From Geothrix terrae (GTDB taxonomy: Bacteria > Acidobacteriota > Holophagae > Holophagales > Holophagaceae): DNA of 64,000 nt. The stretch is taken from assembly GCF_022808775.1 (NCBI RefSeq), contig NZ_JAKZLA010000003.1, forward strand, positions 372,001-436,000, written 5' to 3'. The notes under the pieces are model-generated. The model did not search any database, had not been told where the DNA came from, and worked only from the letters and a program-made list of their open reading frames with translations. A program made the position numbers and the translations under genes. Each line of letters starts with the position of its first letter. The stretch's first letter is position 1. Positions 1 to 64,000 of this stretch are shown piece after piece.

Positions 1-135
1 GGTCGTCTCGATGTCCACCTTCCGGTGGGCCACACCCTGACCCGTCAGCCAGGCCTCCAGGCGGCGACAATCCGGACACCAGGTGGCGCTGTAGACCGCC
101 AGATCTAGGCCCTTCAGGTCATCAATTCGACTCAT
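1..135 (-). CDS. Glutaredoxin/thioredoxin-like protein (N-terminal part, cut by window edge)
   Basis: The reverse strand opens with ATG at 135 and runs off the window after 45 codons. The visible protein has a beta strand followed by the redox motif CPDC (context SATWCPDCRRLEAWL) and then a KVDIE segment. This is the glutaredoxin/NrdH-like fold start, in which the CxxC pair exchanges disulfides with substrate proteins in the cytoplasm. It is divergently oriented from the lipoprotein gene that follows, with the two starts only 55 nt apart. The C-terminal half, including any cis-Pro loop, lies outside the window, so the subfamily cannot be assigned. Confidence 0.75.
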   Translation of the reverse strand, partial: MSRIDDLKGLDLAVYSATWCPDCRRLEAWLTGQGVAHRKVDIETT

Positions 136-190
136 GCGATCCTCCCGGACCTGTCATTCTGGAGACTTTGATGCCTTTGTTGGGGGTTCC

Positions 191-802
191 ATGTCCAAGA
201 TGACCCATCGAGCCGGCCTGATCGCGGTGCCGGCCCTTTTCCTTGCCCTCGCCCTGGGCTGCGGCAAGGCCGTCAAGCCGGATTCCAGCCGCGTCATCGC
301 CAACATCGGTGGGAGCAAGCTCACCGAGGCCGAGTTCCAGGACATCGTGAAGAGCCTGTCGCCGGATCCCAAAGAAGCCCAGGCCTTCCTGACGGACGCC
401 GCCGCCCGCAACGACCGGGCCCAGCTCGCCCAGCGCATCGCCATGTCGCGGGCCATCACCACCTATGCGGCGCAGACGGGGCTCGATCAGGATCCCTCCG
501 TGAAGCGGCAGCTGGAGCAGCAGCAGGCCAACGTCTACTTCCAGGCCCTGATGAAGAAGCGCATGGCGGGCATGAACCCCACCGACGAGCAGCTCCAGGC
601 CTTCTACAAGGAGCGCGTCGAAGCCCTCAAGGCCCAGGGCCGCGCCCAGGGCATCCCCCCCTTCGAGACCGTCAAGTCCCAGCTGCCGGAGCTCTGGCGC
701 CAGCAGCACATGCAGACCCTCAGCGACCAGATCCAGAACGAGGTCAAGCAGAAGGTCCCCGTCACCCTGGCCGATGACTACCGGCCAGCGGGGGCGGAAT
801 AG
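191..802 (+). CDS. SurA N-terminal-like lipoprotein (putative periplasmic chaperone)
   Basis: 203 aa. The N-terminus has basic residues, a hydrophobic stretch and a lipobox ending at Cys24 (LALGC), so it should be a lipoprotein. The mature part begins with IANIGGSKLTEAEFQD, the typical opening of SurA/PpiD/PrsA-type N-terminal chaperone domains, followed by helical, Gln/Arg-rich sequence. No parvulin PPIase domain is visible, so it is shorter than SurA or PrsA and would act only as a chaperone if the family call is right. I chose ATG 191, with GGGGG just upstream, over the in-frame ATG at 134 because only 191 puts the signal peptide at the N-terminus. A strong hairpin terminator follows. Confidence 0.7.
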   Translation: MSKMTHRAGLIAVPALFLALALGCGKAVKPDSSRVIANIGGSKLTEAEFQDIVKSLSPDPKEAQAFLTDAAARNDRAQLAQRIAMSRAITTYAAQTGLDQDPSVKRQLEQQQANVYFQALMKKRMAGMNPTDEQLQAFYKERVEALKAQGRAQGIPPFETVKSQLPELWRQQHMQTLSDQIQNEVKQKVPVTLADDYRPAGAE

Positions 803-822
803 GAACCTTTCGCGCGTTCACG

Positions 823-854
823 AAACCAAGGCCCCCGGTTGGGGGCCTTGGTTT
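823..854 (+). terminator. Rho-independent terminator after the SurA-like gene
   Basis: A perfect 14-bp stem (823-836 with 841-854), loop GGTT, ending in a run of T. It lies 20 nt after the stop codon of the lipoprotein gene. Confidence 0.85.
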
Positions 855-872
855 TGGTGCCTGGAGACGGAA
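855..872 (-). repeat. Partial duplicate of the tRNA-Phe 3' end
   Basis: These 18 nt are identical to 1115-1132, the CCA end, acceptor strand and start of the T arm of tRNA-Phe on the minus strand. As at the intact tRNA, they sit directly beside a GGCCCCC-type hairpin. The rest of a tRNA is absent, so this is a fragment, not a gene. Confidence 0.8.
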
Positions 873-1079
873 CCCTCGGGGGCCTCGCTCACGCACGTCC
901 CCTCCGCCGCACGCAGTCTAGGGGCGCCTTCGGCCTCCAGACGCCAGACGCGAGGCGACCTCCGGCCTCCGGAACGCGCCCTGAGACTGCCTCCACTGAT
1001 CGGGCGCCCCGCCGGGGCACCCTCCCAATCGCCTTCGGCTCTCGGCAGTGGAGCCTCGACTTCGCTTCCGTCTTTCCAG
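873..1079. other. Non-coding GC-rich spacer between the duplicated tRNA-Phe ends
   Basis: About 207 nt with no convincing reading frame or start signal in any frame. It is bracketed by two copies of the unit 'hairpin plus tRNA-Phe 3' end', which suggests a decayed insert or duplication scar. I see no integrase fragment in it. Confidence 0.5.
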
Positions 1080-1113
1080 AAATCAAAGGCCCCCGAGCGG
1101 GGGCCTTTGATTT
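1080..1113. terminator. Hairpin terminator beside tRNA-Phe
   Basis: A perfect 15-bp stem (1080-1094 with 1099-1113), loop GAGC. It directly follows the encoded CCA end of tRNA-Phe on the minus strand and probably ends its transcript. Its core (AAAGGCCCCC) resembles the hairpin at 823-854. Confidence 0.75.
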
Positions 1114-1114
1114 C

Positions 1115-1190
1115 TGGTGCCTGGAGACGGAATCGAACCGCCGACACATGGATTTTCAATCCATTGCTCTACCAACTGAGCTACCCAGGC
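1115..1190 (-). tRNA. tRNA-Phe (anticodon GAA)
   Basis: 76 nt including an encoded CCA. On the minus strand it begins GCCTGGG, has D-arm AGCTCAGTTGGTAGAGC, anticodon stem ATGGA/TCCAT with loop TTGAAAA giving anticodon GAA, T-loop GGTTCGATTCC and a 7-bp acceptor stem closing on CCCAGGC. All cloverleaf arms pair. Confidence 0.97.
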
Positions 1191-1295
1191 GGGAAGAGCC
1201 AGCATATCAGGCAGCGGCGCATTTTCAAGTGCCGGAACCGAGGGGATTGGTGCATCCTCAATGGTTTGAGTGCTGCTCCGTCAGAGAGGTCCGCC

Positions 1296-1976
1296 ATGGC
1301 CCGTCCCACCAAGAACCGCGAGATCCAGGTCCAGAAGCCGGCGCAGAGCCTGGCCCACTTCCAGACCAAGCTGGGCAAGAGCGAAGACGAGGATGGAGCG
1401 CTCCTGAAGCCCATCCTCATCGGCATCGGGGCCCTGGTGCTGGCGGGGCTCATCTACGGCGGCTGGAGCGCCTATCAGACCCAGGCCGTGGAAAAGCACG
1501 AGGCCGCCCTCTCGGCTCTGGAAATGGAAGTCGAGGGTGATGGCGTGACGCCCGTCCCCCCCGCCGAAGTGGAGAAGCGCATGCGGGAGCGCCTGGGTCG
1601 CCTGGAGGCCCTGGTGAACCAGGCGCCCTCGTCGCGGAAGGCCGCCACCGCCGGATTGCTGGCGAGTTGGCGCCTGGCCCTGGACGGGAAGGAGCAGGCC
1701 CCGAGCAAGGCCGAGGACCCCTGGGGCAAGATCCGCCTCGCCCAGCGGGCCCTGGCCCTGGGCCAGGCCGATGCCGCGCGGGCCCAGCTGGACGGCCTGC
1801 GGGCCAAGGCCACCCCAGGGGAGCCCTGGGCCGAGGCCTTCTGGGCCAGCCAGATGGATGTGGACCGCCTGGCCGGTGACCGCGCGCAGGCCATGAAGGA
1901 CCTGGCCGAATACAAGGCCCGCTTCAAGGGCCGCAGCGACGGCGGGGCCTTCGAAAGCCTGGTCCAGAGCATCTGA
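1296..1976 (+). CDS. Single-pass membrane protein with TPR-like C-terminal region
   Basis: 226 aa. There is a charged cytoplasmic N-terminus, one transmembrane helix at about residues 38-58 (ILIGIGALVLAGLIYGGW), then an Ala/Leu/Arg-rich helical region with TPR-like repeats (LAQRALALGQADAARAQL). This architecture resembles YfgM/TPR_21 ancillary proteins of the BamB neighbourhood, but the match is only in layout. ATG 1296 is preceded by AGAGGT at 1285-1290; the frame stays open upstream through the tRNA region, which is not coding. The pyrimidine phosphorylase starts 24 nt downstream, so the two may be co-transcribed. Confidence 0.7.
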   Translation: MARPTKNREIQVQKPAQSLAHFQTKLGKSEDEDGALLKPILIGIGALVLAGLIYGGWSAYQTQAVEKHEAALSALEMEVEGDGVTPVPPAEVEKRMRERLGRLEALVNQAPSSRKAATAGLLASWRLALDGKEQAPSKAEDPWGKIRLAQRALALGQADAARAQLDGLRAKATPGEPWAEAFWASQMDVDRLAGDRAQAMKDLAEYKARFKGRSDGGAFESLVQSI

Positions 1977-2000
1977 GGGCCTTCAGCCGAGGATCATCCC

Positions 2001-3305
2001 ATGCGGATGTACGACCTGATCTACACCAAGAAGCTGGGCGGCGCCCTGTCGCCTGAGCAGATCGCCTTCTGGGTCAAGGGCGCGGCCGATGGCAGCGTTC
2101 CCGATGAGCAGAGCGCCTCGCTGCTGATGGCCATCTGCTGGCGCGGCATGACCACCGAGGAGACCCTGGCCCTCACCCTGGCCATGCGCGATTCCGGCAA
2201 GCGCATGGATCTCTCCGCCGTGCCCGGCACCAAGGTGGACAAGCACAGCACCGGCGGCGTGGGCGACAAGACCACCCTCATCCTCGGCCCCATCGTGGCG
2301 GCCTGCGGCGTGCCCTGCCCCATGTTCAGCGGCCGCGGCCTGGGCCACACGGGCGGCACCGTGGACAAGTTCGCGGCCATCCCCGGCCTCAAGGTCGAGC
2401 TGACGGACGCGGAGTTCATCCGCAGCCTGAAGGAGACCCGCTTCGCCAACTCCGCGCCCACGGGGAACATCGCCCCCGCGGACAAGAAGCTCTACGCCCT
2501 GCGCGACACCACCGCCACGGTCGAGAGCATCCCCCTCATCACCGCCAGCATCATGTCCAAGAAGCTGGCGGGCGGGGCCGATGCCCTGGTGCTGGACGTG
2601 AAGTGCGGGCCCACGGCCTTCATGAAGACCCTGGAGGATGCCCGCACCCTGGCCCAGAGCATGGTGGATGTGGGCACCGCCCACGGCATGCAGATCCGCG
2701 CCCTCATCACCCGCATGGACGCCCCCCTGGGCTGGGCCATCGGCAACGCCCTCGAGGTCATGGAGTCCGTGGAGATCCTGCGGGGCGAGCACGGCGATTC
2801 CGAGCTGGCCCAGATGAGCTTCCGCCTCGCGGCGGAGATGCTGATCATGGGCGGCGCCGCCAAGGCGCTGCCGGAGGCCCGGACCCGGATCGAGGCCAGC
2901 ATCCAGGACGGCTCCGCCTTGGAGACCCTGCGGCGCTTCGTCGCCCTCAACGGCGGCGACGCCCGGGCCCTGGACGACTTCAGCCGCCTGCCCCAGGCCG
3001 GCCAGACCGTGGACATCCGGGCCGACCGGGCCGGGTACGTGGCCGCCATCGATGGGCGCGCCCTGGGCCTCCTGGCCATGGAACTGGGCGCCGGGCGGAA
3101 GGATCAGAAGGACGTGCTGGATCTCGGCGTGGGGATCCGGGTGCACGCAACCGTCGGTCAGCGGATCGAACCGGGGGATGTGGTCTTCACCGCCCATGCC
3201 AAGGCCGGGTACTCACTGAAGGCGGATGCCTACCTGGCCACCCTGGAGCTCGCAGCGGCGCAGCCTGTGGCGGTCCCCTGGCTGCTGGACACCATCGGTT
3301 GCTGA
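2001..3305 (+). CDS. pdp: Pyrimidine-nucleoside (thymidine) phosphorylase
   Basis: 434 aa, the usual length for the family. It cleaves thymidine/uridine with phosphate to give the base and (deoxy)ribose-1-phosphate in nucleoside salvage. The N-terminal helical domain (MRMYDLIYTKK) is followed by the phosphate-binding segment KHSTGGVGDK at residues 81-90 and the family signature SGRGLGHTGGTVDK at 110-123. The C-terminal domain carries the Gly-rich GLLAMELGAGR motif. GAGG lies 10 nt before the ATG. I cannot separate thymidine-specific DeoA from broad-specificity Pdp by eye; the length and start favour Pdp. Confidence 0.93.
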   Translation: MRMYDLIYTKKLGGALSPEQIAFWVKGAADGSVPDEQSASLLMAICWRGMTTEETLALTLAMRDSGKRMDLSAVPGTKVDKHSTGGVGDKTTLILGPIVAACGVPCPMFSGRGLGHTGGTVDKFAAIPGLKVELTDAEFIRSLKETRFANSAPTGNIAPADKKLYALRDTTATVESIPLITASIMSKKLAGGADALVLDVKCGPTAFMKTLEDARTLAQSMVDVGTAHGMQIRALITRMDAPLGWAIGNALEVMESVEILRGEHGDSELAQMSFRLAAEMLIMGGAAKALPEARTRIEASIQDGSALETLRRFVALNGGDARALDDFSRLPQAGQTVDIRADRAGYVAAIDGRALGLLAMELGAGRKDQKDVLDLGVGIRVHATVGQRIEPGDVVFTAHAKAGYSLKADAYLATLELAAAQPVAVPWLLDTIGC

Positions 3306-3329
3306 GTCTCAATAAGCCGGCGAAGTGCG

Positions 3330-3345
3330 CCCTTGCTGGCAAGGG
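3330..3345 (+). terminator. Weak hairpin after the pyrimidine phosphorylase gene
   Basis: CCCTTGC/GCAAGGG stem with a 2-nt apex, 25 nt after the stop. No immediate T-tract follows (an A/T-rich stretch lies about 10 nt later), so termination here is only possible. Confidence 0.35.
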
Positions 3346-3372
3346 TTCCCAGAAATTTATAAAAAAAGACGA

Positions 3373-3397
3373 TTGACCTGGGGCCTGCCGTTATAAT
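3373..3397 (+). promoter_or_regulatory. Possible promoter of receptor gene 1
   Basis: A perfect TATAAT box lies at 3392-3397, with a TTGACC hexamer at 3373-3378. The 13-nt spacing between them is too short for a standard sigma-70 pair, so the -10 is the better-supported element. It lies about 150 nt before the receptor start. Confidence 0.35.
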
Positions 3398-3548
3398 ACG
3401 ACCCAACAAGAATCGATCTTTTCCATGATGAAGTCCCAGAGGTCAAGCCTGGGGGCCCGAGCGGACCCTTGATCGACGACGTCTGGCGGAGGACCCGTGT
3501 TCACCCTCGGGACCTGCGATGCATGGCCCCGATTTCCCTGGAGGCTGT

Positions 3549-6527
3549 ATGCATGGACGTTTCTCCCACCTCGGCCGTCTGACGGCCCTCCTCGCCATCG
3601 GCGGGGTGATCCTGTGCGCGCAGGACGCCACGACGGGCGCCATCTCGGGGACGGTGACCGCCCCGAACGGGGCCCCGGTCGCCGGCGCGAAGGTCGTCCT
3701 CGATGGCGGCCGCGGCCAGGTCGTCCGCGTGACCGACGCCAATGGCGCCTTCAAGGCGTCCGCCCTGATTCCCGGCCAGTACCACCTCACGGTGACGGCG
3801 GCCGGCTATGAGACGGCGACGAAGCTCATCGCCACCGCCTCCATCAACACCCTGACGCCCGTCCGGGTCACCATGACCCGGGCAGCGGGCGCCGTGGTGG
3901 AAGTGATCGCCACCACCCAGGCCCTGGACACCACCACGGTGACCAGCGGCACATCCTTCGGCACGGACGAGTTCAGCACCATGCCCCTCGGCCGTTCCTT
4001 CACCGCCATTGCCTCCATGGCTCCCGGCGTGGTGGATGGCGGCGGCACGGGCGCCAACAACCCCTCCATCTCGGGCGGATCCGGCCTCGAGAACCAGTAC
4101 GTGATCGATGGCGCCAACACCACCAACACCGGGTTCGGCGGCAGCGGCTCCTTCTCCATCATCTATGGCTCCCTCGGCACGGGCATCAACTCGGACTTCA
4201 TCCAGGAAGTCCAGGTCAAGAGCTTTGCCATGGAGGCCGAGTACGGCCAGAGCACGGGCGGCATCATCAACGCCGTCACAAAATCGGGATCCAACTCATT
4301 CCAGGGCAGCGTGTTCGCCTTCCTGGACATCGATAGCCTCCAGGCCGCGGACCGGCAGGTCTACCGGACGGACGGCACGGAACAGCCCACCTGGAAGTCG
4401 TACGACCGCCTGGAGCTGGGGTTCTTCGTCTCGGGCCCCATCATCAAGGACAAGCTGTTCTATTTCGTGGGTTACAACCCAGTTTCTGAATCCCAGAAGC
4501 GGGTCGCACCCTATCACATCGTCACGGCCGCCTCGGCCACCACCGCCATGCCAGAGGGCATCTATCCGTGGCCGAGGAGCGGCCAGACCCTTGAGAACAA
4601 GAACAAGACCGACTCCTACTACGGCAAGCTGCAGTGGGTGGTGGCCACCGATCAGATCCTGGAATTCAGTGCGTTCGGCGATCCCGGCAAGCGGGACCTG
4701 GGCCCCCAGCTCTTCTCTTCCTTCCGCGGCACCGAAGGCAAGGACACCGAATTGAAGTTCGGCAGCCAGACCCTGACGTTGAAGTACAACGCCACCTTCG
4801 CCAATGAGTACTTCCTGGAGGCCCGCGCCACCTCCAGCGAGAACACCTTCGAGACCTCGATTTCAAGCCTGGGCAACAGCGAATGGCAGGTGGTCGACAC
4901 CCGGGGCGGCGCGACCCTCTCCCCCAACTCGGCCGGCCTCTATGAGCAGAAGCTGAAGGGCCAGAACAAGCAGTACGATGTCAAGCTGTCCCGGACCTGG
5001 GGCAGGTTCGATTTCAAGATCGGCTACCTGCACGAGGATGTGGACTACAAGTCCAACCTGCAGCGTTCAGGCCCGCTGGGCTTCGCGGACCCGCACTCCC
5101 CCGGCACGGTCTTCTCCCAGGGGCTCTCCATCCAGAAGCGGTACGGGTCCATCAATGGCGGCCCCGCCGGCACGCCCTATTACCGCATCGTCCGGGGTGA
5201 CATTTCGAATCCCCAGATCAAGACGGAGACGAAGTACGACGCTTATTTCCTGCAGACGGCCATCAAGCTGGACCGGTTCAATTTCAAGCTGGGCGTCCGC
5301 ATGGAAGGCCAGAAGATGATCGGGCAGGACCAGACCTACAAGTTCAAGGCCAGCGACAACATCGCACCGCGCCTCGGCGTCACCTACGACATGAGCGGCG
5401 ACGGCAAGTCGAAGCTCTACGCCTTCTGGGGCCGCTACTTCGAGAAGGTTCCCAACGACATCTGCGTCCGAGCCTTCTCCAATGAGAAGGGCGTGAACCG
5501 GTCGGACTTCCTGACCCTGGCCCCTGGTTTCAATGGGCTCTCCAATCCCATCCTGACCGGCACCCCCGTGATCGATGACGGCACCACGACCGTCACCACG
5601 ATCCACTACCGCACCACCGGCGACCAGACGACCCTCGTCATCCCGGGCACGAAGTCGATGTATCAGGACGAGTCGATCTTCGGCTTCGATGTCGAGCTCC
5701 CGAACGGCGTGGCCCTCAGCAACCGCTTCATCTACCGCAAGCTCGGCCGGATCCTGGAAGACATGTCGCTGGATGGCGACAGCTACTTCATCGCGAACCC
5801 CGGCGAGAACAACGGGGCTATCGCCGCCCTCACGGGATTCACCGGCACCGCCACCTTCCCCTCCCCGACTCGCAACTACTACGCGTTCGAGTTCGAGATG
5901 CGGAAGAATACGGTCAAATACAACGCCTTCATGAACCTGCGCCTCTCCAAGCTGGAGGGCAACTACGAGGGCCTGTTCCGCAACGACAACGGGCAGTCCG
6001 ACCCCAACATCTCGAGCCTCTATGACCTTCCCGTGGAACTGCTGGCGGACCCCGCCCGCGGCCTCACGGGCCAGGAGCAGTTCCTGATCGGCGCCCTGCC
6101 CTCGGATCGCACCCTCGTGGTCAATTCCGGCGGCAGCTACAACTTCGACATGGGGCTGACCGTGGGCTTCACGGCCCGCTACCTGACCGGCACCCCCATC
6201 ACCTCGTACCTGGCCCACCCCGTGTATGAGAACGCGGGCGAGATTCCGGTCTACGGCCGCGGCGTGGAAGGGCGCCTGCCCTCCCGCTTCCTCCTCGACC
6301 TGGCCGGTCAGTACAGCCTCAAGCTGGGTGGATCCAAGCGCCTGGTCTTCATCGCGAACGTGTTCAACGTCTTCAACCAGCAGAAGGTCACCGCGCTGGA
6401 CACCAACGTGGATCTGGGCATCAATACCGTCAATCCCAACTACATGCGACCCACCGGCGTGGTGGGCGGAACCCCCGCCTACGATGCCGGACGCCGGGTC
6501 CGCCTCGGCGTGAAGTTCAGCTTCTGA
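3549..6527 (+). CDS. Oar-like TonB-dependent receptor 1 (carboxypeptidase-regulatory domain, plug, barrel)
   Basis: 992 aa outer-membrane protein. An N-terminal signal peptide (TALLAIGGVILCAQ) is followed by an Ig-like carboxypeptidase-regulatory domain at about 30-115 (ISGTVTAPNGAPVAGAKV). The plug region (YVIDGANTTNTGF, then EVQVKSFAMEAEYGQ and GGIINAVTKSGSN) leads into a long barrel ending in Phe (VRLGVKFSF), as expected for BAM-targeted porins. Such receptors import bulky substrates using TonB energy; the substrate cannot be predicted. ATG 3549 has GGAGG at 3540-3544. It is the first of four paralogues in tandem and is closed by a strong terminator. Confidence 0.9.
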   Translation: MHGRFSHLGRLTALLAIGGVILCAQDATTGAISGTVTAPNGAPVAGAKVVLDGGRGQVVRVTDANGAFKASALIPGQYHLTVTAAGYETATKLIATASINTLTPVRVTMTRAAGAVVEVIATTQALDTTTVTSGTSFGTDEFSTMPLGRSFTAIASMAPGVVDGGGTGANNPSISGGSGLENQYVIDGANTTNTGFGGSGSFSIIYGSLGTGINSDFIQEVQVKSFAMEAEYGQSTGGIINAVTKSGSNSFQGSVFAFLDIDSLQAADRQVYRTDGTEQPTWKSYDRLELGFFVSGPIIKDKLFYFVGYNPVSESQKRVAPYHIVTAASATTAMPEGIYPWPRSGQTLENKNKTDSYYGKLQWVVATDQILEFSAFGDPGKRDLGPQLFSSFRGTEGKDTELKFGSQTLTLKYNATFANEYFLEARATSSENTFETSISSLGNSEWQVVDTRGGATLSPNSAGLYEQKLKGQNKQYDVKLSRTWGRFDFKIGYLHEDVDYKSNLQRSGPLGFADPHSPGTVFSQGLSIQKRYGSINGGPAGTPYYRIVRGDISNPQIKTETKYDAYFLQTAIKLDRFNFKLGVRMEGQKMIGQDQTYKFKASDNIAPRLGVTYDMSGDGKSKLYAFWGRYFEKVPNDICVRAFSNEKGVNRSDFLTLAPGFNGLSNPILTGTPVIDDGTTTVTTIHYRTTGDQTTLVIPGTKSMYQDESIFGFDVELPNGVALSNRFIYRKLGRILEDMSLDGDSYFIANPGENNGAIAALTGFTGTATFPSPTRNYYAFEFEMRKNTVKYNAFMNLRLSKLEGNYEGLFRNDNGQSDPNISSLYDLPVELLADPARGLTGQEQFLIGALPSDRTLVVNSGGSYNFDMGLTVGFTARYLTGTPITSYLAHPVYENAGEIPVYGRGVEGRLPSRFLLDLAGQYSLKLGGSKRLVFIANVFNVFNQQKVTALDTNVDLGINTVNPNYMRPTGVVGGTPAYDAGRRVRLGVKFSF

Positions 6528-6540
6528 AACCAGCCACCCC

Positions 6541-6580
6541 AGCCAAGAAGAGGGCTCCTTCGGGAGCCCTCTTCTTGGCT
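6541..6580 (+). terminator. Terminator after receptor 1
   Basis: A perfect 18-bp stem (6541-6558 with 6563-6580) with a TTCG loop, 14 nt after the stop codon. Confidence 0.9.
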
Positions 6581-6672
6581 GGCAAACCCGGTCAAACCTG
6601 CAGGTACCATTCGAATCACAGGGGCTCCGGCGGTGTGGGGAGAAAATACCGTCACGCCCCTTCGAGAGATCT

Positions 6673-6702
6673 TTGACATTGCGATAACCTCGCAACTAGA
6701 GG
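6673..6702 (+). promoter_or_regulatory. Putative -35 box with abutting TTGCGA dyad, upstream of receptor 2
   Basis: TTGACA at 6673-6678 is directly followed by a perfect inverted repeat TTGCGA-N5-TCGCAA (6679-6695). The -10 is weak (TAGAGG at 6697-6702). The same arrangement of -35-like box plus dyad is found before receptors 3 and 4. A related ATCGCAA half-site occurs at 6785-6791, nearer the gene. Confidence 0.5.
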
Positions 6703-6947
6703 TATGCCTGCAAAGTTAAAGTGGAGTGCCGATTCCGCCGAATCGGTTCCCGACTTTCAGGCCGAATTAACAAAAATTAATACCCATCGCAATACAATGG
6801 CCGCATCATCGTGCTCTGATCTTTCTCCCCTTTAATGCCTTCTGCCATTCCCGATGCCTGGGCAATTCCCCGGGCGCCACCGGGGACTGCGGATGTTTTT
6901 TTCAACGCAGAGCCACCCTGTCCGGCTCTGGTCTTCCGGAGGATGCA
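6703..6947 (+). other. Leader region of receptor 2
   Basis: 245 nt without a credible gene. It holds an AT-rich patch around 6765-6795 with an AATTAATA...ATCGCAATA sequence similar to the dyad boxes of receptors 3 and 4, and a small hairpin TCCCCGG/CCGGGGA at 6867-6886. GGAGG at 6938-6942 serves the receptor start. Confidence 0.4.
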
Positions 6948-9866
6948 ATGCATCTCTTGAACAACCGCCTGGGCCGCCTCACGGCCCTCCTCGCCCTGGG
7001 CGGGGCAGCGCTGTACTCGCAGGGCACCCAGACTGCGAACGTCACCGGCACGGTGGTCGACACCGCCGGCGCCCCCGTGGCTGGCGTCACCGTCCGCCTC
7101 ACCTCCCCCGCGCTCCAGGGCGTCCGCACCTACGTCACGGATGCCACGGGCAAGTTCATCGCCCGCCTGCTGCCTCCCGGCTTCTACACCATCCAGTACA
7201 CGAAGGATGGCCTCGAGACCCGCAAGATCACCGAGCAGCTCGGCATCGACCAGACCTTCAGCCCCAAGGTCACCATGAGCAAGGCCGGTGGCGCTGTGGT
7301 CGAAGTGGTCGCCGCCGCTCCCGCCGTGGACAAGACCGACGTCAAGACCGCGACGAACTACCGCAACGACACCGTCGATCAGCTGCCCACCAACAACCGC
7401 AGCATGGAGACCGTGGCCCTCCTCACCCCTGGTGTCACCACCGGCGTGGGCGGTCGCGTGCAGATCCGCGGCGCCATGACCTCCGGCAACCTCTACCTGC
7501 TGGACGGCCAGAACATCGCGGACAACGCCTACAACAACCGCGGCGTTTCCGTGATCGATGACTCCATCGAAGAGACCCAGGTCGTCACCGGCGCCATGTC
7601 CGCCGAGTACGGCGACGTCGAGGGCGGCGTCATCAACTCCATCACCCGCTCTGGCGGCAATGAGTTCAGCGGCTCTCTCCGCTGGGAGCTGAACAACCCC
7701 TCCTGGAACGCCCTGCAGCCCTTCCAGGCCAAGTCGGCCCTGAACAACATCCTCGGCGAGCAGAAGACCCTGTTCCTCAGCGGTCCCATCCTCAAGGACA
7801 AGCTCTGGTTCGCCGCTTCTTACTTCAAGACCGAGCTGAACACCCCCGGCACCATCGGCGGCAACCTCAGCAACGATCCCAACGGCGTCGGCGCCCAGAA
7901 CCCCAACGACGGCACCGGGTTCGGCGCGGGCTACGTGCAGGGCCGCAAGGACATCCGCCGCCAGGCCAAGCTGACCTGGTCCATCACCCAGGACCACACC
8001 CTGGTCGTGGCCTACATGCGGAACGCCATCAACGACACCAACCGCAACTACAGCGCCGGTGAGCTCCTCTCTCTGGTTCCCCAGATCAGCGTTTCCGATT
8101 TCTGGAACGCCACCCTGCGGTCCGCCTGGGCCACCAACTTCACCACGGAGATCCGGTTCGGCAAGAAGCATCAGAACCTCTCCGCCGGCGGCTCCGCCAA
8201 TGGCCAGAGCCCCATCCAGTCCGATGACACGGGCCTCTACTACAACAACGGCATCTTCAACAACACGGACGGCGGCGACAACCGCGACAACCGCACCTAC
8301 AACGTGAAGGCCAGCCTCTTCTGGAATGGCCTCGGCAGCCACCAGACCGACTTCGGCATCGATTACTACGAAGGCGTCCGCCGGGCCCGCAACGAGCAGA
8401 GCCCCACGAACATGATCTTCGAGGCCGCCGGCGTCGACCTGGTCACCCGGACCGCAATCCCCACGGCCGCCTGGTTGTTCGTCAGCACCCCCGGCGAGGC
8501 CAAGAACTATGCCTACGGCCTCTACGTGAACGACAAGTGGAACCTCGACCAGCACTGGAACTTCCAGTTGGGTCTCCGCTGGGACAAGTACAAGGCCGAG
8601 AACGAGTCTGGTGCCCGCACCGCCGGCGCCGATGGCCTGTCTCCCCGCCTGGGCTTGACCTATGACCTGTTCGGCGACAGCAAGCACATCTTCAAGGCCA
8701 GCTACGCCCGCTACAACGCCAAGGTGCTGGAAGGCATCACCAACTCCGTCACGGGCCAGGGCAACCCCACCGAGGTGGATTGGTATGCCAATTCCTACCT
8801 GGCCGCTGGCGGTGACTGGCTCACCGCCAACCGCATCAGCTTCGCCGAGATCCAGAACCTGGCCAACTATGCCATCGGCGGCACCAACCCCATCGCCTAC
8901 TACAACAACCCCACCCTGAACGTGAAGCTGAACGACAAGATGAAGGCTCCCACGGTGGACGAGTTCCAGGGCAGCTACGCCTACTCCTTCAACTGGGAGG
9001 GCGTCGGCGACGGCTTCGTCAAGGTGACCGGCGTCTACAAGAACTGGAAGAACCTCATCGACGTCAGTGCCGGCAACAACGGCCAGGTGGCGGACCCCAC
9101 CGGCGCGCTGATCTACATGAACGTCTGGGACAACAACCCCGATGCCAAGCGCAAGTACAGGGGTCTGGAAGTCGAAGGCCAGTTCAACCGCAACGGCTGG
9201 GCCTACGGCGGCAACATGACCTGGAGCAAGCTGCAGGGCAACTACGAGGGTGAAGGCACCAACACCCCCGGCCGCGGCGAGTCCATCAACAGCTGGTACA
9301 TCCAGAATGGCGTCCAGTACTTCGACAAGAACTGGGTCCACCCCTATGGCTACCTGTTCGGCCACAACCCGCTCCGCATGCGCTTCAACGGGAGCAAGGT
9401 CTTCACCAACGAGTTCGGCAAGACGACGGTGGGCCTGATCTACCGCTTCGATTCCGGCGCCCACTACAGCAACACCCGCAACATCTCCCGCACCCGCCTC
9501 GGCAGCTCGGCCCTCAGCAGCCAGGCTGGCTCGACATTCACCCAGTACATGGATCAGGAGCGCGGCGCTGGCGTCTACAACGCCTCGTCCTACCTCGATC
9601 TGGCCATTTCCCACGACTTCCCCCTCTTCAAGGTCGCGGGCAAGGAAGTGGTGGCCTTCGGCAAGGTGGTCGTCACCAACGTGCTCAACCACCAGCAGGT
9701 CGTCACCTTCAACACCTCGTGGAATTCGGTGCCCACTTCCGCCACCTACCCCACGGCCGTCAATTCCCCCTGGATCCAGGGTTCTCAGTTCGGCACGTCG
9801 CTCAACAGTGCCACCTACTACGGTCAGGCCCGCAACATCGTGGCCTCCGCCGGCTTCCGCTTCTAA
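6948..9866 (+). CDS. Oar-like TonB-dependent receptor 2
   Basis: 972 aa. The signal peptide (GRLTALLALGGAALYSQG) is closely similar to that of receptor 1. It is followed by the carboxypeptidase-regulatory domain (VTGTVVDTAGAPVAGVTV), a plug with LYLLDGQNIADNAYNN and MSAEYGDVEGGVINSITRSGG, and a barrel that ends GFRF. The Asn/Tyr-rich barrel differs strongly in sequence from its neighbours, suggesting a different substrate. GGAGG at 6938-6942 supports ATG 6948. It has its own leader and terminator, so it is probably a single-gene transcript. Confidence 0.9.
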   Translation: MHLLNNRLGRLTALLALGGAALYSQGTQTANVTGTVVDTAGAPVAGVTVRLTSPALQGVRTYVTDATGKFIARLLPPGFYTIQYTKDGLETRKITEQLGIDQTFSPKVTMSKAGGAVVEVVAAAPAVDKTDVKTATNYRNDTVDQLPTNNRSMETVALLTPGVTTGVGGRVQIRGAMTSGNLYLLDGQNIADNAYNNRGVSVIDDSIEETQVVTGAMSAEYGDVEGGVINSITRSGGNEFSGSLRWELNNPSWNALQPFQAKSALNNILGEQKTLFLSGPILKDKLWFAASYFKTELNTPGTIGGNLSNDPNGVGAQNPNDGTGFGAGYVQGRKDIRRQAKLTWSITQDHTLVVAYMRNAINDTNRNYSAGELLSLVPQISVSDFWNATLRSAWATNFTTEIRFGKKHQNLSAGGSANGQSPIQSDDTGLYYNNGIFNNTDGGDNRDNRTYNVKASLFWNGLGSHQTDFGIDYYEGVRRARNEQSPTNMIFEAAGVDLVTRTAIPTAAWLFVSTPGEAKNYAYGLYVNDKWNLDQHWNFQLGLRWDKYKAENESGARTAGADGLSPRLGLTYDLFGDSKHIFKASYARYNAKVLEGITNSVTGQGNPTEVDWYANSYLAAGGDWLTANRISFAEIQNLANYAIGGTNPIAYYNNPTLNVKLNDKMKAPTVDEFQGSYAYSFNWEGVGDGFVKVTGVYKNWKNLIDVSAGNNGQVADPTGALIYMNVWDNNPDAKRKYRGLEVEGQFNRNGWAYGGNMTWSKLQGNYEGEGTNTPGRGESINSWYIQNGVQYFDKNWVHPYGYLFGHNPLRMRFNGSKVFTNEFGKTTVGLIYRFDSGAHYSNTRNISRTRLGSSALSSQAGSTFTQYMDQERGAGVYNASSYLDLAISHDFPLFKVAGKEVVAFGKVVVTNVLNHQQVVTFNTSWNSVPTSATYPTAVNSPWIQGSQFGTSLNSATYYGQARNIVASAGFRF

Positions 9867-9883
9867 TCGGGAACGCCGCTTCA

Positions 9884-9911
9884 GGAAAGAGGCCCGCAAG
9901 GGCCTCTTTCC
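9884..9911 (+). terminator. Terminator after receptor 2
   Basis: 12-bp stem (9884-9895 with 9900-9911), loop GCAA, 17 nt after the stop codon. Confidence 0.85.
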
Positions 9912-9951
9912 TTATGTACTAAAGAAAACTCGTCGGAAAGGTCTAGATCAA

Positions 9952-9980
9952 TTGACATCGCATTACGATGCCTGTATTCC
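9952..9980 (+). promoter_or_regulatory. Putative promoter with ATCG/CGAT dyad, upstream of receptor 3
   Basis: TTGACA at 9952-9957, a 17-nt spacer and TATTCC at 9975-9980 form a plausible sigma-70 promoter. The spacer contains the dyad ATCGCATTACGAT (9957-9969), which differs from the receptor 4 dyad at only two positions, both A/G. Confidence 0.5.
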
Positions 9981-10023
9981 CAGACTCAAGGTCAAATTTA
10001 TTTGTAAAGTTCTTGGAACCTGA

Positions 10024-10054
10024 CCTATCCTTTCGACACTCGTCCCCGCTCTTT
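10024..10054 (+). repeat. Leader block shared with receptor 4
   Basis: The segment from CCTATCCTT to CGCTCTTT is repeated with small gaps at 13601-13628. Both blocks lie downstream of the dyad box, with AAGGTCAA 36-37 nt before each. Conservation outside coding sequence suggests a transcription start region or leader RNA. Confidence 0.45.
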
Positions 10055-10188
10055 GGCAGTCCTCCGAATTCGGAACCGCCCCCGCCGCAGACCCTGCGGC
10101 GGACTTGTTTACCCCCATTTGACTCCGACTTCCCTCGCTTTTTACCTGCACCATGCGGCATTGCCGCCTTCCCCCCAAAGGAGTTTCT

Positions 10189-13100
10189 ATGAATCGTGTC
10201 TTAACCCGGCTGGGCTTCACAGCCGCCGCCATCGTCGCCGGGAGCGGCATCGTCGCGCACGCGCAGACGGCCACCACCGGTGCCGTCAGCGGCGCGGTGA
10301 CGGATGGCAAGGGCGCCCCGATCGCTGGTGCGACCGTCCGCCTGACCTCCGCCCAGACCACCCGCCAGGCGGTGACGGGGGCCGACGGCTCCTTCCGCCT
10401 CGGCCTCCTGAACCCCGGCGCCTGGACCATCGAAGTCACCAAGTCCGGCCTCCAGAAGTTCACCCAGAACCTCACGGTCCTGGTGAACCAGACCCAGCCC
10501 GTCAACATCAAGATGGCCTCCGAGGCGGCCACCGTGGTCGAGGTGCTCGGCACCACCGCCACCGTGGACACCACCACCACCCAGACGGGTCTGGTGACCT
10601 CCATGGACAACCTGTCCGCCATCCCCAAGGGCCGCGACATGAGCACCGTGGCCCTGCTGGCTCCCGGCGTCGTCGCCGGCGGCACGTTCGGAACCGGCCT
10701 CAACCAGCACAACGACCCCTCCATCGGCGGCGGTTCGGGCGCTGAGAACAGCTACGTCGTGGACGGCCTCTCCACCACCAACACGGCCCGCGGTTTCCAG
10801 GGCGCCCAGCTGGTGACCGACTTCATCGACCAGGTGGAAGTCCAGACCGGCGGCTTCAAGCCCGAGTTCAGCGCCCTCGGCGGCGTGATCAACGCCATCA
10901 CCAAGTCCGGCACCAATGCCTTCAAGGGTTCCGCCTGGGCCACCTGGGACGCCATCGGCATCCAGGCCGTGCCCAAGAGGAACGAGTACTTCAAGCAGGA
11001 TCCCCCCACCAGCCGCTATGACCTCGGCGGCGAGGTGAGCGGTCCCATCATCAAGGACAAGCTCTTCTTCTTCATCGGCGTGGACGGCAGCAAGACCGAG
11101 TCCCCCGAGAGCAACAACCTGCCCAACCGCAGCGGCCTCCGCAACGGCGACGAGACGGTCGACGCCTACCAGGTCATCGGCAAGATCAACTGGTACCTGA
11201 CCCAGGACCAGCAGCTCACCTTCTCGGCCAACGTGAACAACACGAAGGACGATTTCCCCAACCAGTACCCCGGCACCCTGGGCAACGCGCAGCTCGGCTA
11301 CAACGCCAAGCTCGACGTTCAGAACTTCGTGCTGAACTACGACTGGAACATCAGCCCCAGCCTGTTCCTCAGCGCCAAGCTGGGCACCACCCAGTACAAG
11401 ACCACCAACAACCCCACGGACACCACGACTGTCCGCGTGACCGACTACCTCTGGGAAGACATCGGCCCCGGCTCCACCAATGGCGATCCCAATGCCGGCA
11501 GCGGCCTCGCCTATGCCCACGGTGGCGCGGGCTACTACGTGAGCGAGGACAAGACGCAGACCACCCAGGCCCGCGTGGACCTGAGCTGGTTCCTGGGCAA
11601 CCACAACATGAAGTTCGGCCTGTCCCAGCTCGTCTCCAAGTACACGGAGGTCGCCGCCACCTCCGGTGGGGAGCGCGTCCAGATCAACGTGACGACCGCG
11701 CCCACCCAGACGCAGATCATCCGGCAGTTCCTCCACACCAATGCCACCGTGAAGGCCATCATCAACGCCTTCTACGCGCAGGACACGTGGGATGTGGGCG
11801 CCGGCGTCAAGCTCATGTATGGCTTCCGCTTCGAGACCCAGGATCAGCGGGATCTCCACGACAAGTCCTTCATGAAGTTCGACAACTTCAAGGACTACGT
11901 GCAGCCCCGCCTCGGCTTCACCTGGGACGTGAACCAGGACGGCAAGACCAAGGTCAGCGGCAACTACGCGAAGTACTTCGAGCAGATCCCCCAGCGCATG
12001 GCCATCCGCGTCTACGCGAACGAGACCTACCTGCGCTACAACTACCGCCCCACCAACTCCACCTATGACACCGCCACTGGCGCCTACACCTACGGGGCCA
12101 CGCCGAACTCCATCACCGACTACGGCACGCCCTTCAGCTTCGACCCCATCGCCGAAGGGACCAAGCTCCCCGAGCGCAATGAGTACATCCTGGGCGTGGA
12201 CCACACCTTCGCCAGCGGCTGGACCGCGGGCATCCACGCCAAGTACCGCGAGCTGAAGAACCCCATGGAAGACATGGTGTTCACGGATTCGTACGGCAAC
12301 CCCTACGACGAGGGTCCGGCCATCTCCACCACCGCCAGCGGGACTCCCCGCTACGGCGCTGGCGCGGCCGTCATCGGCAACCCCGGTGCCTTCCAGCAGT
12401 GGCGTCCGAATGCCAAGAGCATGACCAACGTGATCCTGGCGGGCGGACCCGGCAGCTCCACGTACTTCGGCTACCCCTACCCCTACAACAGCTACGGCAT
12501 CAACATCCTGGACTACTACAACCCGGCCACGGGCCTCTTCACCGTCCAGAACACCGGGTATGAGAAGGCCGGAAACCGCTACCAGAGCGTGGACTTCACC
12601 CTGGACAAGAAGACCGACCGCGACACCTTCAGCTTCAGCTACACCTGGAGCCGCCTGGAAGGCAACTACGAGGGCGTGGTATCCAGTTCCAACGGCCAGG
12701 CGGACGGCAACATCACCGCCAGCTTCGACTACTTCCCCTATGTGGGCTGGGGCCTGCTGCCCAACGACCGCACCCACGTGGTCAAGCTCTTCGCCAGCCA
12801 CCGCTTCGACTTCTTCGGTGGCGACCTGAACGTGGGCGTCAACTGGACCTACCAGAGCGGCACCCCCAACAGCGCCTGGGATGACGGCTCCCTGAGCCAC
12901 GGCAGGGCCCCGGGCTACGACACCGCCCACCTCGGCTACCTCGATTACGACAACAACACCACCCTGAGTGGCAACCCCGTCGTCATCTCTTCCGAGGCTG
13001 CCTACAACAATGTCAACAACTGGGCCACTGGCACCGGCTACGGCATCGGCACCCAGTGGATCGGCCCCATGTCCGACACCTACAAGTTCCTGGACATCGG

Positions 13101-13383
13101 CTTCTACGGCGATGCCGTGGCCACCAACGGGAAGCAGGGCGACGCTGGCCGCTCACCCGCCCTCAACAACGTGGACCTGCACCTCGACTGGGCCTACAAG
13201 ATCGGCAAGAAGTACAAGCTGGTCCCCAGCGTGGATGTGTTCAACCTGTTCAACACCCGCTACGCCACCGGCCAGCTCCAGCAGGCCACCGACCAGGGTG
13301 GCGCTCCGGATCCCCGCTACGGCGCCGCAAACGCCTGGCAGATTGGCCGTCGCTACCGGTTCGGCGTGAAGTTCCAGTTCTAA
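10189..13383 (+). CDS. Oar-like TonB-dependent receptor 3
   Basis: 1064 aa, the longest of the four. The signal peptide (AAAIVAGSGIVAHAQ) precedes a carboxypeptidase-regulatory domain (VSGAVTDGKGAPIAGATV). The plug contains SYVVDGLSTTNTARG, FKPEFSALGGVINAITKSG and the segment GPIIKDKLFFFIGVDG, which receptors 1 and 4 also carry in similar form. The barrel ends RFGVKFQF. ATG 10189 follows AAAGGAG (10177-10183) at good spacing; an in-frame ATG at 10153 would push the signal peptide inward. The likely role is outer-membrane import of an unidentified substrate. Confidence 0.9.
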   Translation: MNRVLTRLGFTAAAIVAGSGIVAHAQTATTGAVSGAVTDGKGAPIAGATVRLTSAQTTRQAVTGADGSFRLGLLNPGAWTIEVTKSGLQKFTQNLTVLVNQTQPVNIKMASEAATVVEVLGTTATVDTTTTQTGLVTSMDNLSAIPKGRDMSTVALLAPGVVAGGTFGTGLNQHNDPSIGGGSGAENSYVVDGLSTTNTARGFQGAQLVTDFIDQVEVQTGGFKPEFSALGGVINAITKSGTNAFKGSAWATWDAIGIQAVPKRNEYFKQDPPTSRYDLGGEVSGPIIKDKLFFFIGVDGSKTESPESNNLPNRSGLRNGDETVDAYQVIGKINWYLTQDQQLTFSANVNNTKDDFPNQYPGTLGNAQLGYNAKLDVQNFVLNYDWNISPSLFLSAKLGTTQYKTTNNPTDTTTVRVTDYLWEDIGPGSTNGDPNAGSGLAYAHGGAGYYVSEDKTQTTQARVDLSWFLGNHNMKFGLSQLVSKYTEVAATSGGERVQINVTTAPTQTQIIRQFLHTNATVKAIINAFYAQDTWDVGAGVKLMYGFRFETQDQRDLHDKSFMKFDNFKDYVQPRLGFTWDVNQDGKTKVSGNYAKYFEQIPQRMAIRVYANETYLRYNYRPTNSTYDTATGAYTYGATPNSITDYGTPFSFDPIAEGTKLPERNEYILGVDHTFASGWTAGIHAKYRELKNPMEDMVFTDSYGNPYDEGPAISTTASGTPRYGAGAAVIGNPGAFQQWRPNAKSMTNVILAGGPGSSTYFGYPYPYNSYGINILDYYNPATGLFTVQNTGYEKAGNRYQSVDFTLDKKTDRDTFSFSYTWSRLEGNYEGVVSSSNGQADGNITASFDYFPYVGWGLLPNDRTHVVKLFASHRFDFFGGDLNVGVNWTYQSGTPNSAWDDGSLSHGRAPGYDTAHLGYLDYDNNTTLSGNPVVISSEAAYNNVNNWATGTGYGIGTQWIGPMSDTYKFLDIGFYGDAVATNGKQGDAGRSPALNNVDLHLDWAYKIGKKYKLVPSVDVFNLFNTRYATGQLQQATDQGGAPDPRYGAANAWQIGRRYRFGVKFQF

Positions 13384-13400
13384 TCGGAACCCACAACCGC

Positions 13401-13434
13401 AATGAAAACGGGCCCCTCGGGGCCCGTTTTCATT
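13401..13434 (+). terminator. Terminator after receptor 3
   Basis: 16-bp complementary arms (13401-13416 with 13419-13434), 17 nt after the stop, with TTTT within the right arm. Confidence 0.85.
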
Positions 13435-13533
13435 GGAGGCCACCCCATTATTGATGATGGATCAATCGTCTATTCTTTAACCAAGATGACTTCAATCTAG
13501 CTCTATTTCCTAGGCTTCCAGAGACTCGGCCAA

Positions 13534-13562
13534 TTAATATCGCGTTGCGATGTAGCGCATGA
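13534..13562 (+). promoter_or_regulatory. Dyad box upstream of receptor 4
   Basis: TTAATA at 13534-13539 abuts the perfect dyad ATCGC-GTT-GCGAT (13539-13551). The layout matches the receptor 3 box, but no good -10 is visible at the expected spacing. Confidence 0.45.
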
Positions 13563-13600
13563 AAAGGTCAAGAAAAACCTGAAAGGAGTCGAGAACTTGT

Positions 13601-13628
13601 CCTATCCTTATCGCACTCTCCGCTCTTT
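13601..13628 (+). repeat. Leader block shared with receptor 3
   Basis: CCTATCCTT...CGCTCTTT copy matching 10024-10054. It lies about 145 nt before the start codon of receptor 4; the remaining leader (13629-13774) shows no gene. Confidence 0.45.
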
Positions 13629-13774
13629 CGACATCGACGTCCCGTTACTCCCCGGGTCCGTCGTCCCGCCTCCATGAATCCCGGATGGAGGTCGGCCGCG
13701 GTCTAGGCGAAGGCAGGCTCGATGTTTCGACAACCTTCACCTGTGCGGCCTTCCGCACTCATCAGGAGTTCTGC

Positions 13775-16700
13775 ATGCATCTCTCCCCCCGCCGAATGGC
13801 CCGCACCACGGCCCTTCTTGTGGCCGCTGGCGCCACGGTCTTCGCTGCCGGTGACGGCAACTTGTATGTCAAGGTGCTGGATTCCCAGGGCAAGCCCGTC
13901 GCAGGCGCGACGGTCATCGTCACCAGCCCCACCCAGATCGGCGGCGCCCGCACCGTGCCTTCCGACAAGGAGGGCAATGCCCGGTTCATCCGCCTCAGCC
14001 CGGGTGACTTCAAGGTCCAGGTATCCAAGGAGGGATTCCAGACCGCCACCCTCTCCGCCATCGATGTCAAGGTGGACCAGACCTCCTCGGCCAATCTCAA
14101 GCTCCAACCCCTGGGATCGGCGACTGTCGAAGTGGTGTCCAATGTGGCCGCAGTGGATGCCACCACCGTCACCACCGGCACCCAGATCACCTCCACGGAA
14201 CTTGAGACCCTTCCCGTCGGCCGCACCCAGCTTTCCACGCTGAATCTGGCTCCCGGAGTGATCGCCACTCTCGGCAACACCAACGGCAATCCCACTCTGG
14301 CCACGGGCCTCAACCGCGACAACTTCGGGTCTGGCGGCGGCCGCAACAACACCTACCTCGTGGACGGCGTGGATGTGACCAGCCCAGAGGCCGGGACCCT
14401 GCGCACGACCATCGCCCCTGAGTTGATCCAGGTGCAGGATGTGAAAACCGGCGCCATCACCGCGGAATACACCGCCCGCGCTGGTCTGTTCTCCAGCGTG
14501 ACGACCAAGGTGGGTGGTAATGATTACTCAGGCGGCCTGACCGTCGACTACCAGAGCCCTTCGCTTCAGAACAAGGTCGGCTACGGGAAGTACGACGTGG
14601 GCGAGCGCAGCGTCCGAGATTACAGCGCCTTCTTCATGGGCCCCATCATCAAGGACAAGCTCTGGTTCGTCGGGAGCGTCCAATCCGTCAAGGATGAGCT
14701 GACCGTCAAGCTCCCCAGCGGCGAGTCGCGCACAGGCCTGAACGAGGACGGCAAGCGATTCTTCGGCAAGTTGACCTGGCAGATCACGCCTGAGGATCTG
14801 TTCAGCTTCACCTACAACACCAATCCATACGACTTCGACAACCTCACCAATCCCGGCGTGGTCACGCGCCGTGCGGCCAAGACCGAGTGGGGCGGAAACC
14901 GCTGGATCGCGGCCTACTCTCATCAGTTCAGCAACATCTTCCTGGATGTCCACTACTCCCACCACCAGGAAGACAACAAAGTCACGGGTCTCTATACCGA
15001 TGCGGGCCCGCAGAACACCATCGTCTCCCTCTCCGCGCTCACGCCCGACCAGGCCCAGCAGGGGAACAGTTCAGCGATGGACCTGCGCGTCTACAAGAAG
15101 GACCTGCTTCGCGCGGACCTGACCTGGATCTTTTCCGCGCTCGGCAATCACACCGTCAAGTTCGGCGGCCAGAGCGGTGAAGACTCCCTCACCCGCACCT
15201 CCGGCATCAGCCAGGGTACGGCCTACGAGAGCTTCGATCTCGGCACCTATACCTGGGGAGCCCTGCCCGGCGGCCAGGTGAGGTCACAGCGCGCGCGCGT
15301 GCTGGGCGCCATCAACAACACCCCCTCCCTCAAGGCCACGGCCATCGCCGCCGGCTACACGCCTACCGGCACCGGCGGCGTGTTCCAGTCCTCGGACTTC
15401 AACAGCTACACCTTCAACGAAGTGAATCCCATCGGCGGCTACTACGGCTACCGGAATAATTTCGTATCCTCGGCCAGTTCCACGCCCAAGCAGCTCACCC
15501 AGGGGTTCTACATCCAGGATCAGTGGCAGGTCGGCCGGTTCACGCTGAGCCCCGGCTTCCGGTTTGACAAGTACGAGTACAAGGCGGACAACGGCCAGTC
15601 ACTCTTCAAAACGGACTACAACTTCGCCCCCCGCGTCGGTGCGACCTACGATGTGAAGGGCGACGGCCACTCCAAGATCTACGCCTATTGGGGCCGCTAC
15701 ATCGATCCCATCCGCCTGGACATGGTCCGGTTCACCGGCAGCCTCCAGGCTTCGGCCACCACCGAAGACGTGCGGATGTTCAACACCTGGATCACGGCCA
15801 TCAACCGCGGCACCAAGGGCTCTGTCGACGCGGTCTTCGTGGACAAGTTCAAGCTCCCCAAGACCGATGAGTTCCGCCTCGGCTATGCCACGGATTTCGC
15901 GAGGATCTACTCCTTCGAAGTCGTTGGAACCCTTCGCCGCGACTTCGACATCGTGGAGGACTGGGATATCGGGCTCTACACCAGCCCCGACAACCTTGAA
16001 GGCGAGGCCAGGGCCCTGTGGAACATGGGCAGTGCCGCCACGGCGCCTTACGCCTCTCTCACCGCCCAGCAGAAACGCGTGGTGGACTACTTCCGAGGGC
16101 TCGCCATGCCGGTTGAATATTTTGCCGGTGGTGGGTTCACCGGGGCCCAGAACCTGGCCCGTGCCAACGCAGGCCAGCTCAACTTCGCCCTGGCCAACCT
16201 GCCGGGCGGCGTCCGTAAATACAAGACCCTCGATGTCACCGTCAGCCGCCGGGAATCCAATAACTGGGGCGGTTTCGCTTCGGTCAGCCTGGTGGATGGC
16301 CAGGGCAACAGCTTCAGCCTCGGCAACGCGGACTACCAGGGCGATCTGGCGCAGTATGACCCTCGTCTGCCTTACATGAACGGCAAGCTGGATGGCTCCG
16401 TGGACTGGATGGCGAAGTTCAACGCCTTCTATCACTGGGACATGGGCCTGCAGGTGGCCATGAACTTCAACGCGAACTCCGGCTACCACTACAGCGCCAG
16501 CGACAAGGTCGGCACCCGCGTGCTGAATAGCGCTCCCAAGGACATCAACGATGTCTTCACCGAGCAGGCCGGGAAATTCCGGACCCCCAATTTCTGGCAG
16601 AGCGACATCCGCATCCAGTACGCCTGGAAGTGGAACCAGAAGCTCCGCTCCGAGGTCTATCTGGACATCATCAATCTGACGAACCGCCAGGAAGTCACCG

Positions 16701-16825
16701 GGGTTTCCGAAGGCCTGAATGTCCGCTCCGGAACGACAACGATCTACAACGCGGCCGTGGCAGGCGAGCCCTATGCCTTCCAGGCGCCACGGCGTTATCA
16801 GATGGGCTTCCGCCTGAAGTTCTAG
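13775..16825 (+). CDS. Oar-like TonB-dependent receptor 4
   Basis: 1016 aa. Signal peptide (TTALLVAAGATVFAAG), then a carboxypeptidase-regulatory-type domain (LYVKVLDSQGKPVAGATV). The plug contains NTYLVDGVDVTSPEAG and ITAEYTARAGLFSSVTTKVGG, and the barrel ends MGFRLKF. It is the most divergent of the four: the plug-to-barrel transition lacks the GGVINAITKSG form, having GLFSSVTTKVGG instead. CAGGAG at 13763-13768 supports ATG 13775. It closes the receptor cluster; the next gene is convergent. Confidence 0.88.
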   Translation: MHLSPRRMARTTALLVAAGATVFAAGDGNLYVKVLDSQGKPVAGATVIVTSPTQIGGARTVPSDKEGNARFIRLSPGDFKVQVSKEGFQTATLSAIDVKVDQTSSANLKLQPLGSATVEVVSNVAAVDATTVTTGTQITSTELETLPVGRTQLSTLNLAPGVIATLGNTNGNPTLATGLNRDNFGSGGGRNNTYLVDGVDVTSPEAGTLRTTIAPELIQVQDVKTGAITAEYTARAGLFSSVTTKVGGNDYSGGLTVDYQSPSLQNKVGYGKYDVGERSVRDYSAFFMGPIIKDKLWFVGSVQSVKDELTVKLPSGESRTGLNEDGKRFFGKLTWQITPEDLFSFTYNTNPYDFDNLTNPGVVTRRAAKTEWGGNRWIAAYSHQFSNIFLDVHYSHHQEDNKVTGLYTDAGPQNTIVSLSALTPDQAQQGNSSAMDLRVYKKDLLRADLTWIFSALGNHTVKFGGQSGEDSLTRTSGISQGTAYESFDLGTYTWGALPGGQVRSQRARVLGAINNTPSLKATAIAAGYTPTGTGGVFQSSDFNSYTFNEVNPIGGYYGYRNNFVSSASSTPKQLTQGFYIQDQWQVGRFTLSPGFRFDKYEYKADNGQSLFKTDYNFAPRVGATYDVKGDGHSKIYAYWGRYIDPIRLDMVRFTGSLQASATTEDVRMFNTWITAINRGTKGSVDAVFVDKFKLPKTDEFRLGYATDFARIYSFEVVGTLRRDFDIVEDWDIGLYTSPDNLEGEARALWNMGSAATAPYASLTAQQKRVVDYFRGLAMPVEYFAGGGFTGAQNLARANAGQLNFALANLPGGVRKYKTLDVTVSRRESNNWGGFASVSLVDGQGNSFSLGNADYQGDLAQYDPRLPYMNGKLDGSVDWMAKFNAFYHWDMGLQVAMNFNANSGYHYSASDKVGTRVLNSAPKDINDVFTEQAGKFRTPNFWQSDIRIQYAWKWNQKLRSEVYLDIINLTNRQEVTGVSEGLNVRSGTTTIYNAAVAGEPYAFQAPRRYQMGFRLKF

Positions 16826-16839
16826 CGGAACCATCTGCA

Positions 16840-16877
16840 CCAAGGAGAAGGGGGCCATCCGGCCCCCTTTCCTTTGG
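16840..16877. terminator. Bidirectional terminator between receptor 4 and the convergent cobalamin gene
   Basis: A long, slightly imperfect stem (16840-16856 with 16861-16877, core GGGGGCC/GGCCCCC), 14 nt after the receptor stop. Confidence 0.75.
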
Positions 16878-16962
16878 CCAAGAGACCCGCTGCTATGGCG
16901 CGCTCGCACGGCGCTCCTCGAGCGGCGACGCAAGACCTTGTCAGGCGCGCCTCGCCATCAGA

Positions 16963-17520
16963 TCAGTCCTTCGGCACCCACTGGATGTCGGCCACGCCGG
17001 CGGTGGCGTTCTCGGCGCGGGCGAGGGCGAAGAGCCAGTCGCTGAGGCGGTTCAGGTAGGCCAGGACGGAGGGATTCAGCGGCTCCTCGTGGGTGAGGGC
17101 CACCACCTCGCGCTCGGCCCGGCGGCAGACCGTGCGGGCCAGGTGGGCGTGGGCGGAGGCGGACGTGCCGCCCGGCAGTACGAAGGCCGTCATGGGCGGC
17201 GCCAGCGCCGTGAGGCGGTCGATGTCCGCCTCCATGTCCGCCAGGGTCCAGGTGGGAGCGCTCATGCGGGCCCCCAGCAGCTCCTGGCGGTTGGCGGGCG
17301 TGGCCAGGATGGCCCCCAGCACGAAGAGGTCGTGCTGGATGCGCTGGAGGGTCTCCTGCGTGGCACAGGGAGCCGTGGCATGGAGCAGCAGGAGGCCCAT
17401 GACGCTGTTCAGCTCATCCAGCGTGCCGTAGGCCACCAGGCGCAGGTGGGACTTGCTGACCCGCTCCCCGCCGAAGAGCCCTGAGGAACCGTCGTCGCCC
17501 GTGCGCGTGTAGAGCCTCAT
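16963..17520 (-). CDS. Cob(I)yrinic acid a,c-diamide adenosyltransferase, PduO type
   Basis: 185 aa. It transfers the adenosyl group of ATP to cob(I)alamin to make coenzyme B12. The N-terminal ATP-binding motif (RLYTRTGDDGSSGLFGGE, residues 2-19) and the C-terminal GTSASAHAHLARTVCRRAER helix are those of the PduO/MMAB (PF01923) family, distinct from CobA. It lies 39 nt after pyrE on the same strand and may end the leuS-cysteine synthase-pyrE transcript. No cobalamin riboswitch is visible upstream. Confidence 0.9.
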   Translation of the reverse strand: MRLYTRTGDDGSSGLFGGERVSKSHLRLVAYGTLDELNSVMGLLLLHATAPCATQETLQRIQHDLFVLGAILATPANRQELLGARMSAPTWTLADMEADIDRLTALAPPMTAFVLPGGTSASAHAHLARTVCRRAEREVVALTHEEPLNPSVLAYLNRLSDWLFALARAENATAGVADIQWVPKD

Positions 17521-17559
17521 GATCGGACCTCGATAAACAGGGACAGGATGAGTCGGCGC

Positions 17560-18201
17560 CTACGCCCCGCCGCGGGCGCGGCTCCAGGCCACGGTGTCGG
17601 TGCGCCAGTCCGCCAGGGCGGCTAGGCCGGTGGCATCCAGGAGGCCACGATGTTCGGCCTCCTCGGACAGCACCTGGAAGGAGCCGAGCACCTCGAACGG
17701 GATGTGCGCCGAGGCGAAAGCCCGCTCCGCCTGGGGCAGGCCGTAGCTGAAGAGGGCCAGCACCGCCGGCACCTCGGCGCCCTCGGCCCGGAGCGCGTCC
17801 GCGCACTTGAGGCTGGACATGCCCGTGGAGATCAGGTCCTCGATGAGCACCGCGCGGTGCCCCTTGGCCAGGGGGCCCTCCACCTGGCGGCCCATGCCGT
17901 GGTTCTTGGGCGTGGGACGCACGTAGGCCATGGGCAGGCCCAGGCGATCCGCCACCATGGCCGCCCAGGGCACGCCCGCGGTGGCCGCCCCGGCCACGAG
18001 CGTCGGGGCGAAGCTGGCGGTCCGGGCCGCCAGGGCCGCCACGATCTGGCCGCGGGCCTCGGGGAAGCCCAGCAACTGCCGGTTGTCGCAGTAGATGGGC
18101 GCCTTCAGGCCGCTGGCCCAGGTGAAGGGGTCCAGGGGCTGGAGGCGCACGGCGCCGGCGTCCAGCAGGCAGGCGGCGAGATCCCGGGGCGAGAGGGGCA
18201 T
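17560..18201 (-). CDS. pyrE: Orotate phosphoribosyltransferase
   Basis: 213 aa. It converts orotate and PRPP to orotidine 5'-phosphate in de novo pyrimidine synthesis. The PRPP-binding loop is AVLIEDLISTGMSS at 117-130, and the catalytic-loop region PTPKNHGMGRQVEG at 97-109 matches OPRT proteins (K99, H101). The start overlaps the stop of the cysteine synthase gene by one base (TGATG), implying translational coupling. Confidence 0.93.
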   Translation of the reverse strand: MPLSPRDLAACLLDAGAVRLQPLDPFTWASGLKAPIYCDNRQLLGFPEARGQIVAALAARTASFAPTLVAGAATAGVPWAAMVADRLGLPMAYVRPTPKNHGMGRQVEGPLAKGHRAVLIEDLISTGMSSLKCADALRAEGAEVPAVLALFSYGLPQAERAFASAHIPFEVLGSFQVLSEEAEHRGLLDATGLAALADWRTDTVAWSRARGGA

Positions 18202-19139
18202 CAGATCTCCAGGTCGGCCACGGGCTGCTTGGACATGTAGCGCTCGGCCCCGTCGGGGAAGAGCGTCACCACCCGGGAACCGGCGGGCAGGGTCTTCGCG
18301 AACTCGCGGGCAGCCCAGGCGTTGGCGCCCGCGGAGGCGCCCACCAGGCAGCCCTCGGTGGCGATGAGCTCCCGGGCCGTGGCCAGGCTGTCGGCGTCCG
18401 CCACGTCGATGATGCGGTCCGCCAGGGAGAGGTCGAGGCTCGCGGGGATGAAGCCGTTGCCCACCCCCTCCACCACCCACTCGCCCACGGGGGCCCCGCA
18501 GTAGACGGAGCCCACGGGCTGCACCACCACGGCCTTGAGGGCGGGGTTCTTCTCCTTCAGGTAGCGGGCGATGCCTGTGAAGGTGCCGCCGCTGCCCGCG
18601 CCCAGCACCACGGCATCCACGCGGCCCTCCATCTGCTGCCAGATCTCCGGTCCCGTGGTGGCGTAGTGGCTGTCGGGATTGCTGGGATTGTCGAACTGCT
18701 GGGGCACGAAGGCGTGGGGAATGCTCGCCGCCAGCTCCTGGCACTTGGCGATGGCACCCTTCATGCCCTGCTCCTTGGGGATGAGCACCAGCTCGGCGCC
18801 CAGGGCCTTCATGAGCATCATCTTCTCGCGGCTGTACTTCGTCGGCACGCAGAGGATGCAGCGGTAGCCGAGCGCCTTGGCCGCGATGGCCAGGCCCACC
18901 CCGGTGTTGCCGGCGGTGGGCTCGATGATGGTGCTCACGCCGGGCTTGATCTGGCCGAGCGCCTCCGCGGCCTTGATCATCCCCACGCCGATGCGGTCCT
19001 TCACGCTGCCGCCGGGGTTCAGGTACTCGAGCTTGGAGAAGAGCTGGAGGCCCGGCGCGAAGCGGGTCAGGCGCAACAGGGGGGTGTTCCCCACCAGGTC
19101 CAGGACGGTGTCGACGACGGGGGGGAGGGTCTTTGCCAC
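18201..19139 (-). CDS. PLP-dependent cysteine synthase / cystathionine beta-synthase family protein
   Basis: 312 aa. Fold-type II PLP enzyme that replaces the acetyl group of O-acetylserine (or the serine hydroxyl) with a thiol. Visible motifs are VGNTPLLRL at the N-terminus, the PLP lysine in NPGGSVKDRIG, the phosphate/substrate loop EPTAGNTGVGLA and the PLP-phosphate loop GAGSGGTFTG. The EPTAGNTG form is seen in MccA/CBS-like members, so it could act in reverse transsulfuration rather than be classical CysK. It lies 4 nt downstream of leuS and one base over pyrE. Confidence 0.88.
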   Translation of the reverse strand: MAKTLPPVVDTVLDLVGNTPLLRLTRFAPGLQLFSKLEYLNPGGSVKDRIGVGMIKAAEALGQIKPGVSTIIEPTAGNTGVGLAIAAKALGYRCILCVPTKYSREKMMLMKALGAELVLIPKEQGMKGAIAKCQELAASIPHAFVPQQFDNPSNPDSHYATTGPEIWQQMEGRVDAVVLGAGSGGTFTGIARYLKEKNPALKAVVVQPVGSVYCGAPVGEWVVEGVGNGFIPASLDLSLADRIIDVADADSLATARELIATEGCLVGASAGANAWAAREFAKTLPAGSRVVTLFPDGAERYMSKQPVADLEI

Positions 19140-19143
19140 GGAA

Positions 19144-21570
19144 TCAGCCTTTCACCACGATGCTCACGAGCTTGCCGCCCGGAGGAAGGACCACTTTCAC
19201 GATTTCCTTGCCGGCCAGGTGGGGCTGGGCTTCGGCGCAGGCCAGGGCCGCCTCGCGGCGCTGCTCCTCACCGGCGTGGACCGGCACGGTGATGCGGCCG
19301 CGCACCTTGCCGTTCACCTGCACCACCACCAGCACCTCGTCGGCCTCCAGGAAGGCGGGATCCGCCTCGGGCCAGGCGGCCTGCATGCAGAGACCGGCCT
19401 TGCCGAGCTGGTTCCAGAGCTGCTCGGCCAGGTGGGGCGCCACGGGCGACATCATCCGCACGAAGGCATCGAGGGCATGCTGCAGTACGGCCCCGCGGTG
19501 CGGCGCGTCCGCCGGCAGGTCGCCCAGCGCGTTGGACAGCTCCATGAGGCCCGAGACCACGGTGTTGAACTGGTAGCGGCGCTCCAGGTCGTCTGTGAGC
19601 CGGGCGATGGTCTGGTTGAGCTTGATGAGGAGGGCCTTCTCCGCAGGCGCCAGCTGGTCCTTGGCGGGCAGCGCCTCGCCCGTGACCCCGTGATCTTCGA
19701 CCATGCGGGTGACGCGCTTGAGGAAGCGGCTGGCCCCCTCGATGCCCTCGAAGCCCGTCCAGTCGATCTCCTTCTCGATGGGCGCGGCGAAGATCATGAA
19801 GAGCCGCAGTGCATCCGCGCCGTACTTCGAGATGACCTCGTCGGGATCCACGATGTTGCCCTTGGACTTGCTCATCTTCGAGCCATCCTTCAGCACCATG
19901 CCCTGGCAGATGAGCTTCTGGAAGGGCTCAGGGCCCGAGGCCAGGCCGAGGTCGCGCAGCACCTTGTAGAAGAAGCGGGCGTAGATGAGATGCATGGTGG
20001 CGTGCTCGATGCCGCCCACGTAGAGGTCCACGGGCATCCAGGCGTCGCTCTCGGCCTTGGCGAAGGGCAGCTCCGTGTTCTTGGGATCCAGGTAGCGCAG
20101 CCAGTACCAGCTGCTGTCCACGAAGGTATCCATCGTGTCGGTCTCGCGCCGGGCAGGCTTTCCGCAGACCGGGCAGACACAATCGAGGAATGATCTCGAC
20201 GTGGTGAGGGGCGAGGGGCCGTGGCCGGTGAAGGCCACGTCCTCGGGCAGCCGCACGGGCAGGTTCTCGGGCTTCTCGGGAACGACCCCGCAGGCATCGC
20301 AATGCACGGTGGGAATGGGTGTGCCCCAGTAGCGCTGGCGGCTGAGGCCCCAGTCCTTGAGCTTGTAGGTGGTCGTCTTCTCGGCGCGGGCGCCGAGCTT
20401 GGCGATCATGGCAGTCACGGCGTCTTCGCTCTTCATGCCCGTGAACTCACCGCTGTTCACCAGGGTGCCGAGATCCCACTCGCTTTCCGATTCGATGACC
20501 TGGGGAATGGGCAGGCCGTATTTCCTCGCGAACTCGTGGTCCCGCTCGTCGTGGGCGGGAACGCCCATGACCGCGCCCGTGCCGTAGTCCATGAGCACGT
20601 AGTTGGCGGCGAAGACCGGCACCTTCTCGCCCGTGAAGGGGTGGATCACGGAGAGGGCCGTGCGGTGGCCCAGCTTCACGTCGCTGGTGAGGCGCTCCTC
20701 GCGGCTCACGGAGGCCACCTGGTCGCAGAAGGCCTTCAGGGCCGCATCGGTCTCGGCGGCCTTCTCGATGGCGGGATGCTCGGTGCTGAGGGCCATGAAC
20801 GTGACGCCGAAGAGGGTGTCCAGGCGCGTGGTGAAGACTTCGATCCGGCCATCCCCTTCCAGGTCAAAGGCCAGGCGCGCGCCCTCGGAGCGGCCGATCC
20901 AGTTGCGCTGCATGGTCTTCACGTTCTCGGGCCAGTCGAGGCCGTCCAGGCACTCGAGCAGCTCATCCGCGTACTTCGTCGTCTTGAAGAAGTACTGCTC
21001 CAGGGGCTTCTGGACGACGGGGAAGCCCGTGCGCTCGTCCTTGCCATCCACCACCTGCTCGTTGGCCAGCACCGTGCCCAGCGCCTCGCACCAGTTCACG
21101 GTGCGCATGGCGCGGAACACGTCGCCCGCCTCCCACATCTTGAGGAAGAGCCACTGGTTCCAGCGGTAGTAGTCGTCCTGGAAGCTGGCGATCTCGCGGT
21201 CCCAGTCGTAGCTGATGCCCATCTTCTGGATCTGGCCCTTCATCTCCTCGATGTTCTTGCGGGTCCAGATGGCGGGGTGGATGCCGTGCTTGATGGCGGC
21301 GTTCTCCGCCGGGAGGCCGAAGCTGTCCCAGCCGAGGGGGTGCATGACCTCAAAGCCCTTCATGCGGCGGAAGCGGGCCGTCACGTCACCCAGGGTGTAG
21401 TTGCGCACATGCCCCATGTGGATGCGGCCGCTGGGGTAGGGCAGCATCACCAGCATGTAGAAGGTCTTCGACCCGGGCAGCAGCTCCGAGGCCCGCTTGG
21501 CGTGGAAGGCGCCGGACTCGAGCCAGCGGCGCTGGATCTCGGGTTCCTGGGTCAGGGGCTGGAAGGGCAT
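19144..21570 (-). CDS. leuS: Leucyl-tRNA synthetase
   Basis: 808 aa, within the bacterial LeuRS range. It charges tRNA-Leu. The class I HIGH motif reads HMGH at 51-54 (PYPSGRIHMGHVRNY), the KMSKS loop KMSKSK is at about 565-570, and an editing domain containing GTGAVMGVPAHDERD lies between. Cys pairs near the zinc-ribbon position (CDACG, CPVCGK) are present. It heads the minus-strand leuS-cysteine synthase-pyrE group; the divergent spacer to the M20 gene (21571-21721) has no obvious T-box or other leader. Confidence 0.96.
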   Translation of the reverse strand: MPFQPLTQEPEIQRRWLESGAFHAKRASELLPGSKTFYMLVMLPYPSGRIHMGHVRNYTLGDVTARFRRMKGFEVMHPLGWDSFGLPAENAAIKHGIHPAIWTRKNIEEMKGQIQKMGISYDWDREIASFQDDYYRWNQWLFLKMWEAGDVFRAMRTVNWCEALGTVLANEQVVDGKDERTGFPVVQKPLEQYFFKTTKYADELLECLDGLDWPENVKTMQRNWIGRSEGARLAFDLEGDGRIEVFTTRLDTLFGVTFMALSTEHPAIEKAAETDAALKAFCDQVASVSREERLTSDVKLGHRTALSVIHPFTGEKVPVFAANYVLMDYGTGAVMGVPAHDERDHEFARKYGLPIPQVIESESEWDLGTLVNSGEFTGMKSEDAVTAMIAKLGARAEKTTTYKLKDWGLSRQRYWGTPIPTVHCDACGVVPEKPENLPVRLPEDVAFTGHGPSPLTTSRSFLDCVCPVCGKPARRETDTMDTFVDSSWYWLRYLDPKNTELPFAKAESDAWMPVDLYVGGIEHATMHLIYARFFYKVLRDLGLASGPEPFQKLICQGMVLKDGSKMSKSKGNIVDPDEVISKYGADALRLFMIFAAPIEKEIDWTGFEGIEGASRFLKRVTRMVEDHGVTGEALPAKDQLAPAEKALLIKLNQTIARLTDDLERRYQFNTVVSGLMELSNALGDLPADAPHRGAVLQHALDAFVRMMSPVAPHLAEQLWNQLGKAGLCMQAAWPEADPAFLEADEVLVVVQVNGKVRGRITVPVHAGEEQRREAALACAEAQPHLAGKEIVKVVLPPGGKLVSIVVKG

Positions 21571-21721
21571 GGCGAAACTCCGGTAGAACCCTTGATTCTA
21601 CAAGGAAACCTCCTCGCCTCCAGCCTCCGCATGGCGTCAGAAGCACGGACACGGCTCGCCCCATCGAATTCCCACCCTGGCCTGGAATCAGCGCAAGATA
21701 TCTGCCCACGGAGGGGCACCC

Positions 21722-22996
21722 ATGGACCCGCTGGCCAAGCTGCTCGATCCCCACCTGGACGCCCTCCTGCCGGAGCTGGAGGCGGTCTACAAGGACCTGC
21801 ACCACCACCCGGAGCTGTCCATGCAGGAGGTGCGCACCGCGAAGCTCGCGGCGGAGCACCTCACTCGGCACGGGTTCGAGGTGACCTCCGGCGTGGGCGG
21901 CACGGGCGTGGTGGGGCTCCTGCATAACGGCCCCGGGGCCACGGTGATGCTGCGGGCGGACATGGACGCCCTGCCCGTCACGGAAGCCACGGGCCTGCCC
22001 TACGCAAGCACGGCCAAGGCCACGAACGACGAGGGTGTGGAGGTGGGCGTGTCCCACGCCTGCGGCCACGACCTGCACGTGACCTGGCTCATGGGCGCGG
22101 CCCGCGTGCTCAGTGAGCACCGGGACCTCTGGCAGGGCACCCTCCTGGCCGTGTTCCAGCCGGGCGAAGAGGTCGCCCGCGGCGCCCAGGCCATGGTGGA
22201 CGACGGCATGACCACGCGCTTCCCCCGCCCCGACGTCATCCTGGCCCAGCACGTGATGGTGGGGGCGGCGGGCACGGTGGGCACCCGCAGCGGCACCATC
22301 CTCTCGGCCGGGGACAGCCTCAAGGTCCGGCTTTTCGGGCGAGGGTCTCACGGCTCCCAGCCCCAGACCTCCATCGATCCCGTGGTCATGGCGGCCTCCA
22401 CCGTCCTGCGGCTCCAGACCATCGTCTCCCGCGAGGTGGGGCCCCTGGACAGCGCGGTGCTGACCATCGGCTCGCTCCAGGCCGGCACCAAGGAGAACAT
22501 CATCCCCGAGGAAGCCACCCTCAAGCTGAACATCCGCACCTACGACGAGGGCGTCCGCGACCACGTCCTGACCGCGGTGAAGCGGATCTGCCGGGCGGAG
22601 TGCGCGGCCTCGAACGCCCCGCAGGAGCCCGAGTTCACCCCCCTGAACAGCTATCCCATGACCGTGAACGACGCGGAAGCCACGGCGCGGGTGGCGAAGG
22701 CCTTCCGGGCCCAGTTCGGCGAGGGGGCCTACGAGACGGCGCCCGCCGCGGCCAGCGAAGACTTCAGCCTCTTCGGCCGCGCCTGGAAGGTGCCCTACGT
22801 GTTCTGGATCGTGGGGGGCACCGATCCCGAGGTCCACGCCAGGGCGAAGGCCGACGGGCAGATCAACCGCCTTCCCAGCAACCATTCGTCGCGGTACGCC
22901 CCCGTGCTGCATCCCACCCTGAAGACCGGCCTGCAGGCCATGCTGGCCGCGGCCGGGGCCTGGCTCGGCCCCGAGGAGCCCACCAGCCATGCCTGA
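21722..22996 (+). CDS. M20 family amidohydrolase (carboxypeptidase/aminoacylase type)
   Basis: 424 aa. Dinuclear metal amidohydrolase of the M20D type that cleaves N-acyl or small peptide bonds. Metal and catalytic motifs visible are ADMDALPVTE, HACGHDLHVTW and the PGEEVARGAQAM region with the catalytic Glu. A dimerisation domain with GDSLKVRLFGRGSHGSQP follows, and the end EDFSLFG supplies another ligand. Its stop overlaps the start of the next gene by 8 nt, so the two are coupled. Substrate unknown. Confidence 0.88.
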   Translation: MDPLAKLLDPHLDALLPELEAVYKDLHHHPELSMQEVRTAKLAAEHLTRHGFEVTSGVGGTGVVGLLHNGPGATVMLRADMDALPVTEATGLPYASTAKATNDEGVEVGVSHACGHDLHVTWLMGAARVLSEHRDLWQGTLLAVFQPGEEVARGAQAMVDDGMTTRFPRPDVILAQHVMVGAAGTVGTRSGTILSAGDSLKVRLFGRGSHGSQPQTSIDPVVMAASTVLRLQTIVSREVGPLDSAVLTIGSLQAGTKENIIPEEATLKLNIRTYDEGVRDHVLTAVKRICRAECAASNAPQEPEFTPLNSYPMTVNDAEATARVAKAFRAQFGEGAYETAPAAASEDFSLFGRAWKVPYVFWIVGGTDPEVHARAKADGQINRLPSNHSSRYAPVLHPTLKTGLQAMLAAAGAWLGPEEPTSHA

Positions 22997-23612
22997 GCAC
23001 GCGCTCTTCGAGTTCCTCGATCTGGCGGGCATCTTCGTCTTCGCCATCAGCGGCGCCGCGGCGGCCCGGGAGCGGGACCTGGACCTGTTCGGCATCGTGG
23101 CCCTGGCCTTCGTCACTGCCTGCGGCGGCGGCATCGTGCGCGACCTCTGTCTCGGCGCCCTGCCCCCCGTGGGCCTGGCGGACTGGCGCTACCTGGCCTG
23201 CGCCACCCTGGGCGCCTTCGCCACCCTCGGCGCCTATGGCTGGGTGCGGCGCCTGCGCTACCCGGTGCTCCTCTTCGACGCGGTGGGGATGGCCATGTTC
23301 GCCGTGGCGGGCACCCAGAAGGCGCTGGGGATGGGCCGCAACGCCGAGACCGCCGTCCTCCTGGGGATGATGACCGCTGTGGGCGGCGGCATCCTCCGCG
23401 ACATGCTGCTCAGCCGGGTGGCCGTGGTGCTGGAGCGGGAGATCTACGCCTCCGCGGCCCTGCTGGGCTCGCTGCTGGTGGTGGTGGGCGATCACTTCCG
23501 GTGGGGTCCGGCCGGGACCACCTGGCCGGGCCTCCTGGCCTGTTTCGGGCTGCGCTACCTCTCGCTGCGCTTCGGCTGGAACATGCCCCGCTTCGGGCGG
23601 CGGGCCGCCTGA
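22989..23612 (+). CDS. UPF0126/TRIC-type inner-membrane protein
   Basis: 207 aa, with about seven hydrophobic segments. The two Gly-rich repeats ACGGGIVRDLCLG and AVGGGILRDMLLS are the hallmark of the UPF0126 (YicG/TRIC cation-channel) family, a two-fold pseudo-repeat. Structural work on related proteins indicates trimeric cation channels; the physiological role in bacteria is unclear. It overlaps the M20 gene by 8 nt and is convergent with aconitase, whose stop is 6 nt away. Confidence 0.9.
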   Translation: MPEHALFEFLDLAGIFVFAISGAAAARERDLDLFGIVALAFVTACGGGIVRDLCLGALPPVGLADWRYLACATLGAFATLGAYGWVRRLRYPVLLFDAVGMAMFAVAGTQKALGMGRNAETAVLLGMMTAVGGGILRDMLLSRVAVVLEREIYASAALLGSLLVVVGDHFRWGPAGTTWPGLLACFGLRYLSLRFGWNMPRFGRRAA

Positions 23613-23618
23613 GGGAGT

Positions 23619-25871
23619 CTACTGCCGGGTCCTGCCCATGAGGTTCAGGGCCGAGCCGGCCTTGAACCAGGCGATCTGCCCTTCGTTGAAGGTGTGGTTC
23701 AGGGGGATCCGGTCCTCGCGGCCATCCGCGTGCGTCGCCACCAGGGTGAGGGGCTTGCCGGGCGCGAAGGTGGTGAGCCCCTGGATGGCGAGGCGGTCAT
23801 CCTCCAGGAGCTTGTCGTAGTCCTTGGGGTCGGCGAAGGTGAGGGGCAGCATGCCCTGCTTCTTGAGGTTCGTCTCGTGGATGCGGGCGAAGCTCTTCAC
23901 GATGATGGCGCGGCCGCCCAGGTGGCGGGGCTCCATGGCGGCGTGCTCGCGGCTGGAGCCTTCACCGTAGTTCTCGTCGCCGATGACCACCCAGTCGACG
24001 CCTGCGGCCTTGTAGGCCCGGGCCACCTTGGGCACCTCGTCGGTGGCACCGGTGAGCAGGTTCTTCACGCGGTTGACCGAACCATTGAAGGCATTGGTGG
24101 CGCCGATGAGGAGGTTGTTGCTGATGTTGTCCAGGTGCCCCCGGAACCGCAGCCAGGGCCCGGCGGCGGAGATGTGGTCGGTGGTGCACTTGCCTTGGGC
24201 CTTGATGAGGATGCGCAGATCCGCCAGGTCCCTGCCCTCCCAGGCCTTGAAGGGTTCCAGCTTCTGGAGGCGCTGGCTGGCGGGATCGATCTTCACGTCG
24301 ATGCGGTGCCGGTCCGAGGGTGGCGCCTGGTAGGTGGCCTGGCCGGGGTCGTAGCCCTTCTTCGGCAGGCTGTCGCCGCTGGGCGGCACCAGCTTGAAGG
24401 GCTTGCCATCGGCCCCGGTGAGGGCGTCCGTCTCGGGATTGAAGGTGAGGCGGCCCGCCAGCACGAAGGCCGTGACGATCTCTGGCGAGGCCACGAAGGC
24501 GCAGGTCTCGGGGTTGGCGTCGTTCCGGGCGGCGAAGTTGCGGTTGAAGCTCGTGATGATGGAGTTCCGCTCGCCCTTCTGGATGTCGTGGCGCTTCCAC
24601 TGGCCGATGCAGGGGCCGCAGGCGTTGGCGAGCACGGTGCCACCCACCTGCGTGAAGATGGACATCTGCCCGTCGCGCTCGATGGTGGCGCGGATCTGCT
24701 CGCTGCCCGGCGTGATGGTGAAGGTGGACTTGGCCTTCACGCCGTGGTCCAGGGCCTGCTTCGCCACGCTGGCGGCCCGCTCCATGTCCTCGTAGCTGGA
24801 GTTGGTGCAGCTGCCGATGAGGCCCACCTTCAGCTCTTCCGGGTAGCCCTTCTCCTTCACGGCGGCGGCGAACTTCGACAGGGGCCAGGCCAGGTCCGGC
24901 GTGAAGGGGCCGTTGATGTGGGGTTCCAGCGTGCTGAGGTCGATCTCCACCACCTGGTCGTACTGGCAGCCTTCGTCGGCCTTCAGGTGCTCGGCGAAGC
25001 CCTCGGCCAGCGCCGCGATCTCGCCGCGGCGCGTGGCCCGCAGGTAGTCCGCCATGCGGTGGTTGAAGGGGAAGAGGCTCGTGGTGGCGCCAATCTCGGC
25101 ACCCATGTTGCAGATGGTGCCCATGCCCGTGCAGGAGATGGCGTCCACGCCAGGGCCGAAGTACTCCACGATGGCGCCGGTGCCGCCCTTCACCGTGAGG
25201 ATGCCCGCCAGCCTGAGGATGACGTCCTTGGGGGAGGTCCAGCCGCGGAAGGCGCCGGTGAGTTTCACGCCGATGAGCTTGGGCGCCTTCAGCTCCCAGG
25301 GCAGGCCCGCCATGACGTCCACGGCGTCCGCCCCGCCGACGCCGATGGCCACCATGCCCAGGCCGCCCGCGTTCGGCGTGTGCGAATCGGTGCCGATCAT
25401 GAGGCCGCCGGGGAAGGCGTAGGTCTCCAGCACAACCTGGTGGATGATGCCGCTGCCCGGCCGCCAGAAGCCCAGCCCGTACTTGTCGCACACGGTCGAC
25501 AGGAAGTCGTAGACCTCCTTGTTCTCGGTGTTGGCCCGGGCCAGGTCCGGGCTGGAGCCCACCTCGGCCTGGATGAGGTGGTCGCAGTGGACCGTGGAGG
25601 GCACGGCCACATCCGGCAGTCCCGAGGTCATGAACTGGAGGAGGGCCATCTGGGCCGTGGCATCCTGCATGGCCACGCGGTCGGGGCGCAGCTCCAGATA
25701 GCTCCTCCCCCGCAGGATCTCCGCCTGGTCCGGGTGGTCCAGGTGGCCGTAGACGATCTTCTCGGCCAGGGAGAGGGGCCGGTTCAGGCGCCGGCGCACG
25801 ACCTTCAGGTTGGCGGCCATGCGGTCGTAGACGGCCTTCACGAACGAGGGAGTGGATTCAATCTGCGCCAC
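23619..25871 (-). CDS. acn: Aconitate hydratase, mitochondrial type
   Basis: 750 aa. Isomerises citrate and isocitrate in the TCA cycle using a [4Fe-4S] cluster. Cluster ligands are visible in [11 protein letters not shown] and [10 protein letters not shown]. The order of segments ([21 protein letters not shown]-terminal swivel domain with [18 protein letters not shown]) matches mitochondrial-type aconitase. I chose GTG 25871 because AGGAGG (minus strand, 25885-25880) precedes it by 8 nt; the upstream ATG at 25946 has no such site and its extra residues do not resemble the family. The divergent spacer 25872-26148 shows nothing recognisable. Confidence 0.95.
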
Positions 25872-26148
25872 GGCGGAACCCTCCTGGTCCCTGGGAGTGT
25901 AGTCCGATTCCACCGGATTCCAGCCATTTAGGATCGTTATTGTCATCGCGCGTTTTTCCCATCATTACCTCTGGCATGTTGAACATTTCAGGCGCAGGAT
26001 CAGAGGCGTGGAAGAGTCGATCCCGTCCGGGAATCCTCTGACGGCTGGCTTGGCCTTCCAACTTCGGCACCCTCCGGGGGTCCCATGAAAAGCAGTGCCA
26101 CACCAGTTCGAGGGACGGTTCGCCCGTCACTCTGAGAGGGATGCCGAG

Positions 26149-28431
26149 ATGCCCTCCCCCCTGCCCGACCGCATCGCCTTCCTGGGCGGCTACCTTCCGC
26201 GGCTATGCGGCATCGCCACGTTCACTTCCGACCTCTGCGAGGCCGTCGCCCAGGCGGCACCCGAAACCCAGTGCTTCGCCGGAGCCGTGAACGATCGCCC
26301 CGAAGGCTATGAGTACCCTTCCCGCGTGCGCTTCGAGCTGGATGAGAAGGATCTGGATTCCTACCGGAGGGCCGCGGATTTCCTGAACTTCAACAACGCG
26401 GGCGTCCTCTGCATCCAGCACGAGTTCGGCATCTACGGGGGAGCGGCCGGAAGCCATCTCCTGGCGCTGCTCCGGGAAGTCCGAATGCCGGTGGTCACCA
26501 CCCTGCACACCATCCTGTCCGATCCCAACGCGGCCCAGCGGAAGGTGATGGAAGAGCTCGTCCGCCGCAGCGACCGCCTGGTGGTCATGGCCGAAAAGGG
26601 CGCGCAGATCCTGCATGACACCTACGCGGTGCCGGATGCCAAGGTGGACCTCATCCCCCACGGCATTCCGGACATGCCGTTCATCGACTCCAGCTTCTAC
26701 AAAACCCAGCTCGGCGTGGAAGGGCGCATGGTGCTGCTCACCTTCGGGCTGCTTGGACCCGGGAAGGGCATCGAATACGCCATCGAGGCGCTTCCGGACA
26801 TCGTGAAGCGGCACCCGAATGTGGTCTACCTCGTGCTGGGGGCGACGCATCCCCACCTCGTGGCCCGCGATGGCGAGAACTACCGCCTGAGCCTGGAGCG
26901 GCTGGCCGAGGACCGCGGCGTCAAGGAGCACGTGATCTTCTACAACCGCTTCGTATCCCTGGAGGACCTCAAGGAATTCATCGGAGCGACGGATATCTAC
27001 CTCACGCCCTATCTCAACGAGGCGCAGATCACTTCGGGCACCCTCGCCTATGTCTTCGGCGCCGGCAAGGCTGTGGTTTCCACTCCCTACTGGCATGCCC
27101 AGGAATTGCTCGCCGACGGTCGAGGCATCCTCGTCCCCTTCCGTGATCCCCGGGCCATCGCCGAAGGCGTCTGCGCCTACCTGGACGACCCGGCCCGCCT
27201 GGAAACGACGCGGCGTGAGGCCTACCGGCTGGGGCGCGCGATGATCTGGCCCGCGGTGGCCCAGAACTTTCTGGAGTCCTTCCAACGGGCCCGCTCCGAG
27301 CGCCGGGCGATCCCGCGATCGGCCTTCGCCGGATGGACGCTCGCCAGCCGGCCCTACGACCTTCCTCCGCTCCGGCTCGATCACATTGCGCGCATGAGCG
27401 ACAGCACGGGCATCCTCCAGCACGCCACCTATACCGTGCCGAACTTCCATGAAGGCTATTGCGCCGATGACAACGCGAGGGCCTTCGTGCTGTGCAACCT
27501 GCTGGACGAGCTCGGAGGCCGTCCCCCCTCGGAGAGCATCGACCGCCTGGCCACGAGCTACCTCGCCTTCCTGGCCGCGGCCTTGAATCCCGACACCGGC
27601 CGCTTCAGGAATTTCATGAGCTTCGGGCGGCAATGGCTGGAGGAATCCGGCAGCGAAGACAGCCACGCCCGCGCGCTCTGGGCGGTGGGCACGGGCGCGA
27701 GCCGCTCCCGCAACCCGGGCCACCGGAAGCTGTCGGCTCAGCTTTTCGAGCGGAGCCTGCCGGCCACGGAAGCCTTTTCCTCCCCTCGCGCCTGGGCCTT
27801 CACGTTGCTGGGCATCCAGGAATTCCTCCACTCCTTCCCGGATCATTCCCAGGCCAGGTCCCTGCGCGAGATCCTGACGGCCAGGCTCATCGGGTTGTGG
27901 GAGGCTGGTGCCACCGAGGACTGGCCCTGGTTCGAATCCAGTGCCACCTACGACAACGCCCGGCTCTGCCAGGCCCTGCTCAACAGCAGCCAGGAGATGG
28001 CCCTTCCCGAGGCCCAGACGATCGGGCTCAAGTCCCTGGCCTGGCTGATTTCCGTCCAGAAAACCCAGGAGGGCCACTTCCGCCCCATCGGAAGCAATGG
28101 CTTCTATGTGCGGGGCGGCGTCCGCGCCTACTTCGACCAGCAGCCCGTGGAGGCCCAATCCATGGTCTCCGCGTGCCTTACCGCCTTCCGCGTCACTCAG
28201 GAGGACGTCTGGCTGCGGGAGGCGAAGCGGGCCTTCGAATGGTTCCTGGGCCGGAACGACCTGGGATTGCCGCTGTACGACTCCAACAGCGGGGGGTGCA
28301 GTGACGGGCTCCATTCGGATCGGATCAACGAGAACCAGGGCGCGGAATCCACCCTGGCCTTCCATCTGTCCCTCGCCGAGATGAATGTCGCCGAACACGT
28401 CATGGCGCCAGCCCCCACCCATACCTCCTGA
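26149..28431 (+). CDS. Two-domain protein: GT4 glycosyltransferase plus C-terminal helical (six-hairpin-like) domain
   Basis: 760 aa. Residues 8-395 form a GT-B, GT4-type glycosyltransferase: Rossmann start FLGGYLPRLCGIATF, HEFG at 91-94, GLLGPGKGIEYAIEAL at 200-215, and the donor-site Glu in EAQITSG at 291-297. Residues about 400-750 are a separate helical region (YCADDNARAFVLCNLL, WFESSATYDNARLCQALL, NENQGAESTLAFHLSL) that resembles (alpha/alpha)6-barrel glycosidase or epimerase domains. No signal peptide, so cytoplasmic. Stop and start of the GH130 gene share one base (TGATG). The pair probably builds and remodels a mannose-type glycan (inference). ATG 26149 was chosen with AGAGGG upstream. 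Confidence 0.8.
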   Translation: MPSPLPDRIAFLGGYLPRLCGIATFTSDLCEAVAQAAPETQCFAGAVNDRPEGYEYPSRVRFELDEKDLDSYRRAADFLNFNNAGVLCIQHEFGIYGGAAGSHLLALLREVRMPVVTTLHTILSDPNAAQRKVMEELVRRSDRLVVMAEKGAQILHDTYAVPDAKVDLIPHGIPDMPFIDSSFYKTQLGVEGRMVLLTFGLLGPGKGIEYAIEALPDIVKRHPNVVYLVLGATHPHLVARDGENYRLSLERLAEDRGVKEHVIFYNRFVSLEDLKEFIGATDIYLTPYLNEAQITSGTLAYVFGAGKAVVSTPYWHAQELLADGRGILVPFRDPRAIAEGVCAYLDDPARLETTRREAYRLGRAMIWPAVAQNFLESFQRARSERRAIPRSAFAGWTLASRPYDLPPLRLDHIARMSDSTGILQHATYTVPNFHEGYCADDNARAFVLCNLLDELGGRPPSESIDRLATSYLAFLAAALNPDTGRFRNFMSFGRQWLEESGSEDSHARALWAVGTGASRSRNPGHRKLSAQLFERSLPATEAFSSPRAWAFTLLGIQEFLHSFPDHSQARSLREILTARLIGLWEAGATEDWPWFESSATYDNARLCQALLNSSQEMALPEAQTIGLKSLAWLISVQKTQEGHFRPIGSNGFYVRGGVRAYFDQQPVEAQSMVSACLTAFRVTQEDVWLREAKRAFEWFLGRNDLGLPLYDSNSGGCSDGLHSDRINENQGAESTLAFHLSLAEMNVAEHVMAPAPTHTS

Positions 28432-29885
28432 TGACGATCCCTCTCCGTACCCACGATGTGACGCTCCTTCCCCAGAGCGCCCGGGTCATCATCCGCCCGT
28501 TCATCCCCTCCAGCTCGCATCGCATCACCACCATCCTCGGGCGGGCGCTGGCGCTGAGCGAAGCCGAGGCGGAGCGGAATCTGGCATCCATGCTGACGGA
28601 ATTCGCGTCCCGCCATCTCGACATCGAAACCCCGCTGCTAGCCAATTTCGAGCGGGTGCTTCCCCACATCTTCACGCACCGCCCTCTGTCCCACGCGCGC
28701 AAGCTCCTCATCGGCGCCCTCTTCTCCGGGGAGTACTCGCTCGAGTCTGCGGCCCTCTTCAACCCCTCGATGGTCCCGCATCCCGACCAGGCAGGGGTCC
28801 CGCCGGGCGCCCTGCGGTTCATCATGAGCCTGCGGGCCACCGGAGAAGGCCACATCTCCTCCATCGAGTTCCGGACCGGCCTCATCGACGCCGGGGGGGA
28901 CATCCACCTGGATCCCATCTCACCCTTCGTCAACCTGCCGGAGATCAACCCCAACCCCGACTATAAAAAGCTGCCCTTCACCGTCAAGCTGCACGAAATG
29001 GGCTTCGAGAACGGGAATGCCGCCATGGTGATGGACGCGCTTGGGGAGAGCTTCACCCGGAGCGACCTGAACCGCTGCGTCCTCCGCATCCGGCGCGAGA
29101 CCAGGCCCCTCACCCAGGATCTCAACAACACGCTCCGCTGCATCCAGTGGCTCGCCGATTCCAACTACGAGATCCACTTCGCCCCCAAGCTCGCCATGAG
29201 CGAGCGGATCATCTTCCCGGTATCGACGAACGAGAGCCACGGCATCGAGGATGCCCGCTTCGTCCGGCTCGTCGAGGACGATGGGGCGGCGATGTACTAC
29301 GCCACCTACACCGCCTACAACGGGCACGCCATCCTGCCCCAGCTCATCGAGACCAAGGACTTCCTCCACTTCCGCATCCTCACGCTCAACGGCACCGCGG
29401 TCCAGAACAAGGGCATGGCGCTCTTCCCCCGGCGGATCGATGGCAACTACGTGATGCTTTCCCGCCAGGACGACGAGAACCTCTTCATCATGTTCTCGGA
29501 TAACCCCCACCACTGGAGCGATTCCACCGTGCTCCTCCGGCCCGCGGAGATGTGGGAATCCGTGAAGATCGGGAATTGCGGTTCGCCCATCGAGACCGAG
29601 GCGGGGTGGCTGGTGCTCACCCACGGTGTCGGGCCCATGCGCAAGTACTGCATCGGGGCCGCCCTGCTCGACCTTCACGATCCGACCAGGGTCCTGGGCC
29701 GCCTGCAGGACCCCCTGCTGGTGCCCGAGGGTGCCGGAAGGGAAGGCTACGTGCCCAACGTCGTCTACAGCTGCGGCGCCCTCCTGCACGGCCGGGACCT
29801 CGTCCTTCCCTACGCCATGAGCGACCGGGCCTCGACCATCGTGAGCCTGCGCCTGGACGACCTGCTCGAGGCGTTGCGGGCCTGA
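28431..29885 (+). CDS. GH130 glycoside phosphorylase/hydrolase family protein
   Basis: 484 aa. GH130 enzymes phosphorolyse or hydrolyse beta-mannosidic bonds in mannosyl-glucose and mannooligosaccharides. The likely proton-donor Asp is D274 in GIEDARFV. Basic residues of the type that bind phosphate in phosphorylase members occur in NKGMALFPRRI and GPMRKYCIGAAL, favouring a phosphorylase. There is an N-terminal extension of about 200 residues relative to the shortest members. No signal peptide. Translation is coupled to the upstream GT4 gene by a one-base overlap. Confidence 0.85.
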   Translation: MTIPLRTHDVTLLPQSARVIIRPFIPSSSHRITTILGRALALSEAEAERNLASMLTEFASRHLDIETPLLANFERVLPHIFTHRPLSHARKLLIGALFSGEYSLESAALFNPSMVPHPDQAGVPPGALRFIMSLRATGEGHISSIEFRTGLIDAGGDIHLDPISPFVNLPEINPNPDYKKLPFTVKLHEMGFENGNAAMVMDALGESFTRSDLNRCVLRIRRETRPLTQDLNNTLRCIQWLADSNYEIHFAPKLAMSERIIFPVSTNESHGIEDARFVRLVEDDGAAMYYATYTAYNGHAILPQLIETKDFLHFRILTLNGTAVQNKGMALFPRRIDGNYVMLSRQDDENLFIMFSDNPHHWSDSTVLLRPAEMWESVKIGNCGSPIETEAGWLVLTHGVGPMRKYCIGAALLDLHDPTRVLGRLQDPLLVPEGAGREGYVPNVVYSCGALLHGRDLVLPYAMSDRASTIVSLRLDDLLEALRA

Positions 29886-29994
29886 TGCCGATCCGCGTTC
29901 GATGCGGAAGGATCCGCCACACCGGCATGGAGATCTCCGGACCCCTCTGTGGCGTCGGCGATGATGGGTCTCCAGCGTTGAACGCCGGGTGGTG

Positions 29995-31704
29995 TCACAC
30001 GGGGTCCAGCCGGCGCGCGGATCGCGCGGACCTGTCGAACAGGCTGAACCCGTAGGCCAGGGCCACCACGGCGGCGCACCCGATGAGGTTGTACCAGAGG
30101 AACGAGATGCGGGTGAACGTGAAGCAGAGCAGCACGCCGGCTTCCGCCGCGAGGGCAGCGTAGAAGGCCGTGCCGCCGCGGGCGCGCTTGACGTAGAAGG
30201 CCGTGATGAAGATGCCGAGGATCGTGCCGTAGAAGAGGGAGCCGAGGATGTTCACCGCTTCGATGAGGGAGCCCAGGCGGGCGGCGTATTCGGCGAAGGC
30301 CATGCCGAAGCAGCCCCAGGCGAACGTGGCGATGCGCCCCACCCACACCTCGCGCGCGCCTCGGCTGCCGCCGATGAGGCGGCGCCAGAGGTCCACCACC
30401 GTGGTCGCGCCCAGGGCGCTGATCTCGCCCGACATGGAGGACATGGAGCCCGAGAAGACGGCGGCCAGCACCAGGCCCACCAGCCCGGCGGGCAGGCTGC
30501 TCAGCACGTAGGCCAGGAAGATGTAATTGACGTCGCTGGGATGGGTACCCGGATTGGCCTTTTCGATGAGGGCCAGCCCCTTCTGCCGCACGGCATCGCT
30601 CTCCGCCTGCGCCTGCTGGAGCTGCCGCTTGGCACCGGCGATCGTCCCCGCGTCCCCGGCGTGCCGGGCGGCCACGAAGGCCTCGGCCCGCTGGCGCTGG
30701 GCCTCGCGGGCCCGGGCGTAGTCCGCCTCGAGGGCGCGGTAGGCCGGAGCCTCCGGGCCCGCCAGGACCTGCTTCACGGGGCCCGGGTTGAAGAAGAGCG
30801 GCGGCGCGTGGAACTGGTAGAAGGCGAAGACCAGCACGCCCAGCAGCAGGATGAGGAACTGCAAGGGCACCTTGACCATGCCGTTCAGCAGGAGGCCGAG
30901 GCGCCCCTGGGTGAGGGAGCTGCCCGCGAGGTAGCGCTGCACCTGGGACTGGTCCGTGCCGAAGTAGGAGAGCATGAGGAAGAAGCCTCCGATGAGCCCC
31001 GACCACAGGTTGTAGCGGTTGTTCAGGTCGAAGCGCAGGTCGACGGCGTTGAGCCGCCCCAGCCCTCCCGCCACATGCAGGGCATCGCCGAGACTCACAT
31101 GGGCGGGCAGGCGGTGGATGGTCATCACGCCCGCCAGGATCATCCCGAAGGCGATGATCACCATCTGCGAGCTGTGGGCCCAGGCCACGGCCCGGGTCCC
31201 GCCCACCACCGTGTAGGTCATGACCAGCACGCCCACCAGCAGGATGTTGGCGTGGATGCTCCAGCCCAGCAGCACGGAGAGGACCAGGGCCGGCGCGAAG
31301 ATCGTGATGCCCACCGAGAGGCTGCGCTGGATCAGGAAGAGGCCGGCGGCGAGGAGCCGGGTCTTCAGGTCGAAGCGGGCCTCCAGGATCTCGTAGGCGG
31401 TGGAGACCTTCAGGCGGTGGTAGAGCGGAAGGGCCGTCATCGAGAGGACGATGGCGGCCAGCGGCAGGCCGAAGTAGAACTGCACGAAGCGCATACCGTC
31501 CACGTAGGCCAGGCCCGGCGTGGAGAGGAAGGTGATGGCGCTCATCTGCGTCGCGATGATCGAGAGGCCGATGAGCCACCAGCGATGATCGCGCCCGCCG
31601 CCGATGTAGGCTTCTCCCGAGGTGACGCCGCGGCCCTTGTAGAGGCCCCAGCACACCACGGCCAGCAGGGCGCCGCCGAGGACGAGCCAGTCGAGCCGGC
31701 TCAC
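29995..31704 (-). CDS. Sodium:solute symporter (SSS family)
   Basis: 569 aa, about 13 hydrophobic segments. Family marks are GGRDHRWWLIGLSIIATQMSAITFLSTPGLAY near the N-terminus (Na+ site region) and SGSMSSMSGEISALGATTV in the second half. A charged helical insertion of about 65 residues (from EADYARAREAQRQ to ALIEKAN) interrupts the membrane core between central helices. Start is GTG at 31704, overlapping the stop of the upstream microprotein by 4 nt (GTGA). It ends the operon PIG-L - microprotein - SSS; the solute is probably a sugar or amino-sugar derivative (inference). Confidence 0.9.
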   Translation of the reverse strand: MSRLDWLVLGGALLAVVCWGLYKGRGVTSGEAYIGGGRDHRWWLIGLSIIATQMSAITFLSTPGLAYVDGMRFVQFYFGLPLAAIVLSMTALPLYHRLKVSTAYEILEARFDLKTRLLAAGLFLIQRSLSVGITIFAPALVLSVLLGWSIHANILLVGVLVMTYTVVGGTRAVAWAHSSQMVIIAFGMILAGVMTIHRLPAHVSLGDALHVAGGLGRLNAVDLRFDLNNRYNLWSGLIGGFFLMLSYFGTDQSQVQRYLAGSSLTQGRLGLLLNGMVKVPLQFLILLLGVLVFAFYQFHAPPLFFNPGPVKQVLAGPEAPAYRALEADYARAREAQRQRAEAFVAARHAGDAGTIAGAKRQLQQAQAESDAVRQKGLALIEKANPGTHPSDVNYIFLAYVLSSLPAGLVGLVLAAVFSGSMSSMSGEISALGATTVVDLWRRLIGGSRGAREVWVGRIATFAWGCFGMAFAEYAARLGSLIEAVNILGSLFYGTILGIFITAFYVKRARGGTAFYAALAAEAGVLLCFTFTRISFLWYNLIGCAAVVALAYGFSLFDRSARSARRLDPV

Positions 31705-31814
31705 GAGAAGACCCAGGCGAGGAGGCGAAGACCCAGGACGCAGAGCAGCAGGTCGGCCAGGACCAGCAGGTACAGGCGCTTCCAGGTGCCCATGAGCGGC
31801 GGGGCGTCAGTCAT
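31701..31814 (-). CDS. 37-residue single-pass membrane microprotein
   Basis: ATG 31814, stop 31703-31701. The protein begins MTDAPPLMGTWKRLY and continues as one hydrophobic helix with LLVLADLLLCVLGLRLLAW. Its ATG lies inside the last codons of the PIG-L gene (8-nt overlap, ATGACTGA) and its stop overlaps the GTG of the SSS gene by 4 nt. Overlap on both sides argues for a real, coupled gene. It may be a small partner subunit of the symporter, by analogy with other SSS transporters that have tiny membrane partners. I do not recognise the family. Confidence 0.65.
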   Translation of the reverse strand: MTDAPPLMGTWKRLYLLVLADLLLCVLGLRLLAWVFS

Positions 31815-34386
31815 GGGCGTGCCCCAGGGCCAGCAGGTTGGCGAAGAGCCGGGTGGCACCGGGCACCCCGTCTGGCAGCTGGCGGAAGAAGGACAGGCCC
31901 GTGTACACGTAGTGGCCCTTCCCGTGCCGCGCCACGATCAGGGCCCCGGCGTCCTCGGCTTCGCCGGGATCCGCCATGCCCAGCAGGGGCGTGTAGCGGG
32001 AATCCCAGCCCTCGGCATGGTAGAGGCTACGCTCCTGGACCCAGCCGTCGAAATCCTGCGGGGTGATCTCGTTGGGCCAGTGGAACACGGGATGTCCCGG
32101 CTGGAGGAGCCGGACCGGCACCGTCTCCACGGTGACCCGCTTCCGGCCCACCTTGAAGGGATAGGGGCCGATGGCCTCTGTGACCATGGCGGCGTTGATC
32201 CCGGGGATGCCCGTGTTCACGGTGTAGAGCACCAGCTCGGTGCCGCCTGCGGCCACATAGGCGTGGAGCCGCTCCTTGAGGGTCTGGAGGGCCGGTCGCG
32301 TGTTGAAGGCGCGGATGCCCAGCACGAGGGCATCGAACCGCCCGAGGTCCTCCCGGGCCAGCGCCTCGTCCGTGAGGAGCTCCACCTCGTAGCCGACGCG
32401 CCGCAGGGCCTGGGGGATGTCGTCGCCGGCGCCCATGACATAGCCGATGCGGCGGCCGTCGTGCTTCAGGTCGAAGCGCGCCAGGCGCACCTTCGCCTCG
32501 GGCAGCAGCGTCTGCAGGGGGATGTGCGGGTGGTCCACCACCACCAGGCTGCGGGCGCCCGTGAAGCCCACGCCCAGGTCCACCTCGGCGCGCAGCTCGC
32601 CGGAAGCGGCCGCGGCCGGCGGCGTGACGTGGAAGACCAGCTCTTTCTTCTCGCTGGCATGGGCCAGGGCGAAGGCCTGCCCGGACGGGTTCACGGCCCA
32701 GCCCGCGGGCACCCGGAGGCGCACACGCCCCGAGGCGGCCGCGCCGCCGGCCAGCACCTGGAGGCGCACCTCCTTCGCGGCCGGCGTCTCAAAGGCCAGG
32801 ACGGAGTCGGCGAAGGTCACGAGCGCAGCCGGCACCACCGCCAGCGGGTGGTACCGCTCGCCCAGGACCGGATCCCGGAACCGGAACTTCACGGGCACCG
32901 TGACCTCGAAGGGGCCGTCCGCGGTCTCCAGGCGGGCCCGGAGGCGGAAGGGCGCCGGGGATTCGGGGAGGCCCGCCCAGGCTTCCGCGCCCGGCCCTCC
33001 CAGCCAGTGGGGCTGACCCAGGGGCGCGTCCACCGGCACGGTGAAGGAGAAGGCGGTCTTCTTCGGCGCATTGTCCGGCAGGAATGCGCCCTCCGTGCGC
33101 GACTCCAGGACACGGCTGCCCTCCGGCCGGACCGATTCCAGCGCGAGGGATTCGAGGGTCAGGGACGCGCCGCCGCGCGCCAGCAGCGCGGCATTCACCG
33201 TGAGCCGGTCGCCGGGTGCCAGGCGCTGGCGGTCGGCGATGGCCTCCACCCAGAGTCCGGCCGCCGCACGGATCGCATCCTCCAGCTCCGCGGCCTTGGC
33301 CTGGACCACCGGCTCGGCCAAGGTCTCGGCGGGCAACGCGCGGAGGGCCTGCAGGGCACGGACCAGCGGCGGCAGGCTGGCGACGGGGTGGTCCGGCCGG
33401 AAACCCTCGCGGGCCTCGCGCAGGAGGGCGGCGAGGCCGCGGGTGCCGCGGAAGCGGGACCAGGTGAGGTCGATCCCCTCGAAGAGATCCCCCGTGGCGG
33501 GCCGGCCGTCGAGGCGCTCGAAGGTCTCCAGCCGCCGGCCCCGCTGGGCCAGCACGCCGAAGCCCTGGCTGCGGTGCTGGCTGCGGCTCTCGGCGGCCAG
33601 CTCGCCATAGGAGCGGCCCAGCAGCGGGTCGAAGGCGCCCACATCCAGCGTGAGGCTCCCGGCGGGGGGCGCCGGGGCGTCGTCGGTGAAGAGGTAGTGG
33701 TTCCACAGCAGCCGCGTGGCCTGCCACGGGCGGAGGCCGGCCGCAATCTGCTCCGGGAAGCGGCCCGGATCCGCGGCGGCCTTGAAGGCCTCGATGGCCA
33801 GCAGGGCCGAGGCGATGTGGTGGCCGTGCCCCGCCCGCGCATCGGGCGGGAACCGGGTGAGGATGACGTCCGGCTTGAAGGCGCGGATGGTCCGTACCAC
33901 CTCGGCGAGGACCCGGTCGTGGCCCCAGATCCGCAGGGACTCCTCTGCCGTCTTGGAGAACCCGAAGTCCACCGCCGACGTGAAGAACTGCTCGGCGCCG
34001 TCGATGCGCCGCGCGGCCAGCAGCTCCTGGGTGCGGATGGCCGCGAGGCCGCCGCCCAGCTCCGGGCCGATGAGGTTCTGCCCGCCCCCGCCCCGGGTGA
34101 GGGCCAGGTAGGCCGTGCGGAGGTTGCGCCCCTTGGACAGGGTGGCGAGCACGGCGGTGTTCTCGTCATCCGGGTGAGCCGCGATGTAGAGGACGCTGCC
34201 CACGGTCTGGAGGCGGTCCAGCTGCTTCTGGAGGTCTGCCCCATCGCGGACGGGTACCTGGGCCCCGAGCCAGGGGCCCAGGACCGCCCCCAGGACGAGG
34301 AGGAGGATCCAGCGCAGGGTCCGCCCTGGGGAGCGTCCAAAGCCAGTGGCGGGGGGAAGGGCGCGCGTGGAGGAGCCTGGCTGCAT
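31807..34386 (-). CDS. PIG-L (LmbE) family deacetylase with long C-terminal extension
   Basis: 859 aa. A signal peptide/anchor (about 24-43) is followed by the zinc-dependent deacetylase domain with AAHPDDENTAVL (H71, D73, D74) and the distal His-rich AGHGHH (186-190). The rest (about 260-859) is beta-rich sandwich-like sequence ending in a glutamine-amidotransferase-like region (LGIRAFNTRPALQTLKERL). Such long forms are exported and thought to remove N-acetyl groups from amino sugars. ATG 34386 puts the signal peptide at the N-terminus; the SD is weak. First gene of the operon with the microprotein and SSS symporter. Confidence 0.85.
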   Translation of the reverse strand: MQPGSSTRALPPATGFGRSPGRTLRWILLLVLGAVLGPWLGAQVPVRDGADLQKQLDRLQTVGSVLYIAAHPDDENTAVLATLSKGRNLRTAYLALTRGGGGQNLIGPELGGGLAAIRTQELLAARRIDGAEQFFTSAVDFGFSKTAEESLRIWGHDRVLAEVVRTIRAFKPDVILTRFPPDARAGHGHHIASALLAIEAFKAAADPGRFPEQIAAGLRPWQATRLLWNHYLFTDDAPAPPAGSLTLDVGAFDPLLGRSYGELAAESRSQHRSQGFGVLAQRGRRLETFERLDGRPATGDLFEGIDLTWSRFRGTRGLAALLREAREGFRPDHPVASLPPLVRALQALRALPAETLAEPVVQAKAAELEDAIRAAAGLWVEAIADRQRLAPGDRLTVNAALLARGGASLTLESLALESVRPEGSRVLESRTEGAFLPDNAPKKTAFSFTVPVDAPLGQPHWLGGPGAEAWAGLPESPAPFRLRARLETADGPFEVTVPVKFRFRDPVLGERYHPLAVVPAALVTFADSVLAFETPAAKEVRLQVLAGGAAASGRVRLRVPAGWAVNPSGQAFALAHASEKKELVFHVTPPAAAASGELRAEVDLGVGFTGARSLVVVDHPHIPLQTLLPEAKVRLARFDLKHDGRRIGYVMGAGDDIPQALRRVGYEVELLTDEALAREDLGRFDALVLGIRAFNTRPALQTLKERLHAYVAAGGTELVLYTVNTGIPGINAAMVTEAIGPYPFKVGRKRVTVETVPVRLLQPGHPVFHWPNEITPQDFDGWVQERSLYHAEGWDSRYTPLLGMADPGEAEDAGALIVARHGKGHYVYTGLSFFRQLPDGVPGATRLFANLLALGHAHD

Positions 34387-34536
34387 GGAAGTCCCTTGGT
34401 CCGAACGGCCAGCATAGAGTGCCAGCCGGGCGTCTCCAAGGAAGAGACATTGCATGGCGGCCTGGGAACCGGCAGCGCCCGCCAGAGGGTGGCTTCGTGA
34501 GTTCGGTTCGTCCCCAAATGGAGCCTCTGAATCATC

Positions 34537-34578
34537 TACGAAGATTTTCGTTGACGGCTACGAAACATGTCGTATCTT
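34537..34578 (+). promoter_or_regulatory. blaI promoter with two TACGA-type operator dyads
   Basis: -35 TTGACG (34551-34556), 16-nt spacer, -10 TATCTT (34573-34578). A perfect dyad TACGA-N6-TCGTA (34559-34574) fills the spacer, and a second dyad ACGAA-N4-TTCGT (34538-34551) abuts the -35. BlaI/MecI/CopY repressors bind dyads of this layout, though with TACA/TGTA half-sites in the studied cases. Autoregulation is inferred. Confidence 0.65.
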
Positions 34579-34608
34579 TTCGGCATTCCTCTCCTGGAGC
34601 CCCTTCCC

Positions 34609-34992
34609 ATGACCCCTTCCCCCAAGCCCACGGACGCCGAGCTCGCCATCCTGCGGGTGCTCTGGGAGCGGGGGCCCAGCACGGTGCGGCAGGTCTTCGA
34701 GGTGCTGGCGTCCGAGCGGGAGCTGGGCTACACCACCGTGCTGAAGATGCTCCAGATCATGCATGAGAAGGGACTGGTGGCGCGGGACGTCACGGACCGG
34801 ACCCATGTGTTCTCCGCCCGCGAGTCCCAGGTCCAGACCCAGCGGCACCTGCTGGACGATCTGCTGGACAAGGCCTTCGGGGGCTCGTCCCTCAGCCTCG
34901 TCATGCAGGCCCTGGCCACGCGCCGGGCCAGCCGCGAGGAGCTGGCGGAGATCCGGAAGCTGCTCGACCAGGCCGAAGGAGGGAAGCGATGA
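34609..34992 (+). CDS. blaI: BlaI/MecI/CopY family transcriptional repressor
   Basis: 127 aa winged-helix repressor: PTDAELAILRVLWERGPSTVRQVFE, recognition region GYTTVLKMLQIMHEKGLV, wing with FSARES, then the C-terminal dimerisation helices. In this family a partner M56 protease triggers cleavage and derepression. The stop overlaps the M56 start by 4 nt (ATGA). ATG 34609 matches the family start with GGAG 10 nt upstream; the ATG at 34567 lies inside the operator dyad. Confidence 0.92.
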   Translation: MTPSPKPTDAELAILRVLWERGPSTVRQVFEVLASERELGYTTVLKMLQIMHEKGLVARDVTDRTHVFSARESQVQTQRHLLDDLLDKAFGGSSLSLVMQALATRRASREELAEIRKLLDQAEGGKR

Positions 34993-37001
34993 ATCCCCTG
35001 CTCTCTGTCGTCCGTGAGCCCTGGGCCCAGTCCCTGGGCTGGAGCCTTCTCCATTTCCTTTGGCAGGGCGCCGCCCTGGGCCTGCTGGCCTGGCTGGGAC
35101 TGGCCCTGCTGCGGGGCGCCAGCGCCCGGACCCGCTACGGCGTGGCCTGCGCCGCCCTCCTCCTGATGGCCGCGGCGCCGGTGGCCACCTTCCTGTTCCT
35201 CCAGCGCCAGGCGGCCCTGGCGGAGCCCCTGCGCCTGGGGGTGGAAGCCTCCGGGATCCTGATTCCTGAGGCGCCGCTGCCCCTTCGGATGAAGATGGCC
35301 CTGGATCCCGCCCTGCCCTGGCTGCTGGGGACCTGGGCCCTGGGCGTGGTCCTGCTCTCCGCCCGCTTCCTCGGCGGCTGGGCCCGCGTGCAGCGCCTGC
35401 GCCGGCACGGGACCGCCCCGGCCCCCGCGGAATGGCATCTGGTGCTGTCGCGGCTCTGCCGGGAGCTGAAGCTCTCCCGCACCGTGCGCCTGCTCCGGTC
35501 CGCGGCGGTGGAGGTGCCCACGGCCCTGGGCTGGCTGCGCCCCGTCATCCTGCTGCCCGCCTGCGCCCTGGCGGGCCTGGCGCCCCAGCAGCTGGAGGCC
35601 ATCCTCACCCACGAGCTGGCCCACATCCGCCGGGGCGACTTCCTGGTGAACCTGCTCCAGTCCCTGGTGGAGGTCGCCCTCTTCTACCACCCCGCCGTGT
35701 GGTGGCTGTCGGCCCGCATCCGGCATGAGCGCGAGCTCTGCTGCGATGACGTGGCCGCCTCCCTCTGCGGCGATCCCCTGCTCCTGGCCCGCGCCCTCAC
35801 GGATCTGGAGGCCCTGCGCGAGGCCGCGTCCCCCGCCCCCCACCTGGCCCTGGCCGCCAACGGAGGTTCCCTCATGCACCGCGTCCGCCACCTGCTCCAG
35901 CCCGCCCTGCCCGCCTCCAACGCCGCCCGCGCCGCGGCCCTGGCCCTGCTGGCCGCCTCCCTGCTGGGGGCCGGCGTGGTCCTCCAGGACAAGGGGAAGG
36001 AACCCGCAGCCGAGCCCGAACCGGTCACCCGCATGAAGGTCATCGACGGCGACCGCAAGCTGGACCTGCAGGTGAAGGGCGACGTCCAGCTCGACGCCGC
36101 CGCCAAGGAGCCCGTGGCCGTCCCCGGGGACGGCAGCTTCCGCGTGGAGGAGAAGCGGGGCGGGAAGACCCGCGCCTACACCGCCTCCAAGAGCCGGCGC
36201 ACCTACACCGTGGACGGGAAGGAGCAGCCCCTGGACGCCGAAGGCGAGGCCTGGCTGCGGGAGGCCGTGAAGGAGGCGACCAAAGCCCAGAAGGCCCGGG
36301 ACAAGGCCCATCACATCGAGGTCCGCACGCGGCGCATGGACGCGCAGACCCGCGAACTGGACACCCACCTGAAGGAGCTGGACGCGCATCTGAAGGATCT
36401 CGACCGCCTCCCGGAGCTGAGCCCCGAAGAGCGCGCCAAGGTCCGCGCGGACATTGACAAGGCGCGGGCGGAGATCGAGAAGGCCCGTGCCGAGCGCCGC
36501 AAGGTGCGGATGGAGGTGATCCGGAAGAAGGGCGAGGCAGGGAAGAACGTGGAGATCCTCACCGAGGACGTGGGTCCCGACACGGTCGTGATCCGCAAGA
36601 GGGTGGATGGCAAGGACGTCATCGAGAAGCGCGTGAAGGTTCGTGGTGTGAAGAAGGGCGAGGGCGGCACCTGGACCTTCGTCGGCCCCGAGGACCAGGA
36701 CATGGTCGTGGAGGTCCCCGGGGACATCACCATCCCCCCCATCCACATTCCCGAGATCCACATCGACCACCCGGGCGTCGAAGCCGATCCCCAGGTGGAG
36801 ATCCGCGCCCTCCAGTCCGCCATGAAGTCCATGCAGAAGCGCCTGGATCAGCTCCAGAATCAGATGGCCACCACCCCGAACCCGCCCAAGGCCCCCCGGG
36901 CCCCGAAGCCCCCCGAACCTGCACCCCTTCCCCCGCCGCCGCCTCCAGTGCCGGACGCACCTCCGGCGCCGCCCGCGCCTCCCACGGAACCCGGAAACTG
37001 A
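34989..37001 (+). CDS. BlaR1/MecR1-like M56 membrane metallopeptidase with coiled-coil tail
   Basis: 670 aa. N-terminal membrane helices (about 16-40, 50-70, 107-128), zinc motif HELAH at 208-212 with downstream RHERELCCDD supplying the third ligand, and a fourth membrane helix around 313-330. The outer part is not a penicillin-binding sensor: it is a beta-rich segment, then a highly charged coiled coil (about 430-520), then a Pro-rich end (PPPPPPVPDAPPAPPAP). It likely senses something other than beta-lactams and cleaves the adjacent repressor. No beta-lactamase or PBP gene is adjacent. Confidence 0.88.
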   Translation: MNPLLSVVREPWAQSLGWSLLHFLWQGAALGLLAWLGLALLRGASARTRYGVACAALLLMAAAPVATFLFLQRQAALAEPLRLGVEASGILIPEAPLPLRMKMALDPALPWLLGTWALGVVLLSARFLGGWARVQRLRRHGTAPAPAEWHLVLSRLCRELKLSRTVRLLRSAAVEVPTALGWLRPVILLPACALAGLAPQQLEAILTHELAHIRRGDFLVNLLQSLVEVALFYHPAVWWLSARIRHERELCCDDVAASLCGDPLLLARALTDLEALREAASPAPHLALAANGGSLMHRVRHLLQPALPASNAARAAALALLAASLLGAGVVLQDKGKEPAAEPEPVTRMKVIDGDRKLDLQVKGDVQLDAAAKEPVAVPGDGSFRVEEKRGGKTRAYTASKSRRTYTVDGKEQPLDAEGEAWLREAVKEATKAQKARDKAHHIEVRTRRMDAQTRELDTHLKELDAHLKDLDRLPELSPEERAKVRADIDKARAEIEKARAERRKVRMEVIRKKGEAGKNVEILTEDVGPDTVVIRKRVDGKDVIEKRVKVRGVKKGEGGTWTFVGPEDQDMVVEVPGDITIPPIHIPEIHIDHPGVEADPQVEIRALQSAMKSMQKRLDQLQNQMATTPNPPKAPRAPKPPEPAPLPPPPPPVPDAPPAPPAPPTEPGN

Positions 37002-37025
37002 CCTTGCCCTGCTCTATTCGTGAAC

Positions 37026-37044
37026 GGGCCCGCGACGCGGGCCC
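37026..37044. terminator. Terminator between M56 gene and convergent helicase
   Basis: GGGCCCGC/GCGGGCCC 8-bp stem with a 3-nt loop, followed on the plus strand by TTCTTC. Confidence 0.7.
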
Positions 37045-37048
37045 TTCT

Positions 37049-39097
37049 TCATAGCTGCCGCAGAAACGTCTCCACCCGCTCCCAGTCCCGGGTCACCGGG
37101 AAGGGCGGCAGGGCGGCTCGGACCTGGGCGGCGTAGCGCTTCCCGAGGCGGTCCTCGCTGGGCAGCATGAGGCGCGGATCCAGCACGGCCACCACGCCGC
37201 GGTCGCCGCGGGTGCGGATGAGGCGGCCGATGCCCTGCTTGAGCTTGAGCGTCATCTGGGGGACCTGGATGCCGATGAAGCCCAGGCCGTCGCGCTGCGC
37301 GTCCGCTTCGCGGATGCGGGCCTGGAGCACGGGATCGTCCGGGGGCGCGAAGGGCAGCGCCGAGACCACCACCAGGCTCAGGGCATCGCCCGGCAGGTCC
37401 ACGCCCTGCCAGAAGCTGGCGAGGCCCAGCAGCACGGCCGACGGCGTGGCGCGGAATCGATCCAGGAGCTGGGTGCGGGAGAGGCCGTCGCCCTGCACGA
37501 AGAAGGTGAGCTCCGGCAGCGCGTCCTCCAGCCGCGGGCGGAAGGCCGCCAGCATCTTGCGGCTGGTGAAGAGCAGCAGGGCCCGGCCCCGGCTGGCCCG
37601 CAGCATGCGCTCCATAGCCGAGAGCGAGGCCTCGATCCAGGCGGGATCGCCCACGCCGCCTCCGGAAGCCCGGCGCTCCGGCAGGTCCGGCGGAACGAAG
37701 AGCAGGCCCTGGGCCTCGAAGTCGAAGGGGCTCTCCACGTGCTCGGCGACCTCCACCTCGGGCCGGGTGAGGCCCAGGCGCAGGCCCAGGCCGTTGAAGC
37801 CCCTGCCGTCGCGCAGGGTGGCGCTGGTGAGCACCACGCTCTCGAAGCCGCGCCGCACGTGCTGATGGAAGAAGGGTCGCACGTCCACCGGGTTCGACTT
37901 GAAGTGGACCAGGTGCGAGCCCTCCCGGTTCACGGTGGACACCCAACCCTCGGGCTGGGCGAAGATCTGCTCCATGCGCGAGAACGCCGTGCCCACGCGC
38001 TCCGCCAGGCGCATCCACAGCGGGTTCTCCGGGTCGGCCCCCGCCAGTCGCCGCGCCTCCATCCACAGCGGATGGCCCGCCTCCACCCAGGCGCCCACGG
38101 CATCGGCCAGGGCCTTCATCTCCGGTCCCGGCGACAGGAGGGGCAGTACGCCGCCCTCCAGGGGCACCCAGGTGAGGATGTCCGCCCAGGCGCGCTCCCA
38201 GGGCTCCAGCAGGGCCAGCAGGCCCGCGCCCGACCCCTTGGCGGCGTCGCGCAGGTCCGTGAAGAGCAGCTGCATGGCGCGGCTGGACCAGGCTTCGGCG
38301 CAGCTCTCCGTGAGCTGCTCCTCCAGGTCGTGGGCCTCGTCCAGGATGAGCACCGGCGCGTCCGGCAGCACCTGGCCGAAGGCGGATTCCCGCAGCACCC
38401 GGTCCGCCAGCAGCAGCGCATGGTTGACGATGATGAGGTCCGCCTCGGCCACCTCGGCCCGCAGCTTGGTGAGGAAGCAGTCCTCGAAGCGGGGGCACTG
38501 GCGGCCCGTGCAGCGCTCGGCCCGGGCATTGAGCTTGTCCCAGAGGGGCGACTCGCCCTCGCCGAAGCGGCCCAGGCCCTCGCGATCGCCGTCCTGGGTC
38601 TCCCGGGTCCAGCGCTGGAGGGCCAGCCAGAGCTGCTGGTCGGCGCGGGTGAACTCCAGGTGCGGGTCCGTGGAGACCGCCTCCCAGGCCGTGCGGCAGA
38701 GGTAGTTGGCGCGGCCCTTGGCCAGCACGGCCTTGATGGGCCGGCCCAGGATGCCGGCGGCCCGGGGCACATCCTCCTCCAGCAGCTGGCGCTGGAGCTG
38801 CTTGGTGCGCGTGGCCACCAGGACGGGCCGACGTCCCGCGGCGAGCGCCGGCACCAGGTAGCCCAGGCTCTTGCCCGTGCCCGTGCCGGCCTCCACCGCC
38901 TGGATGACGGCTTCGGGGCGGGTGTCGGGCTCGCCACCCTGGTCCCGCCAGCGCTGGAAGCGCGCGGTGCCCTCCACGACGGTGTTGTGGACCAGCTCCG
39001 CCATGCGCCGCTGGCCGGGCCGGTCCTCGGCCCCGGGAAAGCAGGCGAAGATCCGTCCCTCCGGCGGGGCGAAGTAGCGGTCCATGGGATGCGCCAT
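37049..39097 (-). CDS. DinG/XPD-like ATP-dependent DNA helicase
   Basis: 682 aa superfamily 2 helicase. Walker A EAGTGTGKS, DEAH box LILDEAHDLEEQ, Fe-S cysteines in LCRTAW and RCTGRQCPRFEDC, C-terminal motifs with LLFTSRKML and QGIGRLIRTRGDRG. Fe-S helicases of this group unwind 5'-3' and act on R-loops and damaged DNA. I chose ATG 39097 (MAHPMDRYF); the ATG at 39085 is an alternative. No UvrD-like or exonuclease fusion. Confidence 0.9.
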   Translation of the reverse strand: MAHPMDRYFAPPEGRIFACFPGAEDRPGQRRMAELVHNTVVEGTARFQRWRDQGGEPDTRPEAVIQAVEAGTGTGKSLGYLVPALAAGRRPVLVATRTKQLQRQLLEEDVPRAAGILGRPIKAVLAKGRANYLCRTAWEAVSTDPHLEFTRADQQLWLALQRWTRETQDGDREGLGRFGEGESPLWDKLNARAERCTGRQCPRFEDCFLTKLRAEVAEADLIIVNHALLLADRVLRESAFGQVLPDAPVLILDEAHDLEEQLTESCAEAWSSRAMQLLFTDLRDAAKGSGAGLLALLEPWERAWADILTWVPLEGGVLPLLSPGPEMKALADAVGAWVEAGHPLWMEARRLAGADPENPLWMRLAERVGTAFSRMEQIFAQPEGWVSTVNREGSHLVHFKSNPVDVRPFFHQHVRRGFESVVLTSATLRDGRGFNGLGLRLGLTRPEVEVAEHVESPFDFEAQGLLFVPPDLPERRASGGGVGDPAWIEASLSAMERMLRASRGRALLLFTSRKMLAAFRPRLEDALPELTFFVQGDGLSRTQLLDRFRATPSAVLLGLASFWQGVDLPGDALSLVVVSALPFAPPDDPVLQARIREADAQRDGLGFIGIQVPQMTLKLKQGIGRLIRTRGDRGVVAVLDPRLMLPSEDRLGKRYAAQVRAALPPFPVTRDWERVETFLRQL

Positions 39098-39183
39098 TCG
39101 ACCAGTGTCCCTCAAAGGCGGAAAAAGGGCGAATAACCTCGCCCGTGTGGGTCGCAAGGAATGACGGCGCCCGAGCCCAGGAT

Positions 39184-39230
39184 TCAAGGGGGACGCAGAG
39201 GCGGCGAGGCCGCCGGGTGGTCCCCCTTGA
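39184..39230 (-). terminator. Two-part hairpin after rlmH
   Basis: Outer arms TCAAGGGGGA (39184-39193) and TCCCCCTTGA (39221-39230) enclose an inner GGCGGC/GCCGCC stem (39200-39214). It begins right at the rlmH stop and separates rlmH from the helicase gene. Confidence 0.55.
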
Positions 39231-39689
39231 TTATTTGTGATACGCCTTCCCCCGCAGGATGGTGAAGGCCCGGTAGAGCTGCTCCAGGAGCATCACCCGG
39301 CTCAGCTCGTGGGGGAAGGTCAGGGGCGAGAGGCTGAGCTGCTCCTTCACCTCCGCCTTGAGCCCGGGGTCGAAGCCGTGGCTGCTGCCGAGGACGAAGG
39401 CCAGGCTCTCCCCCCGGTCCATGCGCTCGCCCAGCCACCTGGCCAGGGCCTCGCTGTCCCGGAGTTTTCCTTCCGGCGTGAGGAGGACCGGGCAGGCCAC
39501 CGCCTTCAGCTTCGGCCGCAGGCGCTCGGCCTCCTCCCGGAGCTGCCGGGCGGGATCGCCCTTCCCCTCCGCCAATTCCGCCACCTCGATCCGGGCGTAG
39601 GGGCGCAGCATGTCCAGGTAGTGCCGCTCCAGCCCCCGGCAGGGTTCCAGGCGCAGGCGGCCGAAAGCGATGAGACCGATGGGATACAC
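39231..39689 (-). CDS. rlmH: 23S rRNA pseudouridine-1915 N3-methyltransferase RlmH
   Basis: 152 aa, standard size for this SPOUT methyltransferase. It methylates the helix 69 pseudouridine of 23S rRNA using SAM. The C-terminal knot is well preserved (SPLTFPHELSRVMLLEQLYRAFTI, then RGKAYHK). The usual Gly-rich loop (FxIGGxxG) reads FVLGSSHGFD here, a conservative change. It is divergent from the lipoprotein gene, with about 90 nt between. Confidence 0.93.
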   Translation of the reverse strand: MYPIGLIAFGRLRLEPCRGLERHYLDMLRPYARIEVAELAEGKGDPARQLREEAERLRPKLKAVACPVLLTPEGKLRDSEALARWLGERMDRGESLAFVLGSSHGFDPGLKAEVKEQLSLSPLTFPHELSRVMLLEQLYRAFTILRGKAYHK

Positions 39690-39779
39690 GATCCCATTGT
39701 GATGAATTTCCCTTGGCAGCGCAGTGGGAAGACTGCATCCTCACAATCATCCAGACCACCCCGTTCCGGAGGCCTATCG

Positions 39780-40400
39780 ATGCGACGTACCCTGATGCTG
39801 CCCCTCGCCAGCCTGCTCCTCGTGCCCGCGTTCGTGGGTTGCGGCGGTGACGCGATTCCCACCACGCCCCCGCCCGCCGCCACCGAACCCGCCGACATCC
39901 TCTATCACCTGCAATACCTGGCGGTGCGGAAGGACTACAAGCACGTGACCCTGATCGCGCCCATCACGCCCGACGTGGTGTTCCCCTCCGCGCGGCAGAT
40001 GCACATGGACGCCAAGGCCCTGGGCCTCACGCTCACCCCCGAAGAGCTGAAGGGCCTGGGTGTGGAGCACCTGGCCGACAAGCTCGATGCCCTGCCGGGG
40101 GGCCCCGACCCCGTCAACTTCCCCGACTACACCATCAAGGACGCCCGGCTGGCCTACAACGCCGGCATCTACCGCCTGACCAAGGGCCTCACCGCCAAGT
40201 CCTGGGGCAAGATGCGGCACATGGGCATCGTGGACAACACGGCCGCCCGCCAGTTCGGCTCCCAGACCGTCGTCAAGGACATGTCCCTGGGCTTCGACGG
40301 CAACAAGATCCTCTCCGTCAGCTGCCTCAAGAAGCCCGATGGCACCTACGGCGTCTCCTTCATGCGGTACCTGGTCTCCCTCCAGGGCCTGAAGCAGTAG
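39780..40400 (+). CDS. Lipoprotein of unknown function
   Basis: 206 aa. Lipobox ending at Cys21 (FVGC), followed by a short Pro/Thr linker and a globular part with IAPITPDVVFPSARQMHMDA and a C-terminal FDGNKILSVSCLKK strand. GGAGG at 39768-39772 supports ATG 39780. I do not recognise the family; the end resembles lipoproteins that carry small alpha/beta stress-type domains, but this is weak. It stands alone between rlmH and the dehydrogenase. Confidence 0.75.
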   Translation: MRRTLMLPLASLLLVPAFVGCGGDAIPTTPPPAATEPADILYHLQYLAVRKDYKHVTLIAPITPDVVFPSARQMHMDAKALGLTLTPEELKGLGVEHLADKLDALPGGPDPVNFPDYTIKDARLAYNAGIYRLTKGLTAKSWGKMRHMGIVDNTAARQFGSQTVVKDMSLGFDGNKILSVSCLKKPDGTYGVSFMRYLVSLQGLKQ

Positions 40401-40474
40401 GTTCATCCGCCAGCCCCTCTCCGCGGCCCCGGTCCCCCGGGGCCGCGCTATGCTAGGCGCCGGTGGGGGTTCCC

Positions 40475-41722
40475 ATGACCGGACCCATGAACCTCTTCGA
40501 GAACGTGAACCGGCAGTTTGACGAGGCCGCGGATATCCTCCAGCTCTCCCAGGAGCTGCGGGAGCTGCTCAAGACGCCCTACCGCGAGATCACGGTGGCC
40601 ATGCCCATCCGCATGGAAGACGGGACACTGCGCGTGTTCAAGGGCTACCGCGTGCAGCACAACGGCGTGCGCGGGCCCCAGAAGGGCGGCATCCGCTTCC
40701 ATCCGGACCTGGCCCTGGATGACGTGCGGGCCCTGGCCAGCCTCAACACCTGGAAGACCGCGGTGGTGAACATCCCCTTCGGCGGCGCCAAGGGGGGCAT
40801 CCAGTGCGATCCCTCGAGGCTGTCCCTGCACGAGCTGGAGATGCTCACGCGCCGCTACATCTCCAAGATCTCCATGGTGCTGGGCCCCACCCGGGATATC
40901 ATCTCCCCCGACCTGAACACCAACGCCCAGATCATGGCCTGGGTCATGGACGAATATGGCCGGAAGAACGGCCACCAGCCCGCCTGCGTCACCGGCAAGC
41001 CCCTGGAGCTGGGCGGCAGCCAGGGCCGGGAGGCTGCCACCGGCAAAGGCGTGGCCATCTGCGCGCGGGAGGCCTGGACGCGCGTGCTGGGCCGCGAGCT
41101 GAAAGGCGCGAGGGTGGTCCTCCAGGGATTTGGCAACGTGGGCGGCCACAGCGCCCGGTTCCTCGCCGACATGGGCGCCCGCGTGGTGGCCGTGGCCGAC
41201 CTCGGCGGCGCGGTCCGGCGCCAGGAGGGCCTGGATGTGCCGGCCCTCCTGGCCCACGCGCGCCAGAACCGGGGCACCGTGGCCGGCTTCCCGGGCGGCG
41301 AGCCCTTCGACCCCGTCGAGATCTGGGCCCAGGAGGGCGACATCCTCATTCCCGCGGCCCTCGGCGGCGTGCTGACCGAAGCCACCGCTCCGACCGTGAA
41401 GGCCAGCCTCATCGTCGAGGGAGCCAATGCCCCCACCACCCCCGAGGCCGACCGGATCTTCCGGGAGCGGGGCATCCTGCTGATGCCCGACATCCTGGCC
41501 AACGCCGGGGGCGTCACCGTGTCCTACTTCGAGTGGGTGCAGAACCTCCAGCACCTCTTCTGGGAGGAGGCCGAGATCTTCGAGAAGGAGGAGAAGGTCC
41601 TCCTCCAGGCCTTCCGCGACGTCGAGGAGCAGGTGCGCCGGCACCATTGCACCTGGCGCACCGGGGCTCTGGTCCTGGCCCTGGACCGCGTGCGGAAGGC
41701 CAACGAACTGCGGGGCTGGTAG
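40475..41722 (+). CDS. Glutamate dehydrogenase, NAD-type (GudB/RocG-like)
   Basis: 415 aa, typical of hexameric catabolic GDH. Converts glutamate to 2-oxoglutarate and ammonia. Substrate-site lysines lie in KGYRVQHNGVRGPQKGGIR and TAVVNIPFGGAKGG; the Rossmann motif is VVLQGFGNVGGHSARFLAD, where Asp207-region VVAVADLGG suggests NAD preference. A GTG at 40463 in the same frame with GGGGG context is an alternative start. The second GDH at 57597 is longer and of the other type, so the cell has two. Confidence 0.88.
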   Translation: MTGPMNLFENVNRQFDEAADILQLSQELRELLKTPYREITVAMPIRMEDGTLRVFKGYRVQHNGVRGPQKGGIRFHPDLALDDVRALASLNTWKTAVVNIPFGGAKGGIQCDPSRLSLHELEMLTRRYISKISMVLGPTRDIISPDLNTNAQIMAWVMDEYGRKNGHQPACVTGKPLELGGSQGREAATGKGVAICAREAWTRVLGRELKGARVVLQGFGNVGGHSARFLADMGARVVAVADLGGAVRRQEGLDVPALLAHARQNRGTVAGFPGGEPFDPVEIWAQEGDILIPAALGGVLTEATAPTVKASLIVEGANAPTTPEADRIFRERGILLMPDILANAGGVTVSYFEWVQNLQHLFWEEAEIFEKEEKVLLQAFRDVEEQVRRHHCTWRTGALVLALDRVRKANELRGW

Positions 41723-41840
41723 GGGCTTCCCGTCACAAGGGATCCGCATCCGGCGTTTGCGGGTGGCTTTTCCTGCGGCCGCCTGGGAAAATCCTCAGTT
41801 GGGCCGGGGGGCGTCCCGAAAATCCGGCCAGGGAGGACCC

Positions 41841-42896
41841 ATGTCCAAGAAGAACATCGTGCACGTGGTCGGCACGGGCACCATCGGCGAGCCGCTGATC
41901 GGCCTGTTGACCGAGTACAAGAAGGAACTGGGCATCGATGACGTGACGTTCCACAAGAACAGCGTCAGCGACCGCCCCAAGGTGAAGGCCCTGCTGCGCC
42001 GCGGCGCGAAGCTGGTGGTGGACCCCGACAAGGCGGAAGGCTTCAAGGCCTGGGGCATCGAGCCCGCCATGTTCCATGACCAGGCCCTGAACGAGGCCAC
42101 GGTCGTCATCGACTGCAGCCCCAAGGGCCTGGACATGAAGGAGAAGTTCTACACCCACTACGAGCACAACACCCGGGGCTTCATCGCCCAGGGCAGCGAG
42201 TTCGGCTTCGGCACCATGTACGCCCGCGGCATCAACGACGACGTGCTCAAGAAGAGCGGCCAGTACGTGCAGGTCGTGAGCTGCAACACCCACAACCTCT
42301 CCTGCATCATCGACACGCTGGCCCTGGCCGAGGGCGACGACAACCTGCTGGAAGGCAGCTTCGTCTGCATGCGCCGCGCCAACGACATCAGCCAGGTGAA
42401 GGACTTCTGCCCCGCCCCCCAGGTCGGCACCCACAAGGACGGCAAGTTCGGCACCCACCACGCCCGCGACGCCTACCACCTGTTCCAGACCCGCGGCCTG
42501 GAGCTGAACCTCTTCAGCAGCGCCATCAAGCTCTCCACCCAGTACATGCACAGCCTCTGGTTCGACCTGCGCCTGAAGCGCCCCACCACGCTGGAGAGCC
42601 TCAAGGCCCGCATCAAGGCCAACGACCGCATCGCCATCACCGAGAAGAAGGATGCCAACACCGTGTTCTCCTTCGGCCGCGACCAGGGCCACTACGGCCG
42701 CATCCTCAACCAGACCGTGATCCCCCTCAGCACCCTCACCATGCCCAGCGAGAACCGCGTGGTGGGCTTCTGCTTCACGCCCCAGGACGGCAACAGCCTG
42801 CTCTCCAGCGTGGCCGCCGCCCTGCACTTCATCCACCCGGACGACTTCGAGGAGCGCATCCAGGTGCTGAAGCCGTACTTCTTCGATGAGGTCTGA
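41841..42896 (+). CDS. Type II (archaeal-type) glyceraldehyde-3-phosphate dehydrogenase
   Basis: 351 aa. N-terminal Rossmann motif HVVGTGTIGEPLI, and the catalytic Cys148 in VSCNTHNLSC, the archaeal-type version of the SCNTT motif. The class is rare in bacteria and is distinct from classical Gap. It probably oxidises glyceraldehyde-3-phosphate in glycolysis or reduces 1,3-bisphosphoglycerate in gluconeogenesis. GGGAGGA precedes ATG 41841. Followed by strong hairpins, so likely monocistronic. Confidence 0.82.
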   Translation: MSKKNIVHVVGTGTIGEPLIGLLTEYKKELGIDDVTFHKNSVSDRPKVKALLRRGAKLVVDPDKAEGFKAWGIEPAMFHDQALNEATVVIDCSPKGLDMKEKFYTHYEHNTRGFIAQGSEFGFGTMYARGINDDVLKKSGQYVQVVSCNTHNLSCIIDTLALAEGDDNLLEGSFVCMRRANDISQVKDFCPAPQVGTHKDGKFGTHHARDAYHLFQTRGLELNLFSSAIKLSTQYMHSLWFDLRLKRPTTLESLKARIKANDRIAITEKKDANTVFSFGRDQGHYGRILNQTVIPLSTLTMPSENRVVGFCFTPQDGNSLLSSVAAALHFIHPDDFEERIQVLKPYFFDEV

Positions 42897-42993
42897 TTCG
42901 ATGCGGGTCGCGCAGTGAAGCCCGGGGGGCTTCACGAAGCGGGGCCCCGCACGGATCAGAATCATGTCGGCGTGGGTCGCCACGCCCGCAGGC

Positions 42994-43016
42994 TCGAATC
43001 GCTTCGCGATTCGAGT
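42994..43016 (+). terminator. Hairpin after the GAPDH gene
   Basis: CTCGAATCGC/GCGATTCGAG, 10-bp perfect stem with a 3-nt loop. No T-run follows; it may act with the next hairpin. Confidence 0.45.
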
Positions 43017-43019
43017 AAG

Positions 43020-43049
43020 GAGAAAGGGCCCCCGAGCGGGCCCTTTCTC
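43020..43049 (+). terminator. Terminator after the GAPDH gene
   Basis: 12-bp stem GAGAAAGGGCCC (43020-43031) with GGGCCCTTTCTC (43038-43049), loop of 6 nt. Confidence 0.75.
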
Positions 43050-43105
43050 GTGAAATCCTTTTCCTACCCGGGCCGCAGGTGCGACCCGGGCCTTCCGGAA
43101 CGACC

Positions 43106-43585
43106 ATGCAGATCCTCGCCACCTACACCCTGTCGCCCGATGAGGCCCTGCGGGGCACCCGCGCCTTCAAGCGCCTCTGGTACGCCCTGTCGGTCCTGTG
43201 CGGCGCCCTGCTGCTGATGGGGGGCCTCGGCCGGGCCGGGCTCACGCCGGGGCAGCCGGGCCCGGGCCTCTTCCTCGCCCTCAACGGCCTGCTCCTGATC
43301 GTCCTTCCCGAGGCGGTGCTGCGCTGGGGGCGCCGGCGCCGCGGCGGCCAGGCCTACCCGCCCATGGAGGTGCGCCTGGACGACGAAGGCCTCACCCTGC
43401 GCACGGAGGCCACCGAGGGCGGCCTGCCCTGGAGCGCCTTCACCCGGGTCGTCCGCCGGAGCGGGTTCTGGATCTTCCGGGTCGGCCCCTCCCAGGCCGT
43501 GCTCGTGCCCGAGCGCGCCCTCGAGGGCCCCGCCGCCGCCGAGCTGGCGGCCTTCCTCCAGGGCCGCGGCCTGATGGGACGATGA
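43106..43585 (+). CDS. YcxB-like membrane protein
   Basis: 159 aa. Two membrane helices (about 30-46 and 58-76) followed by a beta-rich, PH-like C-terminal part with LPWSAFTRVVRRSGFWIFRV, the arrangement of YcxB (PF14317) proteins. The function of the family is unknown. The ATG of the glycosylase gene overlaps its stop (ATGA), so the two are translated together. Confidence 0.75.
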   Translation: MQILATYTLSPDEALRGTRAFKRLWYALSVLCGALLLMGGLGRAGLTPGQPGPGLFLALNGLLLIVLPEAVLRWGRRRRGGQAYPPMEVRLDDEGLTLRTEATEGGLPWSAFTRVVRRSGFWIFRVGPSQAVLVPERALEGPAAAELAAFLQGRGLMGR

Positions 43586-44160
43586 ACCTCGCCGGTCCCG
43601 TCTGGGAGGTGGCGCCCGGCCTCCTGGGCGCGCGCCTCGCCCGCGAGGACGTCGTCCTCCGCATCACGGAGGTGGAAGCCTACGCCGGGCCCGAGGACAG
43701 CGCCAGCCACGCCCGCCATGGACGCACGGCCCGCAACGCCCCCATGTGGGGCCCGCCGGGCCGGGCCTACCTCTACTTCTGCTACGGCGTGCACTGGATG
43801 CTGAACGTGGTGACCGGACCCGAAGGCGAGGCCTGCGCGGTGCTCATCCGCGGGGTCGAGGTGGTCTCCGGGCTCGAGACCGTGCTGGCGCGGCGAAAGG
43901 CCGCCCGGCCCACACCCCAGCTCTGCGCGGGGCCCGGCAAGGTGGCCCAGGCCCTGGGCCTCGACCGGGCCTTCGACGGCCACGACCTGCTGGCGCCCGG
44001 TGGCCTGGAGCTGCGCCCGGGCCCACCCCCGGCCCGGATCCTGACCGGGCCCCGACTGGGCATCGCCTTCGCCACCCCCGAGGATCAGGCCCGTCCCTGG
44101 CGCTTCGCCGACGGGGACAGCCGGGCGGTGCTGCAGCGGACCGCCCTCCTCCCCCGCTGA
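43582..44160 (+). CDS. DNA-3-methyladenine glycosylase, AAG/MPG family
   Basis: 192 aa. Excises alkylated purines in base-excision repair. Family motifs: LLGARLAREDVVLRITEVEAY with the catalytic Glu, GPPGRAYLYFCYGVHWMLNV (Tyr intercalation region), and LCAGPGKVAQALGLDRAFDG. Full length for bacterial members. Coupled by ATGA overlap to the YcxB-like gene. Confidence 0.92.
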   Translation: MNLAGPVWEVAPGLLGARLAREDVVLRITEVEAYAGPEDSASHARHGRTARNAPMWGPPGRAYLYFCYGVHWMLNVVTGPEGEACAVLIRGVEVVSGLETVLARRKAARPTPQLCAGPGKVAQALGLDRAFDGHDLLAPGGLELRPGPPPARILTGPRLGIAFATPEDQARPWRFADGDSRAVLQRTALLPR

Positions 44161-44193
44161 GGCGCTTATCTTGGAGGCGTCCAGGAGGCCGCC

Positions 44194-44397
44194 ATGCCCT
44201 ACGTGAACATCCGCATCACCCGCGAAGGCGCCACCGCCGAGCAGAAGGCCCGGCTCATCCAGGGCGCTACCCAGCTCCTCGTGGACGTGCTGGGCAAGAA
44301 CCCCCAGACCACCGTCGTCGTCATCGACGAAGTGGAGATGGACAACTGGGGCATCGGCGGCGAGACCGTGACCGCCCGCCGGAAGCAGGGTCACTGA
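44194..44397 (+). CDS. 4-oxalocrotonate tautomerase family protein
   Basis: 67 aa, the usual size of a 4-OT monomer. Pro2 (MPYVNIRITREG) would be the catalytic base after Met removal; the C-terminal half has TTVVVIDEVEMDNWGIGG. Such enzymes tautomerise enol and keto acids in aromatic degradation. No other meta-cleavage genes are next to it, so the substrate is unknown. Confidence 0.9.
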   Translation: MPYVNIRITREGATAEQKARLIQGATQLLVDVLGKNPQTTVVVIDEVEMDNWGIGGETVTARRKQGH

Positions 44398-44528
44398 ACG
44401 CGCTCTTGTGCATCCGCCATCCCGCACCCATACTCAGGATCCGCCCGATTCGCGCCCTCGCGGGGGACGAACGGACGGCAGCGGACACGGGAGCGATCGC
44501 ATCCCAGGTCCGGTGATCAGAACACCAC

Positions 44529-44919
44529 GGGGGTGACCGGTTTCGACAGGTCGTGATCCGGGTGCCTGGTGCAGGCGGGGGTTGGACGGCTGGCCCCCTC
44601 ATCAAGCCGCCCAAATCAAACTGCCAACGATAACTTCGAACTGGCTCTCGCTGCCTAGGGCAACCTAGGCTCCGAGCGAGTCCCCGGGATCTCTGGGTAC
44701 CGGGCTCGTTAAACCTCCGAAAGGGTGGCTTCGGCCTGCCGGACGGAGGCACCAGATGGGCCGCCGCGACGCCCCCTGACGGCGGCCGAGACCAGGGGGC
44801 ACACGTCCCGAGCGGCTCGTCCGTTCCCCGCCGGGAGGTTTCAAGAGCGGACCAAGCCTGTGGAAGAGCCGCCATCCGGCATGTCTTGGACGTGGGTTCG
44901 ACTCCCACCACCTCCACCA
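44529..44919 (+). ncRNA. ssrA: tmRNA
   Basis: 391 nt one-piece transfer-messenger RNA. The 5' end GGGGGTGACCGGTTTCGAC pairs with the 3' end ACCTCC-ACCA in a 7-bp acceptor stem, and the T-arm TGGGTTCGACTCCCA is intact with CCA encoded. The tag frame starts with GCC at 44623 and ends in TAG at 44656-44658, coding for ANDNFELALAA, a typical degradation tag ending in ALAA. It rescues stalled ribosomes with SmpB. A weak promoter candidate (TTGTGC 44406-44411, CATACT 44429-44434, spacing 17) lies upstream. Confidence 0.97.
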
Positions 44920-44954
44920 AAGCAAAGCCCCCGCCTGCGGGGGCTTTGCTTTGG
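44917..44954 (+). terminator. tmRNA terminator
   Basis: 17-bp perfect stem (44917-44933 with 44938-44954), loop CCTG. The stem starts within the CCA end, so 3' processing must trim it. Confidence 0.85.
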
Positions 44955-44988
44955 TGGAATTGCCGCTGCGGGCAGGTAGGCGCCCGGA

Positions 44989-45011
44989 GGGCAGGACTTG
45001 ATGTCCTGCCC
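44989..45011. repeat. 9-bp inverted repeat downstream of tmRNA
   Basis: GGGCAGGAC (44989-44997) and GTCCTGCCC (45003-45011) with a 5-nt loop. No T-run, so not clearly a terminator. It lies between the tmRNA terminator and the structured repeats. Confidence 0.5.
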
Positions 45012-45092
45012 GGAGGATCAGCGCCGTGCCCAGCAGCGACACGCCAAGCGCCTCTCATTCGGGGCCTCAATTTGTTGTGGTAAAAGGCGGGG

Positions 45093-45191
45093 CTCGAAAT
45101 CGCTGAAATGCTGGCAGGTAGCCGTAGCCGGAGGCAGTCCGGGGGACTGCCGGAGGCGTGAAGCGGCGTGCCAGCATTTCGCGCGGCCGGA
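45093..45191. repeat. Structured 99-bp repeat, copy 1
   Basis: Direct repeat of 45286-45384 with about 8 mismatches in 99 nt (my count). The unit folds: outer arms GAAATGCTGGCA (45105-45116) and TGCCAGCATTTC (45169-45180) are perfect complements, and an inner hairpin GGCAGTCC/GGACTGCC sits at 45133-45151. No open reading frame of note inside. Confidence 0.8.
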
Positions 45192-45268
45192 GCGTCACCC
45201 ACAGGATGATGCGGAGGGAGTCCCACCACCGGGAGTGCTACCGAGCCGCATCCGCGGGGCTTCTTGCG

Positions 45269-45290
45269 TGGTGGAGGTGGTGGGACTCGA
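45269..45290 (-). repeat. Inverted copy of the tmRNA 3' end
   Basis: The minus strand here reads TCGAGTCCCACCACCTCCAC, which matches the T-arm and acceptor strand of tmRNA (about 44899-44918) at all but one base, in the opposite orientation. No complete tRNA or tmRNA surrounds it. Confidence 0.65.
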
Positions 45291-45384
45291 AGTCACTGAA
45301 ATGCTGGCAGGTAGCCGTAGCCTGAGGCCGTCCGGGGGACTGCCGGAGGCGTTAAGCGGCGTGCCGGGCTTTCGCGCGGCCGGA
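45286..45384. repeat. Structured 99-bp repeat, copy 2
   Basis: Second copy, 193 nt after the first. The left outer arm (45298-45309) is intact, but the right arm (45362-45373) has three changes, so this copy is partly decayed. The inner hairpin has one mismatch. Confidence 0.8.
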
Positions 45385-45500
45385 CCCTGGCTCCTCAGTC
45401 ATGGTGTTCAGCGACGAGGCTCTACGGGCTTATTCCGGGATGATGGTCTATCTGGATTTTCAAATTTGGACCTTTTTCGAGGACCATCCCAAACCTAGTC

Positions 45501-45755
45501 TTGGCTCTGTTCCTTGAGGATGGAGCCTTGCACCCCTATTTCGAGATCACCGCCACCCACCCCGAAGACATCAAGGCCATGCAGGCGTTCGCCGCCTTCG
45601 TAAGAACAGGACCCGGCTTGGAACCTTCGCATCTGCACGCTACCAAGATGAGCGCGGTGCTCCTTCGCCGAGAGGAACTCCCCCCTGGTCCACGGCATGA
45701 GCGAGCGCCCGCACCATCCTTCGGTTCCAGTCTCCTGCGGCGGGAGGAACCCTAG
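45501..45755 (+). pseudogene. Possible gene remnant (TTG-start frame)
   Basis: 84-codon frame starting with TTG. The first half (TATHPEDIKAMQAFAAFVR) looks protein-like, but the second half is Arg/Pro-rich in the manner of a chance frame. I do not recognise it and see no good ribosome site. It may be the broken end of a gene in the unstable tmRNA-adjacent spot; the following 45756-45936 holds nothing clear. Confidence 0.25.
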
Positions 45756-45936
45756 AGACCCACTCCGCCCTGGAGAAGAACCACTCGGTCTTACCGTTGA
45801 TTCAGGGTAAGGACGTTTCGTAAAGCGGCGCCGGATGCCCTGGCTTGGCGTCATGAGGGATGGCCAGGGCAGAGCTAAAATGAATCACGGTGGTTAGGTC
45901 ATCCAGGCGCGATCAAGCATCAGTGGGAGCCGGTTC

Positions 45937-46464
45937 GTGAGGAAGATCGAGAAGCCAGGCCCCGGCGAACATGTTCAATATGTGCTGCGATATTTCAATC
46001 TGATACCAAGCGATGGGCGGGTGCTCGAGCACCTTCGAGAGAATCTCATCGAGACCTCGGCGTTTCTTCGCTCCCTGCCCTCAGACCTGCTTCATTACCG
46101 GTATGCCCCAGGGAAGTGGACGATCAAGGAAATCATCCAGCACCTCAGTGACGACGAGCGGATATACGCCTATCGGGCCCTGCGATTCGCCCGCGGTGAC
46201 ACGACCGAGCTCCCTGGATTCGACCAAGATGCTTACACCCCGGAGACCCAAGCGAACATCCGCACCCTTGATGATCTGATCGATGAATTCGCCACGGTCC
46301 GCGCGGCAACGCTTTCGCTTTATGCCGGGCTTGGCGATGAGGTGCTCCTCCGTTCCGGGATCGCATCCGGGAACATCATGAGCGTTCGGGCCATCGCTTA
46401 TCACATGGCCGGTCACGAACGCTGGCACATGAAGGTGATCCGGGAACGGTACCTTGCACCCTGA
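45937..46464 (+). CDS. DinB-like (YfiT/DinB_2) putative metal-dependent protein
   Basis: 175 aa four-helix-bundle protein. Candidate metal ligands are the His in IKEIIQHLSDDER and the two in IAYHMAGHERWH, the three-His pattern of the DinB superfamily. Opens with GTG, with GTGGGAG about 7 nt upstream. Many members act as thiol-dependent S-transferases; the substrate is not predictable. Its base composition is visibly lower in GC than neighbouring genes, and it lies beside tmRNA, suggesting acquisition. The NAD synthetase gene follows after 42 nt. Confidence 0.8.
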   Translation: MRKIEKPGPGEHVQYVLRYFNLIPSDGRVLEHLRENLIETSAFLRSLPSDLLHYRYAPGKWTIKEIIQHLSDDERIYAYRALRFARGDTTELPGFDQDAYTPETQANIRTLDDLIDEFATVRAATLSLYAGLGDEVLLRSGIASGNIMSVRAIAYHMAGHERWHMKVIRERYLAP

Positions 46465-46506
46465 GGCGTGCTGTCAAGCCGCGGCGCAAGGATAGGAGAT
46501 CACAAC

Positions 46507-47343
46507 ATGTCGCCTTTCGTCACCGACATCCGACCCGCCATTCAGGCTGCCATGGATGGCATCAAAAAAGAGGTTGATGTCGCGGTCATCGGCCTATCCG
46601 GAGGAGCGGACTCGACCCTCTGCGCCTGTCTGTCCGTCTCTGCCCTTGGCGCAGAGAATGTCTTCGGCATCTCGATGCCCGCCAGCTCCATTGACGACGC
46701 GACGTTTAACGCCCGTTCAGCTTCCGTGGCTGACAAGCTGAGCATCAACCATATGACCCTCGATATCAAAAAGGCTGTTTCTGCCGTCCTATCGGGCTGG
46801 GAGGAGCAGATGGGGCATTTCGGCATCCATGAAACCTCCGCCCTCAATACAGGGAATACCCGTGCGCGTCTTCGGATGACCCACCTCTACCTCGCCTGCA
46901 TGGCGCTCGGCGAAGCCAATCCGGGCAGGCGCGTGCGTGTCATCGGCACCGGCAACCTCAGTGAGGACTACATCGGTTACGACACGAAGTGGGGGGATGG
47001 CGCATGCGACATCTTTCCGATCAGCGACTTCTTCAAGCAGGAAGTCTATATGGCTCTCGACCACTTCGCCGCCAGCGGCCTCATAGACGAGACTCACATC
47101 GACCGGGTCCCCTCGGCAGGCCTATGGCCGGGCCAAACGGATGAAGGAGAGCTGGGTTTCACTTACGACGAGATGGCCCCGGCCATTCTGTATTGCCAAC
47201 GATTCGGGAAGGACGGATTTGCTGACAAGCCCCTTCCAGACCCCGGCTTCATGAAGGTGGTCGACTTCGTATGGAACCGCCACAGGGCCAATTCCCACAA
47301 GCTTCGCCCCAGTGGGATCAAAACCATCCCCGGCAGATCTTGA
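46507..47343 (+). CDS. nadE: NAD synthetase, ammonia-type
   Basis: 278 aa, no glutaminase domain. Adenylates nicotinic acid adenine dinucleotide and amidates it to NAD. The PP-loop is GLSGGADST at 29-37; also seen are NTGNTRARLRM and GTGNLSEDYIGYDTKWGDGACD, characteristic of NadE. GGAG lies upstream of ATG 46507. Lower GC than the surrounding genome; together with the DinB-like gene it may be a transferred pair. Convergent with the AraC gene. Confidence 0.92.
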   Translation: MSPFVTDIRPAIQAAMDGIKKEVDVAVIGLSGGADSTLCACLSVSALGAENVFGISMPASSIDDATFNARSASVADKLSINHMTLDIKKAVSAVLSGWEEQMGHFGIHETSALNTGNTRARLRMTHLYLACMALGEANPGRRVRVIGTGNLSEDYIGYDTKWGDGACDIFPISDFFKQEVYMALDHFAASGLIDETHIDRVPSAGLWPGQTDEGELGFTYDEMAPAILYCQRFGKDGFADKPLPDPGFMKVVDFVWNRHRANSHKLRPSGIKTIPGRS

Positions 47344-47361
47344 TGGCTGTAAATTCCTGCG

Positions 47362-48324
47362 TCACTCCCCGGCCCCCAGCCCCTCCGCCTGCTCCCGCAG
47401 CCGCGCCACGTCCTTGGTGGGCGCATTCCCGAAGTACCGGCCGTACTCCCGGGCGAACTGGGAGGGGCTCTGGTAGCCCACGCGCCGGCCGGCGGTGCCG
47501 GCGTCGAGGCGGGTGAGCAACATGAGGCGCCGCGCCTCCTGGAGGCGGATGGCCTTCTGGTACTGCAGGGGGCTCATGGCGGTGACGGCCTTGAAGTGCT
47601 GGTGGAAGGACGACGGGCTCATGTGGACCAGGGTGGCCAGGCGCTCCACGTCCAGGGGCTGGTCGAAGTGGGTGCGGACCCAGGACACGGCCTTGGCGAC
47701 GCGGTGGAGCTGGCTCTCCTCCTGGCCGATCAGCGCCACCCGCGGGCCCAGCGGGCTCCGCAGGAGCCGGATGAGGATCTCGTCGAGGACGAGGGGGGCC
47801 AGGAGCTCCGCCTCATCGGGCCGGGAGGCCAGTTCCATCAGCCGCACCACCGCGTTGATCACCGGGGCGTCCAGCTGGTCCACGCAGATGGCGCGGCCCT
47901 CGCCCCGGCGGGGCAGGCCCAGGGGGTAGACCCTGGCCGTCAGGTCGGCGATCCGCGCCGGATCCAGGTCGATCCGAAGGCCGAGGTAGGGCGCGTCCAG
48001 GCTGGCTTGCGTGACCTGGGCGGACACGGGGACATCGACGGAATAGACCAGCACCCGCGAGGCGTCGTACTCGTAGAGCTCCTGCCCCAGCATCACCCGC
48101 TTGGCGCCCTGGGCCACCAGACAGAGGGCCGGCCGCTGCACGGCGTGGTGGAAGGCCGCGTGGGCGCGGGAGGCCCGGGAGACATGCACCCCCGGCAGCC
48201 GCAGCTCGAAGGTGCCGTCGTAGGGGGCGTGGGCCAGCAGCAGGTCTGCGAGCCGGGCCAGGTCGGGCCGAAGGGGTTCCGGCTCGGAACCTTGGGGGAG
48301 GGGTGGCGTCGAGATGCGGGCCAT
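47362..48324 (-). CDS. AraC family regulator with AraC_N domain
   Basis: 320 aa. N-terminal domain with [35 protein letters not shown] is the AraC_N (PF06719) type. C-terminal double [47 protein letters not shown] and [17 protein letters not shown]. It is last in a minus-strand series of redox genes and is a plausible regulator of them. Confidence 0.9.
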
Positions 48325-48398
48325 GAGCCATTGTCTCCTTTCAGGCCAGCCCGGGGAGCCGGTTTGCGGGGTGTTCCACGTTCGAGGGGGCCTCCCGC

Positions 48399-49157
48399 CT
48401 ACGCGGATGCGGGCAGGACGTCATTCAGGCACTGCAGGGCATTGAGGGTCCTCGGATAGCCGAGGTAGGGCAGCAGCTGCGTGATGACACTCACCAGCGT
48501 GCCCCGGTCGTTGCCGACCTGGAGGTTGCCCCGGACGTGCCCCTTCACCTGGGCTTCGCAGCCGCGCAGCGCGAGCAGCATCGAGAAGGTGAGCAGCTCC
48601 CGCAGGCGCAGGTCCAGCCCCGTCCGCGTGTAGTAGTCCCCGAAGCAGTTGCCGGAGAGGTGGTCCTGGATGTGCCGCTGGTCGGCCGGCGACGCTTCGC
48701 GCATCTGGTCGATCGTCTCGCCGAAGATCGCCTTCTGCACCCCCAGTCCACGCGCCATCCGCGTCTCTCGCGTGGTCGTGGACTGGCCCTCCAGCGGCAG
48801 CTTCACCCCGGCGCTCGCCAGGATCTCGTTGGTGGCATGGAGGAAGTCGAAGACCACGGCGATGCCGCAGTAGGGTACCGCCTGGTAGACGAGCTCCTTC
48901 ACCTCGACCGGCGTGACGCCCACGGTCAGGGCGGCCCGGAGCATGACCTTGTACTCGCCCAGGGCCTGGCCCGCGATCAGGGCCGCCAGGATGGCCATCA
49001 GGCGGGTCCGGTCGTCCAGGGTCCCGTAGGAAGCCACCTCGTCGAAGGCAAAATGGTCGAACAGCTCGATGAACTCCGGGTCGGTGACCTTCAGGGTGGA
49101 TTGATGACTCGGGAACCAGCGCTCGTGGTTCCGGTGAGCGGTTTCAGACATGGTCAT
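48399..49157 (-). CDS. Carboxymuconolactone decarboxylase-family protein (double domain)
   Basis: 252 aa, with two CMD/AhpD-like helical repeats: [28 protein letters not shown], and [28 protein letters not shown]. The AhpD CxxC pair is not present, so a peroxidase-reductase role is doubtful. In this setting (quinone reductase, aldo/keto reductase, AraC) such genes often belong to aldehyde/electrophile response operons. Biochemical function unknown. Confidence 0.85.
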
Positions 49158-49286
49158 CGGTGCCTCTCCCTGGTCCGTGATTGCTGGAGCTGGCGGTGGA
49201 TTTGATGGATGCTTCCACGTGGCAGGTACGCCATCAAGCCTCCGCTGGGTGACTCTTGGGGATATGCGGGAGGGATCGCAGCCTCC

Positions 49287-50944
<1,658 letters not shown>

Positions 50945-52006
50945 TCAGTTCTTCGTCTTCAGCGAGGCCATGTCGATGACGAAGCGGTACTTCACGTCGC
51001 TCTTCAGCAGGCGCTCGTAGGCCCCGTTGATGTCCTGCATGCGGATCACCTCCACGTCGGACGTGATGCCGTGCTCGCCACAGAAGTCGAGCATCTCCTG
51101 GGTCTCGGCAATGCCTCCGATGAGGGAGCCCGCCACGGACTTGCGGCCGAGGACCATGGGCACGGTATTGAGCATGGGCTCCAGCCCGCCCAGGTAGCCC
51201 ACCAGCACGAGGGTGCCGTTCGTGGCCAGGGTGGGGACGTAGGGATTCAGGTCATGGACGTAGGGCACGGTGTCGACGATGAGGTCGAAGCGGCCCGCGA
51301 CCGATGCCATCTGCGCGGGGTCCGTGGACAGCACCACGCGGTCCGCGCCCAGGCGCCGGGCGTCGTCCTCCTTGCCCTTGGAGCGCGTGAAGAGGGTCAC
51401 CTCGGCACCCAGGGCCTTGGCCAGCTTCAGGCCCATGTGGCCGAGGCCGCCGAGGCCCACCACCGCCACCTGGCTGCCCTTCCCGACCTTCCAGTGCCGC
51501 AGGGGCGACCAGTTGGTGATGCCGGCGCAGAGCAGGGGCGCGGCGCCGCGGAGGTCCAGGCTGTCCGGCACCTTCAGCACGAAGCGGTCGGACACCACGA
51601 TCTGATCCGAGTAGCCGCCCTGGGTGGGCCGGCCGTCGTGGCGGTCCGTGCCGCCGTAGGTGCCGGTGAAGCCGTTCTGGCAGTACTGCTCCTCGCCGTG
51701 CTCGCAGGGCTTGCAGTGGCGGCAGGAGTCCACCAGGCAGCCCACGCCGACGGCATCGCCGGCCTTGAAGCGGGTCACGGCGGCGCCAATCTCCCGAACG
51801 CGGCCGATGATCTCGTGGCCGGGGACGATGGGGTACGTGGTCCAGCCCCAGTCGTTGCGGGCCGTGTGCAGGTCCGAGTGGCAGACGCCGCAGTAGAGGA
51901 TATCGATCACCACGTCGTCGGACCGGGGATCGCGGCGCTCGAAGGGGAAGGGGGCCAGCGCCGAGGCGGGGGACTGGGCGGCGTAGCCGAGGACGTTCAG
52001 GGTCAT
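50945..52006 (-). CDS. Zinc-dependent alcohol dehydrogenase (cinnamyl-alcohol/YahK type)
   Basis: 353 aa MDR enzyme. Catalytic zinc ligands: Cys in ILYCGVCHSDLH and His-Glu in PGHEIIGRV. Structural zinc: CRHCKPCEHGEEQYC. Rossmann motif AVVGLGGLGHMGLKLAK. Acts on aldehydes/alcohols with NADP(H), by family. ATG 52006 follows GGAGGA; an in-frame extension to 52189 is open but includes tandem repeats and is probably leader. The upstream spacer (52007-52213) should hold the promoter. Confidence 0.93.
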   Translation of the reverse strand: MTLNVLGYAAQSPASALAPFPFERRDPRSDDVVIDILYCGVCHSDLHTARNDWGWTTYPIVPGHEIIGRVREIGAAVTRFKAGDAVGVGCLVDSCRHCKPCEHGEEQYCQNGFTGTYGGTDRHDGRPTQGGYSDQIVVSDRFVLKVPDSLDLRGAAPLLCAGITNWSPLRHWKVGKGSQVAVVGLGGLGHMGLKLAKALGAEVTLFTRSKGKEDDARRLGADRVVLSTDPAQMASVAGRFDLIVDTVPYVHDLNPYVPTLATNGTLVLVGYLGGLEPMLNTVPMVLGRKSVAGSLIGGIAETQEMLDFCGEHGITSDVEVIRMQDINGAYERLLKSDVKYRFVIDMASLKTKN

Positions 52007-52019
52007 GTATTCCTCCAAA

Positions 52020-52067
52020 TCAGATGTGGGGCCAGATGTGAGGCCAGATGTGAGGCCAGGGGTGGGC
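52020..52067. repeat. 12-bp tandem repeat in the leader of the alcohol dehydrogenase
   Basis: Four units of 12 nt: two perfect CCAGATGTGAGG (52032-52043, 52044-52055) flanked by two degenerate ones. It sits just upstream of the ADH ribosome-binding site. Confidence 0.7.
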
Positions 52068-52142
52068 GCCCGCGGCTGTGCGTAAGGACCTTCCCGGCCT
52101 GGGGCCGCTTCGGTCCACGAGGTGGCAGGAGGAAGTCTAGGA

Positions 52143-52160
52143 GCCGGCCGATCGGTCGGC
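52143..52160. promoter_or_regulatory. Near-palindrome, operator candidate
   Basis: GCCGGCCGATCGGTCGGC is an 18-bp palindrome except at one symmetric pair of positions. It lies between the Fe-S gene and the ADH promoter region. Confidence 0.4.
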
Positions 52161-52213
52161 TTGCCCATTACTCCGAACTTCTGTCCCAATCCTCCAAGGG
52201 CTGGCGGCCGGCC

Positions 52214-53497
52214 TCACCTGCCCGCCATCAGGCGGTCCAGGTAGCGCGACTTCACCTGCTTCGAGGCGAGCGCCCGCTGGAGGGGCGGGAGCCTGAGCAC
52301 GGCGCCGAGGATGGCGGCCACAGCCCGGTGCCCATGGCTGGATTGCCCGTCCACCAGGAGCTCCGCCAGCTGGCCGCGTTCGAGGGCCATCAGCACGGTG
52401 CGGTGGGCCGTGTTGGCGGGGGTCAGCACCCGCGCCCGGCGCGGCTTCAGCCGGATGGCCCCTGGGGCACAGCTCCGCACGCACACACCGCAACCCAGGC
52501 AGCGGTCCTCGTCCAGCCGCGCCCGCCGCGCGGCTGGACGGCGTGGATCGTGGGCCGAGACGAGGCTGAGCGCCTCCACGGGGCAGGCGCCGATGCACTT
52601 CCCGCATCCGGTGCACCGCCCGCCATCCAGCTCCGGGAGAAAGTTCGTGGTGTGGACCGGTTTCATGAAGGCGAAGCGGCGCGCCGCGACCATGGCCTCG
52701 CAGCAGCAGCCGCAGCAGTTGCAGATGAAGCTGACCTGCTCGCGCACGTTCTCCCCGAACTGCACCAGCCCGCGCTCCCGGGCCTGATCGAGCAGGTCGA
52801 GGCACTCCGCGGCCTCCACGCGCCGCGCCACCTGGTGGCGCGTCAGGGAATCCGCGCAGGTGCCGAAGGTCATGCAGATCTCCATGGGCGCGTCGCAGGC
52901 CTTCCCCAGATGGGCCATCTTGTGGCGGCAGTAGCACGTGCCGACCCCGATGGCCCCCGCCGTGCGCACCACCTCGCTGGCCCGCTCGTGGTCGAGCACC
53001 ACGAGGCTGTCCTCCCGGGGCAGCGCGGTCTCGTCCACGAAGGCCCGGCCCAGCTGGGTCTCTCCATCGGCGAACAGGGCGCGGAGGAAATCCCCTTCCA
53101 CGTTCAGGTACTGGTGGAAGAGCTCCGCCAGGGCCTTCTGGTCCACATCGCCCCGCACCCGCATCATCGAGAACTCGAAGAAGCCGGCCATGGGCGGCGG
53201 CATCACGTAGCGGGTCTCGCCGTCCCGGACAAGGTCCAGCAGCATGGCGCGCCCGGCCAGGGCCTCCAGGATCCTGCGCGCCCTCGTCTCCGGGAGCTTC
53301 CAGATCGCCGCGGCGCGGCGGGCCGTGAAGGGGCGGATGGGGACCTGCGCCAGCAGGCCGGCCTCCTCCTCGGTCACCAGGAGCCGGAGGATCTGGAACA
53401 GCCGCTCCGACGGCGGCGCGCCCTGGGGGAAGCGGTTCAGGCGCGCCACCAGGCGCTCATAGGTGCCGTGGCCGGAGGGAAGGAGGGCGTGGGCCAT
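52214..53497 (-). CDS. Cysteine-rich 4Fe-4S protein with N-terminal winged-helix-like domain
   Basis: 427 aa. N-terminal 45-95 looks like a winged helix (FTARRAAAIWKLPETRARRILEAL). A middle region has clustered Cys (188, 190, 201, 208, 214 and CNCCGCCC at 259-266). Two ferredoxin motifs follow: C295-C298-C301-C305 and C333-C336-C339-C343, each ending in Pro or a variant (the second is RSCAPGAI). It may pass electrons to partner oxidoreductases. ATG 53497 was chosen; GTG 53530 is possible. Function not established for this arrangement. Confidence 0.8.
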   Translation of the reverse strand: MAHALLPSGHGTYERLVARLNRFPQGAPPSERLFQILRLLVTEEEAGLLAQVPIRPFTARRAAAIWKLPETRARRILEALAGRAMLLDLVRDGETRYVMPPPMAGFFEFSMMRVRGDVDQKALAELFHQYLNVEGDFLRALFADGETQLGRAFVDETALPREDSLVVLDHERASEVVRTAGAIGVGTCYCRHKMAHLGKACDAPMEICMTFGTCADSLTRHQVARRVEAAECLDLLDQARERGLVQFGENVREQVSFICNCCGCCCEAMVAARRFAFMKPVHTTNFLPELDGGRCTGCGKCIGACPVEALSLVSAHDPRRPAARRARLDEDRCLGCGVCVRSCAPGAIRLKPRRARVLTPANTAHRTVLMALERGQLAELLVDGQSSHGHRAVAAILGAVLRLPPLQRALASKQVKSRYLDRLMAGR

Positions 53498-53578
53498 GGG
53501 AACGTCCCGGCGCCAGGATACCTCCTTCACCCCGGGCGCAGCTTCATTTCGGGGGCACTTCGAAGGTCACCTCGGGGG

Positions 53579-54214
53579 TCACTTCGGGTGGCGGCCCCGG
53601 GCCCGCTGGTTGGAGTCATAGATGGTGCCGCGGGTCGGTGCCGGCGCCTCCCCCCGGATGGCCGCCACCCAGGCGCGGGTGTCCGTGACAGCCGCGAACC
53701 GGGACTGGAGGACAACGCAGAAGGTCCGGTGGATCACCTCGGCGCTGACCCGCCCCGCGGCGTTCTCGTAGGGCACCGAGCCCGAGGCATCGGCCAGGAA
53801 CTCCACCGCCAGTCCGGCGTGCATGGCGTGCTTGATGGTGGAGTCCACGCAGTTGTGGGTCATGTAGCCCACGACGGCGAGGGTGTCGACGCCCCGGGTC
53901 CCCAGCCACTCGGCGAGATCCGTCTCCGTGAACGCGCTGGGAAGGGTTTTCTCCAGGTAGTGGTCGTGCGGGCGCGCGCGGACCACGTCGTGGAGCTCCC
54001 AGGTGGGGCTGCCCTTCGCGAAGAGGGGCGCCCCGGCGGGCGCATGGTTCTGGACGACGATCACTGGAATGCCCGCCTCCCGGGCGGCATCCATGGCGGC
54101 GCCGATGTTCGCCAGGGACTCGGCGATGGGCGGGAACTCGATGGGGAGGTCGCCGGTGACGTACTCCTCCTGGACATCGATGACGATGAGGGCGCGGCGG
54201 GGGGAGGCGGGCAT
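53579..54214 (-). CDS. Cysteine hydrolase, isochorismatase family
   Basis: 211 aa. Catalytic triad of the family: Asp13 (IVIDVQEEY), Lys89 (LEKTLPSAF), Cys122 (MTHNCVDST). Members hydrolyse amides such as nicotinamide, ureidoacrylate or maleamate. Upstream gene of the minus-strand redox series and divergent from the GlxA-type regulator, which probably controls it. Confidence 0.9.
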   Translation of the reverse strand: MPASPRRALIVIDVQEEYVTGDLPIEFPPIAESLANIGAAMDAAREAGIPVIVVQNHAPAGAPLFAKGSPTWELHDVVRARPHDHYLEKTLPSAFTETDLAEWLGTRGVDTLAVVGYMTHNCVDSTIKHAMHAGLAVEFLADASGSVPYENAAGRVSAEVIHRTFCVVLQSRFAAVTDTRAWVAAIRGEAPAPTRGTIYDSNQRARGRHPK

Positions 54215-54286
54215 GGACTTCTCCTTGAAGGGGCCGGCGGAACCGGGCTGCGTTCATGCTGTGCCCCGCATCGGGAGGAAGAAAGT

Positions 54287-54319
54287 GGCCTGAATGACAA
54301 TGTTCGATAAGATCAGGCC
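54287..54319. promoter_or_regulatory. GGCCTGA/TCAGGCC inverted repeat at the GlxA-type start
   Basis: GGCCTGA (54287-54293) and TCAGGCC (54313-54319) flank 19 nt, ending right at the ATG. It lies in the divergent promoter region and may be an operator or a leader hairpin. Confidence 0.4.
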
Positions 54320-55288
54320 ATGGCGCCTTCCCCGCTGGACCCCTACACCCTGGCCGTGGTGGTGTTCGACCGGATCAGTCCGTTCCACCTCTCGGTGCCC
54401 TGCCTGGTCTTCGAGCACCGGCCGGACCTCGGCGTCCCGCCCTACCGCCTGCGGATCTGCGGGGTAGAGGCGGGACCCCTCCGCACCTCGGCCGGCTTCA
54501 CCCTCCAGGCCCCCCATGGCCTGCGGGGCCTGGGCGGCGCGGGCACGATCATCGTCCCCAGCTGGCGGGATCCCCAGGAGCGCCCGCCCGAAGCCCTCCT
54601 CGCCGCCCTCCGGAGGGCCCATGCCCGGGGCGCGCGGGTGGTGGGCCTCTGCCTGGGCGCCTTCGTCCTGGCCGAGGCGGGCCTCCTGGATGGGCGCCAG
54701 GCCACCACCCACTGGAACTGGGTCGAATGCTTCGCCCGGCAATTCCCGCGGGTCCGGCTGAACCCAGGCGTGCTCTACGTCGACGAGGGGGATGTTGTGA
54801 CCTCGGCGGGCACGGCCGCGGGCCTCGACTGCTGCCTCCACCTCCTCCGATCCCAGTGCGGGGCCGAGGTCGCCAATGCGGTGGCCCGGCGGATGGTCGT
54901 GCAGCCGCACCGCCACGGAGGCCAGTCGCAGTTCATCGAGCAGCCCGTCGCGCCCGCGTCGGGGCGGGATCCCTTCACGGAGGCCCTGGCCTGGGCAGAG
55001 CGGCACCTGGACCGCCCCCTCACCGTGGACACCCTCGCGGCGCGCGCCCGCATGAGCCGGCGCACCTTCACCCGGCACTTCCGGCGGAAGACCGGCACCA
55101 CCGCCTGGGCCTGGCTGCTCCAGCGGCGCCTCACCTTCGCGCAGCGGCTCCTCGAGACCACCGGGCACCCGGTGGAGCACGTGGCCACCCTGGCCGGCTT
55201 CGGCTCGGCGGTCTCCCTCCGCCTGCACTTCCGCCAGATCCTGAAGACCTCGCCCACGGCCTACCGCCGGGCCTTCCAGGGCGACTAG
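54320..55288 (+). CDS. GlxA-type transcriptional regulator (DJ-1/PfpI domain plus AraC HTH)
   Basis: 322 aa. Residues about 10-190 are a DJ-1/PfpI-like sensor with the nucleophile-elbow LCLGAFVLAEAGLL; 215-318 are AraC-type HTHs (VDTLAARARMSRRTFTRHFRRKTG, and the second VEHVATLAGFGSAVSLRLHFRQ). Divergent from the cysteine hydrolase gene with 105 nt between; such regulators commonly control the adjacent hydrolase. Confidence 0.92.
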   Translation: MAPSPLDPYTLAVVVFDRISPFHLSVPCLVFEHRPDLGVPPYRLRICGVEAGPLRTSAGFTLQAPHGLRGLGGAGTIIVPSWRDPQERPPEALLAALRRAHARGARVVGLCLGAFVLAEAGLLDGRQATTHWNWVECFARQFPRVRLNPGVLYVDEGDVVTSAGTAAGLDCCLHLLRSQCGAEVANAVARRMVVQPHRHGGQSQFIEQPVAPASGRDPFTEALAWAERHLDRPLTVDTLAARARMSRRTFTRHFRRKTGTTAWAWLLQRRLTFAQRLLETTGHPVEHVATLAGFGSAVSLRLHFRQILKTSPTAYRRAFQGD

Positions 55289-55335
55289 GAAGGAGCCGCG
55301 CCTGCGGCCATGATGGAACCCCCCGGAGGTGTCCC

Positions 55336-57354
55336 ATGCCCCGCACCCATCACCGTTCCGTTTGCCCCTATGACTGCCCCGACGCCTGCGGCCTCGTGGT
55401 CGAGGTGGAGGACGGCCGCGCCGTGGCGGTTGCGGGCGACCCGGAGCATCCGTTCACGCGGGGCGCCCTCTGCCCCAAGATGAACCGCTACCAGGACACG
55501 GTGCACCATCCGGAGCGGTTGACGACGCCCCTGCGCCACACCGGCGCCAAGGGCGAGGGCGCATTCGCGCCCGTCTCCTGGGACGAGGCCATCGGGGAGA
55601 TCGCGGACCGCTGGCGGCGGATCATCACCATCCACGGCGCCGAGGCCATCCTGCCCTACTCCTACGCGGGCACCATGGGCCTGGTCCAGCGCAACGCCGG
55701 GCATGCCTTCTTCCACCGGATGGGGGCCTCGAAGCTGGACCGCACCATCTGCTCGCCGGCCAAGAACGAGGGCTGGGCCCTGGTCATGGGCGGTACGCCC
55801 GCGCCGCACCCGGACGCCTGCGCCGCCAGCGACCTCATCCTGCTCTGGGGCATCAACGCCGCGGCCACCACCGTCCACGCCCTCCACGCCGTGCGCGAGG
55901 CCAAGCGGAAGGGCGCCCAGGTCTGGCTCATCGACACCTACGCCCACGCCACCGCGCCCCTCTGCGACCGCGTGGTGCTGGTGCGGCCGGGCACGGACGG
56001 CGCCCTGGCCCTGGGGATCCTCCACCTGCTGGACCGCCTGGGTCTATGTGACGAGGGCTTCCTCGCGGCTCACGTCCAGGGCGCGGCGGAGCTTCGAGAA
56101 CGCATCCTGCCGGACTATCCGCCGGAGCGGGTGGAGGCCATCACGGGCGTGCCCGCGGCCACGGTCCGCGAGCTGGCGGAGGCCTACGGCCGCGCCCGCG
56201 ATCCGCACCTGCGCCCGGGCAACGGGATCTCCCGCTACGGCAACGGGGCCATGACCCTGCGCACGCTGGCCTGCCTTCCAGCCTTCGTGGGGGCCTACGC
56301 CAAGCCCGGCGGCGGGGCCTTCGCCTCCACCAGCACCGGGGGCGTGTTCCCCATGCGCCTCGTCGAGCGCGAGGACCTGCTGCCCCGCCCTGTCCGAACC
56401 CTCAACATGAACCAGCTGGGCCGCGCCTTGAACGAGCTGCAGGACCCGCCGGTGGCCTCGCTCTACGTCTACCACTCGAACCCCGCCGTGGTGGCGCCGG
56501 ACCAGAACGCCGTGCTGAAGGGCCTCGCGCGGGAGGATCTCTTCACCGTGGTGCACGAGCGGTTCATGACGGACACGGCCCGGCTCGCCGACCTGGTCCT
56601 GCCCGCCACCTCCTCCCTGGAGCACAGCGACCTCTACCGCGCCTTCGGGCACTACGCCATCCAGCGGGCGCGACCCGTGGTGCCGCCGGTGGGGGAGAGC
56701 CGCTCGAACCTCGAGGTGTTCCAGGCCCTGGCCAAGGCGATGGGCTTCACGGAGGCGGTGTTCTCGCAGTCGGCGGACGACCTCATCGACGCTCTCCTGG
56801 CCGAGCCCCATCCATGGCGGCTAGGCGTGGACGCGGCGCGCCTCGCCGAGGGCTTCGCCGTGGAGCTGGACCCCCACCGGCAGGCGCTCCAGTTCGGCAC
56901 GCCCAGCGGCAAGGTGGAGGTCCTCAACCCCCGCGATCCGGAACCCCTGCCCCGCTTCCTGCCGCCCCACAGCGACGGGGACCCGCATCCGCTTCAACTC
57001 GTCACGGCCCCGGCCGTGCAGGGGCTCAACTCCACCTTCCACGAGCGGGAGGACCTGCGGCGGCGCATGGGCCGGATGACCCTCCGGGTGAACCCCGCCG
57101 AGGCCACGGCCCGGGGCCTGGCGGACGGCGATCCGGTGACCGCGTTCAACGGCCTGGGCGAGGTGGCCTTCACCCTGGAGGTGACGGACAAGGTGCCCGC
57201 CGGGGTCGCGGTGGCCGAGGGGGTGTGGTGGCGCCGCCACGCTCCCGGCGACCGCACCGTGAACGCGCTGACCTCCCAGCGCCTCACGGACCGTGGCGGC
57301 GGCAGCACGTTCTACGACAACCGGGTGGACCTGCGGGCGGGTTGGTCCTTTTGA
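55336..57354 (+). CDS. Molybdopterin-dependent oxidoreductase with [4Fe-4S] cluster
   Basis: 672 aa, DMSO-reductase superfamily. N-terminal cluster Cys10-x3-Cys14-x3-Cys18-x27-Cys46, then bis-MGD binding segments (NGISRYGNGAMTLR; GTPSGKVEV; a C-terminal MopB domain with VNPAEATARGLADGDPV). The region TICSPAKNEGW is where a metal ligand would be expected; whether Cys or Ser coordinates Mo/W cannot be settled by eye. No signal peptide (no twin-Arg), so cytoplasmic. ATG 55336 follows GGAGGT. It sits alone downstream of the regulator. Confidence 0.88.
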   Translation: MPRTHHRSVCPYDCPDACGLVVEVEDGRAVAVAGDPEHPFTRGALCPKMNRYQDTVHHPERLTTPLRHTGAKGEGAFAPVSWDEAIGEIADRWRRIITIHGAEAILPYSYAGTMGLVQRNAGHAFFHRMGASKLDRTICSPAKNEGWALVMGGTPAPHPDACAASDLILLWGINAAATTVHALHAVREAKRKGAQVWLIDTYAHATAPLCDRVVLVRPGTDGALALGILHLLDRLGLCDEGFLAAHVQGAAELRERILPDYPPERVEAITGVPAATVRELAEAYGRARDPHLRPGNGISRYGNGAMTLRTLACLPAFVGAYAKPGGGAFASTSTGGVFPMRLVEREDLLPRPVRTLNMNQLGRALNELQDPPVASLYVYHSNPAVVAPDQNAVLKGLAREDLFTVVHERFMTDTARLADLVLPATSSLEHSDLYRAFGHYAIQRARPVVPPVGESRSNLEVFQALAKAMGFTEAVFSQSADDLIDALLAEPHPWRLGVDAARLAEGFAVELDPHRQALQFGTPSGKVEVLNPRDPEPLPRFLPPHSDGDPHPLQLVTAPAVQGLNSTFHEREDLRRRMGRMTLRVNPAEATARGLADGDPVTAFNGLGEVAFTLEVTDKVPAGVAVAEGVWWRRHAPGDRTVNALTSQRLTDRGGGSTFYDNRVDLRAGWSF

Positions 57355-57596
57355 CGGATCGTCAACAAAATGCCCGATGCTCCAGGCAGATGGCCCTCTT
57401 TTAGTGCTTCGCATCACCTCTTGATACTCCACCCTCCCTCGGGGCAGCCCGTGCGGCTAGAGTCATGTCGTCCTGTTTTTGCCCCTGCATCGCGCCGCGG
57501 ACGCCTCGGGACGGCCCCGCGGGATCTCAGCACGAATGCTTTTCCCGGCCGGAGCCCCGGTTCCGCCTCCACACCCCCTTCCTTCCCGGAGGAACC

Positions 57597-58946
57597 ATGA
57601 GCCAGTACGTCAATGAAGTCCTTGAGGGCCTCAAGAAAAAGGCCCCCTGGGAAAGCCTGTTTATCCAGGCCGCCACCGAAATCCTCCACTCCCTGGCCCC
57701 AGTCCTCGAGAAGGAGCCCAAGTACAAGAAGAACGCCATCCTGGAGCGGCTGATTGAGCCCGAGCGCGCCATCGGCTTCCGCGTGCCCTGGGTGGACGAC
57801 AAGGGCCAGATCCGCGTCAATCCCGGCTGGCGCGTGCAGTTCAGCAGCGCCATCGGGCCCTACAAGGGCGGCATCCGCTTCCATCCCAACGTCACCCTCG
57901 ACACCCTGAAGTTCCTGGGCTTCGAGCAGATCTTCAAGAACAGCCTCACGGGCCTGCCCATGGGCGGCGGCAAGGGCGGCTCCAACTTCGACCCCAACGG
58001 CAAGTCCGACGCCGAGGTGATGCGCTTCTGCCAGTCCTTCATGATGGAGCTCTTCCGCCACATCGGCGCCGACACGGACGTGCCGGCCGGTGACATCGGC
58101 GTGGGCGGCCGCGAGGTCGGCTACATGTTCGGCATGTACAAGAAGCTCCGGAATGAGTTCACCGGCGTGCTCACGGGCAAGGGCCAGTACTGGGGCGGCA
58201 GCCTCATCCGTCCCGAGGCCACGGGCTACGGCGTGGTCTACTTCGCCGAAGAGGCGCTGAAGACCAAGGGCGAGTCCATCGGCGGGAAGAAGGTGGCCGT
58301 GTCCGGCTTCGGCAACGTGGCCTGGGGCGCCGTCACCAAGGCCACCCAGCTGGGCGCCAAGGTCGTCACCATCTCCGGCCCCGACGGCTACATCTACGAT
58401 CCCGACGGCATCTCCGGCGAGAAGATCGAGTACATGACCGAGATGCTCCGCATCGACCGCATGTCCGTGGCCCCCTACGCCCAGAAGTTCAAGACGGCCC
58501 AGTTCCACGCCGGCAAGCGCCCCTGGGAGCAGAAGGTGGACGTGGCCCTGCCCTGCGCCATCCAGAACGAGCTGAACCTCGACGAGGCCAAGAACCTGAT
58601 GGCCAACGGCTGCATGGCCGTGATCGAAGGCGCCAACATGCCCAGCACCCTGGACGCCGTGGAGTTCTTCCAGGCCAACACCGGCAAGATCCTCTTCTCC
58701 CCCGGCAAGGCCTCCAACGCCGGCGGCGTGGCCACCTCGGGCCTGGAGATGAGCCAGAACTCCATGCGCCTGGGCTGGACCGCCGAAGAGGTCGACGCCC
58801 GCCTGCACCAGATCATGATCAACATCCACAAGTCCTGCGCCGACGCGGCCGCCCGCTTCGGCACCCCCGGCAACTACGTGAACGGCGCCAACATCGCCGG
58901 CTTCATCAAGGTGGCCGACTCCATGATCGACCAGGGCCTGGTGTAG
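57597..58946 (+). CDS. gdhA: Glutamate dehydrogenase, NADP-type
   Basis: 449 aa, the size of the anabolic NADP-GDH. Catalytic Lys in GLPMGGGKGGSNFDP, substrate site GWRVQFSSAIGPYKGGIR, Rossmann motif AVSGFGNVAWGAVTKATQ. Assimilates ammonia into glutamate. GGAGG at 57588-57592. The 5' region (57355-57596) has no recognised riboswitch, and a strong terminator follows. Complements the NAD-type enzyme at 40475. Confidence 0.95.
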   Translation: MSQYVNEVLEGLKKKAPWESLFIQAATEILHSLAPVLEKEPKYKKNAILERLIEPERAIGFRVPWVDDKGQIRVNPGWRVQFSSAIGPYKGGIRFHPNVTLDTLKFLGFEQIFKNSLTGLPMGGGKGGSNFDPNGKSDAEVMRFCQSFMMELFRHIGADTDVPAGDIGVGGREVGYMFGMYKKLRNEFTGVLTGKGQYWGGSLIRPEATGYGVVYFAEEALKTKGESIGGKKVAVSGFGNVAWGAVTKATQLGAKVVTISGPDGYIYDPDGISGEKIEYMTEMLRIDRMSVAPYAQKFKTAQFHAGKRPWEQKVDVALPCAIQNELNLDEAKNLMANGCMAVIEGANMPSTLDAVEFFQANTGKILFSPGKASNAGGVATSGLEMSQNSMRLGWTAEEVDARLHQIMINIHKSCADAAARFGTPGNYVNGANIAGFIKVADSMIDQGLV

Positions 58947-58967
58947 CCGTTTCCTGCTTTCCACCAA

Positions 58968-59009
58968 GGCACAAAAAGGGGGGCCGCCCGCGGCCCCCCT
59001 TTTTGTGCC
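58968..59009 (+). terminator. Terminator after gdhA
   Basis: 19-bp perfect stem (58968-58986 with 58991-59009), loop CCCG, with five T in the right arm. Confidence 0.9.
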
Positions 59010-59045
59010 CAGGCCAGTAAACTGCGGTGGAACCGAGGCCCCCGC

Positions 59046-62000
59046 ATGATCAGCCGCGACTTCAATGAGATCTTCCACAAGTACGCGACGGACAAGGAGA
59101 TCTTCCACGAGCTGATGCCCCTGCGCACCCGGGAGATCCTCCTGGTCGCCCCGGCCTTCGATGCCTTCACGCTGGAGCAGGACGGCCTGTTGACCGAGAT
59201 CCTCTTCGACGGCTACTACCAGCTCAACATGAGCAACCCGCCCCGGGTGACCAACGTGTCCACCGTGGACGAGGCCCTGGACCGCTGCGCCAGCCGCCAC
59301 TTCGACATCATCATCGTCATGAGCCGCCTGGGCCAGGGCGGGCACGTGGAGCTGTCGCGGGCCCTGCGGAAGGCCGCGCCGCGGATCCCCATCTACCTCC
59401 TGCTCAACGACAACGTGGAAGTGGGCGTCATGGACCGCCGGCGGCAGGAGCTGCTGCGGCACTACGACCAGATCTTCGTGTGGAACGGGAACCCCGAGAT
59501 CTTCATGGCCATGGTGAAGTTCATGGAGGACCGGGCCAACGTCCTCAACGACACCAAGGTGGGCCTCACCCGCGTGATCCTGCTGGTGGAGGACAGCATC
59601 CGCTACTACTCGCGGTACCTGCCCATCCTCTACAGCGAGATCCTCAAGCAGACCACGCGCCTGGCCAAGGAACAGAACATGGACCGCATGACGCGCACGC
59701 TGTCCATGCGGGTCCGCCCCAAGGTGATCCTGGCCACCTCGTACGAGGAGGCCATGGCCTTCTGCGACCAGTTCCAGGACTGCCTGCTCTGCGTCATCTC
59801 GGACCGCAAGTTCCCCAAGGACGGCACCCTCGACCGCGAGGCCGGCATCAAGCTGATCCGCGCCCTGAAGGAGCGAATCCCGGACCTGCCGACCCTGCTC
59901 CAGTCCTCGGATCCGCTGAAGGAATCCTGGGCCACGGCCCTGGGCAGCGGCTTCCTCAACAAGAACTCGTTCACCCTGGGCGCGGAGCTTTCGAGCTTCT
60001 TCTACGAACGCCTGGGCTTCGGCGACTTCATCTTCCGGAACCAGGCCGGCGAGGAGATCGCCCGGGCCACGGACATGGAGGACCTGCGGGAGAAGCTGCG
60101 CACCGTGCCCGCCGAGTCCCTGGTCTACCACGCCCTGCGCAACCACTTCTCCTCCTGGATCATGGCCCGCGGCGAGGTCCAGGTCGCCAAGGTCCTGGCC
60201 CGCTTCCGCATCTCCGACTACCGGGATCCGGAGGACATGCGGACCTTCCTCATCGACGTGGGCGACTACGTGCAGCGCATGCGGACCCTGGGCAAGGTGA
60301 TTCCCCTCACGGAATCCACGCCCCGGGACGAGCCCAACATCCTCCGCCTGGGCTCCGGCTCCATGGGCGGCAAGGCGCGGGGCGTGGCCTTCACCCACTC
60401 CCTGCTCTCCCGGCTGGACCTGGAGAGCCTGATTCCCGGCGCGAACATCCGGATCCCCCGCTCCGCCATCATCGGCACGGAGGAGTTCACCGGCTTCATC
60501 CACCGGAACGGCCTGAGGCAGATGGTCCAGAGTGACGCCGACGACGACGCCATCAAGCGGCGCTTCCTCATGGGCTCGCTGTCGCCGGAGCTGATCGCCA
60601 AGCTGCGCCTCTTCCTCACCAAGCACGCCAAGGTGCCCCTGGCCGTCCGTTCCTCGGGCCTGCTGGAGGACAGCCTCTCCCATCCCTTCGCGGGCCTCTA
60701 CAGCACCTTCTTCCTGCCCAACAACGACGCCGACCCCGCCGTGCGCGAGGTCCAGCTCATGGAGGCCATCAAGCTGGTCTACGCCTCGGTCTACTCGAAG
60801 GCCTCCCGCGCCTACTTCCAGGCCATCGACTACAAGATCGAGGAAGAGCAGATGGCCATCCTCATCCAGGAGGTCTCGGGACGCCGCTTCGGCAGCCGCT
60901 TCTACCCGCACATCTCAGGCGTGGCCCAGTCCTTCAACTACTATCCCGTGGCCTATACGCTGCCGCAGGACGGCATCGCCAGCATCGCCGTGGGGCTGGG
61001 CAAGTACGTGGTGGAAGGCGAGAAGGCCTACTGCTTCGCGCCGCCCTACCCCGAGATGGACATGCTGCCCCCCAGGGAGCAGCTGCGCACCACCCAGAAG
61101 CGCTTCTACGCCCTGGACATGAGCCGCACCTCCGTGGACCTCTACGCCGGGGAGGACGCCACCCTGCTCAGCCTCGACATCCAGGAGGCGGAGGCGGATG
61201 GGGCCCTGCAGCACTGCGCCTCCGTCTGGGACTGGAACGACGATCGCATCCAGGACGGCCTCGACCGCCCGGGGCCCCGCATCGTGAACTTCCGCAACAT
61301 CCTCAAGTACGACCAGTTCCCCCTGGCCCCGATCCTCCAGCGGCTGCTGGAGCTGATCCGCGGGGCCATGGAGACGCCGGTGGAGCTCGAGTTCGCCGTG
61401 AACCTCGACCCCGATCCCCACAACGGCAAGCCCACCTTCACCCTCCTCCAGATCAAGCACCAGCTCATGGAGACGGGGGACGTGAACCTGTCCTCGGCGG
61501 ACCTCGATCCGGCCGACCTCTTCCTCTTCTCCGAGAAGTGCGTGGGGAACGGCATCGTGGAGGGCCTGCGGGACGTCGTGTGGGTGGACCCCGAGGGCTT
61601 CGACAAGTTCGAGACGCCCACCCTGGCGGCGGAGATCGAGAAGCTCAATGACCGCTTCCGCGCCGAGGGCGGGAAGTACGTCCTGCTGGGCCCCGGGCGC
61701 TGGGGCAGCAACGACCGCCACCTGGGCATCCCCATCGTGTGGTCCATGATCTCCTGCGCCCAGGTGATCGTGGAGTACGCCATGGAGAACTTCCAGGCGG
61801 ACGCCTCGCTGGGCTCACACTTCTTCCACAACGTGACCTCCCTGAACATCGGCTACTTCACGGTGCCCTACCCCCGGGGCACGAGCCTGCTCGACTGGGA
61901 CTGGCTGCGCCGGCAGCCGGAGGTCTGGCGCTCGGGCTGCCTGGTGCACACGCGGCTGGACGAGCCCGTCCACATCGTCATGGATGGGCGGCGCAGCGCC

Positions 62001-62060
62001 TCGGCCATCTTCAAGCGCGCGCCGGAGCCCGTGCCCGAAGAGCCCGAGGAGTTCCAGTAG
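59046..62060 (+). CDS. Receiver domain fused to PEP synthase-like ATP-binding (PPDK_N) domain
   Basis: 1004 aa. Region 25-160 is receiver-like but lacks an evident phospho-acceptor. Region 174-320 is a second receiver with acidic pair E182/D183 (VEDS), acceptor D253 (VISDRKFPKDG), Ser287/288 and Lys306 in place. From about 430 the PPDK_N ATP-grasp domain follows (GSGSMGGKARGVAF; PLAVRSSGLLEDSLSHPFAGLY, R535). The swivelling phospho-His domain and the PEP-binding barrel are absent, so it is not a complete PEP synthase. Likely a phosphorylation-controlled ATP-dependent enzyme of unknown reaction. Confidence 0.82.
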   Translation: MISRDFNEIFHKYATDKEIFHELMPLRTREILLVAPAFDAFTLEQDGLLTEILFDGYYQLNMSNPPRVTNVSTVDEALDRCASRHFDIIIVMSRLGQGGHVELSRALRKAAPRIPIYLLLNDNVEVGVMDRRRQELLRHYDQIFVWNGNPEIFMAMVKFMEDRANVLNDTKVGLTRVILLVEDSIRYYSRYLPILYSEILKQTTRLAKEQNMDRMTRTLSMRVRPKVILATSYEEAMAFCDQFQDCLLCVISDRKFPKDGTLDREAGIKLIRALKERIPDLPTLLQSSDPLKESWATALGSGFLNKNSFTLGAELSSFFYERLGFGDFIFRNQAGEEIARATDMEDLREKLRTVPAESLVYHALRNHFSSWIMARGEVQVAKVLARFRISDYRDPEDMRTFLIDVGDYVQRMRTLGKVIPLTESTPRDEPNILRLGSGSMGGKARGVAFTHSLLSRLDLESLIPGANIRIPRSAIIGTEEFTGFIHRNGLRQMVQSDADDDAIKRRFLMGSLSPELIAKLRLFLTKHAKVPLAVRSSGLLEDSLSHPFAGLYSTFFLPNNDADPAVREVQLMEAIKLVYASVYSKASRAYFQAIDYKIEEEQMAILIQEVSGRRFGSRFYPHISGVAQSFNYYPVAYTLPQDGIASIAVGLGKYVVEGEKAYCFAPPYPEMDMLPPREQLRTTQKRFYALDMSRTSVDLYAGEDATLLSLDIQEAEADGALQHCASVWDWNDDRIQDGLDRPGPRIVNFRNILKYDQFPLAPILQRLLELIRGAMETPVELEFAVNLDPDPHNGKPTFTLLQIKHQLMETGDVNLSSADLDPADLFLFSEKCVGNGIVEGLRDVVWVDPEGFDKFETPTLAAEIEKLNDRFRAEGGKYVLLGPGRWGSNDRHLGIPIVWSMISCAQVIVEYAMENFQADASLGSHFFHNVTSLNIGYFTVPYPRGTSLLDWDWLRRQPEVWRSGCLVHTRLDEPVHIVMDGRRSASAIFKRAPEPVPEEPEEFQ

Positions 62061-62081
62061 CAGCGCCGAGGGGCGGCGGGC

Positions 62082-62615
62082 CTACTTCGCCCGGGTGTAT
62101 TCCATCTCCATGAGCTTCACGAAGGCGCCGTCCTTGCCCTTCACGAACATCGCCGCGAAGCGGTGGTCGTGGTCCGGCTGGGTGTGGACCTCCTTGAAGG
62201 TGAGGGGCTTCCCGGCCTCGTCGTAGCCATCGAAGAAGAGGGTCATCTCCCGGCAGTCCTTGGTACAGGTCCCCTTGGACACGGCCATCCAGGTGCCGCC
62301 GTTGTCCACCCAGCTGCCCACATGGGCGTTCTGGTGGGTGTCGTAGCCGAAGAGGCCATGGCCCTCGAAAGTCTGGCCCATCATCTCGGCGCGCATCTCG
62401 GACTTCAGCCACAATCCGCCCGACACGAGGGTGTTGATCTCCGTCCCCTTGGACACCACGGGCGGCTTGGACGGGTCCATGTACATCTTCGCCACGGCGA
62501 TCCAGGTGCCGGCCTGCTCCTTCAGGGCCAGGTGATGGGCCGTGGGCTTGGGAAGGGGGCTTTCCTGGGCGGACAGAGACAGGACACAAGCGAGGGAGAG
62601 GATCAGGGCGCGCAT
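62082..62615 (-). CDS. DUF1579-like exported protein
   Basis: 177 aa with a signal peptide (LILSLACVLSLSAQ). The lipocalin-like body (LKEQAGTWIAVAKMYMDP, LVSGGLWLKSEMRAEMMG, GLFGYDTHQNAHVGSWVD) matches the DUF1579 (PF07617) pattern. Role unknown. Convergent with the receiver-PPDK_N gene, with 21 nt between the stops. Confidence 0.8.
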   Translation of the reverse strand: MRALILSLACVLSLSAQESPLPKPTAHHLALKEQAGTWIAVAKMYMDPSKPPVVSKGTEINTLVSGGLWLKSEMRAEMMGQTFEGHGLFGYDTHQNAHVGSWVDNGGTWMAVSKGTCTKDCREMTLFFDGYDEAGKPLTFKEVHTQPDHDHRFAAMFVKGKDGAFVKLMEMEYTRAK

Positions 62616-62697
62616 GGGACCTCCAGGCGCCCATGCTACCCCCGCCGGAACCCGGCACCAGCCCGGCTTCCGCTAAAGTGGGGGGGAGGAGGGGCCC

Positions 62698-63312
62698 TTG
62701 ATCCAGCATCCCGGCAACGTGTTCGTGGTCTCCGCGCCGTCGGGCGCGGGCAAGTCCACGCTGACCCAGCGGCTGGTGCAGAGCGTCCCGGACTTGATCT
62801 TCTCCATCTCCTTCACCACCCGGAAGCCCCGCCCGGGCGAGGTGGACGGGCGGGACTACTTCTTCATCGACGACGCCCGGTTCGACGCCATGGTGCGGGA
62901 GGGCGGCTTCGTGGAGTGGGTGCAGGTCTACGGCCACCGGTACGGCACAGGCCGCGCCTGGCTGAAGGACGTGCTGGGCACGGGGCGAGACGTGCTGCTC
63001 GACATCGAGACCACCGGCGCCCTGAACGTGCGCCAGGCCATGCCCGAAGCGCGGATGATCTTCATCCTGCCCCCCTCCGCCGCCTCCCTGGAGCAGCGGC
63101 TGCGCAGCCGGGGCAAGGACTCGGACGAGCAGATCCGCATCCGCCTGGAGCATGCCCGCCATGAGCTGGAGCTGTACCCCGCCTACGACTACCTGATCCT
63201 CAATGACGACCTTGAACTCGCCTACCGGCAGTTCGAGGGCATCGTCCACGCCACCCGGGCCAGCCGGGAGCGCATGGCCCCCACGGCCCGGCGGATCCTC
63301 GAGGGGTTCTGA
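62698..63312 (+). CDS. gmk: Guanylate kinase
   Basis: 204 aa. Phosphorylates GMP to GDP. P-loop SAPSGAGKST, GMP-binding SFTTRKPRPGEVDGRDYFF, lid segment with LEQRLRSRGKDSDEQIRIRL. The usual EIDxQGA motif reads DIETTGA, a mild change. Starts with TTG at 62698, preceded by GGAGGGG. The S41 protease follows after 65 nt. Confidence 0.93.
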   Translation: MIQHPGNVFVVSAPSGAGKSTLTQRLVQSVPDLIFSISFTTRKPRPGEVDGRDYFFIDDARFDAMVREGGFVEWVQVYGHRYGTGRAWLKDVLGTGRDVLLDIETTGALNVRQAMPEARMIFILPPSAASLEQRLRSRGKDSDEQIRIRLEHARHELELYPAYDYLILNDDLELAYRQFEGIVHATRASRERMAPTARRILEGF

Positions 63313-63377
63313 TAAAACCGCGCTTCGCCCTCCCTGCGGGCGGGGCGTATCCTGGAGGGACACTCCCCGGGAGCCTC

Positions 63378-64000
63378 ATGGCCCGTTTCATCAAGCGCAA
63401 TTGGATGTGGATGGTGGTGGCCGCCACGGTCGCCGTGGCGGGGCCCCTGCTCGCCCGGTCCGGCGCCGAGGGCGCCCGCCAGCGAGGCCTGGACACCCTC
63501 ACCGAGGTCATGGACCTGGTGCAGAAGCAGAGCCCCGAGCCGCCCACCCCCCGCCAGATCACCCACGCCACCATCCAGGGCATGCTCCACACCCTGGACC
63601 CCCACTCGAACTACATGGACGAGAGCGAGTTCCGCCTGCTGCGCGAAGAGCAGAAGGGCTCCTTCTTCGGCATCGGCGCCATCATCCAGCAGCACGACCA
63701 GGGTATCGCCATCATCAGCCCCATGAAGGGCGGGCCGGCCGAGCGCCTGGGTGTCCGGTCCGGCGACATCATCAAGGAGATCGACGGCACGAGCACCGAG
63801 GGCATGACCTCCAATGCCGCCCTCCAGAAGCTGCGCGGCGAGAAGGGCACCCTGGTGGAGATCGCCGTCCAGCGGTCGGGCCTCGCCGACCTGCTCCGCT
63901 TCTCCATCCCCCGCGCCGAGGTCCCCACCAACAGCGTCTACTACAGCTTCATGCTGAATCCCACGACGGGCTTCATCCTCATCAAGGACTTCGGCGAAAC
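63378..64000 (+). CDS. S41 family C-terminal processing peptidase (N-terminal part)
   Basis: 207 codons seen before the window edge. Signal peptide/anchor (WMWMVVAATVAVAGPLLA), the CTP-type helix with MLHTLDPHSNYMDESEF, then a PDZ domain (FFGIGAIIQQHDQGIAIISPMKGGPAERLGVRSGD). The Ser-Lys catalytic domain lies beyond the edge. Periplasmic or membrane-bound tail-specific protease by family. Confidence 0.88.
   Translation, partial: MARFIKRNWMWMVVAATVAVAGPLLARSGAEGARQRGLDTLTEVMDLVQKQSPEPPTPRQITHATIQGMLHTLDPHSNYMDESEFRLLREEQKGSFFGIGAIIQQHDQGIAIISPMKGGPAERLGVRSGDIIKEIDGTSTEGMTSNAALQKLRGEKGTLVEIAVQRSGLADLLRFSIPRAEVPTNSVYYSFMLNPTTGFILIKDFGE

Follow-up and report, generated by a model that had tools for sequence, protein, structure and literature searches.

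What is the short reading frame that lies between a PIG-L-domain deacetylase gene and an SSS symporter gene in Geothrix terrae: is it a gene at all, and if so, with which of its two neighbours does its product work? The frame lies in the window, the whole stretch of 64,000 nucleotides that was analysed. We consider it highly probable that the 37-aa frame is a genuine gene and that it belongs to a widespread, unnamed family of inner-membrane proteins with a single helix, which are most likely accessory subunits of one clade of SSS symporters with the SiaT/SGLT fold.

Conserved coding in an overlapping 37-aa frame

The operon and its boundaries consist of the following features.

26095-29885, plus strand: glycosyltransferase and GH130-type gene pair, convergent with the SSS gene; downstream operon boundary
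29995..31704, minus strand: SSS symporter with a GTG start at 31704-31702 and a SiaT/SGLT fold, the presumed partner (PF00474, TIGR00813, structure match)
31701..31704, minus strand: overlap of the microprotein stop with the SSS start, 4 nt (GTGA)
31701..31814, minus strand: gene of a one-helix microprotein, 37 aa (sequence, frame conservation, family profile, helix model)
31807..31814, minus strand: overlap of the PIG-L stop with the microprotein start, 8 nt
31807..34455, minus strand: large deacetylase with a PIG-L domain, whose gene opens the operon (PF02585 with E 1e-16, and NPCBM_assoc)
34567-37001, plus strand: Penicillinase_R (BlaI-like) and M56 peptidase (BlaR1-like) gene pair by Pfam, divergent from PIG-L; upstream operon boundary

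The microprotein frame opens with an ATG at 31814 and closes with a TGA at 31703-31701, and its translation is MTDAPPLMGTWKRLYLLVLADLLLCVLGLRLLAWVFS. An earlier note had described a frame of 37 aa sharing 8 nt with the PIG-L gene and 4 nt with the SSS gene, and the coordinates proved to be exactly as claimed there. When the window was scanned against Pfam and NCBIfam, both flanking genes received names and the microprotein was left without a match. The symporter matches PF00474 (SSF) with an E value of 6e-33 and TIGR00813 above the cut-off, while the best NCBIfam score of the PIG-L protein is to mycothiol conjugate amidase (E 1.8e-14, below the cut-off). PIG-L orthologues occur in 23/41 genomes of the genus, most of the matches starting near residue 30-45, and the true start of the gene perhaps lies downstream of 34455. 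Within the genus, a close SSS is found in the same genomes as a close PIG-L (23/41, in a comparison that leaves out G438 as well as G250, whose SSS was found in the phylum-wide search), so the operon is gained or lost as a unit. At its boundaries, the M56 gene bears a long C-terminal extension, and the glycosyltransferase and GH130-type genes overlap by one base.

The ORF by itself is weak evidence, since the DNA is GC-rich and 62 ORFs of at least 30 aa overlap the surrounding 9 kb; it exceeds chance by its conservation and not by mere openness. In all 24 same-genus loci examined (L001-L019, L021 and L031-L034, leaving out G012, in which the SSS is split over two contigs) the frame is open and keeps the 4-nt overlap with the SSS start. 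Over a 33-codon core of these 24 loci, pN/pS was 0.449, as against a mean of 0.98 and a minimum of 0.556 in 100 column shuffles, and the entropies at codon positions 1, 2 and 3 were 0.55, 0.24 and 0.75, position 2 being the least variable and position 3 the most. Of the other two frames of the same strand, one is interrupted by stops in 3 of these 24 sequences and the other in 8. The variation in microprotein length among loci arises in the N-terminal stretch.

Family extent and co-occurrence with the symporter

A search of 396 genomes of the phylum Acidobacteriota at E <= 1e-90 found the SSS in 151 of them, and no SSS match was seen in plasmid records. The window genome is assigned to the Holophagaceae of this phylum by L010, a locus of the same genus, whose SSS is identical to the one in L112, a named Holophagaceae record. 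Upstream regions were read at 60 further loci and at 80 named GTDB loci, which were fetched with an SSS alignment. The common pattern of the microprotein is E/D-x-P-P-x-F/L-x-S/T-W-x-x-x-Y-x-x-V, a hydrophobic run, and I-x-L-F-Y-x-F-T-x-x-F; with a first, permissive pattern it was found in 170/181 loci, a count that omits eight loci of distant paralogues (L023-L030). The same type of 4-nt overlap between microprotein and SSS is present in 111 of the 170 family loci. In five Chitinophaga loci (L161, L168, L170, L173, L182) and five Mucilaginibacter loci (L143, L162, L177, L185, L189) a second small hydrophobic ORF was seen just before the microprotein, with its end 110-165 nt upstream of the SSS start.

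A profile of 41 positions (A3) was then available from 40 members, the window copy being among the training rows. With a threshold of E <= 1e-3 it matched upstream of the SSS on the same strand, and never on the opposite strand, in 78/80 named loci (54/56 for those outside the training set), and it gave 0/800 matches in shuffled regions. These loci span Acidobacteriota, Bacteroidota, Ignavibacteriota, Calditrichota and others, at least five phyla in all. The check proposed in the earlier note, that the frame be conserved in relatives which keep the operon, has thus come out in its favour both within the genus and across several phyla. The window copy, itself a training row, matches with an E value of 6.7e-13 as the sole match in its genome; it combines a profile match with a site just before the SSS clade, the two features by which we define the family. 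Exactly one profile match per genome was likewise found in 16/16 genomes reached via the named loci.

The co-occurrence with the symporter is near one-to-one when the microprotein is sought independently of it. A profile search of the same 396 genomes, some of which also contributed training rows, gave 129 matches, of which 117 lie directly upstream of a listed SSS on the same strand. Both genes are held by 126 genomes, the SSS only by 25, the microprotein only by 1, and neither by 244; 150 SSS places in 148 genomes had given 124/24/3/245, and the addition of G060, G206 and G278 brought the counts to these values. In Bacteroidota, the phylum of Pontibacter, 60/198 genomes have a profile match, and the SSS is directly downstream in 29 of 30 loci inspected out of the 60, a few of which repeat training loci. 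At the thirtieth (L295, about 1471-1776) the microprotein is followed by only a C-terminal remnant of the SSS, which looks as though a deletion had removed the symporter.

Three genomes that could have passed as microprotein-less were ruled out as such, as each holds a copy at a distance from its symporter. The gene order in G368 is PIG-L, microprotein, bshC, bshB1, bshA, SSS; in G422 (Aminicenantes, L134) the SSS follows bshC, bshB1 and bshA, with the microprotein 3.7 kb upstream; and in G423 (Saprospiraceae, L187) the SSS is on another contig and the microprotein is an orphan copy. The regions concerned are as follows.

L253 1-6446 (Acidobacteriota genome) and L134 1-4692 (Aminicenantes genome): complete bacillithiol operon (bshC, bshB1, bshA) between microprotein and SSS
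L265 1504-1620 (Saprospiraceae genome): orphan microprotein, flanked by unrelated genes of the opposite strand

Such retention in trans indicates that the protein product itself matters. Among the 25 genomes with the SSS only, 19 have a divergent one-helix frame upstream, recognised by eye (G380, at a contig end, and G060 being left out of this reading) and scoring below or near the profile threshold; G216 has one at its third SSS copy, also by eye. These frames do not enter the count of 126 genomes with both. By profile search of the genome and by-eye reading of the region upstream of the SSS, no copy was detected in G336, G328 and G142, and since there are these few clade symporters without a detectable copy, the microprotein is not strictly obligatory.

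Conversely, 12 of the 129 profile matches in the phylum lie away from any listed SSS. Three of them (L221, L227, L229) have an SSS at the contig end, G368 is the bsh operon case described above, and G323, G338 and G383 are near contig ends. Those in G168 and G207 are unlinked to a listed SSS, the family-like ORF having as its neighbour a gene recognised by eye as an ABC-type permease, and the weak matches in G244, G398 and G294 (E 9e-4, 0.008 and 0.009) are probably due to chance. In an SSS tree, made by a quick method and with long outgroup branches, the eight symporters that lack an adjacent copy branch at three places within the clade, and the paralogues L023-L030 fall outside it. From these three scattered places we infer that adjacency is probably ancestral and that separation or loss came later.

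The bsh operons bear on what the symporter may carry. Bacillithiol is made from GlcNAc-malate, which is trimmed by a PIG-L-type deacetylase (BshB). A BshC match was found in 280/396 genomes of the phylum, far more than hold the SSS; with BshC so widespread its presence is uninformative, and only linkage counts. Among 87 phylum genomes with both listed, BshC is within 20 kb of the SSS in 23, and in 21 of these the two lie no more than 7 kb apart on one strand; these figures are drawn from the listed BshC places and cover several families with many close relatives. The nearness of SSS and bshC in these genomes suggests a bacillithiol-related substrate. Given this linkage together with that to PIG-L deacetylases, a glucosamine-containing compound is a reasonable guess for what the SSS transports. 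In the window genome BshC itself gave a weak match (E 9.8e-12, below the cut-off).

The helix and its possible role

In agreement with the single hydrophobic helix claimed for the microprotein, its AlphaFold2 model is one helix at residues 11-35 with a mean pLDDT of 92.5. The conserved positions (170 members, effective number 128) are W11, Y15, V18, L22, I26, F29, Y30 and F32, with F36 just past the helix, and they lie mostly on one side; the conservation moment of the helix was reached by 0/5000 shuffles. Lysine and arginine are commoner on the N-terminal side of the helix than on its C-terminal side in 124/170 members and rarer in 9, and the N-terminus is therefore predicted to be inside, in the cytoplasm.

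The SSS model (pLDDT 85.5) superposes on SiaT (5nva) with a Z score of 43.1 and an rmsd of 2.2 over 462 aligned residues, and also matches SMCT1, NIS and the SGLT2 of MAP17 complexes (8hez, Z 36.5). The PF00474 domain and the fold together place the presumed partner in the SSS family. The match to SGLT2 stops near residue 552. The last predicted helices of the model are 537-555 and 559-564; the model terminates past the helix that aligns with TM12, and a counterpart of TM13 was not found in it.

On this evidence we propose the following mechanism for an accessory subunit. The overlapping genes would allow the helix to be made just before or with the symporter; the overlaps are observed, and translation of the two genes may be coupled through them. 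The helix would insert with its N-terminus in the cytoplasm, its face of W, Y, V, L, I and F residues could pack on the scaffold side of the transporter, and it may aid the folding, stability or activity of the SSS and stay bound as its subunit. TM13 is presumably part of the immobile scaffold in SGLT-type transporters. Binding to the SSS and the function of the microprotein are inferred here from sequence and its conservation, and by co-localisation alone an assembly factor or a regulator would look the same as a subunit.

A bolder possibility, which we regard as unlikely, is that the microprotein is a detached fourteenth helix replacing TM13 in trans, the two proteins forming a split transporter for bacillithiol-type glucosamine compounds released by PIG-L. 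It is prompted by the lack of TM13 in the clade and by the predicted inside-to-outside course of the microprotein, which is the one that TM13 should have. Going in part by PMC10803289, we take TM13 to lie beyond residue 552 of SGLT2 and to run in that direction. Among the clade rows read, no tail beyond the WYN motif exceeds 45 aa (41 aa is the most), nor was an extra C-terminal helix found in an SSS without an adjacent microprotein, so these symporters lend no support to a detached helix. The sequences as a whole speak neither for nor against the idea.

Somewhat less probable still is that the helix serves as an assembly, insertion or stability factor and not as a lasting subunit, for example as a shield from a membrane protease. 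The genetics of such a factor would be identical to those of a subunit, the microprotein gene precedes the SSS gene and hence is made first, and MgtU and MgtS, as described in PMC10710835, offer precedents. However, conservation of one face over its full length and across phyla fits a lasting interface better, although this is not decisive.

That the microprotein is a regulator which inhibits or tunes transport, as SgrT or AcrZ would, appears improbable: small regulators of transporters do exist (PMC10710835), but the gene overlap and the near one-to-one retention would indicate a standing component over a conditional switch.

We think it very improbable that the microprotein partners the PIG-L deacetylase, even though that gene precedes it in the window and at many loci. 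At 17/80 named loci the flank, in some cases a short one, contains no PIG-L match, and 15 of the 17 keep the microprotein beside the SSS, which is its constant neighbour; the partner should therefore be the SSS and not PIG-L. The suggestion in the earlier note that the symporter has here a small subunit or a stabiliser is thus supported, by the frame kept throughout the genus, in nearly all the named loci and in these 15. Hardly credible is a leader cistron whose translation alone matters, starting the SSS by termination-reinitiation, as the frequency of the 4-nt overlap would allow, for the conservation across phyla extends to the amino acids themselves (W in 88% and Y in 98% of members by weight), and copies persist both ahead of bshC, at a distance from the SSS, and as an orphan, which contradicts this reading.

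If the microprotein is an accessory subunit, as we favour, work that expresses a clade SSS or solves its structure without the helix may deal with only half of a complex. The family further offers a testable genomic link that joins bacillithiol synthesis to SSS symporters and PIG-L deacetylases.

Known small partners of transporters

The kind of protein, a small one-helix accessory of a transporter, is known; the family itself is unnamed. No description of it was found in the open-access literature, searched by title and the opening of the abstract, subscription papers and preprints being outside this scope, and the word symporter occurs 0 times in PMC10903887 and PMC11456600. Scans of 40 members against NCBIfam and Pfam gave no convincing family model: at E <= 1 Pfam returned 15 families, the best at E 0.0085 (DUF6480, 3 members), with no partner family of SSS or NSS transporters among them.

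The NCBIfam model NF045580 ('symport_access'), whose long name we take to be symporter small accessory protein and which is presumably associated with symporters, describes a small protein like ours with a profile of 33 positions, but with a cut-off of 35 bits it matched 0/40 members at E <= 1 and nothing in the window genome. SSS partners of two helices are YjcH (with ActP), YhdT (with PanF), DUF4212 and DUF3311. Their genes likewise lie next to those of SSS transporters and encode small membrane proteins, but these are larger than the microprotein and none is among the Pfam matches of the 40 members. MetS-type proteins are small subunits of NSS transporters and are likewise made with a LeuT-fold symporter; they belong with another transporter family, however, and are absent from both scans.

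A further likeness is to MAP17 (PDZK1IP1), the auxiliary subunit of human SGLT2 and SGLT1, which is also a single TM helix partnering a transporter of SSS fold, as the microprotein would be. The likeness does not extend to sequence, no MAP17 chain being among the PDB sequences that the profile matched at E <= 10. MAP17 docks on TM13 of SGLT2, which follows the IL6 loop (PMC10803289), whereas this docking helix has no counterpart in the window SSS model or in the clade members read. Other one-helix accessory proteins of transporters, AcrZ and MgtS among them, are on record (PMC10710835). One-helix subunits of transporters have become known one by one; here a whole family tracks an SSS clade in at least five phyla.
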